In this document: one piece after another, positions 1 to 50,374 of the stretch | How positions within the stretch are numbered: position 1 is the first letter of the stretch | Layout of the letters: each line of letters opens with the position of its first letter | From: Bacteroidales bacterium | GTDB lineage: Bacteria > Bacteroidota > Bacteroidia > Bacteroidales > F082 | Length of the DNA stretch: 50,374 bases | Assembly (NCBI GenBank): GCA_027022105.1 | Contig: JALVZH010000361.1 | Coordinates: forward strand, 1 to 50,374 | Direction: 5' to 3' | Made by a program: the position numbers and the translations under genes | The notes under the pieces: model-generated | What the model was told of the DNA's origin: nothing | Database searches by the model: none | What the model saw: only the letters and a program-made list of their open reading frames with translations

Positions 1-686
1 ACTTTGAAAAGGGTAATTCCATCGGGAAAAAGGGAATCGGAACGCTTTTTATAAAGGCCGCGGGTGTTTATTTCGGCAATAATTCCCTTTTGTTTAATCA
101 GGCCGATTACTTTATCTATCAAATCCTGATACCACTTTTCATCTTCCCTGAAAAAACGGTTTTGGTTGTGCATCTTAATTTTGTCAAAGTGGCCGATTAC
201 TTCAAAATCCTGCGTTTCGATCATCTCAATGGTTTGGGTAAAAAAACGTGTTACCGCTTTTTTTACATCACCCCCGAACAATTCTTCAATTCCTTTGTCA
301 TAAACATTCCGGTCGGGACCGTCTGTAAACCATAGTTTATCCGTATTTTCGGGTTTTACCAGGTGCACCGACCCGATAAGGTAATCGGCCTGTGTTATTT
401 TCCGCCAAAAGGAAAAATCTTCCGACATTTCAGGCACAAAATCCATTTCCAGTCCGCGATAGATTTCCAACCTGCCGCTGTATTTTTCTTTCAATTCCCC
501 TGTAACCCGGATGTATTCGTTGATATTCTCCATTTTCAACGAAAAAGGGGTGGGAAAAGGAAGCGGGGAGTGTTCGGTAAAACCAGTGGCCGAAAACCCG
601 AGTTCGACAGCTTTTGCGGCATAAGCAACCGGTTCCGAATTACCGTCGGAAAACAGAGTGTGTTGATGCAGATTATAATCGGGCAT
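1..686 (-). CDS. PHP-domain histidinol-phosphatase family protein (C-terminus beyond left edge)
   Basis: Read by hand on the minus strand from ATG at 684-686: [45 protein letters not shown]...YRGLEMDFVPE...GSVHLV. PHP-type HxH, E and H motifs. Start overlaps the transaldolase stop (TAATG). Not in the ORF track because it runs off the edge. Confidence 0.85.
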   Translation of the reverse strand, partial: MPDYNLHQHTLFSDGNSEPVAYAAKAVELGFSATGFTEHSPLPFPTPFSLKMENINEYIRVTGELKEKYSGRLEIYRGLEMDFVPEMSEDFSFWRKITQADYLIGSVHLVKPENTDKLWFTDGPDRNVYDKGIEELFGGDVKKAVTRFFTQTIEMIETQDFEVIGHFDKIKMHNQNRFFREDEKWYQDLIDKVIGLIKQKGIIAEINTRGLYKKRSDSLFPDGITLFK

Positions 687-1666
687 TAAAACTGTTCTTT
701 AAAGTATTTTTCAAGTGTCCGGATGTCGTTGCTGAATATCCTGATTCCCTCCGAAAGCTTTTCCGTAGCCATACGGTCTTCATTCATCAGCCAGCGGAAT
801 TCCATTTCGTCAAGTTGTACTTTTTCAATATTTTGTTTTTCAGCCTCCTCTTTGGTGAGTTTCGGTGTCACCTCAATTTGGGAATTTTCCAGTTCTTCGA
901 GCAGGGCAGGGGAGATGGTGAGCAGGTCGCAACCTGCAAGTTCCAATATTTCCTCTTTGTTGCGGAAACTGGCACCCATTATTTCGGTGGGGTAGTGGAA
1001 GTGTTTGTAATAGTTGTATATCTTTTTCACGGAAAGCACACCGGGATCTTCGGTTGCCGGAATATGATCCGTACCGCGCTCTTTTTTATACCAGTCGAGA
1101 ATCCTGCCCACAAAGGGCGAAATAAGGGTAACATGCGCATCGGCACAGGCAATGGCCTGCTCCTGACTGAAAAGCAGGGTCAGGTTGGTACGGATTCCCT
1201 CTTTTTCAAGTATTTCGGCAGCTTTGATACCCTCCCAGGTGGCGGCTATCTTTATCAGAATACGTTCGGGGCTTATCCCCTCTTTTCGATACAGCCTGAT
1301 GAGCCCTTTTGCATAAGATATGGTATCGTAAATGCGGAACGACAATCGCGCATCCACTTCGGTAGAGACTCTGCCGGGTATAATTTTCAGGATTTCAATC
1401 CCGAAATTAACAAACAGTTTTTTAATGCCGAAACGCAATTTCGCGTTTAAATCTCCTTTGGCACTTTTTGCATATTGAACGGCATCATTCAGCAATGATT
1501 TGTATTTCGGGTCTAATGCCGCTTTTAAAATTAGCGACGGGTTGGTAGTGGCATCACGCGGCTTGTATTTTTCAATGGATTGAAAATCGCCCGTATCGGC
1601 TACCACCGTTGTATGTTGTTTTAATTGTTCCAGACTGTTCATAGCTTTTTCATTTTTTGCCTTCAA
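686..1666 (-). CDS. tal: Transaldolase
   Basis: 326 aa; [42 protein letters not shown] and [32 protein letters not shown] are transaldolase A/B signatures. True start probably the MNSLEQ Met. Confidence 0.95.
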
Positions 1667-1690
1667 AAATAGTTTACTTTTTTGAATTTT

Positions 1691-2584
1691 TTATTGCTTT
1701 ACCTTTTCGTTTAACGATTTAAAGCCCTCTCCCAATATTTCATTGGCATTGATAACTGTTACAAAAGCTTTATTATCAACAGAATGAATGAATTCTTGCA
1801 AAATGGCAACTTCGCGCCGGTTTACCACGGTAAAAATTATGGTTTTATCCTTTTTTTGGAACATTCCTTTTGCGTCGATAAGCGTACCTCCCCTGCCCAG
1901 GTCGGTAATTATCTTTTCTCTGATCTCTTCGGTTTTGTCTGAAATGATAAACAGGACTTTGTCATAATTAATTCCTTCGAGAATAAGATCGATCACTTTA
2001 CCGGTAATAAAAATTACGATTAAAGAATAAAATGGTATTTTCCAGTCTTGAAAAACAATAAGTCCGAACAAAACAATGGTGGAGTCAACAAGTATCATCA
2101 GCTGGCCGACCGGAAGTTTGGTATATTTGGCAATAATCATGGCAATAATATCGGTTCCGCCCGATGTGGCTTTCGATTTAAAAATAAGCCCCACACCCAG
2201 CCCAATAAACACTCCGCCGAAGACTGATGAAAGCAATGTGTCTCCCTGAATGAGCGGTTCATAACCGTGCAGGTAAGTTAACAGGTCAGTGAAAACGGCA
2301 GTAAGTACAAAACCGACAACCGTTTTGATGCCGAAACGAGGCCCCAGCACTTTTATACCGATAATAGTTAACGGAATGTCGAATGCCAGAGCTACCATAC
2401 CCACAGGGGTGTTAAACAGATAGTGAAGTACAATGGAGATGCCGTAAACACCACCGGGAACAATTTTGTAGGGTGTAATGAAAAGAACAAATCCCGCAGC
2501 GAGGATAAATGACCCCACAACAATTAAAAAATAATTGATTATCCACTTTTTAGAGAATGGTTTTTCTTTTATTAAAAAGCCCAT
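1691..2584 (-). CDS. YitT family membrane protein (DUF161/DUF2179)
   Basis: 297 aa; multiple TM helices, TSGGTDIIAMIIAKYTKLPVGQ, C-terminal DUF2179-like GRGGTLIDAKGMFQKKDKTIIFTVVNRREV. Confidence 0.9.
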   Translation of the reverse strand: MGFLIKEKPFSKKWIINYFLIVVGSFILAAGFVLFITPYKIVPGGVYGISIVLHYLFNTPVGMVALAFDIPLTIIGIKVLGPRFGIKTVVGFVLTAVFTDLLTYLHGYEPLIQGDTLLSSVFGGVFIGLGVGLIFKSKATSGGTDIIAMIIAKYTKLPVGQLMILVDSTIVLFGLIVFQDWKIPFYSLIVIFITGKVIDLILEGINYDKVLFIISDKTEEIREKIITDLGRGGTLIDAKGMFQKKDKTIIFTVVNRREVAILQEFIHSVDNKAFVTVINANEILGEGFKSLNEKVKQ

Positions 2585-2708
2585 GATACTATTTTTTAAG
2601 GTTGATTTAATAATTTGTTATTGATACGATTGTTTTAATTCTGTAATCTGAAATTAACTTGATGATGTAAACCGGAAAGATACGACTTTTATCAAACAGA
2701 TTGAACCA

Positions 2709-2742
2709 TAAAAAAACCGCACTGCTAAGCATAACAGTGCGG
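2709..2742 (-). terminator. Rho-independent terminator of the PPIase gene
   Basis: Minus strand CCGCACTG-TTATGCTTAG-CAGTGCGG followed by TTTTTTT, just downstream of the stop at 2769. Confidence 0.85.
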
Positions 2743-2768
2743 CCTCTGTTTTGTTTTAAGAATTATTT

Positions 2769-4886
2769 CTAATAGAACGAGCGGCGGTTGTCGGTAATAT
2801 CGGCAGCCTCTTTGATGGCCTGGTAAGGTCTGTCTTGCTGAACCCGTTTTGCAAAATCGCCGTACATGGTTTTACGCAAAATAGTGTAGTCGGAAATATC
2901 ATTGGCACGGGTAATTTTGTTGAGTTTAACAACAAATGCACCACCGTTACCGGCCAACGGTTTTGATATCTGTCCGTCGTTCATACCGAAAACATAACCG
3001 ATAACTTTCTTTTCCCTTCCGAAGCCCGGCAGGTTGCGGTCGTTGAATGTTAATGCCGGAACTTTGTTTTTTACAACGTTCTTCATTTCGGCAGCAATTT
3101 TATCCATGTCGCCATTGTACTTCTTCATCTTTTCCGTAAGATAACGTCCTTTGGCTTCATTCATAACGTTGGTGGCAATTCTTGTTTTTACTTCCGATAA
3201 CGGAGGAATTCCGGCCTCGTATTTTTCGGTAACAACGGCAACAACATATTGTCCGTCAAGGTCGAAAACTTCGGAAACATCACCCACTTCGGTATCGTCT
3301 TTAAACGCCCAAAGAACAACCTGACGCGGATTGTTCAGTCCGGTGATGTAATTGGTCATCTCTTCCATACGGGGCATGGTGCGTTTGTGCAGGTGCTCTT
3401 TTACAATGGCTTTATAAAACTCATCGGCGGTTTTGTTCTCGGCAGCCAGTTTGCTTGCTTTGGCAAATACGTTTTGATAGGTTTCGTTCGACGGAACAAT
3501 CTCCTGCTTAACAATGGCTACTTTAACTTTTTTTACCGGTTTTTTCTTGCCGGTAACTTTAATAACATGGAAACCGAAAGGAGTTTCGGCAACAGTAAAT
3601 TTACCGACTTTGGTATTTAACACTGCTTCATTAAACTGAGGCACCATATTTCCGTCGGCAAACCAGCCGAGGTCTCCGTGGTTTTGTTTTACCGAACCGT
3701 CGTCGGAAAACTCATCGGCCAATGCAGCCATTTTCTTTGGGTTTCTTTCAACCACCTTCAGCAGGCTGTCGGCCAGTTTTTGTGCCTCTTCGCGGGTGCG
3801 GGACTGTTTCGGGTCGGCACGGTAAGCCCCCTTGTAAGCAATAAGTATGTGACTTGCTTTCATCGAGTCGGGACGGTAACCCACATCAACCAGGCGTGCA
3901 ATGTAATAGGCATCACCCTCCTTGTACGGATTGGCAACAGTACCAACGGGAGAATTGAGCATGATTGAGTCAATCTGTACGGGCAGTTGTCCTTCGGCTT
4001 TCCAGGTGCTGTCGTAAGGTGCATCGGAATTTGCATTGACAAACTGCTCCACATCGGTGGTTTTTTCAAAATCTTTTTTGGTGGCAACTGCCTCTTTCAA
4101 TGCTGCCTGAATATCTTTTTGCGAAGGTTTTACATCAAATACAACAAAGTCAATACTTCTTGCCTCTTTTTGCTTGTAGTATTTTTTGTGTTCGTCATAA
4201 TATCTTTGGTAATCTTCGTTGGTAGGATGTACAAGACTATCGGGAATATCGGAATAACGAATACCAACAAATTCGATGTTGGCCATATCGTTATCTTCAT
4301 GATATTTCATTTGAGCCAGTGCTGTTGGAACATAGTAACCCTTTTCAATAAGTGTACTGTATTTCTTCTGTTTCTGATCGTTTTTAATGTAATTCTCGAA
4401 ATCGATCCACTGCTGTTTGTTTTCAGGCGGCATGTTATCAAGATTTTTCAGATAGTTAATAACCAGCTGCCTGTCGTATTGACCTGTTTCCCTGTTAACA
4501 AAATATTGTTTAATCAAAGGATGCGGGTTAGGGCCCTGAACCAGGTCGAAAAGTTCATCTTTGGTTACATCTATTCCAAGCTCTTCGTACTCATTATCCA
4601 TCAATATTTCACGGACAATCTGATCCCAGGTTTGGTTTCTTACCCTGAAAGTCTCCTTGGCGTCAAGATTCTTTTTATTTTGTTGCTGCTTGGTAGCTTC
4701 AATATTACGGTCAACTTTTTTGTTGAAATCCATAATGGTTACCTGCTCGCCGTTGATTACACCAATGTTCACATCACGGTGTTTTCTTCTTTTGGCAAAA
4801 TCGCCCAGCACAAAAGCTGCCAGTGCAACTCCAATGATAATCACCAGAAAAGTAGAATGCTTTCTGATACTTCCTATAGCTGCCAT
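2769..4886 (-). CDS. Peptidylprolyl isomerase, PpiD/SurA-like with SurA_N domain
   Basis: 705 aa; N-terminal TM anchor (STFLVIIIGVALAAFVLGDF), parvulin rotamase motif ASHILIAYKGA...LADEFSDDGSVKQNHGDLGWFADGNMVPQFNEAVLN...GFHVIKV. Confidence 0.93.
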   Translation of the reverse strand: MAAIGSIRKHSTFLVIIIGVALAAFVLGDFAKRRKHRDVNIGVINGEQVTIMDFNKKVDRNIEATKQQQNKKNLDAKETFRVRNQTWDQIVREILMDNEYEELGIDVTKDELFDLVQGPNPHPLIKQYFVNRETGQYDRQLVINYLKNLDNMPPENKQQWIDFENYIKNDQKQKKYSTLIEKGYYVPTALAQMKYHEDNDMANIEFVGIRYSDIPDSLVHPTNEDYQRYYDEHKKYYKQKEARSIDFVVFDVKPSQKDIQAALKEAVATKKDFEKTTDVEQFVNANSDAPYDSTWKAEGQLPVQIDSIMLNSPVGTVANPYKEGDAYYIARLVDVGYRPDSMKASHILIAYKGAYRADPKQSRTREEAQKLADSLLKVVERNPKKMAALADEFSDDGSVKQNHGDLGWFADGNMVPQFNEAVLNTKVGKFTVAETPFGFHVIKVTGKKKPVKKVKVAIVKQEIVPSNETYQNVFAKASKLAAENKTADEFYKAIVKEHLHKRTMPRMEEMTNYITGLNNPRQVVLWAFKDDTEVGDVSEVFDLDGQYVVAVVTEKYEAGIPPLSEVKTRIATNVMNEAKGRYLTEKMKKYNGDMDKIAAEMKNVVKNKVPALTFNDRNLPGFGREKKVIGYVFGMNDGQISKPLAGNGGAFVVKLNKITRANDISDYTILRKTMYGDFAKRVQQDRPYQAIKEAADITDNRRSFY

Positions 4887-5111
4887 TATTTCTAATTATT
4901 TTTAGTTAAAAAATTTGAGGTGCAAAAGTACAAATTGAATTGAAATATAAAAGAAAAAGATAAAATCAAAGGTCTAATTTTTATTTTTTAACGCTTTTGG
5001 CCTTCCCGGGCGGGTTTCCACCCTGTCGTTTTTAACAATGGACTGTGATTAAAATGGTTATTCAAGATAAAATTTCAGTGATAACAACAACTATTTTTAC
5101 CTGTCAAATGG

Positions 5112-6056
5112 ATGGTTTATAAAAATCAGACTGCAAATAATATACAATACAGGCAGAATTTAAAACGAAAGGATAAAAATTTGAAAATAACCGGACAAAT
5201 ACCCAAAAAGTTATATGCATTGCTCGATTTGCTTGATGAACCCGATGAGAAAACCTTTACGGTTATTCGTGAAAGCATTCTCGATTTCGGCGACAATGCA
5301 ATACCCTTTTTGGATGAGGCATTGCTGAAAGCAAAATCGGAGTTTGAATACCGGAGAATAGAGCTGTTAAAAGAGGATATTGTTTTCAATACTGTTTTCA
5401 AGGCGTTAAGTGATTGGACAGCAAAAGACAACAAACCGGTGCTGGATGCCTGGATAATTCTTTCCCGTTTGCTTAACAACGATTCCAGTGAGGTCAAAAC
5501 CAGAAAAGTGTTCGGATCGTTATTTAAGGATATATGGCTTGAGTTTAACGACCGGCTTACGGCATTGGAAAAGGTAAAGGTAATTAACCATATTTTGTAC
5601 AAAGTATATGGTTTCTCGGAATGTGAACCGGAAGAAACCGGGCTGGTGGCTGTGGCCGAAAATTTCTTCCGTTATAAAAAGGGAAGCCCTGTTACAATGG
5701 CCATGATGTACCTTGCCGTGGCACGCCAGCTTTTTTTACCTGTTTACGGTGTAAACCTGCCCCAACATCTTATCCTTGCTTTTGTGGATTTATACGGTAA
5801 TCAGGAAAAAAAACCTTTTACATCCGAAGATGTATTGTTTTACATCAATCCGTATAACAGGGGTGCCATTTTTACCCGTAACGAGATTGAATTATATCTG
5901 AAACAGAACCGGATTGCTCCCAATGCTGCGCATTTTTCTCCCGGTACCAACGAAATGGTAATAGGCCGTTATCTTAACGAACTGGATATTATCTATAAAA
6001 AAGAGGGGAATAAAAGAAAACAGGTGCAAATAGAGAGGCTGAAGGAGTTGGTTTAA
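5112..6056 (+). CDS. SirB1/transglutaminase-like family protein
   Basis: 314 aa; RYKKGSPVTMAMMYLAVARQLFLPVYGVNLPQHLILAF resembles the SirB1-type transglutaminase-like domain. Confidence 0.75.
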   Translation: MVYKNQTANNIQYRQNLKRKDKNLKITGQIPKKLYALLDLLDEPDEKTFTVIRESILDFGDNAIPFLDEALLKAKSEFEYRRIELLKEDIVFNTVFKALSDWTAKDNKPVLDAWIILSRLLNNDSSEVKTRKVFGSLFKDIWLEFNDRLTALEKVKVINHILYKVYGFSECEPEETGLVAVAENFFRYKKGSPVTMAMMYLAVARQLFLPVYGVNLPQHLILAFVDLYGNQEKKPFTSEDVLFYINPYNRGAIFTRNEIELYLKQNRIAPNAAHFSPGTNEMVIGRYLNELDIIYKKEGNKRKQVQIERLKELV

Positions 6057-6120
6057 ATACGGTTTTACTGCAGAATATTTTCAATGTAATTTTTGCTGAT
6101 ACTTTGTATGCCGGCAAACC

Positions 6121-6420
6121 CTTACCACCCTTCCCCGTCTCAATTCCGATCCGCCTAGGGCGGAGTGGGAATCTCATACTTGTGCATCCCCAACCCACAC
6201 CTCCACCCATCATAATTCAGACCCGTCTTAGGTGCCGATAAATCTCCCCTCGTACTTCTTTTCCAATAAAAATAACGTAAAGGATATCATTTCGGGGATT
6301 CATCGGGCGCGCCTTCCCTTATGCCTACCTGTCAGTACCCTCTGAATTGCCGGGTGTAGTGTTTGTTGTGTTTCTTCATCCACTTACTCATTGAGCGTTA
6401 TCCCCCCAAGTTAATTGAAC
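6121..6420 (+). repeat. Intergenic repeat family B, copy 1
   Basis: Contains ACGTAAAGGATATCATTTCGGGGATTCATCGGGCGCGCC, exactly the reverse complement of a stretch at about 12.63-12.67 kb, and shares blocks with 49.66-49.94 kb. Confidence 0.8.
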
Positions 6421-6458
6421 CTTCGGCTTATTAAACATAATACATCAAACATATCACA

Positions 6459-7124
6459 TCAAAAACCCCCTTCCCACTCCTTAAAAAATTCGTCAAGAAA
6501 ATCCAGCATATACTCATGCCGGTGTTTTGCAAGGGTTTTTCCGGTTTCGGTGTTCATCAGGTCTTTTAGGAGCAACAGCTTTTCATAAAAATGGTTTATT
6601 GTTGGTGCGGTACTTTTTTTATATGCCTCTTTATCCTGGTTGACAGCCGGTTTTATACCGGGGTCGTATAGCGGACGGTTTTTAAATCCGCCGTAATTAA
6701 AAGTACGTGCAATACCTATGGCGCCCATGGCATCAAGGCGGTCGGCATCTTGTACCACTGCCAGTTCGGGAGTTATTTTTCCGGCAGCTTCCCCACGGTT
6801 CTTAAACGATACATAGCGGATAATATGAATTACCTTTTCAATAATTTCTTCTTCAACTTTTTGTTTCGTAAGAAATTCGCGGGCTATGGCCGGGCCGGCT
6901 TCTTCGTCGCCACCGTTGAATTTGGCATCGGCAATGTCGTGCAACAGAGCGCCCAGCGACACCGTAAAGGGCGAAACATTTTCTTTTTGAGCCAGATAAT
7001 CCGCTGTTTTCCAAACACGATATACATGCCACCAGTCGTGACCCGCCTCATTTCCTCGCAGTTTATCTTTAACAAACCGGACGGTATTCTCAATTATTTG
7101 CTGTTCTTTTTCTGAAAATCCCAT
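6459..7124 (-). CDS. HD domain-containing phosphohydrolase
   Basis: 221 aa; GHDWWHVYRVWKTADYLA...LGALLHDIADAKFNGGD...VQDADRLDAMGAIGIARTF HD motifs. Confidence 0.92.
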   Translation of the reverse strand: MGFSEKEQQIIENTVRFVKDKLRGNEAGHDWWHVYRVWKTADYLAQKENVSPFTVSLGALLHDIADAKFNGGDEEAGPAIAREFLTKQKVEEEIIEKVIHIIRYVSFKNRGEAAGKITPELAVVQDADRLDAMGAIGIARTFNYGGFKNRPLYDPGIKPAVNQDKEAYKKSTAPTINHFYEKLLLLKDLMNTETGKTLAKHRHEYMLDFLDEFFKEWEGGF

Positions 7125-7140
7125 ATCGCCACCTTTATTA

Positions 7141-8115
7141 CTAACGTACTCTGAGCTTTGTTCCCACAGGCATTTGAATGCCTTCGGGCAGATTGTTCAT
7201 TTTATACAGTCTGCTCAGCCTGATACCGTACAATTGCGAGATATGTCTTAATGTTTCTCCCTGTTTCACTATGTGGTATTTATACTTTTTGCCGGCTTTT
7301 CTTTTTTTCTTTTGCAGATAGACAAGCTCTCCGGCTTTCAGCGAATCCTTTTTGGGTTTATCGTTGTATTTGTAAAGCTGCCAGGTGTATAGCTCGAACT
7401 CGCCGGCAATTGATTCGTAGGTGTCGCCGGCTTTTGCTATGATAAGTTTTTTGCCGTTATTTACGTAAACCGTGTATTTCCCCGAAGGGCTGGTTCCCGC
7501 TTTTTGAAAATCGGATATCGACGGTGTTGACACAGGCCCTTTCTTGTGCCGTTTTTTCTTCTTTTTGGTACCCGACAAGGCCTCTTTGTCGTAACGGTCA
7601 AGGTGGTAGCGCTCTATAAGGCCGATAAGCAGTTTGGGGTATTTGGGATTGGTGGCATAACCGGCTTTTTTCAATCCGTAAGCCCATTTTTTATAATCGG
7701 TAATATTATATTTAAAAAGGAAAGAATAGCGTCCGCGTTGTGTTAAAAAAAGAGAGTGGTCGCGGAACGATTCGGAAGGTTTTTTATATTTTCTGAAACA
7801 TTCGTGTTTTACATCATCGTCCATGTAAAAACGTTTTCCGTTCCAGTCTTTGTGGCATTTAATACCGAAATGGTTGTTTGCTTTCCTGGCCAGTTTACTG
7901 TTGCCGCTGCCCGATTCCAATATGGCCTGCGCCAATGTAATGGAAGCCGGGATTTTATATTCCTTCATTTTCCTGATGGCAACATCCTTGTATTTATCAA
8001 TGTACTCTTCGGTGGTTAAGCGCTTATGCTGGCCCGACACGGGCCGGAAGCCGGTTGTAACTATCCATAAAATAATAAAATAGAAAAGAAAATTCCGCTT
8101 TTGCATAGAGTGCAA
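7141..8115 (-). CDS. Glucosaminidase domain protein with LysM repeats
   Basis: 324 aa; IPASITLAQAILESGSGNSKLARKANNHFGIKCH glucosaminidase motif; C-terminal LysM-like YHIVKQGETLRHISQLYGIRLSRLYKMNNL. Confidence 0.92.
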   Translation of the reverse strand: MHSMQKRNFLFYFIILWIVTTGFRPVSGQHKRLTTEEYIDKYKDVAIRKMKEYKIPASITLAQAILESGSGNSKLARKANNHFGIKCHKDWNGKRFYMDDDVKHECFRKYKKPSESFRDHSLFLTQRGRYSFLFKYNITDYKKWAYGLKKAGYATNPKYPKLLIGLIERYHLDRYDKEALSGTKKKKKRHKKGPVSTPSISDFQKAGTSPSGKYTVYVNNGKKLIIAKAGDTYESIAGEFELYTWQLYKYNDKPKKDSLKAGELVYLQKKKRKAGKKYKYHIVKQGETLRHISQLYGIRLSRLYKMNNLPEGIQMPVGTKLRVR

Positions 8116-8186
8116 AATTAACCGTTAATTATGCCTTGTTTTATTTCTGTAAACGGATTTGTTCACATCAAATTGTTTGCAATCGA

Positions 8187-8750
8187 TTATTCTCCCTTTT
8201 CATACGCCGCTGCCAGTTTTTCATACCACTGCTTTCCGAATTTGCGTATTAAAGGCGCTTTCAGATATTGATAAAGCGGGATTTTATCCTGTTTCCCCTT
8301 AACTAATGCCGTTTTACAAATATTCCATTGGTGATAATTGACGGCAATATGGTTTTTGAGTTTCGATACCCGTACCGGATACAAATGGCACGACACGGGC
8401 TTTTGAAAGTCTGTTTTACCGGCAAGCCAGGCTTTTTCTATGGCACAAAAGGCAATCCCTTTTTCAAACACCACAAAGGCACATTCTCGGTCGTTTACAA
8501 GAGGGGTTACCATTTCACCGTCCATGTCGTATTCAAAAACCCCTGTTTTTTCAACAACCGCACATCCTTTTTCATTCATAAAGGGCTTTATTTCATCTAT
8601 ATCGTCTTCTAAGATTGAAATCTCTTCTTCTTCCAGCGGAGCGCCGGCATCTCCTTCAACACAGCAGTCGCCGAGGCATTGCGACAGGTTGCAGGAAAAG
8701 AAAACATCTTTCAGGTCGTCCGAAACCAGTGTATTATCAATTTTTATCAT
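8187..8750 (-). CDS. DUF3109 family protein (Cys-rich)
   Basis: MIKIDNTLVSDDLKDVFFSCNLSQCLGDCCVEGDAGAPLEEEE... PVSCHLYPVRV; the ORF track start 8768 is probably 6 codons too early. Confidence 0.85.
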   Translation of the reverse strand: MIKIDNTLVSDDLKDVFFSCNLSQCLGDCCVEGDAGAPLEEEEISILEDDIDEIKPFMNEKGCAVVEKTGVFEYDMDGEMVTPLVNDRECAFVVFEKGIAFCAIEKAWLAGKTDFQKPVSCHLYPVRVSKLKNHIAVNYHQWNICKTALVKGKQDKIPLYQYLKAPLIRKFGKQWYEKLAAAYEKGE

Positions 8751-8812
8751 GCTGCAAAAATATAACACTTGCAGGAATGCCGTTATCTTTGCGCCTTATT
8801 TGTTATCGTTGT

Positions 8813-9841
8813 ATGATAAAACATTACACCATACCGGTTTTTATTCCCGAACTGGCTTGTCCGTTTCGTTGTGCTTTTTGCAACCAGGAGAAAATATCGG
8901 GACACCGGCACATTCCGGAAGAGTCGGAGATAAGGAGTATTGTTGATTCATACCTGAAATCTTTCAAACAACCTGAGCGGCATGTGGAGATTGGTTTTTT
9001 CGGGGGAACGTTTACCGGAATACCGCTCGAAGAACAGGAACGTTACCTGAAAACCGTTGTCCCTTATCTAAAAAGCGGTTTGATTAACGGCATCCGGCTC
9101 TCTACCCGCCCCGATTACATCAATAAAGAGGTATTGGATTTGTTAAAAAAATATGGTGTAACCACCATTGAGCTGGGGGCACAGTCGCTGGACGATGAGG
9201 TTTTAAAAGCATCGTACCGCGGGCATACGGCAGAGCGGGTTGCGGCGGCTTCGAAAGCAATACTCGATTACGGTTTCGATTTGGGATTGCAAATGATGAT
9301 CGGGCTGCCGGGCGATACTTTTGAAAAAAGCATGACAACAGCGGAAAAAATTATAGCACTGGGGGCTTCTAACACAAGAATCTATCCCGCGCTGGTTATT
9401 AAAGATACTGCCATGCACCGCTGGTACAAGCAGGGCCGCTACCATCCCCTGTCGCTGGATGAGGCTGTGGAGTGGTCGAAACATTTGTTGCTGTTGTTCG
9501 AGAAAAACAATGTAGCTGTTATCCGCATGGGGCTTCATCCTTCCGAAGGACTTGTTGACGGCAGCGAACTGGTTGCCGGGCCTTTTCATCCATCCTTTCG
9601 CGAGCTGGTGCTTACGGAAATTTGGGGGGACATATTAAAACCACTGACAGATAAAATTGCTGAAAAAGAGAATATTGTTATCAAAGTAAATCCATCGCAA
9701 CTGAATTATGCCACAGGTTATTCTGGAAAGAACAGAAAGCGGCTTTTGCAGAATTTTAATAGTGTTAAGATAATCGCATCATCCAAAATTATGGGAAGAG
9801 ATTTTGTTGTTGAACATGCCAAAATTTCAACAATCGGATAA
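8813..9841 (+). CDS. Radical SAM protein (Elp3/oxygen-independent coproporphyrinogen oxidase-like)
   Basis: CPFRCAFCNQEKISG CxxxCxxC cluster motif, FFGGTFTGIP, ELGAQSLDDEVL. Start reassigned to ATG at 8813 (MIKHYTIPVFIPELACPF); upstream ORF extension is antisense to DUF3109. Confidence 0.9.
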   Translation: MIKHYTIPVFIPELACPFRCAFCNQEKISGHRHIPEESEIRSIVDSYLKSFKQPERHVEIGFFGGTFTGIPLEEQERYLKTVVPYLKSGLINGIRLSTRPDYINKEVLDLLKKYGVTTIELGAQSLDDEVLKASYRGHTAERVAAASKAILDYGFDLGLQMMIGLPGDTFEKSMTTAEKIIALGASNTRIYPALVIKDTAMHRWYKQGRYHPLSLDEAVEWSKHLLLLFEKNNVAVIRMGLHPSEGLVDGSELVAGPFHPSFRELVLTEIWGDILKPLTDKIAEKENIVIKVNPSQLNYATGYSGKNRKRLLQNFNSVKIIASSKIMGRDFVVEHAKISTIG

Positions 9842-9978
9842 ATTATAAAATATTGAAAAGCAGAAAATGAATTCCACTATTCCCCTCCTTGGAGAGCCTG
9901 TCCCGACTTTACGTCGGGAGGTGTAGGGGTGGGTTTATAAAAATATATTCAATTTTCTGCTTTTCAATATTTTATAAT
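9842..9978. repeat. Palindromic MITE/REP-like element (family A), copy 1
   Basis: Inverted arms ATTATAAAATATTGAAAAGCAGAAAATGAA / TTCAATTTTCTGCTTTTCAATATTTTATAAT flanking a CCCCTCC...GTAGGGGTGGG core. Confidence 0.85.
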
Positions 9979-10024
9979 CATTATGTTTGCTCAAAATAGC
10001 TATATTTAAGAGAAAGTTCCGGCA

Positions 10025-10996
10025 TCATCCGTTTAAAAACTTTTTAATCCGGGGTCCGAGGGAATAAATTAAAAACATAATGTAGAGTACCTGCAAAATG
10101 GGTTTGAACGACAGGGCAAACACCGTAAGGCTGTCGAAAAGCGTTGCTGCCAGTGCCAAAGAAATAGCCTGCGAACTGGCCGTGGCCCCGAGAATCAGAA
10201 TCATCCCCTGTGCATAATTGAGTTTGAACAACTTTGCAGCCAATACCGATAAAAAAGTCTGGATAAAATAATACAAAAAGAGTCCGCCGGCTACCAGCAG
10301 GAAAAGTACCAGTTTGTGAACTACCTCTCCGGCAACTTTTGCCACCGAAAAGAAGACAATAATCAGGATACCCGTGGCCGATACACCGGGAAAATATTGT
10401 TTTATCTGCATAAAATAGGGTTGTCCTTTCTTTTTGATAATGGCCCGGCGTGTGTAATAGCCCAAAACAAGAGGAATCAGTATATAAAGAATCAGGTTCA
10501 AAAAGAGTTTCACTGTATCAACGGGGACAATAGGCCCGCCGCTCAGCTTGATAATCAAGGGCGAAACAAACGGAATAAGCAGCAGTCCGGTTACGGCGAT
10601 AACCAGAGCATCTTCCACACTGGCATCGGCAATGCCGCTCCACCCGATAAGCATGTTGGAACAGGGAATGGCACCCACCAGAATAATGGCCAGCGCCAGC
10701 TCGGGTTGATTGATAAATACGGTTTTACTTAAAAACCAGGCGGTTACCGAAGCTATAACAAAAGCAAAAGTAAGGGTAAGCAGAATGAGTTTGTAATTTC
10801 TACCCGCCTTTTTAACCTTTTCCACTGCCATTCCGGTAAGCATGGGGTAGAGCATCATAAAAACGGCCAGCATACTCACCGGTTTTATGTTTATCTCTTT
10901 CATGGGCAGATGCAGTCCGGCAAGAAGTGCCAAAACAAAGTCAACAGCCACAAACAGATAGAGCCTTTTTTTTATCAGAAGCAGAATCTTTCCCAT
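10025..10996 (-). CDS. BASS/ACR3-like (bile acid:sodium symporter / arsenite) family transporter
   Basis: 323 aa; about 9-10 TM helices, YPMLTGMAVEKV, GAIPCSNMLIGWSGIADASVEDALVI, GATASSQAISLALAA. Confidence 0.75.
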   Translation of the reverse strand: MGKILLLIKKRLYLFVAVDFVLALLAGLHLPMKEINIKPVSMLAVFMMLYPMLTGMAVEKVKKAGRNYKLILLTLTFAFVIASVTAWFLSKTVFINQPELALAIILVGAIPCSNMLIGWSGIADASVEDALVIAVTGLLLIPFVSPLIIKLSGGPIVPVDTVKLFLNLILYILIPLVLGYYTRRAIIKKKGQPYFMQIKQYFPGVSATGILIIVFFSVAKVAGEVVHKLVLFLLVAGGLFLYYFIQTFLSVLAAKLFKLNYAQGMILILGATASSQAISLALAATLFDSLTVFALSFKPILQVLYIMFLIYSLGPRIKKFLNG

Positions 10997-11102
10997 AACA
11001 ACGGTGTTTAAATTGCTGCAAAATTAAAGTTTCTTGTAAAAAAAATATTTATTTAGGAAATCATTAACAGAAGTTGTTTAAAATTAACGTGATGACAATG
11101 AG

Positions 11103-11212
11103 TATAAAATATTGAAAACCAGAAAGTGAATTCCACTATTCCCCTCCTTGGAGGGGGAGGGGTGGGTTTATTAATAAAGGTTATTCACCTTTCTGGTTTT
11201 CAATATTTTATA
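11103..11212. repeat. Palindromic MITE/REP-like element (family A), copy 2
   Basis: Arms TATAAAATATTGAAAACCAGAAAGTGAA / TTCACCTTTCTGGTTTTCAATATTTTATA around CCCCTCCTTGGAGGGGGAGGGGTGGG. Confidence 0.87.
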
Positions 11213-11282
11213 ATTCATCAAATGTTTAGACTTTAAACAAGTTTACAATAATGATTATAAGATTCAAAATATGAAATACTTA

Positions 11283-11342
11283 ATAGACCTACCCCTTAAT
11301 CCTCCCGATTTTGACCGGGACAGGCTCTCCCAGGAGGGGAGA
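11283..11342. repeat. Family A core without arms
   Basis: AGACCTACCCCTTAATCCTCCCGATTTTGACCGGGACAGGCTCTCCCAGGAGGGGA. Confidence 0.65.
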
Positions 11343-11439
11343 TCATTACCGTTAATTGGAAAAAAGAATATTTAAAATGAAATGAATAACCGGCCAATTA
11401 AAAAGCTGTCTTTAAACATTTTCATTCCTCCGGTTTTAT

Positions 11440-12450
11440 TTATTCCAACGACCTGAGGAACAGCTCTGCAGTATAATGGATGGTATCTTTTACCGGAATA
11501 AAGCTAAAACCGGTGGCATGTTTTATTTTTTCAGCGGAATAAAAATATCTGTTGGCTGCCGTGCGTGCCAAATCGCGGGTGATAAAAGGCGGTTTGCCCG
11601 TAAACAGCGACATAACCTTTAATCCGCGCCAGGCAATCTGCGTTAAAAACTTTCCAGCTCTTATTTGCGGCGGCTGAACATGCAGCGCTTCTGCCATCAT
11701 GGTAAACAGCTCTTTGTACGAAATATTTTCCGAATTCAAAACAAACCGCTCGCCTGAAATACCGCTATCCATCAGCAGTATCATGGCTTTGGCCACATCG
11801 TTTACATCCACATAGCCGTTTACACCCGGAGTATAGACTTTTAAGCCGTTGTGTACCATTTTAAACAGCTTGCAGGTTCCTTTGTTCCAGTCGCCCGGGC
11901 CTAAAATAACCGAAGGGTTTACAATTACCGCATTCAATCCTTCGGCCATGGCGCGCCACACCTCTCTTTCGGCTTCGAACTTGCTGAGCGAATAGGCCGA
12001 AATATCTTTTTTATCCGTCCAGGGGGTCTCTTCGTCGGTTATTCCGTTGTTTCCCGCCCGTCCCAGTGCCGCTATGGAACTCACATGGCAAACTTTTTTT
12101 ATTCCTTTCACCTTTGCCGTGTCCATTACGTTGGCCGTACCCTGAATGTTGGTTTCCATCATCATATCCCTTTCCGAAGGATCGTACGACACCACGGCGG
12201 CAGTATGATATAAAGTATCCACCCCTTCCATGACTTCTTCCAGCGAGACAATATCAAGCACATCCGCATCCGTCCACTCTATTTTATTCCAAAAAGAACC
12301 AATATCTTCCGTATAAAATGAAAAGATTTTTTTTGCCGTTTCCAAAGATGAAGACCTGCGCTTAACGGCTCTTATCTTCTCCTCTCTTTGGGAAAGATGA
12401 TAGAGCAAATGTGCTCCGAGAAACCCCGTACCGCCCGTAACCAATATCAT
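11440..12450 (-). CDS. NAD-dependent epimerase/dehydratase (extended SDR)
   Basis: 336 aa; MILVTGGTGFLGAHLLYHL Rossmann motif, YSLSKFEAE catalytic YxxxK. Confidence 0.92.
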   Translation of the reverse strand: MILVTGGTGFLGAHLLYHLSQREEKIRAVKRRSSSLETAKKIFSFYTEDIGSFWNKIEWTDADVLDIVSLEEVMEGVDTLYHTAAVVSYDPSERDMMMETNIQGTANVMDTAKVKGIKKVCHVSSIAALGRAGNNGITDEETPWTDKKDISAYSLSKFEAEREVWRAMAEGLNAVIVNPSVILGPGDWNKGTCKLFKMVHNGLKVYTPGVNGYVDVNDVAKAMILLMDSGISGERFVLNSENISYKELFTMMAEALHVQPPQIRAGKFLTQIAWRGLKVMSLFTGKPPFITRDLARTAANRYFYSAEKIKHATGFSFIPVKDTIHYTAELFLRSLE

Positions 12451-12525
12451 AATGCAAAAGTAAGGAATAATATGACGGATTAATTAATGTGTAACCGGTA
12501 ATATTTGTTGGTTATATTGAAAATG

Positions 12526-12740
12526 AGTAATCAGCAATATTCAACGCTCAATGAGCAAGTGGGTGGGGAAACATAACAAACACTTTACCCCATAATTCAG
12601 AGGGCGTCAATAGGTAGGCCAAAGGGCCGGCGCGCCCGATGAATCCCCGAAATGATATCCTTTACGTTATTTTAATTGGAAAAGAAGCACGGGGGGAAAT
12701 TCATCCCCGCCTGAGGCGGATCTGAATTATGAAGGATTGG
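12526..12740 (-). repeat. Intergenic repeat family B, copy 2 (inverted relative to copy 1)
   Basis: GGCGCGCCCGATGAATCCCCGAAATGATATCCTTTACGT and CAACGCTCAATGAGCAAGTGGGTGGGG, reverse complements of blocks in copies 1 and 3. Confidence 0.8.
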
Positions 12741-12784
12741 TAGTGTGAGCCGGGATGCACAAAAAGGAAAAACAGCTGAATAAA

Positions 12785-12815
12785 AACAAAAAACCCCTGC
12801 CGAAGCAGAGGTTTT
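12785..12815 (-). terminator. Rho-independent terminator of the gld-like operon
   Basis: Minus strand ACCTCTGC-TTCG-GCAGGGGT followed by TTTTTGTTTT, downstream of the stop at 12838. Confidence 0.85.
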
Positions 12816-12837
12816 CCAAAACCAAAAAAATTAAGAT

Positions 12838-13818
12838 TTATTTCTCTTTTTCTTTCTTTTTAAAGAAATGCGACTTGTCCACAAAGAAGCGTTCGAACAA
12901 CCTGCCGCTTTTGCCGTCGAACCAGGCATCTTTATTGAGCGAAGAGTGTACTACATAACTTGCCGAATCAACTGTATAAGCGGTTAATTCCACAGGACCG
13001 GCATTGTTGCGCTCTATGCTGATTTTACCGGCTTGCGAGTGGCTGTTCTTGTCAAAGTCGTGAATAAACTTCGATCCGTTGGCATGCGACAAAGAACGAA
13101 GATAGCGAACCACCGTTGCCGAATCGGCGGGCTCATGGTTGATTTTCCAGCCCTTGTCATCTTTTATCAGCGAAAATGCACTTGAGCCGGGATATTCGAA
13201 ATCTATCTTTTTAATTTCGTTCTGCTGCAGGTTCACAAAGGTTTTGTCGCGATAATTATCGGGGTCGGCACTGAAATTCATTTTAATCATACCGTCCACC
13301 GAATAGACCTCGTCATCGTCGTAAGGACGTACATAGGTAATCATTTCGCCCTGCGGCTGGCGCTGATAAGGGTTGGGTTGACGGTTTTTGGCGGCAATAA
13401 AATTGAATTTTCCCAACACCACGTCGGCTTTCACCCTGTCGCCTTTCATCAGTTGCACCCTTGTTCCCAGCGAATCGGTAACCTCATATTTCTTCCAAAG
13501 GCTCTCATCTGTGGCAACCACGCTTGTGGGTTTAAGTCGAAGCAGATCTGCCAAAATCGATTTGATTTTTCTTTTGTCCGCCGGATGTGTCTCTTTTTCC
13601 GAAGTAACCTTCCACCCGTTATTTTCCTTTTTAAGGGTAATGGCAGGTGCAGCCTTGGGCGGTTGAATCACAATTTTATCTATTTGGGCCGTATCAATGG
13701 CAACCAAATCGGTTTTCATATTGCTTTCGCTATGGTCGGTAAGCTTCAGCACTGCAAAAACAACAAGCAGCACCAGCAATATTATCCACAGTGTTTTCGA
13801 ATTGTTTTTACTTAACAT
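12838..13818 (-). CDS. DUF4340 domain-containing protein
   Basis: 326 aa; N-terminal TM, DTAQIDKIVIQPPKAAPAITLKKENNGWKVTSEKETHPADKRKIKSILADLLRLK; next to gldG. Confidence 0.85.
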   Translation of the reverse strand: MLSKNNSKTLWIILLVLLVVFAVLKLTDHSESNMKTDLVAIDTAQIDKIVIQPPKAAPAITLKKENNGWKVTSEKETHPADKRKIKSILADLLRLKPTSVVATDESLWKKYEVTDSLGTRVQLMKGDRVKADVVLGKFNFIAAKNRQPNPYQRQPQGEMITYVRPYDDDEVYSVDGMIKMNFSADPDNYRDKTFVNLQQNEIKKIDFEYPGSSAFSLIKDDKGWKINHEPADSATVVRYLRSLSHANGSKFIHDFDKNSHSQAGKISIERNNAGPVELTAYTVDSASYVVHSSLNKDAWFDGKSGRLFERFFVDKSHFFKKKEKEK

Positions 13819-15316
13819 AGCCTTCCTCCATTCTTTTAACTCTTTGATTTCTACGATACTGCATACGAATTAATCCGTAAATAATAACCAATAAAATGGG
13901 CAACAGGAAGTTGAGCCATTTCAGTATGGCTTTGCTGCTGTCGCTAATCTGTTTCAACGGCCTTGATGTAATGGACTTGGTTCTCAGGTTAATCAGTCCG
14001 GTATCGTCCGACAGCCAGTCAATGCTATTCACCATCAGGTTTACATTGTCCTGAGCCACGGGGCGGGCGTTTCTTCCGGGGCCGTTAACGGCAAAATCAC
14101 CGTCGCCGATAACCACAATTCTTCCGCCCGATTTGCTTTTCAGGATTCCGGCAACGGGGATTTTACTTTTTACAAAATCCGCATTGGTCCACCGCTTGTT
14201 GATGTTGAAATAGACGGGACAGTTTTCGATACCCGAATGTTCCGATGTGAAAGCAAGGGGTGTAAAGGTATAGGAAGAATCGCCGTCGTAATGCATGGGG
14301 CTGGCAAAGCGGAAAATCATCTCTTCGAGCCCTTTGGTAACGGGATGGTCGGCAAAGTTGGTAATCAGCGGCAGGTAAGGAAACTGCACCTGAGTGGTCA
14401 TGGTAAAGCCTCCCGCACGCTGCGAAACACCTACGGTTCCGCATCGGGCGTCAATCACAAAAGCATCATCAACGGTAAGTCCTTTATCCGACAGCCACCC
14501 CTCCAGCCCCGTATTCAGGGGTTTCCCCTGCAGGGTTTGCAAATTGCCCTCAACGCGGTTCATGCCAATGTAAATATTGCCGCCGTGTTTCAGATAGTCA
14601 TCCAGTATTTGAAGTTCCTTAATATCGAATGAATCTTTGGGAGCATTGATAACCAGTGTTTTGTAGTCGTAAAGGTTTTTTAAAGCGGTATCACTCAAAT
14701 TAACCGGACGTACATCGTACAATACATTCAGGTCTTTCATGGCCTGCTGAAATTCATCAATGGGGGTTTCGCCATGTCCGGTAACAAAACCTATCAGCGG
14801 TTTGTTTTTTACACTCAGCTTTTTAATGGCGGTTGAGAGGTCATATTCAATGCTGGCTTTGGGATCAATAAACGGCAGGGTTTCGTAATCGTCGCCTTTT
14901 TGAATTTTGGCACCCATATACACCTTCTGCTGTTTTACCTGGTCTTTTTCGCGTGCATTGAACAGTACCGGTTGAATGCCTGCCTTCATGGCCTCCATTT
15001 CGGTTTTTTGGTCTTTATTGGGATTTACAAATTTATAGAGCACTTTACCCCGCGAAAGAGAGTTGTATTCAATCAGCATATCTTTAAAATCCTCTTTCAC
15101 CTTTGCCAGATCCGGTGCCAGGTCTTCGGTAAAATAAGCCGTTACCGTAACGGGTTCGTCAAGGTTCTTTAAAATATTTTTTGTGGCATCGCTCAGCGAA
15201 TAGCGTTTCCCTTCGGTAAGGTCCCACCTGAAAAAATAACTCTCCGACAGTACGGCCAGCACCAAAAAAATGGCGGAAATGAGCAAAACCTGTGTTGTAT
15301 AATTTCTCTTTTTCAT
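13808..15316 (-). CDS. gldG: GldG-like ABC-type uncharacterized transport system component (ABC_transp_aux)
   Basis: 502 aa; YFFRWDLTEGKRYSLSDATKNILKNLDEPVTVTAYFTEDLAPDL, C-terminal TM plus basic tail. Confidence 0.88.
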   Translation of the reverse strand: MKKRNYTTQVLLISAIFLVLAVLSESYFFRWDLTEGKRYSLSDATKNILKNLDEPVTVTAYFTEDLAPDLAKVKEDFKDMLIEYNSLSRGKVLYKFVNPNKDQKTEMEAMKAGIQPVLFNAREKDQVKQQKVYMGAKIQKGDDYETLPFIDPKASIEYDLSTAIKKLSVKNKPLIGFVTGHGETPIDEFQQAMKDLNVLYDVRPVNLSDTALKNLYDYKTLVINAPKDSFDIKELQILDDYLKHGGNIYIGMNRVEGNLQTLQGKPLNTGLEGWLSDKGLTVDDAFVIDARCGTVGVSQRAGGFTMTTQVQFPYLPLITNFADHPVTKGLEEMIFRFASPMHYDGDSSYTFTPLAFTSEHSGIENCPVYFNINKRWTNADFVKSKIPVAGILKSKSGGRIVVIGDGDFAVNGPGRNARPVAQDNVNLMVNSIDWLSDDTGLINLRTKSITSRPLKQISDSSKAILKWLNFLLPILLVIIYGLIRMQYRRNQRVKRMEEGYVK

Positions 15317-15343
15317 GATTTTCTTCTTTTATCGGTTTACAAA

Positions 15344-16066
15344 TCAGGCATATCTCTTCTTAATCAACATGGTTTCCGACAAGATAAGTCCGAGGAAAAT
15401 AAATATGAGAAAATAGAGGATATCCCTCGAATCGAGCACACCGCGGGTCATTGACTCGAAATGGGACTGAACACTCAGATAGTCCAAAATTTTTCCCACA
15501 AGGCCCGAAAAACCGCGGCTCAGCATTCCGAAAATAATCTGGAAAAAGATTCCAATGGAAAGCGCCAGCAGGTAACTCACAATCTGGTTGTTGGTAACGC
15601 TGCTGGTAAACAGCCCGATGGCAATGTACATGCTGCTGAACAGGATGAGCGCCAGATAGCCGCTGAACACCTCACCGTTATCAATGTTTCCCAGCGTCGA
15701 AATGGTGATGTAATAGGGAATGGTAAGCAGCAATGCAACAACAATGAGCAGCAGCGCCGACAGAAATTTTCCCATTACCACCTGCCAGTTGGTAACCGGT
15801 TTGGTAAGCAACAGCTCAATGGTTCCCGTTTTGTTCTCTTCCGACAACAGGCGCATGGTTAATGCCGGAATAAAGAAGAACAGTGTCCAGTAGGCAATGC
15901 TGAAAAATGCCTGAAGGCTGGCCTGTTTTATAAAGAAGACATCACTTCCGTAAATCCATGTGAAAAATCCGCTGAAACCGAGGAACAGGATAAGCAATAT
16001 GTAAGCCATCAGCGAATCGAAAAAGGATTGTAATTCTCTTTTTGTAATAATCCATATCTGTTTCAT
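15344..16066 (-). CDS. gldF: GldF-like ABC transporter permease
   Basis: 240 aa; ABC-2 type permease, SLMAYILLILFLGFSGFFTW...LSEENKTGTIELLLTKPVTNWQVVMGKFL. Confidence 0.88.
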   Translation of the reverse strand: MKQIWIITKRELQSFFDSLMAYILLILFLGFSGFFTWIYGSDVFFIKQASLQAFFSIAYWTLFFFIPALTMRLLSEENKTGTIELLLTKPVTNWQVVMGKFLSALLLIVVALLLTIPYYITISTLGNIDNGEVFSGYLALILFSSMYIAIGLFTSSVTNNQIVSYLLALSIGIFFQIIFGMLSRGFSGLVGKILDYLSVQSHFESMTRGVLDSRDILYFLIFIFLGLILSETMLIKKRYA

Positions 16067-16078
16067 AAGGCACCTCCG

Positions 16079-17008
16079 TTAATTCATGGTTAATTCTCTG
16101 AACACATCTTCCAGTTTGGTTTCTACAAACGACATCTGGGTCAATACCCAGCCTTTCTCTTTACACAGGTTGAAAATGGCACGGCGTGAAGAGGCCTCTT
16201 CTTTGCTTTGTACCTCAAAGGTGTTGCCCGATTTGTCAATAATATCAACAAGTTCGGTTTCGGGAAGCTGTTGCAATGCTTCAAACACCTCATTCAGTCC
16301 GGCATCTTCAATGGTAACCTTCAGGATTTCCCTGCCCTGCGCTTTTTTACGCAGCTCCGAAGCGGTGCCGTCGGCCACTATTTTTCCTTTGTTGATGATC
16401 ATTATTCTGTCGCAGGTGGCCTCAACTTCCGCCAGGATGTGCGAACTGAGGATAACGGTTTTTTCCTTTCCTATTTTCTTAATAAGCTCCCTTATTTCGA
16501 TAATCTGGTTGGGGTCGAGGCCGGTGGTGGGTTCGTCCAGAATAAGCACCTCCGGGTCGTGAATCAGGGCCTGTGCCAGACCAACCCGCTGCTTGTATCC
16601 TTTTGACAGCTCACTGATTTTTTTGTGTTTTTCACCTTCGATACCGCAAATGTTAATCACCTCCCGAAGTTTGTCATCAGTTTTGTCCTTTTCGATACCT
16701 TCGATGGCTGCCACAAACCGCAGATAATCAATTACAGGCATCTCTTCGTACAGGGGGTTGTTTTCGGGAAGGTATCCGATGTTCCGTTTTATTTCGTCAG
16801 GATTGTCTTCAATGTTCCATTGCCCGACCTTTATGGTTCCCTCATCGGGTGCCAGAAAAGTGGTAATGGCTTTCATTGTTGTGGTTTTTCCCGCACCGTT
16901 GGGCCCCAGAAAGCCCAACACTTCTCCCGTTTTAACACGGAACGAAATGTTGTCAACAGCTTTTTGAGTGCCGTATCTCTTGGTCAGATTTTCAACAACA
17001 ATATCCAT
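16079..17008 (-). CDS. gldA: GldA-like ABC transporter ATP-binding protein
   Basis: 309 aa; GPNGAGKTTTMK Walker A, LSKGYKQRVGLAQALIHDPEVLILDEPTTGLDP. Confidence 0.92.
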   Translation of the reverse strand: MDIVVENLTKRYGTQKAVDNISFRVKTGEVLGFLGPNGAGKTTTMKAITTFLAPDEGTIKVGQWNIEDNPDEIKRNIGYLPENNPLYEEMPVIDYLRFVAAIEGIEKDKTDDKLREVINICGIEGEKHKKISELSKGYKQRVGLAQALIHDPEVLILDEPTTGLDPNQIIEIRELIKKIGKEKTVILSSHILAEVEATCDRIMIINKGKIVADGTASELRKKAQGREILKVTIEDAGLNEVFEALQQLPETELVDIIDKSGNTFEVQSKEEASSRRAIFNLCKEKGWVLTQMSFVETKLEDVFRELTMN

Positions 17009-17202
17009 AACTTATATATTTTAGTGATACAATTGATTTCGACCAACTTGCTTACGGGCTGCAATTTTAAAATTTTTGGCAGAATTACAGGGCCGGATTA
17101 AGCTAGTTTTAACATTGTTTAACAGCCTGTTAGCACCGCACTCCGCAAAGCTTCGTACGGTGCTCTAAATGTCACCCGCCTCAGGCGGGTGAGTTCCTAC
17201 AC

Positions 17203-17275
17203 CGCGTCCCAATTCCGAGTCATTTACAGGTAAGCCTTGCGGGGTGGAATAGCGACGGAATCTCACTTGTTCATT
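17203..17275 (+). repeat. Intergenic repeat family B, partial copy left of the CRISPR array
   Basis: CGCGTCCCAATTCCGAGTCATTTACAGG...GGAATAGCGACGGAATCTC; the first 21 bp are identical to 25140-25160. Confidence 0.65.
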
Positions 17276-17339
17276 GCTGATTGAACGTTGCTGATTGCTT
17301 GTTTCCAATCCGCCGGGTTTCCTGCTTGTAAAGCAATCT

Positions 17340-19347
17340 TTAATCTACAGGTTTAATGTGGCAGCAAACCACAACCCACCTTTCTTTGAATGTCTTTTTC
17401 CAGCAGTTGAATATTCTTTTGAAATTACATCAAACCACAACTATGATTTGGTAAGAAATAACAATATTGATGTTGAATATTCTTTTGAAATTACATCAAA
17501 CCACAACCGGCATCGGCTATTTGAGCTGCTGCAAACGGTTGAATATTCTTTTGAAATTACATCAAACCACAACTAAAAAGGTGATGATATTTTCTATTCG
17601 CTTGTTGAATATTCTTTTGAAATTACATCAAACCACAACTCATCCCAATCCGCTTCTTTATGTAATGAAGTTGAATATTCTTTTGAAATTACATCAAACC
17701 ACAACTACTTCTACCTGAATAAACTTCAATATCAGTTGAATATTCTTTTGAAATTACATCAAACCACAACTACATGGCCAACGTCTGCTCGTCGGTCATG
17801 GTTGAATATTCTTTTGAAATTACATCAAACCACAACCTATATCTGTTATATCATATTGTGCCATTGTTGAATATTCTTTTGAAATTACATCAAACCACAA
17901 CAATGGGGCAAGTATTGCCAATTGCTTCTGGTTGAATATTCTTTTGAAATTACATCAAACCACAACTTGTGTTAATTGCGCAAGGTAGGCCATGCCGTTG
18001 AATATTCTTTTGAAATTACATCAAACCACAACTATCAAAACCGTATCGGTAACATAAATGGTGTTGAATATTCTTTTGAAATTACATCAAACCACAACCC
18101 TGCACGACTCCGGTCGGCTTTCTTTTAAGTTGAATATTCTTTTGAAATTACATCAAACCACAACCAACCATGCTTTCGGGATTGGCTGTAAGAGTTGAAT
18201 ATTCTTTTGAAATTACATCAAACCACAACTGGAACGCATATGTTATATTGTGGGGAACAGTTGAATATTCTTTTGAAATTACATCAAACCACAACCGCCC
18301 TCTACTCCGAGTCAAAATGGCGCAGTTGAATATTCTTTTGAAATTACATCAAACCACAACGCCGTTTTGGTGGTTTTGATGATAAAGCTGGTTGAATATT
18401 CTTTTGAAATTACATCAAACCACAACCACCGTATTCGGTATAATCCTTCACCAGTTGTTGAATATTCTTTTGAAATTACATCAAACCACAACGAAAACTC
18501 ACCATGCCTCTATCCAACCAGTGTTGAATATTCTTTTGAAATTACATCAAACCACAACACCATACTGAACAACAAACAACAACTACTGGTTGAATATTCT
18601 TTTGAAATTACATCAAACCACAACACAACATACTGAACAAACAAACAAACAAAGTTGAATATTCTTTTGAAATTACATCAAACCACAACCAAAACAAACA
18701 ACAAACAAATACTGAACCAGTTGAATATTCTTTTGAAATTACATCAAACCACAACTAGACGGTGGAAAACCAAATTCAAAAGTAGGTTGAATATTCTTTT
18801 GAAATTACATCAAACCACAACAAACAACCATACTGAACAAATACTGAACAGTTGAATATTCTTTTGAAATTACATCAAACCACAACCTACTGAACACCAT
18901 ACTGACAACAAATACTGTTGAATATTCTTTTGAAATTACATCAAACCACAACAAGCTTTCGATAAACTCCTTGTAATACTCGTTGAATATTCTTTTGAAA
19001 TTACATCAAACCACAACTAAAAATTGGTAGCACTAATGCTATTGATGGTTGAATATTCTTTTGAAATTACATCAAACCACAACACGGTCGTTGCTTGGTA
19101 GCTTCCTTTTCGCGTTGAATATTCTTTTGAAATTACATCAAACCACAACAAGTATGAAATAGAGGATAATGTAATTAAAGTTGAATATTCTTTTGAAATT
19201 ACATCAAACCACAACACAAAACCGTGCCATTCCACCAACTCAAATGTTGAATATTCTTTTGAAATTACATCAAACCACAACTTTGCTTTTTACAGGTTTT
19301 TCCTCCTCCTGGTTGAATATTCTTTTGAAATTACATCAAACCACAAC
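17340..19347 (-). CRISPR. Type II-C CRISPR array: 30 identical 36-bp repeats plus one degenerate terminal repeat, 30 spacers of 29-30 bp
   Basis: Repeat on + strand GTTGAATATTCTTTTGAAATTACATCAAACCACAAC; first intact copy 17406-17441, last 19312-19347. Degenerate copy 17340-17375 keeps CAGCAAACCACAAC. Complementarity to the tracrRNA means crRNA is transcribed from the minus strand (GTTGTGGTTTGATGTAATTTCAAAAGAATATTCAAC). Confidence 0.98.
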
Positions 19348-19358
19348 AATGGGGTTGT

Positions 19359-19414
19359 AAAAAACAGAGAATCTGTTAGTTATTATAGTTCTGAAACAAG
19401 AATTCTCTTTTTTT
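19359..19414. terminator. Bidirectional intrinsic terminator between cas2 and the array
   Basis: AAAAAA-C-AGAGAAT-C-TGTT...AACA-AGA-ATTCTCT-TTTTTT; stem flanked by an A6 run on one side and T6 on the other, so it reads as a terminator on both strands. Confidence 0.65.
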
Positions 19415-19484
19415 GTTTACCATTGAAGTGGCCAGTGATTCAATTTTTTATGCAATTATACAATAAATATGTCAAAGAACGTAT

Positions 19485-19823
19485 CTAAAAAAGTTCCAAT
19501 TGAACCGGAGTATCCGGTAACGGCTTGCTTTTCTTTCCCCAATAATTTATTATGTTTCCGTATTGTTTATCGGTAACTTGTAATATGCTTACCTGACCTT
19601 TGTCGGGAACAAAACCTTTAACGCGCCTAATATGGGCATTTGCGCTTTCTTTGCTTGCACAGTGCCTGATATAAACGGAAAACTGCATCATAGTGAAACC
19701 GTCTTGTAATAGTTTTTTTCGAAACAATGTTGCTGCTTTACGCTCTTTTTTAAGCGTTACCGGCAGATCGAAAAAAACAAATAGCCACATAATATGATAT
19801 GCATTTAATCTGATTTCACTCAT
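19485..19823 (-). CDS. cas2: CRISPR-associated endonuclease Cas2
   Basis: 112 aa; WLFVFFDLPVTLKKERKAATLFRKKLLQDGFTMMQFSVYIRHC, typical type II Cas2. Confidence 0.96.
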   Translation of the reverse strand: MSEIRLNAYHIMWLFVFFDLPVTLKKERKAATLFRKKLLQDGFTMMQFSVYIRHCASKESANAHIRRVKGFVPDKGQVSILQVTDKQYGNIINYWGKKSKPLPDTPVQLELF

Positions 19824-19824
19824 T

Positions 19825-20715
19825 TTAAATATCCCATTTGGGGTACACTATTTTATTTGTGTTTTCTTCAAAACATTTTGCAAGTGAAGCGGAAGTTGAC
19901 GTTAGAGCTACCATTAACGGTTTTCTTTTATCTCTTATTATAACATCTGAAGTTAATACTTTTAAAAGTTCCATTTTTATCTCTTTTGTCAATTCCTGTG
20001 TTTCTTTAGTATTCCATAAATCAAATACTATTTTATCGGCAAATGGCCTGTATGGTTCCATTATGTCATCTGCCAGACAAAAAGCATTGTATTTGTTGCT
20101 GTGATGAATTCCAAGTGTTGCTAATAATCCCGAACCCGTCAGTGCACGTGCCACGGCAGCGCGTAAAATTGCGTATATGTAGTTGAGCAGATTGTTTGGC
20201 GGTATGCCGTACCTTCCGCGAATAAAACTCTTCCCAAAAAGTTCGGGCCAATAGGCTCTTGCCGCAGCACCTTCTCTATTGTCAGCATCATTGCTTTTTA
20301 CTTGTGAAGCATGATACATCACTTTCTTATGATCTTTATTTAATTTACTCAACAAAGTAGCCTGATTCTCTATTTTTGATACAATGGTTGTTTTCCAAAG
20401 CTGTTTTTTCAATGGTTGCGTGGCATTTATCTGTTTTGAAAATAATGTTTGCTGTAAATGATGACCATTCAGGTTTAACAACATGGATGACGGATAATGG
20501 GTGTTGTTACAGAATATAATGGCGACATTGTTGTTAATCAATTCTTCTATTAAAGGTAAACTTATGTTTATTTGCTGGTGCTCCAATACCACAAATCCAA
20601 TATCTTCAACAGGTATTGTTTTTGTTTCGCCCGTACCTTTTGGTTCCGCAACTAACTGTTTATACTTTACTGATAAGCGGTAAGGCTTTGAGAAAAAAAG
20701 CGTTCTTTTAATCAT
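19825..20715 (-). CDS. cas1: Type II CRISPR-associated endonuclease Cas1
   Basis: MIKRTLFFSKPYRLSVKYKQLV...HQQINISLPLIEELINNNVAIIFCN...GREGAAARAYWPELFG...LNYIYAILRAAVARALTGSGLLATLGIHHSNKYNAFCLADDIMEPYRPFAD. Start corrected from 20775 to 20715. Confidence 0.96.
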   Translation of the reverse strand: MIKRTLFFSKPYRLSVKYKQLVAEPKGTGETKTIPVEDIGFVVLEHQQINISLPLIEELINNNVAIIFCNNTHYPSSMLLNLNGHHLQQTLFSKQINATQPLKKQLWKTTIVSKIENQATLLSKLNKDHKKVMYHASQVKSNDADNREGAAARAYWPELFGKSFIRGRYGIPPNNLLNYIYAILRAAVARALTGSGLLATLGIHHSNKYNAFCLADDIMEPYRPFADKIVFDLWNTKETQELTKEIKMELLKVLTSDVIIRDKRKPLMVALTSTSASLAKCFEENTNKIVYPKWDI

Positions 20716-23700
20716 AGTTTTTGTAAAAATGTATAAAACCCAGAGAGTTAATATAAAAATCGATATTTTCAACAAGGAAACTAAAATTTGCAGGACTAAT
20801 CCTCAAATAGGGATGGGGTTTTTCAAAATTAACAGTTGATTCACCAGTAGTTAAGGATTTAGGAACAATGTCGGTGTTGTTTTCTTTTTTATAATCTTCT
20901 GTTAACTCTTTTTCATTTCTTGCCTCCATATGGTGTTTAAACTTTAAACGACCATCTTTGTTTAAAATAATTACTTTATAAAGCCTTTTATTTAATTCAT
21001 TATATTCCAAGTTGTAAAGTTCTTCCGGTTCTTTATCCCAGAACAAAACCAGTGTACCTGTCTTCACGGTTCTTTTAAGAGGAAAGCCGGTTTTAGGGTG
21101 TTTTTCAGGAAGCAAAGAAAATGGGTTTCGTTCTTTTCTGTTCTTTTTTTTATTTATTGTAAAGTATTGTCCCGCTTCAAAATTGTTTACCACGATTACT
21201 TTTCGTTTTGTCCTGTTTTCTTTCGATTCATATATCCCCATAATATAATTACCGTCGTTTACAAAATAAGAATGTTGTTTGTAATCTTTTTTGGAAATAT
21301 CGCGATGTATTTTAATTGCCAACGGGTCGGTAACTGTTTTTGCAATACATCTTACTTTTTTAATCGGAGTAAGTGAACCGTCTTTATTTTTTATTGAATA
21401 AATGTTAAGTAGTTTGCTTTTAGTGTTCTCTATTTCATTCTTTATTAAATCTTTTTGTGTTTCATTTTCTTCGTTTGAAAGTTTTTTGTTAAGATTTTTT
21501 AGAGTTGTCTGTATTTCTTTCTCAATTTTTTTCCCGTTTTCTATAATAGAGCGGATTTGTTCATCTACTATGTTTTTTATATCGCCCGACTCAAGGTTAT
21601 CAACCGCTTTGCGTACTACATAAACGATTTTATCGGTTTCTTTACCGTCATATTTCTCCTTTACCACAATTGCACCGTAATTGGTTTCTTTATGTAGCGA
21701 ACCTCTTATGGTATTTCCTTGTTGGTAAATAGGTTTCCCGTTGCTATCTTTTATAATTACTCCCCGTTTCCTCAATTTCTTTTTTGTTTGTTTGGGTAAA
21801 GGATTGGGAGTGTAGTGTGACACAAGTATTTCATTTTCTATCTCCATTACATCTTCTGTAAATTTTTCCCAGGGTTTATCAATATTGGGCAGATTGTCTG
21901 CATATACTCTTTCTTCATCTTCCCATTGATGATAAATATTTGCCACCGTTTCGTATGCTTCTTTTGTCATACAGGCTATTGTAATAGCATCAATACAATG
22001 ATGTACATGGCTTTTTCTCTCTTTTTTGGAATAAATATCTTGCAGCCCCCATATTTTTCTGAAATCAGAAACAGCCTGTCCTTTAACAGTATAAACATTA
22101 TCAAAAAGTGATTTTAAATACAAACGTGTGTATTTTGTGATTATACCGGTGTCAACTATCTGACTGCTTTTAAAGCCGTCAGGAATATTTTTTTGCAAGA
22201 AATTACCGTATTTCTTATTCCAATATCCGTATTCGATCATAAAATAATTCTTTTGACGGATGGCCCTGTCTTTTGCTTCTTTATTATCGCTATTTTGTTT
22301 GGCTCTCATTTTGTACAGTTGCGCATTCTTATAAGCTTCGTCTCTTTTCTTTTTCCAGTGTTCAATTCTTAAAAGAATTTCGTCGTAATTATTTAATTGC
22401 GAAGGTATTTTGTTCCTTTTTGTTTTTCTGTTAAATTCTTTTTCGCAAAGCGTTCGATTTGATTGTGAATTATCGAAGGAAATACTTCTGGGAATAGTGT
22501 GTTCAATGTCAAAATTCGGATTTTCACCTAAAAAATCTGTAATACCTATCGTTTTTCCGGTATATATACAAATGTGTTTCTGTTCTTCCCATAATTGATA
22601 TTTAAGTATATCCGTATCGGTAGGCTCAATTGTTTTTCCTGTTGCTGCCCGGTAGTCTCTTATTATTTGTTGTTTATATTTGTCATGCAATTCTTTACGT
22701 TCATTTTGCCACTTTCTTATGGCATATCTTTCGTTGGCACTGTTGAGTTCTCTCGCCATTTCTATATGTACCCTTGTAGCGGGGTCTATAATTTTCTCTT
22801 TTAGTAGTTCGTTCACAACTTTTCTAAGCTGGTGTAAGCCTCTCATTGCCATAGGGTTCTTTATTGAGGATATTAATGGACTTCCCAATCGATACTCATT
22901 GTGTGCATTTTTTTCAGCAGGTTTATAAACCTCAATATCCGATGGATGATAAAGTTTTCTCAGTTTTTTTTCATCTATGTCAAAATTATCTTTTAAAAAC
23001 TCTTTAATCCTTTCATCCGTACGTTTTGTTCTTATAAATGCAGGTTTGCCGTACGGATTATCCATTTGTTTTTTTAGGGCCTCAAATGCATTGTTTATTA
23101 TTTTTTCCTGAAGTTCTTCATCCATGTTTTTCCATGATTTTTCGGTATATAGGCTTTTCATACTTTTTTTAACGTCGTTTAAAACAGCTGATTGCCAATG
23201 CGCATTGTCACTCAGCGTTATCCCCTCTTCTCTGTATTTCTCAATTAAGCCGTTTAAAAGGTCGTTTTTCTTTTTTTCAATATTCTGACTTTCAATAATT
23301 GCTACAATTTCTTTTATAATTGCATTTTTGTTTTCTTTTTCTTCCCATATTTCTATAGGTATAATGTTTTTCAGATTGGCCAAAATGACTGCATGAGAAA
23401 ACAAATATCCTTCTTTCAGATAAGGCAGTATATTTTTTATTGCTTTAAGGCTCAGTGAAGCGTAATTTTTATCCAGTTTTATTTTTGAAAAAGCAGTTGC
23501 TTCTTCTTTATTCAGCGACAAGTTTTTCTTTGCAAACTCAACAACTTTGTTTTCATTATCAAAAAAATATAGAACATGCCATATGTCATTGATAATCTGA
23601 TCTTGTGTTTTGCCTTTTCCAAGTCTATATTTTTCAGTAATTTCGTCTTTCCAGTTTTCACCAAAAATACTTTTAAATTGTGCTGCTGTTTTATTTCCTG

Positions 23701-24769
23701 ATATATTGGTTTCCAAATGGTAATTAAAAAAGTATTTTAGCGAATCCCGTTCACTATAAGTGTATTTCGTATATTTAAAACCTTTTGGTGTAAGTTTTTT
23801 TGCAATATCCTCAAATTTAAAATTGCTTTTGGATTTTCTCAGAAACAGTGGAATTATTTTCTCTTTTTCTTCATGCGTAAGCATGCGTAATGTTTCGTCT
23901 TCGGGTGTTTTTATTTTAATGTTGTTGATAAAGCCATACATTCTGAATTCTTCAAATAATGGATGTGAGGCCGGACAGCGTGTTTTGTTTTTCTCAAAAG
24001 TGCAATACCCCACATTCCCTTTTTGTGATTTTAATGGCTGTTGTTTAAATATTTCCTTTTTAATTTCACTCGAAAAATCTTCAGGCAGTTGTTGAACTTT
24101 ACAAATGGTTTCAAATTCCTCAAGATAATGTTTTTCACGATGTGTATATTTCCCTCTTATTTTTTCTCCTTTTTCATAAAGCTCGTAAAAATATTGCCCG
24201 AGCGTTTTTTCTTCTTTTTCTTTTGATAATTGCTCAATACCTTCGTGGACTATACCGTCACTCTCAGTTGTTGTGTCTAATCTGTTACTTAAAAATCCTC
24301 TTCGCTGTGTTATATGATACAATGCTCTTCCCAGTATATAACGGTCGGTTATGCTGTTTAAATCCAGTTTCTTTGTTGCTGCAATAGCCCTGTAAAAGTA
24401 TGGATTCTTATTGTCTGCCTCATTGGTTTTTTGCCATTCCATAAAAGCTGTATTAGAAACAGGATATATTTTTTTATACCTCCATGCATCTAATTCAGTA
24501 TCGGTAATTTCAGGACAATAATTGTATTTGGTAAGTATCTTTAAAACATTAATCTTTCTTAACCTTCTCCTAAAATATAGTCTGCGTTTACTTCTGAATT
24601 CAGTTCTTTGTGCTGCCCGTGATATCTCGTTCCCTTTTTCTATATGTACACCTTCTTGGAATATTCGCACTCCTTTATGCAGTAATTTAAAAGATTCGGT
24701 TTTTTCAATTTTTTCGACAACAGCCCAGCCAAGGCTGTTGGTTCCTAAATCTAATCCTAGAATTTTCAT
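20708..24769 (-). CDS. cas9: Type II-C CRISPR RNA-guided endonuclease Cas9 (1353 aa)
   Basis: RuvC-I MKILGLDLGTNSLGWAVVEK, Arg-rich bridge helix RSKRRLYFRRRLRKINVLKIL, RuvC-II VHIEMARELN, HNH NFDIEHTIPRSISFDNSQSNRTLCEKEFNRKTKRNKIPSQL, RuvC-III HVHHCIDAITIACM. All catalytic motifs look intact. Confidence 0.98.
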   Translation of the reverse strand: MKILGLDLGTNSLGWAVVEKIEKTESFKLLHKGVRIFQEGVHIEKGNEISRAAQRTEFRSKRRLYFRRRLRKINVLKILTKYNYCPEITDTELDAWRYKKIYPVSNTAFMEWQKTNEADNKNPYFYRAIAATKKLDLNSITDRYILGRALYHITQRRGFLSNRLDTTTESDGIVHEGIEQLSKEKEEKTLGQYFYELYEKGEKIRGKYTHREKHYLEEFETICKVQQLPEDFSSEIKKEIFKQQPLKSQKGNVGYCTFEKNKTRCPASHPLFEEFRMYGFINNIKIKTPEDETLRMLTHEEKEKIIPLFLRKSKSNFKFEDIAKKLTPKGFKYTKYTYSERDSLKYFFNYHLETNISGNKTAAQFKSIFGENWKDEITEKYRLGKGKTQDQIINDIWHVLYFFDNENKVVEFAKKNLSLNKEEATAFSKIKLDKNYASLSLKAIKNILPYLKEGYLFSHAVILANLKNIIPIEIWEEKENKNAIIKEIVAIIESQNIEKKKNDLLNGLIEKYREEGITLSDNAHWQSAVLNDVKKSMKSLYTEKSWKNMDEELQEKIINNAFEALKKQMDNPYGKPAFIRTKRTDERIKEFLKDNFDIDEKKLRKLYHPSDIEVYKPAEKNAHNEYRLGSPLISSIKNPMAMRGLHQLRKVVNELLKEKIIDPATRVHIEMARELNSANERYAIRKWQNERKELHDKYKQQIIRDYRAATGKTIEPTDTDILKYQLWEEQKHICIYTGKTIGITDFLGENPNFDIEHTIPRSISFDNSQSNRTLCEKEFNRKTKRNKIPSQLNNYDEILLRIEHWKKKRDEAYKNAQLYKMRAKQNSDNKEAKDRAIRQKNYFMIEYGYWNKKYGNFLQKNIPDGFKSSQIVDTGIITKYTRLYLKSLFDNVYTVKGQAVSDFRKIWGLQDIYSKKERKSHVHHCIDAITIACMTKEAYETVANIYHQWEDEERVYADNLPNIDKPWEKFTEDVMEIENEILVSHYTPNPLPKQTKKKLRKRGVIIKDSNGKPIYQQGNTIRGSLHKETNYGAIVVKEKYDGKETDKIVYVVRKAVDNLESGDIKNIVDEQIRSIIENGKKIEKEIQTTLKNLNKKLSNEENETQKDLIKNEIENTKSKLLNIYSIKNKDGSLTPIKKVRCIAKTVTDPLAIKIHRDISKKDYKQHSYFVNDGNYIMGIYESKENRTKRKVIVVNNFEAGQYFTINKKKNRKERNPFSLLPEKHPKTGFPLKRTVKTGTLVLFWDKEPEELYNLEYNELNKRLYKVIILNKDGRLKFKHHMEARNEKELTEDYKKENNTDIVPKSLTTGESTVNFEKPHPYLRISPANFSFLVENIDFYINSLGFIHFYKNYD

Positions 24770-24826
24770 GGTAGAGTATATTTTTAATTAAGGTTTGTTT
24801 AATTCGCCATAAAATTAAAAAAATAA

Positions 24827-24857
24827 TCTGAGTTTTAATAAATTATTTGTATATTTG
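24827..24857 (+). promoter_or_regulatory. Putative Bacteroidota-type promoter for tracrRNA
   Basis: TATATTTG (24850-24857) matches the TAnnTTTG -7 consensus; TCTG (24827-24830) 19 nt upstream is one mismatch from the TTTG -33 box. Confidence 0.6.
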
Positions 24858-24860
24858 TGG

Positions 24861-24943
24861 CAATTACATCTTACCACAATAAGGCTAAATGCCGTAGGAT
24901 GGAAAATATCCTTAACTCCTGCTTCGGTGGGAGTTATTTTTTT
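24861..24943 (+). ncRNA. tracrRNA, divergent from cas9
   Basis: Anti-repeat AATTACATCTTACCACAAT pairs with crRNA repeat 5' end (8 bp, 2x2 U/U internal loop, 9 bp). Then nexus AAGGC-TAAAT-GCCG, hairpin AGGAT-GGAAAAT-ATCCT, and terminator AACTCCTGC-TTCG-GTGGGAGTT-ATTTTTTT. Confidence 0.9.
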
Positions 24944-25134
24944 AACTCAACTTTGCTAATTTTGACGGAATAGCTGTAAGTGTAAATCGCTTGTGCCATT
25001 CAACATTTCCAACCTGCCGGGATTTCCAACGCACAATCCAACTTCCAACCCGACAGGTTTGCCCTTTTTCCGTCCTTTCAGGACTCTGCCCGCCCGGCCA
25101 GCGGCTACCTGAAAGGACATTCCGGCGCTGCCTC

Positions 25135-25230
25135 ACTCCCGCGTCCCAATTCCGAGTCATCTAATAGGTTGGCCATGTGGGCTGGAATGGCGACGGAATC
25201 TCTGCTTGTACTTCTTTTTCAATTTGCAAT
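25135..25230 (+). repeat. Intergenic repeat family B, partial copy right of the CRISPR locus
   Basis: CGCGTCCCAATTCCGAGTCAT...GGAATGGCGACGGAATCTC, same orientation as 17203-17270. Confidence 0.65.
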
Positions 25231-25608
25231 ATTGTACTGATAATATGGTGGTTGTTGCAGTATTTCAAATTCCAATTTTCAAAATACAAATTCCAAACAT
25301 GTCTGCCTCCGGCTGATAAATCTCAATATTTTAATATTCAATACCCAAAAAGCCTGGGTGATTTAAAAAGTACTTTATTAAAACATTAGCCGGAAGGTTT
25401 TGAGATTTGGAATTTCGACATTGGAATTTCTTTTTTTTCCCGGGATGTTGGTACGGTTCCTTACTTACTCATTGTGAACCTGTCCACCGCAGGCAGACTG
25501 CTTATTTTCAGTTTATTCTTCATTTCCCAATTCCATATTTTTCAATAAATCTTAAATCGTAACAAACTCCCTGAAATTTTCCCTGTCGATAATCTTACAT
25601 TCAGCAAT

Positions 25609-26685
25609 CTATGCTTTTACGAAGGTTTTTGGGATTCTTGCTTTTTGTCTGTTTTTCCATTTGAATTCGTATCCGTAAATTTTGCCTCCTGTTTCCTCAA
25701 CAAAATCAACTTCCTGTTGTTGTTTGGTTCTCCAAAAATAATATCTTGCAAGGCTCTCTTTATATTCAATCTGTTTTATTCTTTCCGAAATAAGAAAATT
25801 TTCCCAAAGCGCTCCCTTATCCGTCCTCAATTCCAATGGGTCGAAATTTCCAATTACCATATTGCGGATACCGTTGTCGTAAAAATAAATCTTCTTATTC
25901 ATTTTTATTTCATTGCGAAGATTACGGCTGAAACTCCCCACTTTAAATACGATAAAACCTTTTTGCAAAATTTCGATATACTTGCTAACCGTATTTTTAT
26001 CTGAATTTACCGTTTGCGCCAGTTCGGAATAATTTACTTCGCTGCCAACCTGCAAAGCCAATGCCTGAACCAGTTTGTCAAGAACCTCAGGCTTTTGAAT
26101 ATTGGAAAAAGAAAGAATATCCTTGTATAAATAACTGCTCACAAGGTTTTTAAGAACCGGAATCTCATCTCCCGGATTGTTTAATACATCAGGATAAAAT
26201 CCAAATAACAATCTGTTTTCAAGTTGCTGTTCCGAATATAAATATCCGTGATGATTTTCATATTCTTCCCATGAAACCGGAAACAAACGGTACTCCCATT
26301 TTCGTCCCGTCAAAGGCTCATTTAAACTGTTTGACAAATCGAATGATGAAGAACCGCTTGCAAACAATTGAATACCTTTAATTCTGTCCGTAATTATTTT
26401 CATTGTAAGCCCTATCCCTTTAATCCTTTGGGCCTCATCAATAAAAACAAATTTGTGTTTCCCGATAATAGAACGGATTTGCTCCGTATTGGGTTCTGTG
26501 AGTATTCTTTTTATTTGCGGGTCATCGCCATCAAGCAACAGGTAATCTTTATTTTTTAATATTTTTTCTATTAAAGTGGTTTTGCCAACCTGCCTCGGGC
26601 CGAGTAAGATAATGGCTTTCCCCGAACCTACTCTTTTTTTAATCTCTTGTTCCAAATACCGCTTATACATATTGTTTTTTTGCAA
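25609..26685 (-). CDS. AAA family ATPase with DUF4143
   Basis: 358 aa; IILLGPRQVGKTTLIEKIL Walker A, KFVFIDEAQRI Walker B, FPVSWEEYENHHGYL, C-terminal ...YYFWRTKQQQEVDFVEETGGKIYGYEFKW. Confidence 0.9.
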   Translation of the reverse strand: MQKNNMYKRYLEQEIKKRVGSGKAIILLGPRQVGKTTLIEKILKNKDYLLLDGDDPQIKRILTEPNTEQIRSIIGKHKFVFIDEAQRIKGIGLTMKIITDRIKGIQLFASGSSSFDLSNSLNEPLTGRKWEYRLFPVSWEEYENHHGYLYSEQQLENRLLFGFYPDVLNNPGDEIPVLKNLVSSYLYKDILSFSNIQKPEVLDKLVQALALQVGSEVNYSELAQTVNSDKNTVSKYIEILQKGFIVFKVGSFSRNLRNEIKMNKKIYFYDNGIRNMVIGNFDPLELRTDKGALWENFLISERIKQIEYKESLARYYFWRTKQQQEVDFVEETGGKIYGYEFKWKNRQKARIPKTFVKA

Positions 26686-26833
26686 AAATAATACTTTTTA
26701 TGAATATTTTCCCGAATAGTTATAACTTTCGGTGATTTAATTCACCAAAAGTTATAACTATTGGTGAATTTAAAGCTTTTTTTACTCAATAATCTTTTCC
26801 AAAAAAATTGATTGGTATTTGAACTTTCAACGG

Positions 26834-27703
26834 TTACTCCTCAAAAACCGCTGTTTCGGCAGCCTGCAATACCGATTTATCATCGTTTTTATAAACAAAA
26901 GCAACCACATGGCAATGCCCTGGAACCCAATCGGGATTAAACGTAAGGTTGTAACTCTTTTCAAAAGTATCGTTGGCGGCAACACTTCCGTTTTCATTAA
27001 CGGCCTCGCCCCAACTGCTGTTTACGGCAGCCCGCAATACATCCATAAACACATAATTTTCAATGTACGGGGTGGAACCCACCTCGGGGTCCGAATTTTT
27101 TTGATAACCGATAATGCTGTCTTCGGTAACGACCACCTGCAGATAATAATCGCCTTCGAGAGCCGAAAGAAACTCCCCGGTAACCGTAGTGGTAAGAGTG
27201 TTGTTTTGGTTGTCAAAATGATTGGTAATATTCAAATCCACTACCGGTTCTTCATCCAGCTCTTCGGCCACCTTTGCCGGCCAGCCGGCTTCCGAAATAA
27301 TACGTCCTTCGGGGTAGGTAACCCGGTCTATCATCCCGTTGGGATTTCCGGCAAGGCTTATTTCAAAATAGTTATCCCATTCGGTACCCGCATCCGAGCG
27401 CAAATCCAATGAATAAATGGTGCCGGGTTTGGGAATGGCAAAACTCCCCGCATGAATACTGATGACAATTAACCGGTCTTTGCCGTAGGTTTGTTGCAAC
27501 TCGTGGGCAACAACGGCAGCACCGGGACAATTGGGGCAGGTATGTCCGGTGTAATCTTCCAACAAAACGGTTTTGGTCACTTTGTTGGTAGTATCCTGGG
27601 GGTTATCGTTTTTTTCTTTGTACGGCGGCGTTATCTTTTCGCATGCCGAAAACAGAATAACGGAAACAATAAAAAGGAAAATAATCTTAGCTGCTGTTTT
27701 CAT
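26834..27703 (-). CDS. Omp28-related outer membrane protein
   Basis: 289 aa; lipobox ILFSAC, KTVLLEDYTGHTCPNCPGAAVVAHELQQTYGKDRLIVISIHAG. Confidence 0.88.
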   Translation of the reverse strand: MKTAAKIIFLFIVSVILFSACEKITPPYKEKNDNPQDTTNKVTKTVLLEDYTGHTCPNCPGAAVVAHELQQTYGKDRLIVISIHAGSFAIPKPGTIYSLDLRSDAGTEWDNYFEISLAGNPNGMIDRVTYPEGRIISEAGWPAKVAEELDEEPVVDLNITNHFDNQNNTLTTTVTGEFLSALEGDYYLQVVVTEDSIIGYQKNSDPEVGSTPYIENYVFMDVLRAAVNSSWGEAVNENGSVAANDTFEKSYNLTFNPDWVPGHCHVVAFVYKNDDKSVLQAAETAVFEE

Positions 27704-27714
27704 CGGTATTCAAT

Positions 27715-29388
27715 TTAAAAGGTACTCGAAATGGTTACATAAAATCCGCTGGAAGCGGGTACGGCCCGGCAAACGCCGCCCACACAAACAACGCCTTCGC
27801 GCTGACGTCCGTAGCTTATCGATATTCTGGTCGATTTTAAAGTATAACCAAAGGCAAAGGCGTAATAGTTCGTCCTCTCTTCCTGAACCGGATTGCCGTA
27901 ATTGTATTGATCCTGAATATTAAAGAACCAGTGGGGCGAAATGGTGTATTCCAGCAATATGGCAGCCCAGTCTCCTTTGTCCTGTTTTGTCCAGAGGCCC
28001 TGTAACTCGCCACGCAACGCCTTTTTTGATGTAAATTTATATGTAACGTCAATAAGGGCAATGTTTGAGTAAATATCTTCCGCTTCAGGGTGTCCCTGAA
28101 TGGTAGCCATATCATAAGTCTGATACATGTATTTTACAAGGCCTTTGAACTTACGTGAGAATTTCCTTTCAATTTCGATATTCAGGTCGCGGTAAAACAC
28201 CTTATCGCCAAACTTAAAAAACGGAGAGGTATAACCCAGCGTTCCCGGTTCGTTTATGCCGGTGGTATCGTTAACGGGATTCCGTACAATGTCGTTAACC
28301 TGTGAATAGTTAAAACTGATGTTGGTCCCGTATTTTCCTCCCAGTTTTGATTTTCTCGGAATTTTATAATTAATCTGTATTTCAAACCCCATCTCACCGT
28401 TGGGCTGGGTGGCATAGGGGTACATGGCCATAAGTGCATAGGTGTGCGGATCGGTCAGCGGCGGCAGGAAATTGATATCCAACACGTTTCCTGTTGCGTT
28501 TCTGTCCGATTTGAAGCTCATGTTGTCGAGCCGTTTAAACATCAAAAAAGCGCCGAAACCTTTGGTGGAATAGGACAGGCTTGCCATAAGCGACTTACCG
28601 GGTTTGTAAATCATATTGTTTATGGCCGAAGGGTCGTTTATTTTATAAGCATATTCGGCGTTAAAATTAAACTTGCCGTAACCCATGGTAACCCTTCCTG
28701 CAAAAGCACCCACGTTACGGGGAAGTTTATAAACAGGGTCTTTATCCACCTGATATTTGCTTACTGCGCTTCCGCCGATGGCCATACGGAACTTTGATCC
28801 GGCCATTTTTTCAAACATCTGGTTAAAATCCAGAGAGGCGTCAAATCCTTTTACAATACCGCGACCGTTCTTTTGGTATTTGTTCCAGAAGAATCGTTGT
28901 GTGCCGTACACTCCTTTCAGCAGCAGTCCTTTTAACGGTTCAAACTGAATTTTTGCACCGTTAATGGAATTGTCATAGGCAAGGGTCCACTCCCAGTAAG
29001 AACGCAATATCAGCCCGTTCCCGAATTGTTCGTAAAAATTCCCGACGGTAAAACTAAATCTGTCGGTTGTGTAAGAGGCCCACAAATGAGGAAACCCGTT
29101 GCCTTCGAGCCGCGGGTCGAAACCGGCCATGGGCGGGAGGTAAGCTTCATAACGCAAACCTGCCGAAAAATTTCCCAATGTATAAGTCAGGTCGGCAAAA
29201 CCGTTCATGCCGAATGCTTTTCCGTTAATCAACGAATCGGTAATGTGAAGTGCTTTGTCGGGATGATAATATTGACCGTCAAGCTCAAAACTTCCGTGAA
29301 TCTCCGATTTTTTCCAGACGTCACTTATTTGGGCATCGACAAGGGTGGTAAAAAACAACAAAGCAATCAGGGGTAATAACTTTTTCAT
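27715..29388 (-). CDS. DUF6029 family outer-membrane protein
   Basis: 557 aa; signal peptide, beta-strand-rich sequence ending in ...FYVTISSTF; lies between Omp28-like and TlpA-like genes. Confidence 0.75.
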   Translation of the reverse strand: MKKLLPLIALLFFTTLVDAQISDVWKKSEIHGSFELDGQYYHPDKALHITDSLINGKAFGMNGFADLTYTLGNFSAGLRYEAYLPPMAGFDPRLEGNGFPHLWASYTTDRFSFTVGNFYEQFGNGLILRSYWEWTLAYDNSINGAKIQFEPLKGLLLKGVYGTQRFFWNKYQKNGRGIVKGFDASLDFNQMFEKMAGSKFRMAIGGSAVSKYQVDKDPVYKLPRNVGAFAGRVTMGYGKFNFNAEYAYKINDPSAINNMIYKPGKSLMASLSYSTKGFGAFLMFKRLDNMSFKSDRNATGNVLDINFLPPLTDPHTYALMAMYPYATQPNGEMGFEIQINYKIPRKSKLGGKYGTNISFNYSQVNDIVRNPVNDTTGINEPGTLGYTSPFFKFGDKVFYRDLNIEIERKFSRKFKGLVKYMYQTYDMATIQGHPEAEDIYSNIALIDVTYKFTSKKALRGELQGLWTKQDKGDWAAILLEYTISPHWFFNIQDQYNYGNPVQEERTNYYAFAFGYTLKSTRISISYGRQREGVVCVGGVCRAVPASSGFYVTISSTF

Positions 29389-29462
29389 TCGTTTGTATTT
29401 ACTGAATTATTGAACAAATTGTTTTTCAAATGAGATTGTTTAAATTTAATTAATCAACTGTA

Positions 29463-29569
29463 TTATGAATATTGGAAATCAGAAAAGTGAATATATTATC
29501 AATAGACCCACCCCTGCCCCTCCGAGGAGGGGAGTAATGGAATTCATTTTCTGATTTCCAATATTTTAC
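29463..29569. repeat. Palindromic MITE/REP-like element (family A), copy 3
   Basis: AATATTGGAAATCAGAAAAGTGAAT ... ATTCATTTTCTGATTTCCAATATT around CCCACCCCTGCCCCTCCGAGGAGGGGA; arm changes are complementary relative to the other copies. Confidence 0.85.
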
Positions 29570-29658
29570 ATTTATTACCATTACTTTAATTTTAGACAAT
29601 CTCACTCATTTTTCGAAACGCACGGGCTTCATTGAAAAAGCCCGCTAATCCTGAAATA

Positions 29659-30183
29659 TTAATGGCCGGAAATATCTTCCCCTTTGGCAACTTTTTTTAT
29701 CAGTTCAAACATTTCGTCTTCCAGGCCTTCGTAGTAAGAGGTGTGCTGGTAAACAATATTACCGTTTCCGTCCAGCAGAAAGGTATGGGGAATCATGTTT
29801 ACATTCATGGCCCGTTTAAAATCACCGTTTGGGTCGAGCAGGACGGTAAACGGCCAGTCTTTTCCGCTGACAAAAGGCAAAACCTTGGCAGTGGAACGTG
29901 AGTCGTCGATGGAAACGGCATAAATCTTCACACCGGTTTCTTCTACCCAGTCTTCATATACTTCGCTGTAAGCATCCATCTCTTTTTTGCAGGGTTTGCA
30001 CCACAAAGCCCAAAAACTGATGATGGTCGGTTTGCCGGGATTTGATATTTTGGCAGTGTTAAACTGTTCTCCGTCAAGTGTTTTTATCATAACGGACGGG
30101 AGCTTTTTCATCTGTGTTTCCTGCTGGGCCGACAGATAAAATCCGAAAAGGAGAGCAATGGTTGTTAAAACTATCTTTTTCAT
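29659..30183 (-). CDS. TlpA-like thioredoxin-fold disulfide reductase
   Basis: PTIISFWALWCKPCKKEMDAYSEVYEDW (CxxC). Start likely MKKIVLTTIALLFG at 30183 rather than 30246. Confidence 0.9.
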   Translation of the reverse strand: MKKIVLTTIALLFGFYLSAQQETQMKKLPSVMIKTLDGEQFNTAKISNPGKPTIISFWALWCKPCKKEMDAYSEVYEDWVEETGVKIYAVSIDDSRSTAKVLPFVSGKDWPFTVLLDPNGDFKRAMNVNMIPHTFLLDGNGNIVYQHTSYYEGLEDEMFELIKKVAKGEDISGH

Positions 30184-30307
30184 TTTTTGTTGTTTAAATA
30201 TTAATACTTTTTTTCTTTGTTCGTTTTGATACAATTTTTGCCCCAAAGGTAAAAATCATTTAAAAACATGTACTGAACCTGTTCAAAATCTTATTAATTA
30301 GACGAAT

Positions 30308-30418
30308 TATAAGATATTGAAAACCAGAAAAGTGAATATCTTTTTTAATAAACCCACCCCTACACCCCTCCAAGGAGGGGAATTGCGGAATTCATTTTCT
30401 GGTTTTCAATATCTTATA
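30308..30418. repeat. Palindromic MITE/REP-like element (family A), copy 4
   Basis: TATAAGATATTGAAAACCAGAAAAGTGAAT / ATTCATTTTCTGGTTTTCAATATCTTATA around CCCACCCCTACACCCCTCCAAGGAGGGGA; AAGATA/TATCTT is complementary in both arms. Confidence 0.87.
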
Positions 30419-30532
30419 TTCATTATCAATATTTCAGCAAGTTCCCTTTAACAAAGGAATTATTTTTCCCTCCGGAACTTTGTTTTGCACCTAATGACAA
30501 CCGGATACCGGTTAGTGTTGCAAAAGCCATTC

Positions 30533-31507
30533 CTAAATATACACTTCCAGCAAACGGGCTTTACCGTTGGGGGTCAGGGTTATGTTGTTTATCACGTTGG
30601 GGATGACCACCGCTTCGCCCAGGGCAAGGTCAAGTTCTCCCTCTTCCCATCCCAGTTTTACACTTCCCTCAACACCAATGTAAATAACAAAAGAGTCTAT
30701 CTCTTCAAAATCCTTTGATATGGCAGTGTCGAACCACAGCAGGTTTGTTGTAAACACGGGGCAGCGTACCACATCCACCGTTTGGTTCAGTTTTTCTTTG
30801 TAATGTGTTTTGTAATCGGGATATACCGTAAAGTCGATGGCTTCCAGTGCCTCTTTGGTGTGCAGTTCACGTTTCATCCCCGAAGCATCAATTCTGTCCC
30901 AGTCGTAAATGCGGTAGGTTGTGTCGGAGGTTTGTTGAATTTCGGCCAGCAGTATTCCCGGCCCCAAAGCATGCACCCTGCCGGCAGGAATAAAGAAGAC
31001 ATCGCCTTTTTTTACCTTCTCGAAATTCAGTATCTCTTTCAGTTTTTTCTCTTCAAGATATTTCAGATATTCAGGTTCCGTAACCTTTTTGCTGAAACCG
31101 CTAATGAGCTCTGCCCCCTCTTCGGCATCAATAATGTACCACATTTCGGTTTTTCCGTTTCCAAGGTTTCTTTTGGCGGCCAGTTCGTCGTCGGGGTGTA
31201 CCTGAATAGAGAGCCAGTCGGCTGCATCAATGTATTTTATGAGCAATGGGAATTCATTGCCGTGCTTTTCGTAAACGTCGTCGCCCACCAGGTCGCCCAT
31301 GTAAATTTCTACCAGTTCGTTGAGTTCGTTACCGGCCAGAAATCCGTTTTTTACGGTTGTCGGGTTGCCTTCCACTCCCGAAACCACCCATGCTTCACCG
31401 CAATTGGGGAGGTTACCGTAATCCATATGCAACACCTCTTTTATCTTTCTGCCACCCCATATTTTGTCTTTGAATACGGGATTAAATTTTAACGGATAGA
31501 GTTTGTT
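30533..31507 (-). CDS. manA: Mannose-6-phosphate isomerase, class I-like
   Basis: MNKLYPLKFNPVFKDKIWGGRKI...IQVHPDDELA...GKTEMWYIIDAEEGAELISGF...FFIPAGRVHALGPGILLAEIQQTSDTTYRIYDW. Confidence 0.94.
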   Translation of the reverse strand, partial: NKLYPLKFNPVFKDKIWGGRKIKEVLHMDYGNLPNCGEAWVVSGVEGNPTTVKNGFLAGNELNELVEIYMGDLVGDDVYEKHGNEFPLLIKYIDAADWLSIQVHPDDELAAKRNLGNGKTEMWYIIDAEEGAELISGFSKKVTEPEYLKYLEEKKLKEILNFEKVKKGDVFFIPAGRVHALGPGILLAEIQQTSDTTYRIYDWDRIDASGMKRELHTKEALEAIDFTVYPDYKTHYKEKLNQTVDVVRCPVFTTNLLWFDTAISKDFEEIDSFVIYIGVEGSVKLGWEEGELDLALGEAVVIPNVINNITLTPNGKARLLEVYI

Positions 31508-31914
31508 CATCGGAATATTGCTTTTAATTTTATGCAAAATTAATGTATCTGTGGTAATATCAAAGAGGGGGCTGAATAACCGGTTGTAAATGATGAACTC
31601 TGCAATTTTCTTGTTTCTTTTATTTTTTTCTTAATTCCGGATTGGATTCGCAATTAATGATATCGGATATCCGACATAAGATATTAGAATTAAGAATGGA
31701 AACTGCGGCAGGGTTTTACCATGAAAGGGTAAAATATATGTAACACCGTACGGAGCTTTGCGGAGCGGTGCGCAAGAGAATGATGTCAGGTTTTGGCGGG
31801 TTCTGAGGAAACCCGGGTATGGGTAGTGTGTTGGTGTTTCCGAAGAATCTCCAAATGAATTAATAAATGTTATTGTTGTAATAAAAAGTAATAGAAGCAT
31901 TAGAAGAGGACAGC

Positions 31915-32006
31915 AGATTGCTATACCTAAAGGTATGCAACTGCAAGCCTGCAGATTGCGATGCCTGCCGGCATGCAACTGTAAACCCGGCCGCCCAAAA
32001 AAACAA
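31915..32006. repeat. Interspersed repeat family C, copy 1
   Basis: GCAACTGCAAGCCTGCAGATTGCGATGCCTGCCGGCATGCAACTGTAAACCCGGCCGCCCAAAAAA, reverse complement of 49335-49400. Confidence 0.85.
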
Positions 32007-32010
32007 ACCA

Positions 32011-32439
32011 TTAAATATCGGGGAATTTTCTTTTAGTCAGGTAATGAATCCCTTCAAACGGGATGTAGCCCATTTTTTGAAATGCCGCAAAGGAATCGGT
32101 GTTGTACTCTTCAATCAGACAGGCGTAAATGTATATTTCACGTTCTTCGAGCCATTGTTCGGCGCGGCGAACCAGCTCGCGGGCAATACCCATTTTTCTG
32201 AACTGCGGAAGTACGGCAACCCTGTTTATCCACCCTTTGCGACCATCGTGGGTAACCAGTACCACACCGGTCTCCCGGCCGTTTTCAACAGCAAAGATAA
32301 AGGTGCCGCAATTCTTTTCCATCTCTTTTTCAAGCATTTCGCGACTATCGCGTCCCTGCGGTTTGTACGGCAGCCCTGCCGCTTCCCACAAAGAGATAAT
32401 CACCGGATAATCACCTTTTTTATAAAACCTGTATTCCAT
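32011..32439 (-). CDS. GNAT family N-acetyltransferase
   Basis: MEYRFYKKGDYPVIISLWEAAGL...INRVAVLPQFRKMGIARELVRRAEQWL...AAFQKMGYIPFEG. Confidence 0.9.
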   Translation of the reverse strand: MEYRFYKKGDYPVIISLWEAAGLPYKPQGRDSREMLEKEMEKNCGTFIFAVENGRETGVVLVTHDGRKGWINRVAVLPQFRKMGIARELVRRAEQWLEEREIYIYACLIEEYNTDSFAAFQKMGYIPFEGIHYLTKRKFPDI

Positions 32440-32554
32440 CGTACAATAGTTTAATGCGATTTTACGTTCTTTCCGTGTAAAAATAAACAAATAGAGCGAA
32501 ACATTGCTTTCGGAGTTGAATATACCTATTTTTGCAGGCTAAAACATGTGGGTC

Positions 32555-33487
32555 ATGGAAAATAACAAAAACATACAGCAAACAGCTCAGACACAGCCGA
32601 AACACAGCAATTTGTGGTTATATGTGGTTTTGGTGGTTTTGGCATTGGGAATTATCGGCCTTTCCATTTGGCTGATATCGGTAAAAAACAACATGAGGGA
32701 ATTACTCGCCGAAAAAGAGGCGCAGAAAATCGAGCTGGAGCATGAACTGGATTCGTTGATGCAGGTTCATGAGGAGATTAAAGATGCTTACGGAACGCTG
32801 TCGGATTCGCTGGCGGCCAAAGACAGTATTATCAGGGCCAATGCCAAAGAGATTAAAAAGCTGCTGAATACCAAATGGGAGTATTACAAAGTAAAGAAGA
32901 AACTGGCACGGCTGCAGGTTATTTCGCAGAATTATATTCGACAGATGGATTCGTTATACACTGTGAACCACGCACTTACCGAGGAGAACTTTAAGATAAA
33001 AGAGGAGATAAAACTTGAGAAGCGCAAAAATGCGGAACTGGCAAAACTAAAGGAGAAACTGAACAATAAGGTAAAGGAAGCGGCAGTGCTCTCCACTTAC
33101 AATTATGAGGTGGGCGGAATTCACATTGCAGGGGGCTCCCGTGAAAAACCTACCAATAAAATCAGGCGCCTCGACAGGATAAAAGTTTGCTTTACCATTG
33201 GTAAAAACAGTGTTGTTCAACCGGGTACCAAAACCATTTATATCCGCATAGCACAACCCGACAAAAAGATACTTACCAAAGGCCGTACAGATGAGTACAC
33301 CTTTATGTATCTTGGCGAAAAACTGCAATATTCCATAAAGAAAGCAGTGGAATACAACAACGAGCCGGTGGATGTGTGTGCTTACTGGAACCGTCGCAAA
33401 ACACAGGAGTTGAAGCCCGGTCTTTATCATGTGGATATTTTCGAGGGAGATAACAATATCGGGCACGCTACTTTTACACTGAAGTAA
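32555..33487 (+). CDS. Membrane-anchored coiled-coil protein of unknown function
   Basis: TM helix (LWLYVVLVVLALGIIGLSIWLI), long coiled coil, then a beta-rich C-terminus (VCFTIGKNSVVQPGTKTIYIRIAQPDKK). Confidence 0.75.
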   Translation: MENNKNIQQTAQTQPKHSNLWLYVVLVVLALGIIGLSIWLISVKNNMRELLAEKEAQKIELEHELDSLMQVHEEIKDAYGTLSDSLAAKDSIIRANAKEIKKLLNTKWEYYKVKKKLARLQVISQNYIRQMDSLYTVNHALTEENFKIKEEIKLEKRKNAELAKLKEKLNNKVKEAAVLSTYNYEVGGIHIAGGSREKPTNKIRRLDRIKVCFTIGKNSVVQPGTKTIYIRIAQPDKKILTKGRTDEYTFMYLGEKLQYSIKKAVEYNNEPVDVCAYWNRRKTQELKPGLYHVDIFEGDNNIGHATFTLK

Positions 33488-33577
33488 CAGGTTTTTTGGC
33501 TCACCGTAAATATTAGGGGGTTAAAAAACATATTTATCTTTGTCGGGAAAACCTATACGTGAGAAGAGGGAGGTTTA

Positions 33578-34318
33578 TTATAAATTCATCAATTTTTTAG
33601 CCGCTTCGGATGAAACCTTGAATTCGTACTTTTGAAGGGTATCCGACAGCACCACTTTTTTTTGAGACGGGATAAACTCTTCTATCAGGTTCTTATTTAT
33701 TTTAACCGACCGGTTTATTTTTATAAAATTTTGGCCGGCAAGTTGTTTGTTTTGTGTTTCATCGGGGTTTACCGCAACAATTTCTTTACCGTCAATCAGA
33801 TAGATGCGCAGGTTTTCTTTTTCTGTTTTACAAAAGACTATTTCATTGGCAAACAATCGCAGTGTCCCCTCTTTGGTCTCAATGTCAATTTTATTCCGGT
33901 TTATAAAATCTTTTAGTTTCTCAATTTTTTCAAAAATATTCTCTTTTCCTCTGGTAAAATAAAACCGTTTTACGGCTTCCTGTACCTGTTCCATCGACAG
34001 CGGTTTGTGCAATGCGTCGATAGATGCATAATTCATAGCCTTTTTCAGTTGTTCGTCATACGCCGATACAAAGATAATTGAGGGAATTTTCCCCAGTTTT
34101 GAGAGTTTATCAATAAGCCAAAAACCGTCGTTTCCCGGAAGTACAATATCCAGAAATATAAGATCGGGTTGTAAATCGGTAATCATTTCCAGAGCCTGTT
34201 GGGCATTTTCCGCTTTTCCGGCAATTTGAATTTCCGGGTCAAGCTTTTTCAATAAAAGCTCTATATAATCGCGTGCACCTGGCTCGTCGTCGATAATTAT
34301 TGTTGATACTCTTTTCAT
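33578..34318 (-). CDS. LytTR-type response regulator
   Basis: 246 aa; receiver TIIIDDEPGARDYIELLL...PDLIFLDIVLPGNDGFWLI...SAYDEQLKKAMNYASIDALHKP and LytTR domain FIKINRSVKINKNLIEEF. Confidence 0.94.
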   Translation of the reverse strand: MKRVSTIIIDDEPGARDYIELLLKKLDPEIQIAGKAENAQQALEMITDLQPDLIFLDIVLPGNDGFWLIDKLSKLGKIPSIIFVSAYDEQLKKAMNYASIDALHKPLSMEQVQEAVKRFYFTRGKENIFEKIEKLKDFINRNKIDIETKEGTLRLFANEIVFCKTEKENLRIYLIDGKEIVAVNPDETQNKQLAGQNFIKINRSVKINKNLIEEFIPSQKKVVLSDTLQKYEFKVSSEAAKKLMNL

Positions 34319-34356
34319 TTCGAACGGTATTATTCCAATTTACGTTTATGTTTAAA

Positions 34357-34456
34357 AAAACTTTTTATAGTTATAAAGTTTGTATAACCCACCCCTGCCT
34401 CCCGACGTAAAGTCGGGACAGGCTCTCCGAGGAGGGGAACTTTGTTTCCCAATATA
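34357..34456. repeat. Family A-type core within a ~100-bp direct repeat, copy 1
   Basis: ACTTTTTATAGTTATA.AGT.TGTATAACCCACCCCTGCCTCCCGACGTAAAGTCGGGACAG.CTCTCC, shared with 34617-34719. Confidence 0.8.
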
Positions 34457-34516
34457 GTTTCTACTCATATTAAACACTTTTCATCCATTTAACGGTTATA
34501 TTTTGGTTAACGGTAC

Positions 34517-34555
34517 TTATCTCCCCTCCTTGGAGGGGATTAAGGGGTGGGTTTT
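34517..34555. repeat. Family A-type core, inverted orientation
   Basis: CTCCCCTCCTTGGAGGGGATTAAGGGGTGGGTTTTT. Confidence 0.7.
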
Positions 34556-34616
34556 TATTATACGCTTAATTATCAAATAGTTTGGTCAAATAATTAATCT
34601 TGTGATTCATTTTATT

Positions 34617-34719
34617 AAAACTTTTTATAGTTATAGAGTATGTATAACCCACCCCTGCCTCCCGACGTAAAGTCGGGACAGACTCTCCCGGGAGGGGAAC
34701 TGTTTCCTTTCCAATATAA
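34617..34719. repeat. Family A-type core within a ~100-bp direct repeat, copy 2
   Basis: Near-identical to 34357-34456. Confidence 0.8.
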
Positions 34720-34785
34720 ATTCTTCTAATTTTAATCTTTCTTTTTACCAATTTGACAGTTTTGTCTTAAATTTTCAATATCACA

Positions 34786-36900
34786 TTAATCACTTTCCAA
34801 TTTTATTTCAATTATAACCCGGGTTCCGGCCGGATTACCTTTGTTGTCGAACAAATCTACATATTCAAACGATATCTCATTTCCTTTGAGTTTGCTGTTG
34901 AGGAAAATCATATCTTCCAGCAGTGCCAGTCCCGAACCGGTACGGAACAGCGATTTTTTTGCCGCCTCACGCCCAATCCCGTTGTCTTCCACAATAACGG
35001 TTATTTTTTCCTTATCCTCTCTGAGGCTTACCAAAACCTTTTTTACTCCCGGTTTCCTTTTCAATCCGTGTTTCAATGAATTTTCCACCAGTATCTGGAT
35101 AAACATGGAAGGAATCTGAAACATCAGGTTTACATTGTCGTCAATGTCAATTGTGTATTCAAAATTTTCTTTAAAACGTAATCTTTCCAGTTCCAGATAA
35201 TTTCTGATAAAATTCAGCTCTTCATCCAGAGTAACGTAAATGGTGTCCCGTTTTTTCATCAATCCCTGCAACAATCTGCCAAACCTCACTATCTGTATTT
35301 GTGCCTCATCCAGATTACCTTTGGCAATGTTTCCCGCAAGCCCGTTCAGTACGTTGAAAGTAAAATGCGGATCCATGTGGTTTTTGATGGTTTTCATTTG
35401 CAGGGTGGTTAATTTTTCTTCCACTTCACGCTTTTTCCGCTGGTTTAGCTGCTGCAACCGCTGGGCAAACCACAATATTAATACAATAAACCCGTACAAT
35501 CCGAGCCATAAAGGATATTTAAGGTAATACCAGGGGTCGGGCAGGTAGCTGTAATAGTAAACCCTGTCTTTGGTTTTTACATAAATCTCGTTTTGTTGAT
35601 TTCTGCCGTTGTGTTTTATTCCAAATGATTCATAAAAGCTACTAAAAGCCGGCAGGTTAACGTCAACTACAACGGGATTTTTCAGGTTTTCGTCGTAAAT
35701 TACCAGATTTCTATCTTCGTCGAGAAAAATATATTCGGGATTCCGGTCGTTGTTTATGTCTTCCTTGAACTTAAAGCCTATATCCGGCAACGATTCTCCT
35801 TTTCGGGTTATGTTGAAATTTTCATCCAACAGTACAAAACGTTCGTTATCAACTATGAATAAAAGATAGTCACCCCCGTTGATGTTCATCACCGTTATAA
35901 AAGAAACATCCTTTGTGTTAAACAGTTGTGTTAAATCAATTTCCTTTGTAATTTCAAAACTGCTGTCGGTAAACGCCAGTTTTTGTGTGGCGGTATCTTT
36001 TGAGATAATGGCAACAAATTTTTTGCCGGTTTTTCCTTTCAAAGGGATTACCCTGGTTACACCGGGAGAACCTGTTCTTTTTACAGGTTGAAAAAGAAAC
36101 CGCAAGTTGTTATCGAATCCCATAAACCAGGAAAAATAGTCTGAAAAAGGTATTCCCATGTTGTCAGGAATATTTTCAGGCGTTGTAGTATTCACAAAGA
36201 TTTCGGGGATATGGTCGTTATTTAAATCGGTTATCTTCATTCCCGAAAGAGCTGCTCCTGAGGAAGGGCTTTTGGTAATTACATCGTGTGCAAGGTCATA
36301 ACTAAATATAAACCTCGGTTGTCTCGAATAACCGGCTTTAAACAATACGATGAGTTCATCAATTCCATCACCGTTCAGGTCGGCTGATTTATAAGACGGT
36401 GTATAGTAATCGCAGGTATTGTCTCTTTTCCATACAGTAGTTATGAATTTCTTTTTGAAAAGGTAATCCTCATTGGGACAGGGTTGAAAAGCACCCATAA
36501 AAACGGAATCGTCAATGTGGTAAAAAACATAAATCTCTTTGTATCCGTCGTGATTGAGGTCGAAACAGGCAAAAGAATTATACAAACCATCTTTAAAATG
36601 TCCCGGAAAGTTCCATTGACCGTAGTTATATCCTTTGCCGGTCATAACTTTTATGGATGCCGTACCTTTTAATACATTATGAAACTGGATAATCCGTTCG
36701 TCGATGGAATCCCCGGCCAAATCGCAGTAAGTAACTCGCGATTTTTCTTTTTCGGCCCTGTGTTTGTCAACCAACACCACCTTATAACGTGAAACGGGGT
36801 TGGGTAAAAAGAGGATAATCAGCAACGTAACCGGCACCGCAAGGAACAAGGGGCTGGAGATGATGGAGAGGAGTGTGGGTTTGTGGGATTTTTTATTCAT
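34786..36900 (-). CDS. LytS-type sensor histidine kinase with FG-GAP/VCBS-like periplasmic domain
   Basis: 704 aa; DLNHDGYKEIYVFY, DLNGDGIDELIVLF, DLNNDHIPEIFVNT, DINNDRNPEYIFLD repeats; TM; His_kinase MDPHFTFNVLNGLAGNI and N/G boxes ILVENSLKHGLKRK, VEDNGIGR. Confidence 0.9.
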   Translation of the reverse strand: MNKKSHKPTLLSIISSPLFLAVPVTLLIILFLPNPVSRYKVVLVDKHRAEKEKSRVTYCDLAGDSIDERIIQFHNVLKGTASIKVMTGKGYNYGQWNFPGHFKDGLYNSFACFDLNHDGYKEIYVFYHIDDSVFMGAFQPCPNEDYLFKKKFITTVWKRDNTCDYYTPSYKSADLNGDGIDELIVLFKAGYSRQPRFIFSYDLAHDVITKSPSSGAALSGMKITDLNNDHIPEIFVNTTTPENIPDNMGIPFSDYFSWFMGFDNNLRFLFQPVKRTGSPGVTRVIPLKGKTGKKFVAIISKDTATQKLAFTDSSFEITKEIDLTQLFNTKDVSFITVMNINGGDYLLFIVDNERFVLLDENFNITRKGESLPDIGFKFKEDINNDRNPEYIFLDEDRNLVIYDENLKNPVVVDVNLPAFSSFYESFGIKHNGRNQQNEIYVKTKDRVYYYSYLPDPWYYLKYPLWLGLYGFIVLILWFAQRLQQLNQRKKREVEEKLTTLQMKTIKNHMDPHFTFNVLNGLAGNIAKGNLDEAQIQIVRFGRLLQGLMKKRDTIYVTLDEELNFIRNYLELERLRFKENFEYTIDIDDNVNLMFQIPSMFIQILVENSLKHGLKRKPGVKKVLVSLREDKEKITVIVEDNGIGREAAKKSLFRTGSGLALLEDMIFLNSKLKGNEISFEYVDLFDNKGNPAGTRVIIEIKLESD

Positions 36901-37045
36901 TTATAAATTGTTTATCACGAGGCAGATTAATGTCCATTGCTTCTGAATTTTTTCATTTTCGTAAGCGATAACAAAGTTAAAATATTTTCGAGAAAAACTA
37001 TCACCCTGCCTTTGCCGATTTACCCGCAGTAGGAGGGCAGGCAGG

Positions 37046-38100
37046 CGTTAAATTCGTGTAATCAGATGACAAAAAAATCATCGAATTACGCGGATTACAC
37101 GGATTTATTTTCGCCTGCGGCGGATTTAATTTTGTTCGTTCGATTTATACGGGATTGGTTAATAACGGGCTATATTTTAACATCTTCTATAATTCAATGA
37201 TTATCTTGTTACAAAAAAACAATTGTAAAAACGTTCTTTTTTATGCCACCGGTATAAAGAAAAACCATAATCCGTTAAATTCGTGTAATCAGATGACAAA
37301 AAAATCATCGAATTACGCGGATTACACGGATTCATTTTCGCCTGCGGCGAATTTAAATTCATGTTATGCCAATTAAATTTTGGTAGGTAGTTCGATTTAT
37401 ACGGGACTGGTTAATAACGGGCTATATTTTAACATCTTCTATAATTCAATGATTATCTTGTTACAAAAAACAATTATAAAAACGTTCTTTTTTATGCCAC
37501 CGGCATAAAGAAGAACCATAATCCGTTAAATTCGTGTAATCAGATGATAAAAATATCATCGAATTACGCGGATTACACGGATTTATTTTCACCTGCGGCG
37601 AATTAAATTTTGCTCATTCGATTTATACGGGACTGGTTAATAACGGGCTATATTTTAACATCTTCTATAATTCAATGATTATCTTATTACAAAAAAACAA
37701 TTGTAAAAACGTTCTTTTTTATGCCACCGGCATAAAGAAGAACCATATTCCGTTAAATTCGCATAATCAGATGACAAAAAAATCATCGAATTACTCGAAT
37801 TACACGGATTTATTTTCGCCTGCGGCGAATTTAGTTTTGTTCGTTCGATTTATACGGGATTGATTAATAACGGGCTATATTTTAACATCTTCTATAATTC
37901 AATGATTATCTTGTTACAAAAAACAATTGTAAAAACGTTCTTTTTTATGCCACCGGCATGAAGAAGAACCATAATCCGTTAAATTAGCGTAATCAGATGA
38001 CAAAAAAATCATCGAATTACGCGGATTACACGGATTTATTTTCGCCTGCGGCGGATTTAATTTTGTTCGTTCGATTTATACGGGATTGGTTAATAATGGT
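37046..38100. repeat. Tandem array of a ~227-bp unit (about 4.6 copies), non-coding
   Basis: GTTAAATTCGTGTAATCAGATGAC-type start recurs at about 37047, 37274, 37524, 37752 and 37978; CGATTTATACGGGAYTGGTTAATAACGGGCTATATTTTAACATCTTCTATAATTCAATGATTATCTT recurs between them. Confidence 0.93.
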
Positions 38101-38330
38101 CTGATATTAAACTGTATAGCTGTTTTTTTATATTTCGTCCCTACGGGACTAACAGGTGTCGGGGAATAATTTTTCTAAAAATATTCCGTCCCTATCGGGA
38201 CTATTTTTACCTCGATTAATTGTTTTTGTGTTTTCCTGTTCGATGTATTGTTGTAGTAATTGCTAATATTTTATTGGCTTGATAAAATATTTTGTGCATG
38301 AAAACAGGATTGCGAACACTTTTAAACATG

Positions 38331-38371
38331 AAAAGGAAAAAAATGGAATCAAATTCCATTTTTTTCCTTTT
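38331..38371. terminator. Perfect 19-bp stem / 3-nt loop hairpin, terminator-like
   Basis: AAAAGGAAAAAAATGGAAT-CAA-ATTCCATTTTTTTCCTTTT followed by a T-run. Confidence 0.7.
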
Positions 38372-38639
38372 TTTCATTTCAGTACACCATAACAGATTCC
38401 CACGCCATTCCAACCCGCAAAGCCAACTTTTCGATGGCTCGGAATCGGGACGCAGGAGGGGTGGCATCCGGTGAAACCCCAATTAATAAATTCCAAATTC
38501 CAAACGTATTCATCGCAGGCTGGCAAATCCCAAAAGCCTGATGTACAGACAATGTTTAATAATCAAATGAGTATAGGATAATCAGCTACGGGCGAACTAT
38601 CAGTTTCATCCGGTTAATTGGATGACAACTCACAAACCG

Positions 38640-41138
38640 CTATTTCCCTACTTTAAACCGGTAAACATTGGCACCCTGTCCTACGGTATAACCGAGATAG
38701 GGGCCATGGAAAAAGACCTTGTACATACCCAGACGGGTGTGGACAATGTCCACCGGAGTCCAGGTGGCACCGCCGTCCTGTGTGTGATACAGCTTTGTGC
38801 TAGCATAGTCGCCCACATCCATAACATTTACGGTGGCATAACCCTCTTCGGTACTTAGAAACCACACCGAGCCGAAACTATCAACATCCGTAACATTGTA
38901 TTTTTCCCATGTATTACCACCGTCGATGGTTTTGATAACAAAAGCAAAACCCTGGATTTCACGGCCCACCATCCAGCCGATGTTCTCGGTAAGGAAAAAG
39001 GCACCGTAAACATCATCGTCACGGGTGATACCCGAAGCGTTGAGCTGTTTGCCTTCCCAGGTTTCACCTCCGTCTTCCGAAACCATTATATATTGTCGCA
39101 ACGGGTTGCTCTGGTCTTTCAGGTTATAAATCACCCCTTTTGTGTTTCTGAAAGTAATTTTCGGAGCTGTGGGCATGTCATCATAATAATAGGGGATTTC
39201 AATGGGTGTATGCGGTGGGTAATTGCCTGCGGTAGCATCGGCCGGAAATATTTTATATTGATCTTCATTGTAAAAATGGCCTGTTGCAATGAGTAATCCC
39301 GAAGATCCCACATCAACATCCGAAACAACAAAATTCTCATATGTTTCATATATTTCATCACCGGAAATATAAGTTATGGGTTGCCAGCTGCCCGAAGAAT
39401 ACACTTTGCCGGTATATGTTTTTGTAAGGATTTCGTTTTCGTTGATAAAGATTATTTTTTTAAAAGCCTCCATAAAGCCTTCTTCAGGAGTAATTTTTTC
39501 CCAGGTATTGCCTCCGTCGTCGGTTTGAAGCATATACCCTCCGAAACCGTATGCATTTCCACCCGACATCCATCCTTTATCGGCACTTGAGAAAAAGACA
39601 TCGGTGTTTTCGGTTTCATCGCTTTGATTCAAATACGAGTGGTCCTGAGCTTCCCATGCGGCATTGAGCAGGCTTATTTGAATGGTGTCGGAGGCTACCG
39701 TTTCGCTTCCCGAAATTTCATTGACAACTAGGGTATGTTCGCCATAGCTTACGGCAGAGGTGTTCCAGGTATAATTCCAGGGCTCCTGGTCAACACTTCC
39801 GAGGAGGGTGCCGTCGGCATAAAAATCGAGGCGTGTGGGGTCGGGGCCCGTTACCCTGGCCGATAAGGTTACCGGTGAGCCCAGTGGCAGCCATTCGCCG
39901 TCGGCAGGACTTTCGAAAAACACACCCGTTTCCATGGGTTCGTTCTCCAAGTGCATCAGGGTATAATCGAACAGACAGAATTCGGAACTCCATTCTTCAT
40001 CAAAAATCAAAACGTCAACACGAATACCTGTTTCCGATTGCACCCCTATTTTATAATCCAAATCCCAGTTGCCTGTTGCTGTATGCAGTTGGGCATCCAA
40101 TTGCGAACATGCCGTAACATTGGCAAAGGGACCGGCCACGCCATAGAGCAGCAGGCTTACTTCGGGGCCTACATTGGCTTTTAAGGTTGCCGAAAGGTCT
40201 AACTGCGGAGGATAATAATCCACATCAAATGTTTTCTCTTTAATAACACTCCAACCGTTTTCACCGGTATATCGTGTTCCTAACTTTCCGTTAAAACTTT
40301 CGGAAGCGCCGGTGGAAAAGTTGGCTGTAACCGTGCCGTCGGCCTCAAGAAAGAGTTCGATTTTGGGAACAAAAACCACCGGAACGGGCCCCACGGAAAA
40401 AGTCCATGGCTCAAAATAAAATGTAGCCAGCGATACCCTTTGGTGTGTGCTGTATCCGTAATCGGAAACAACATTGACGGATGCGCTTTGGTTAATTTCG
40501 ACACCCGATTCAAACAGGGTAACTTCCACATCGGGCGGGACACACAAAATGCAGTAATCCCAGTCGAAGTTAAAAAAGAACTCCAGATCAAGCCGTGTGT
40601 TTCCCGAAACCGTTAACTTTTCGTTGCCGCTGCCGAAATCCATACTGTAGTCCATGTCGAAAATTGTAAAATCGGTGTTTTTAGCTGTTTTCAGCTTTAC
40701 CCCGTCGGCAAGAACCATGCGCTTTATTTGCGATACTTTCAGTTTACCGCTGTTAAAACGGATGCTTCCCTGCAACACGGCTTCGGTAAGGCCGGCCTGT
40801 TCGGTATAAACTTTCGTTTCGCCTTTTGCCGCCTCTATTTTTGTTACCTTTCGCAGGTATCCGTACGGAGCCTGTTCCGAAGCACTGTCAACCAGAATAT
40901 CGCCAACGGCCATATTTTTTATCAAATCGGTTTGGCCGGTAAAGGTGAAAGTAAAGTCGGAGGTATCGATATTGGCAATGGCATTACGCGTATTTTCATC
41001 CATTACTTTGGTAATATCGGCTACTACAACTCCTTCCGGCGGTTCAGGTTCCGGGTCGGGTTTCGGGTTTTTCTTTTTACAGGCAAAAGGTGCCGTCAAA
41101 ATAAGCGATACAAGAAGAAGGGTTATCAGTTTTTTCAT
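38640..41138 (-). CDS. Lipoprotein with Ig-like and Ycf48/BNR-like repeats
   Basis: 832 aa; lipobox LTAPFACKKK; GDGGNTWEKITPEEGF, EDGGETWEGKQL, IDGGNTWEKYNV, QDGGATWTPVDI repeats. Confidence 0.82.
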   Translation of the reverse strand: MKKLITLLLVSLILTAPFACKKKNPKPDPEPEPPEGVVVADITKVMDENTRNAIANIDTSDFTFTFTGQTDLIKNMAVGDILVDSASEQAPYGYLRKVTKIEAAKGETKVYTEQAGLTEAVLQGSIRFNSGKLKVSQIKRMVLADGVKLKTAKNTDFTIFDMDYSMDFGSGNEKLTVSGNTRLDLEFFFNFDWDYCILCVPPDVEVTLFESGVEINQSASVNVVSDYGYSTHQRVSLATFYFEPWTFSVGPVPVVFVPKIELFLEADGTVTANFSTGASESFNGKLGTRYTGENGWSVIKEKTFDVDYYPPQLDLSATLKANVGPEVSLLLYGVAGPFANVTACSQLDAQLHTATGNWDLDYKIGVQSETGIRVDVLIFDEEWSSEFCLFDYTLMHLENEPMETGVFFESPADGEWLPLGSPVTLSARVTGPDPTRLDFYADGTLLGSVDQEPWNYTWNTSAVSYGEHTLVVNEISGSETVASDTIQISLLNAAWEAQDHSYLNQSDETENTDVFFSSADKGWMSGGNAYGFGGYMLQTDDGGNTWEKITPEEGFMEAFKKIIFINENEILTKTYTGKVYSSGSWQPITYISGDEIYETYENFVVSDVDVGSSGLLIATGHFYNEDQYKIFPADATAGNYPPHTPIEIPYYYDDMPTAPKITFRNTKGVIYNLKDQSNPLRQYIMVSEDGGETWEGKQLNASGITRDDDVYGAFFLTENIGWMVGREIQGFAFVIKTIDGGNTWEKYNVTDVDSFGSVWFLSTEEGYATVNVMDVGDYASTKLYHTQDGGATWTPVDIVHTRLGMYKVFFHGPYLGYTVGQGANVYRFKVGK

Positions 41139-41280
41139 CTGTCTTTTTCTTTTAATTAATTTGAAATTATTTATTCATTCCAATATTTATATTAAAGTTA
41201 ACTCATTATTAATTAGCCCTGCATAAAATTAATTAGCCCTGTATAAATTGAATAACTAAATTGTAACGTAAGATGAATTT

Positions 41281-41400
41281 ATTCCCTTTTGCAGCGGGAA
41301 TAAATTCGCGTAATCCGCGTAATTCGATGAGAAAAAATCATCAAATTACACGGATTTGACGAATTATAGTTCTTCTTCTCACCAATGGCGAGAAGAAGAA
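41281..41400. repeat. Diverged, rearranged copy of the 37-38 kb tandem unit
   Basis: CGCGTAATCCGCGTAATTCGATGAGAAAAAATCATCAAATTACACGGATTTGACGAATTATAGTTCTTCTTCTCACCAATGGCGAGAAGAAGAAC. Confidence 0.7.
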
Positions 41401-41455
41401 CGGTTGAACAAATGATTTTTGAAACAAAATATCATAAGTTTGAAATATTTTCTAT

Positions 41456-42721
41456 CTATTTGGCATTGGTATTTCCGTAATTGCCGTACATTTTTGGCCA
41501 GCCCGATGTAGCAAGTTTGTGTCCGTCGCCTTTGAAACAGCGGACTTTTTTCTGTTCGCCCGAAACGATAATGAGATTTCCGTCGTGTGTTAAAACGGGA
41601 GGATGAAGGTTGCCGAACTCTATACCGGCACCGGTTTCGCTGTTCATTTTCCAGTTTAATGTACCATCGTCTTTTACCGAATAGAGTCCGAACGTTTGCC
41701 CGTCGTACATGGTTCCGTTGTCGGAAATGATTGCTGCTCTGGAAAAGAAGGGGTTGACAATTATACCATCGTGAATGTCGGTGGTCCAGATTACGGTTCC
41801 GTCGTTGCTCATTTTAATCAGATTTCCATCATTGTTGGCGATGAAAATGTCGCCGTCTCCCGAAAGCAAAATATCGCTGGTACTTCTGTCGAACGAATTA
41901 CCAAGTTCAATGGTTCTGATAAGTGTGCCCTGAGGCGATACAATCCATATTTTCTCTTCACGGATATAGATATTCCCGTCGTTATCAATAGGCATACTTA
42001 AAAAGGGAGAAATAAACTCAGTAGATTTGAATTTTGAATCGTAATAATGTACTGCCCAGGTGGAATCTATGACATTACCGTTGTCGGTATAGCAATAAAG
42101 ATAATCGCCATCATTAAAATAGAGGTTGTTTCCGTTTCCCACTGCTGCCATTACGGTTCCGTCAGATGGTAATTGTTTGACATACAATTCATTTCCATCA
42201 AGGTCGAGACTCAACAAAAAGGCATAAAAAGTCTGGCCTGAGAAGAGATAAATTTTGTTGTTGGTAATAACCAGTTGGGGCATGTAGATAAAATCGTAAT
42301 CATCGGTCAGGTTTCTGTTCCACAGCAGCGAGCCCGATGCGGCATCATAACAATAAACACCTACGGGGTCGGATACGGGGACAAAAACTTTCCCGTTGTA
42401 AAAAGCCACATCGCTGGTGGAGCCGGTGGCTTCAATGGTATTTTTCCAGCGTTCGTTACCGTCTTTGTCGAGACTTACTACAACTACCGAGTTGGTTTCC
42501 ATATCCGCCATTGAGAGGTAGATGTTGTCGCTTTCGTCAAGTGCAGGGGTAATATCGTTTAATGAATAAACCCCGATTTCATAGGTCCAGCAATTTTCAT
42601 GGCCGTTATCACCATTACCGCCACCCGGAATAATCGGGTCTTTTCCACCGCAGGAAGATAAAAACAGCGACACGGTAAGTGTCATTACAATCATGGTTAA
42701 TAAACTTCTCATTTTCATCAT
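41456..42721 (-). CDS. PQQ-like beta-propeller lipoprotein
   Basis: 421 aa; lipobox LFLSSCGGK; GSLLWNRNL, DGTVIWTTDI, DGTLNWKMNSE propeller blades. Confidence 0.85.
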   Translation of the reverse strand: MMKMRSLLTMIVMTLTVSLFLSSCGGKDPIIPGGGNGDNGHENCWTYEIGVYSLNDITPALDESDNIYLSMADMETNSVVVVSLDKDGNERWKNTIEATGSTSDVAFYNGKVFVPVSDPVGVYCYDAASGSLLWNRNLTDDYDFIYMPQLVITNNKIYLFSGQTFYAFLLSLDLDGNELYVKQLPSDGTVMAAVGNGNNLYFNDGDYLYCYTDNGNVIDSTWAVHYYDSKFKSTEFISPFLSMPIDNDGNIYIREEKIWIVSPQGTLIRTIELGNSFDRSTSDILLSGDGDIFIANNDGNLIKMSNDGTVIWTTDIHDGIIVNPFFSRAAIISDNGTMYDGQTFGLYSVKDDGTLNWKMNSETGAGIEFGNLHPPVLTHDGNLIIVSGEQKKVRCFKGDGHKLATSGWPKMYGNYGNTNAK

Positions 42722-42751
42722 TTTTTACTTTTTTTAATTTTGATTTATTTA

Positions 42752-43324
42752 TTAATTACTACTATAAATGTTCTTTACGGAAAACTGAAATCTGCCGGCG
42801 GGCATATTATTTCCCGTCTCTATTTTTACAGCCTCCTTTTTAAGAATTACATTCATTACTTCTACTTGCGACTTAATAATTATGTGGTTCCAAATCCAAA
42901 GGACCGTATTATCTGAAACATATTTATCGCACAATACGTCTCCCGCTTTTTCCTTGCCTATGTATTCAAAACCCATTTCTTTCAGCATTGAATCGGCAAC
43001 TCTGTTTTTGGCAACTGAATGGTTGTTTTGGGATATTGTTTTAACGACGGGTTTGTTTTGATTGGAATTGTAAATAAAAACGGAATCGTTTTTTTCAATG
43101 TATAGTTCCGTTTGTTTTTTTCCTGTTTCCGTGGTTGTTTGTTTACAATCGTAGTATAAGTTGCCGAAATCATCAAAAAAGATTACCTCGGTACCACTGA
43201 TATTTCCTTCGATCCGGTATTTTATCATACCCGATTTAAAATCGTACCGGTGTTGGCTGATAAGTGTTCCCGAAATCATTACGACCATTATTACTACAAA
43301 AAAATATTTCATTAAATAATTTGC
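42752..43324 (-). CDS. Secreted protein of unknown function
   Basis: Signal peptide MKYFFVVIMVVMISGTLISQ; RYDFKSGMIKYRIEGNISGTEVIFFDDFGNLYYDCKQT resembles Bacteroidota GLPGLI/DUF4412-like proteins. Start likely the MKYFF Met. Confidence 0.7.
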   Translation of the reverse strand, partial: ANYLMKYFFVVIMVVMISGTLISQHRYDFKSGMIKYRIEGNISGTEVIFFDDFGNLYYDCKQTTTETGKKQTELYIEKNDSVFIYNSNQNKPVVKTISQNNHSVAKNRVADSMLKEMGFEYIGKEKAGDVLCDKYVSDNTVLWIWNHIIIKSQVEVMNVILKKEAVKIETGNNMPAGRFQFSVKNIYSSN

Positions 43325-43521
43325 TTTGAAATCCGGTACAAATGACTGCAAATTTTGCGATTTGGAAATCACCCGAAAGGGTGATTTTTCATGTAAAAAA
43401 CGGATACTTATGTTTTAAATAGCCTTAGATAGTTGCCGGAGTTTTAGAGTAGCAGGGTGTTGGATTGGTGCATGACCCGAATTCATTTCTGCAAATTAAA
43501 ATTCAGCTCCGGATTCACTTT

Positions 43522-43914
43522 CTATTTAGTAACTGTCAATGTTCTCCGTTTTACATCTGTCCACCCCTCTTTGTCTTTAACCTGTAACCCGACTTCATAA
43601 TTTCCTGCTTCGGTGAATTTATGTTGCGCTTGCGGTTCTAAGGAGTACTCTGTCCAGTCGTGATAACCGGTAAAATCCCAGCTGTAAAGTAATGAATCGG
43701 AGCCCTGCTCGGGATCGGTACTTGCAGAGGCATCAAAAGTGAAAACCGTGGATGTGTCTCCGGTTTCAGGTGTAACGGTAAAATCGGCAGATGGCGAATG
43801 GTTTTCGTCGGCTCCGGGAACTTTTTGACAGGAGAAAAATGTGATGACAATCGGAATGAATATGAAAAACAATAAATGTGTCGGTTTCATTTTTTTGAAA
43901 TTAATTTTGCTCAA
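43522..43914 (-). CDS. PKD-domain lipoprotein
   Basis: 130 aa; lipobox ITFFSC; SADFTVTPETGDTSTVFTFDASASTDPEQGSDSLLYSWDFTGYHDWTEYS...HKFTEAGNYEVGLQVKD. Confidence 0.85.
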   Translation of the reverse strand: MSKINFKKMKPTHLLFFIFIPIVITFFSCQKVPGADENHSPSADFTVTPETGDTSTVFTFDASASTDPEQGSDSLLYSWDFTGYHDWTEYSLEPQAQHKFTEAGNYEVGLQVKDKEGWTDVKRRTLTVTK

Positions 43915-43977
43915 AAATAAAAATTTCCACTCTTTACAGGATAAAATAAAAAATTTTTATTTTTGCCGCCTCGTTAC

Positions 43978-44051
43978 GGGGCATTAGCTCAGTTGGCTAG
44001 AGCGCGTGACTGGCAGTCACGAGGTCAGGGGTTCGACTCCCCTATGCTCCA
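43978..44051 (+). tRNA. tRNA-Ala (anticodon GGC)
   Basis: GGGGCAT-TA-GCTC-AGTTGGCTA-GAGC-G-CGTGA-CTGGCAG-TCACG-AGGTC-AGGGG-TTCGACT-CCCCT-ATGCTCC-A folds as a full cloverleaf with the Ala-specific G3:U70 pair. Confidence 0.96.
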
Positions 44052-44052
44052 C

Positions 44053-44090
44053 AAAAAAGGTTGTTAATCGTATGATGGCAACCTTTTTTA
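44053..44090 (+). terminator. Intrinsic terminator downstream of tRNA-Ala
   Basis: AAAAAAGGTTG...CAACCTTTTTT. Confidence 0.8.
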
Positions 44091-44150
44091 TTTTTATTTC
44101 TCAATGAATAAATCATTGTATCTTTAACAAATAAATTTAACCTTGTAATC

Positions 44151-44531
44151 ATGAAAAAAAGAACAATTATTACCGTATTAACATTTGCATTATTTGCTGC
44201 TATTCTTGTAATGCAATCTTGCAAAAAAGAAGATAAAAATCAGTTACCTGCTTGTAAAATCACCACTCCTTCCGACGGACAACAATTTGCTGTGGGCGAT
44301 ACCGTAAAAATAGTAGTGGAGGCATCCGATAATGACGGAACCGTTGCAAAAGTAGATTGCTATGTAAACGGTCAACAAGCAGCTTCGGCTACCAATGCTC
44401 CGTATATTTTTCTTTGGAATACCGAAAATGTTCAAACGGGTGACTATAATCTGAAAGCAACAGCTACCGACGACAAAGGCGGCACGGCATCAGATGATAT
44501 TTCGATAACACTTGGTTCCGCAAAAAAGTGA
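44151..44531 (+). CDS. Small Ig-like domain lipoprotein
   Basis: 126 aa; lipobox LVMQSCKKE; DGTVAKVDCYVNGQQAASATNAPYIFLWNTENVQTGDYNLKATATDDKGG (Big_9/Ig fold). Confidence 0.82.
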   Translation: MKKRTIITVLTFALFAAILVMQSCKKEDKNQLPACKITTPSDGQQFAVGDTVKIVVEASDNDGTVAKVDCYVNGQQAASATNAPYIFLWNTENVQTGDYNLKATATDDKGGTASDDISITLGSAKK

Positions 44532-44550
44532 AAATACGGTGAGGATCAGA

Positions 44551-44727
44551 TTACCGGTATCCTTTTACCCATTTTCCCGTTTGAACCGGAATATTTTCTT
44601 TTGACATTATTTCATAAAAATATACTCCGTCGGGAAGTGTTGCGGTGTTAATACCGGTTTTTCCACTGTTCAACTTTTCTGTTATGACTTTGTTTCCGTT
44701 CAGGCTAAATAACATTTCCCCTCGTTT
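44551..44727 (-). pseudogene. Remnant of a T9SS type A C-terminal sorting domain
   Basis: Minus strand [60 protein letters not shown]; in-frame TAG immediately upstream and no N-terminal passenger. Confidence 0.65.
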
Positions 44728-44793
44728 TCCAAACTACTTCCTTTAACTTTACTATTTTCGCAGCCTGAATTTTTTTTTAAAACGTTAAAGCAG

Positions 44794-46551
44794 ATGTTAC
44801 GGACACACACTTGCGGCGAACTCCGCCTTTCGGATGTAAACAAAACGGTAATTTTAAGCGGATGGGTACAGCGTATTCGCGACAAAGGAGGTTTGATATG
44901 GATTGACCTGCGCGACCGCTACGGCATAACGCAGTTGTTGCTCGAAGAGGGACGAACCGGTGCCCAACTCATAGAAAATGCCAGAAAACTGGGACGTGAA
45001 TATGTAATAAAAGTTACCGGAAAGGTGATTGAACGGGTATCGAAAAACCCCAAAATGGATACCGGAGACATTGAAATAGATATGGAATCCATTGAAGTGT
45101 TGAATGAGTCCAAAATTCCTCCTTTCACCATTGAGGATGATACCGACGGCGGCGAAGAGTTGCGCATGAAATACCGTTATCTCGATTTGAGAAGAAACCC
45201 GTTGAAAAACAATCTGTTATTGCGCCACAAACTTTCGCTGGAAACCCGAAAATACTTAGACAGCCAGAATTTTGTGGAGGTGGAAACACCTTACCTCATT
45301 AAATCCACACCCGAGGGTGCCCGCGATTTTGTGGTTCCTTCGCGTATGAATCCGGGAGAATTTTATGCGCTGCCGCAATCGCCGCAAACCTTTAAGCAAC
45401 TCCTGATGGTTGCCGGTTACGACCGTTATTATCAGTTGGTGAAATGTTTCCGTGACGAAGACCTGCGTGCCGACCGTCAGCCCGAGTTTACACAGATAGA
45501 CTGCGAAATGTCGTTTGTGGAACAGGAAGATGTTCTGAATACTTTTGAGGGACTTATTAAATACCTTTTTAAAGAGATTAAAGGTATTGAAATAGAAGAC
45601 CTGCCCCGTATGAGCTTTGACGAAGCCATGCAAAAATACGGTTCCGACAAACCGGATATCCGTTTCGGGATGGAATTTACGGAACTGAATGATGTGGCTC
45701 AAAACAAAGGCTTTCGGGTTTTTGACGATGCAGAGCTGGTGGTGGGAATCAATGCCCCCGGATGTGCCGGCTATACCCGCAAGCAATTGGATAAACTGAC
45801 CGATTTTGTAAAACGGCCTCAGGTAGGTGCCAAAGGGCTTGTTTATGTAAAATATAATGAGGACGGTAGTTTCAAATCTTCGGTTGATAAGTTTTTTAAC
45901 GCGGATGATTTGAAAAACTGGGCCGATAAGTTCGGTGCCCGGCCGGGAGACCTGATGCTGGTACTTTCGGGAGAGAAAGACAGTGTAAGAAAACAGTTGA
46001 ATGAATTGCGCCTTGAGATGGGCGAAAGGCTGGGGCTTCGCAATCCGTCCGATTACAAACCGCTTTGGGTTGTGGACTTTCCGCTGCTGGAGTGGGATGA
46101 AGAGACCCGGCGGTATCATGCCATGCACCATCCGTTTACTTCGCCCAAACCTGAGGATACCGGTCGTCTCGAATCGGACCCGGGGAGTGTTCGTGCCAAT
46201 GCTTACGACTTGGTAATCAACGGTGTTGAGATTGGCGGAGGTTCTATCCGTATCCACGACCGTGAATTGCAAAAGCAGATGTTCAAAGCCCTCGGTTTTA
46301 CCGAAGAGGAGGCTCAGAACCAGTTCGGATTTTTGATGAATGCCTTTGAGTACGGTGCTCCGCCCCATGGCGGTATCGCCCTTGGTTTTGACCGTCTGGC
46401 TGCACTTTTTGCAGGGCAGGATTCCATTCGCGATTTCATTGCATTTCCCAAAAACAACAACGGACGGGATGTAATGATTGATTCCCCTTCGGAAATATCA
46501 AAAGAACAACTTGATGAGTTGGGCTTAAAGGTAGTGCCCGTGAAGAAATAG
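44794..46551 (+). CDS. aspS: Aspartyl-tRNA synthetase
   Basis: 585 aa; [47 protein letters not shown]...[18 protein letters not shown]...[15 protein letters not shown]. Confidence 0.98.
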
Positions 46552-46583
46552 GTGGCCCGTAACCAGGCATTTATTTTCTGTTT

Positions 46584-47894
46584 TTATTTTTTGGTGACCC
46601 CTGCAATCCATACCATACCCACAACGGCAGCAATAAGTGAGGCCGTCATAATGCCCACTTTGGCAACCTGAATGACAAAGGGGTCGGAGAAAGCAAGTTC
46701 GGAAATAAAGATGGACATGGTGAAGCCGATTCCGGCCAGCATTCCGGCGCCGTAAATCTGTTTCCAGGTAACTCCTTCGGGCAGGTCGGCCCACTTAAAA
46801 CGGGCCACAAGACGCGACATTAATGATATCCCTGCAAATTTACCCAAAAGAAGTCCTGCAATAATACCCAGTGAAACAGGGTGTATAATCAGTCGGAACA
46901 AATTTCCCTCAATATGTACTCCCGCATTGGCCAAGGCAAACAGAGGCAGTATGAAATAAGCATTTACCGGATGTAAGGCGTGTTCCAGTTTTTGAAGCGG
47001 GGTATGTGCTTTTTCGTTCAGAGTCTCTATTTCGTCGAGAATATGAGCCTGCTGTGAGGTGAGCAGGCGGTTTTCGTTAGGCGCCGACTCTTTAAACTTT
47101 CCGGTCAATAGTTTTAACTTAGTAATGTATTTTTTCTCATCAATCTTTGTGCGGGCGGGGATGGTGAGGGCCAGCAAAACTCCTGCTATGGTGGCATGCA
47201 CCCCCGAAAACATAAACGACGTCCAAACACCGATTAACCCTGTCAAAGCATAAAACAGTGTACGGCGTACTCCGGCATAATTGGCCCCGAGCAATATTGC
47301 AAGAAAAACGGCGGCAGTAATTAACTCATTGTAATTAATCGATTCTGTATAAAATATTGCAATGACCAGTACGGCACCAAGGTCGTCGGCAATGGCAAGT
47401 GCCGTTAGAAAAATTTTCAGATTTAACGGTACCCTTTTCCCCAGCATGGCCAGCAGACCCAATGCAAAAGCAATGTCGGTGGCCATAGGTATTCCCCATC
47501 CTTTGGCAAATTCGGGATGAGACCAAAGCATAACGGTATAAAACAGAGCGGGAACAATCATGCCTCCCAATGCGGCCATTACAGGCATAATGGCCTTTTT
47601 TACGGAGGACAGTTCTCCTCCGATAACTTCCCGTTTTATTTCAAGCCCCACGGTAAAAAAGAACACCGCCATCAACCCGTCGTTTATCCAATGATGCAGC
47701 GAGTAGTCCATCTTAAAACTACCCCAGTGCAAGCCCGCTTTCAGTTTGTGCCACAAGTGATGATATTGCGGATAAGCAGCGGAGTTGGCCCAGATAAGTG
47801 CTGCGATGGTTGCCGCAATAAGCACAAGTCCCCCAAGCGTTTCCTCATTAATGTATTTTCTTATTCCAAATGTTTTTACAGGTTGTTCTTTCAT
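46584..47894 (-). CDS. nhaA: Na+/H+ antiporter NhaA
   Basis: 436 aa; HHWINDGLMAVFFFTVGLEIKREVIGGELSS, GWGIPMATDIAFALG, ALAIADDLGAVLVIAIFY. Confidence 0.97.
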   Translation of the reverse strand: MKEQPVKTFGIRKYINEETLGGLVLIAATIAALIWANSAAYPQYHHLWHKLKAGLHWGSFKMDYSLHHWINDGLMAVFFFTVGLEIKREVIGGELSSVKKAIMPVMAALGGMIVPALFYTVMLWSHPEFAKGWGIPMATDIAFALGLLAMLGKRVPLNLKIFLTALAIADDLGAVLVIAIFYTESINYNELITAAVFLAILLGANYAGVRRTLFYALTGLIGVWTSFMFSGVHATIAGVLLALTIPARTKIDEKKYITKLKLLTGKFKESAPNENRLLTSQQAHILDEIETLNEKAHTPLQKLEHALHPVNAYFILPLFALANAGVHIEGNLFRLIIHPVSLGIIAGLLLGKFAGISLMSRLVARFKWADLPEGVTWKQIYGAGMLAGIGFTMSIFISELAFSDPFVIQVAKVGIMTASLIAAVVGMVWIAGVTKK

Positions 47895-48026
47895 TACAAT
47901 TACTTTGAAGCAAAAATAATAATATTATTATTTCGTTTTCTGATTAATTCTTCTGACATACAACTCATTGGCATTAATTTTGTTCTTAACCCGCCCAAAG
48001 TTTGAAAATGAGAGAAAGGAAAATAT

Positions 48027-48944
48027 ATGGAATATAAAGATTATTATAAAATATTGGGGGTCAGCAAGAATGCAACGGCGGATGAGATAAAAAAGGCCTA
48101 CCGGAAACTGGCAAGAAAATATCATCCGGATGTAAACCCCAATGACAAAGAGGCAGAAAGAAGATTTAAAGACATAAATGAGGCCAACGAGGTATTGAGC
48201 GACCCCAAGAAACGGGAGAAATACGATAAATACGGTGCCGACTGGTCGAAAGTATCGGACGAGCAACATGAGGCATGGAGCAAAGCAGGCGGTCCCGGAG
48301 GTTTCGGACAACAGTTTTATTCTTCGGGTTCCGGCGATTTTGATATGGGCGATTTCTCGGAGTTTTTCCGCTCCATGTTCGGTGGCGGATTTTCGGGAGC
48401 AACGGGTGGTTACAGCCGTAGCCGCTCCATGAAAGGTCAGGATTACCAGGCCGAGATGCACCTGCCGCTCCGTACCGTTTACACCGATTCGAAACATATT
48501 CTCACGGTAAACGGCAAAAAAATCAGAATTACCATTCCGGCAGGCATAAAAGACGGCCAGGTCATCAAACTGGCCGGTAAAGGAGCTCCCGGTATCGGTG
48601 GCGGACCCGCAGGTGACCTTTACATCACCGTTTTGGTGGATCCCGACCCGCAATACCGGCGCCAAGGAAACGATTTATATACCACCCATACCATTGATCT
48701 TTACACTGCGGTTTTGGGTGGCGAAACCATTATCGATACCCTCGGTGGTAAAATCAAAATGAAAATAAAACCGGGAACACAAAATGGTACTACACTCAGA
48801 ATAAAAGGAAAAGGTTTTCCGGTGTATAAAAAACCCGGACATTTTGGCGACCTGTATGTCAAAATTAATGTAAAACTTCCCGAACACCTCACACATGAGG
48901 AAAAAGAACTGTTTAAAAAACTTGCCGAATTAAGGAAAAAATAA
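48027..48944 (+). CDS. cbpA: CbpA/DnaJ-like co-chaperone
   Basis: 305 aa; J domain [38 protein letters not shown] (HPD) and DnaJ C-terminal domain; followed by CbpM. Confidence 0.93.
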
Positions 48945-48956
48945 GGAGATCGAAAA

Positions 48957-49286
48957 ATGGAAAAATATATAGCATTAAAAAAACTGGCTGAATTTCATCA
49001 TATAAAAGAGGCGTTTTTAAATGAATTGGCAGAGGATGGAATCATTGAGATTCACATTGTTGACAGTGAGCCCTGTGCCGTTTCCGAAGACCTGGCAAAA
49101 TTTGAAAGAGCCATAAGGCTCTATCGCGACCTCGGTGTAAATAAGGAGGGAATAGAGATAATAATGGATATGCGCGAAAAAATGGAAATGATGCAACGGG
49201 AGCTGAACAGGCTGAAAAGAGAGTTGCAGAAGTATGAGGATTTCATGCGCCGCTCATATCCCGGCGACTTTCTTGATATTGACTAA
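48957..49286 (+). CDS. cbpM: Chaperone modulator CbpM (MerR-like)
   Basis: 109 aa; short MerR-like HTH and coiled coil, immediately downstream of cbpA. Confidence 0.85.
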   Translation: MEKYIALKKLAEFHHIKEAFLNELAEDGIIEIHIVDSEPCAVSEDLAKFERAIRLYRDLGVNKEGIEIIMDMREKMEMMQRELNRLKRELQKYEDFMRRSYPGDFLDID

Positions 49287-49334
49287 AAGCAGTTTATTTT
49301 ATTCCACATTCAGATTGATTTTTGTTTTTCTGTT

Positions 49335-49430
49335 TTTTTGGGCGGCCGGGTTTACAGTTGCATGCCGGCAGGCATCGCAATCTGCGGGCTTGCAGTTGCA
49401 TGCTGCCAGACATCGCAATCTGCTGTCCGC
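49335..49430. repeat. Interspersed repeat family C, copy 2 (inverted relative to 31.9 kb)
   Basis: TTTTTTGGGCGGCCGGGTTTACAGTTGCATGCCGGCAGGCATCGCAATCTGCGGGCTTGCAGTTGCATGC. Confidence 0.85.
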
Positions 49431-49659
49431 TTCCATCCCTGCCGCAACTACTCATAAACCTGACGGATTGAACGCTGATTTGTGCGTAAGGCCTCCGTCA
49501 GGTTGAGAATACACTTCATCGGTTTTGTCATGTTCAGAGCCATCGAAAGGAAGGTCAGGCGGGGCGGAATGGTAACAGAACCTAATGCTTGTTCTTCTCA
49601 ACCTGTCGGGGCCCTGCGCGCATGGCTACGTTCAACCCGACAGGTTTACGTCTTATTCC

Positions 49660-49940
49660 TCTTCCTCGTCCCAATTCCACTCAGCCTCAGGCGGAGTGGA
49701 AATCTTCTGCTTGTACCATCCAACTCACACCACCAACCCCTCATAATTCAGACCCGCCTTAGGCGGGGAAGAATCTGCCCTCGTGCTTCTTTTCCAATTT
49801 GCAATACAGTACTGATATCATTTCGGGGATTCATCAGAGTCCGCCTCAGGCGGAGCCATCTGAATTATAGGGAGTAGTGTTTTCCCCACCCCCTTGCTAA
49901 TTGAGCGTTGAATATTGCTTATTGCTCATTTCCAATTCGT
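49660..49940 (+). repeat. Intergenic repeat family B, copy 3
   Basis: Shares CCAATTTGCAATA...GATATCATTTCGGGGATTCATC and CCCACCCCCTTGCTAATTGAGCGTTGAATATTGC with copies 1 and 2. Confidence 0.8.
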
Positions 49941-49988
49941 TCTCCAATCAACAGTTTTTCACAAAAGAATGAAGAAATATCCTGTAAT

Positions 49989-50374
49989 TTACAACTTAAC
50001 CATCCTACGCATAAAGTTCTGTTTTCCCGATATAACCTTAACAAAATAGAGCCCTTTGGGCAGTGCCGAAACATCAAGGGTAACTTTGCTTTGAGACGAA
50101 GAAAGTCTCTTTACTGTTCTGCCCTGCAAATCGGTAATTTCAATGCTATTTTCGCCTGTAAATATATGGTTGAAAAACAGCGAAACATGTTCTTTAGCCG
50201 GATTGGGACCCAAAGTAAAGAAAAGCCGGTTGCCTGTTTCTTCAACGGTTCCCAGAATGGTATCCACCTCATCCAGTGTCCAGTTATCCGGATCCACTTC
50301 CATATCCACAACGGTTTTTGTTACCGGTACTTCAAAAGTATTCAGGTTATCGGTCTGCCTCAACTGAACCACCG
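49989..50374 (-). CDS. T9SS type A sorting-domain protein (C-terminus; N-terminus beyond right edge)
   Basis: FTLGPNPAKEHVSLFFNHIFTGENSIEITDLQGRTVKRLSSSQSKVTLDVSALPKGLYFVKVISGKQNFMRRMVKL. Confidence 0.88.
   Translation of the reverse strand, partial: VVQLRQTDNLNTFEVPVTKTVVDMEVDPDNWTLDEVDTILGTVEETGNRLFFTLGPNPAKEHVSLFFNHIFTGENSIEITDLQGRTVKRLSSSQSKVTLDVSALPKGLYFVKVISGKQNFMRRMVKL

What the first reader, a model, noticed from the sequence alone, without database searches (positions are those of the whole stretch)
18559..18916. Five of six consecutive CRISPR spacers are variants of one low-complexity tandem motif
Spacers (+ strand) are ACCATACTGAACAACAAACAACAACTACTG, ACAACATACTGAACAAACAAACAAACAAA, CAAAACAAACAACAAACAAATACTGAACCA, [unrelated TAGACGGTGGAAAACCAAATTCAAAAGTAG], AAACAACCATACTGAACAAATACTGAACA, CTACTGAACACCATACTGACAACAAATACT. 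In crRNA sense they share TGTTCAGTAT(T/GG)TTGTTTG blocks in different registers. The simplest reading is repeated sampling of one tandem-repeat protospacer region in an invader, or of several variants of it, over a short span of array growth. Alternatively, spacer-like sequence was amplified or diversified within the array. Such clustering on a repeat-rich target is unusual and could identify the target by motif alone.
Basis: partly seen in the sequence, partly recalled or inferred. Interest (0 to 1): 0.7.

Follow-up and report, generated by a model that had tools for sequence, protein, structure and literature searches.

The report
CRISPR spacers sampling one repetitive target
Five of six neighbouring memory entries in a bacterial Cas9-type CRISPR array come from the same kind of stuttering low-complexity DNA, most simply because the cell repeatedly captured pieces of one repeat-rich invader, which was not found in any database searched here.

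Summary
A 30-repeat type II-C array (17406-19347, 29 spacers) lies next to cas9-cas1-cas2 and a tracrRNA-like gene. Spacers 18, 19, 20, 22 and 23, at the quoted coordinates, all hold TACTGAAC among (AAC)n/(AAAC)n runs. They hold 43 distinct 6-mers; 1000 dinucleotide shuffles average 87 and never fall below 72. The motif sits at a different offset in each spacer, which argues against duplication or diversification inside the array and for separate captures from a repeat-rich source. All five have the same orientation, as expected if the PAM lies on one strand of the repeat. No target was found: core patterns of the five spacers gave no protospacer-grade match in IMG/VR, and phage and plasmid blastn gave none. 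The species-genome collection was scanned with one pattern only. In the host genome the paired motif occurs only in this array; 173 family relatives lack it. Motif spacing is irregular and shifts frame, so a protein tandem repeat is unlikely. Target and PAM stay unresolved. Ordinary CRISPR adaptation explains the data; repetitive cDNA from a defence reverse transcriptase is not excluded as source but is unsupported (no RT found in the host genome).

The parts
17406..19347 (-). CRISPR array: 30 identical 36-bp repeats (GTTGAATATTCTTTTGAAATTACATCAAACCACAAC on +), 29 spacers of 29-30 bp; crRNA sense is the - strand
   Evidence: strand set by pairing with the tracrRNA-like anti-repeat at 24857-24880
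17337..17375 (-). degenerate terminal repeat (ends GCAAACCACAAC; exact limits approximate), followed by a spacer-like stretch of about 30 nt; marks the leader-distal (old) end
   Evidence: read from sequence, (upstream print); a relative's array also ends in a degenerate repeat at the crRNA 3' end (L157)
18559..18588 (-). low-complexity spacer 18 (+ strand ACCATACTGAACAACAAACAACAACTACTG)
18625..18653 (-). low-complexity spacer 19 (+ strand ACAACATACTGAACAAACAAACAAACAAA)
18690..18719 (-). low-complexity spacer 20 (+ strand CAAAACAAACAACAAACAAATACTGAACCA)
18756..18785 (-). unrelated intervening spacer 21
   Evidence: 20-mer core has no match in viral contigs
18822..18850 (-). low-complexity spacer 22 (+ strand AAACAACCATACTGAACAAATACTGAACA; 11-bp internal period)
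18887..18916 (-). low-complexity spacer 23 (+ strand CTACTGAACACCATACTGACAACAAATACT)
19348..19484 (-). probable leader between cas2 and the array
   Evidence: inference from gene order and from the degenerate repeat at the other end
19485..19823 (-). cas2 (TIGR01573, 1.7e-19)
19825..20775 (-). cas1, type II (TIGR03639 cas1_NMENI, 3.3e-91); the ORF taken from its first start codon overlaps cas9, so the true start may be further in
20708..24769 (-). cas9, 1353 aa (TIGR01865, 4.2e-132)
24857..24945 (+). putative tracrRNA: anti-repeat AATTACATCTTACCACAAT, nexus-like AATAAGGCTAAATGCCG, terminator-like ACTCCTGCTTCGGTGGGAGTTATTTTTTT
   Evidence: the same arrangement near the single-repeat locus of a relative (L156); limits approximate, transcription not shown

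Best explanation
This is an ordinary, complete type II-C CRISPR-Cas locus. Over a short stretch of its history Cas1-Cas2 (with Cas9 choosing PAMs) captured at least five protospacers from one class of low-complexity repetitive DNA, probably a repeat-rich stretch of a single invader or of its variants. A repeat that carries the PAM on one strand offers many equivalent capture sites; that would account for the clustering, the shifted registers and the shared strand. Shown: the array, the cas genes, the tracrRNA-like gene, the five related spacers, their registers and orientation. Inferred: that the source was an invader, that the PAM lies in the repeat, and that the leader is at 19348.
For: TACTGAAC is in five of 29 spacers, all within six consecutive positions, with a k-mer vocabulary below every shuffle. 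Motif offsets differ in every spacer, which separate capture predicts. All five carry the motif on the same strand (chance 1/16 without bias). cas9, cas1, cas2 and a tracrRNA-like gene are present. The host genome has the paired motif only in this array, so a host-chromosome source is disfavoured. Published virome work (PMC6401485) reports spacers matching low-complexity stretches of phage structural genes, and single viral ORFs hit by many spacers.
Against: No protospacer was found for any of the five in IMG/VR, phages or plasmids (best 22-25 of 29-30 positions, in unrelated contexts). The 24 other spacers also lack phage or plasmid matches, so absence is weak evidence either way. The PAM and the 'one invader' step are untested.
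Confidence: 0.82

Rival explanations
1. One spacer was captured, then amplified and diversified inside the array by unit duplication and mutation or slippage.
For: The five are near neighbours in the array.
Against: Duplication of a repeat-spacer unit keeps the register; here the motif starts at 4/25, 6, 20, 9/20 and 1/13, repeats are all identical, and lengths stay at 29-30. An unrelated spacer sits among them.
Confidence: 0.04
2. The spacers were taken from the host's own genome (a repetitive chromosomal or prophage region) rather than from an invader.
For: The genome is a draft in 370 contigs at 95% completeness; a repeat could have been lost in assembly.
Against: The paired motif occurs in G000 only in the array, relaxed forms give nothing similar, and 173 family relatives have none.
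Confidence: 0.07
3. The spacers were captured from repetitive cDNA made by a defence reverse transcriptase (DRT10-like tandem repeats or an untemplated DRT product), not from an invader's genome.
For: The spacers read as imprecise stuttering: with spacer 22 as template, the other four (119 nt) are covered by 21 exact segments, against a mean of 43 and minimum of 36 for composition-preserving shuffles. DRT10 makes tandem-repeat cDNA with variable precision (PMC12632851).
Against: No RVT_1 protein was found in the host genome, with controls ringing. The same stutter arises by ordinary replication slippage in any low-complexity DNA.
Confidence: 0.03
4. The five spacers come from several unrelated low-complexity targets that happen to be alike.
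For: ACTGAAC-type tandem repeats occur in many unrelated viral contigs.
Against: All five share the 8-mer TACTGAAC, a sharing never reached in 500 shuffles, and they are clustered in the array.
Confidence: 0.04

Closest known systems
Type II-C CRISPR-Cas (cas9-cas1-cas2, 36-bp repeat, about 30-bp spacers), as in Bacteroidota
   Same: Gene order, repeat and spacer lengths, type II Cas1, Cas2, Cas9, tracrRNA-like gene upstream of cas9
   Different: Nothing in the machinery; only the spacer content is unusual
Spacers matching low-complexity stretches of phage genes (PMC6401485)
   Same: CRISPR memory drawn from repeat-like, low-complexity sequence; one target can be hit by many spacers
   Different: There the targets were found in viromes; here five related spacers lie together in one array and the target is unknown
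Tandem-repeat cDNA of DRT10 (PMC12632851)
   Same: Short repeated motif with imprecise repeat addition
   Different: No reverse transcriptase was found in this genome, and no template RNA was identified

Membership tests
Type II-C CRISPR-Cas | Cas9 with Cas1 and Cas2 | tested here: met
   TIGR01865, TIGR03639, TIGR01573 over their cut-offs
Type II-C CRISPR-Cas | No csn2 or cas4 in the operon | tested here: inconclusive
   No further sizeable minus-strand ORF between cas9 and the array, but the genes flanking the locus were not searched against families
Type II-C CRISPR-Cas | tracrRNA with anti-repeat | tested here: met
   (18 of 24 positions to the repeat, followed by nexus-like sequence and a terminator-like hairpin); not shown to be transcribed
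Repeated sampling of one repetitive protospacer region | Spacers related in sequence but in different registers | tested here: met
Repeated sampling of one repetitive protospacer region | A target element holding the protospacers | tested here: inconclusive
   none found in the collections searched; the metagenome collection could not be scanned
Repeated sampling of one repetitive protospacer region | Shared PAM next to the protospacers | not testable with these tools
   no protospacer found
DRT-derived cDNA as spacer source | Reverse transcriptase in the host | tested here: not met
   no RVT_1 match in G000 (95% complete), controls positive

The most novel reading that the evidence does not exclude
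The array recorded not an invader's genome but imprecise repetitive DNA synthesised in the cell by a telomerase-like or untemplated defence reverse transcriptase (its own or the invader's), so CRISPR memory would hold a trace of another defence system's product.
Probability: 0.03. Interest if true: 0.85.

Novelty: new member of a known kind. Interest (0 to 1): 0.3.

Why it matters
If one repeat region was sampled five times, the case shows that a repetitive PAM-bearing stretch can act as a capture hot spot for a type II-C system, and gives a motif with which to recognise the unknown element. It does not change what is known about CRISPR adaptation.

Tried and rejected
Host-genome source: paired and relaxed motif searches of G000 gave only the array or dissimilar places; the contig-end occurrences were read and are ordinary sequence. 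Family relatives: none of 173 has the paired motif, and only three other genomes have a similar repeat, in arrays of one or a few units (L156 and L157 read, L159 not read because the requested range was too long). Seven of the eight viral scans used different cores of the five spacers, the eighth the unrelated spacer 21; hits were scored against all five spacers and none exceeded 25 of 30. The single genome-contig scan used one paired-motif pattern only; its hits are coding repeats, single occurrences or interspersed hairpins. Two viral contigs (L060, L256) have a 12-base TACTGAA-type repeat but match the spacers no better than the rest (20 of 30 at best). Protein-repeat reading: the ACT-GAA (Thr-Glu) frame is open in all five spacers, but the motif spacing of 11 in spacer 22 breaks the frame, so I do not rely on it. 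Reverse transcriptase source: no RVT_1 in the genome. Phage and plasmid blastn with all spacers: no match; BLAST's low-complexity filter may have hidden matches to the five.

Full report
The locus. The window holds a complete type II-C CRISPR-Cas locus on the minus strand: cas9 (20708-24769, 1353 aa), cas1 (19825-20775) and cas2 (19485-19823), each over the curated cut-off of its NCBIfam model, followed by an array of 30 identical 36-bp repeats and 29 spacers of 29-30 bp at 17406-19347. A putative tracrRNA lies upstream of cas9 on the plus strand: its anti-repeat at 24857-24880 matches 18 of 24 repeat positions and is followed by AATAAGGCTAAATGCCG and a T-rich terminator-like hairpin. Pairing with it sets the crRNA strand as minus. 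A degenerate repeat just upstream of the first perfect repeat (about 17337-17375) marks that end as the old one, so the leader is probably between the array and cas2; a relative's small array also ends in a degenerate repeat at the crRNA 3' end (L157). Leader placement is an inference.

The observation. The six quoted spacers are exactly as described. Counted from the presumed leader they are numbers 12 to 7. TACTGAAC occurs in five of the 29 spacers, the five named. Their vocabulary is very small: 43 distinct 6-mers in 123 positions, against a mean of 87 and a minimum of 72 in 1000 dinucleotide-preserving shuffles; no 8-mer was shared by five spacers in 500 shuffles of the whole array. The similarity is real.

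Registers and strand. TACTG starts at offsets 4/25, 6, 20, 9/20 and 1/13. Copying of repeat-spacer units inside the array would keep the register, so this points to separate captures. All five carry the motif on the same strand, which by chance alone has probability 1/16; a PAM present on one strand of the repeat would explain it, but no PAM could be determined. The spacing between motif starts within spacers is 11, 12 and 21 bases. Eleven is not a multiple of three, so a plain protein tandem repeat is unlikely; an irregular non-coding repeat or iteron-like region fits better (inference).

The target. Seven scans of IMG/VR used different cores of the five spacers and one the intervening spacer (no match). 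The fetched loci were scored against all five spacers: the best matches were 23/30, 24/29, 25/30, 23/29 and 22/30, in unrelated contexts. The genome collection was scanned once, with ATACTGAACAAN{0,20}ATACTGAAC; the 58 hits are coding repeats, single occurrences or interspersed hairpins. That pattern covers spacer 22, the only spacer with two full motifs of that form, and would catch targets with paired motifs; the other spacers were not sought there by their own cores. Blastn of the five spacers and of the other 24 against 50,697 phage and 72,556 plasmid records gave nothing, though the low-complexity filter limits the first two. So the target is unknown.

The host. In the window's own genome (3.88 Mb, 370 contigs, 95% complete) the paired motif occurs only in the array. 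A relaxed triple motif is absent. A one-mismatch search for the low-complexity core finds two of the spacers and five dissimilar places. The host occurrences of ATACTGAAC that were fetched (30 loci) are isolated and have other neighbours. No relative among 173 family genomes has the paired motif. A host source is therefore disfavoured, not excluded, because repeats are often lost from draft assemblies.

Reverse-transcriptase source. The five spacers look like stuttering on one short template: taking spacer 22 as template, the other four are covered by 21 exact segments, against a shuffle mean of 43 and minimum of 36 (these shuffles keep base composition only). DRT10 is reported to make tandem-repeat cDNA with variable precision (PMC12632851). 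But no RVT_1 protein was found in the host genome, and slippage in any low-complexity DNA gives the same picture. I keep this only as the most novel reading.

Verdict. Ordinary type II-C adaptation that sampled one repeat-rich source several times. The content of the array is unusual; the mechanism is not. Low-complexity viral targets and ORFs hit by many spacers have been described (PMC6401485).

Noticed in passing
L102, L105, L126, L146, L147, L151 (uncultured Bacteroidetes RUG14564); L130, L144, L153, L155 (Prevotella sp. UBA2742); L117 has a shorter form: Interspersed hairpins built from 11-base units, e.g. TTGTTCAGTATTTGTTCAGTGATTCACTGAACAAATACTGAACAA, at several distant places per genome (20 matches of ACTGAACAAATACTGAACA in one genome, 10 in another). 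They look like a REP-type interspersed palindrome family. Not shown to be related to the spacers.
   Followed up: partly
window 37138-38108: Tandem array of about four 226-251-bp units (93-95% alike) in a stretch without a long ORF.
   Followed up: no
L060 and L256 (IMG/VR contigs of 108,837 and 69,475 bases): Long 12-base TACTGAA-type repeats, up to 20 motif copies in 300 bases; only short stretches were read.
   Followed up: no
G007 (L156), G008 (L157), G157 (L159): Relatives in other genera of the same family hold one or two copies of nearly the same repeat; L156 also has a tracrRNA-like sequence nearby.
   Followed up: partly
window 13808-17008: Three minus-strand ORFs beside the array that may be an ABC-transporter set of the gliding-motility kind (ATP-binding protein, membrane protein, large third protein); judged from the ORF layout only, not searched.
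   Followed up: no
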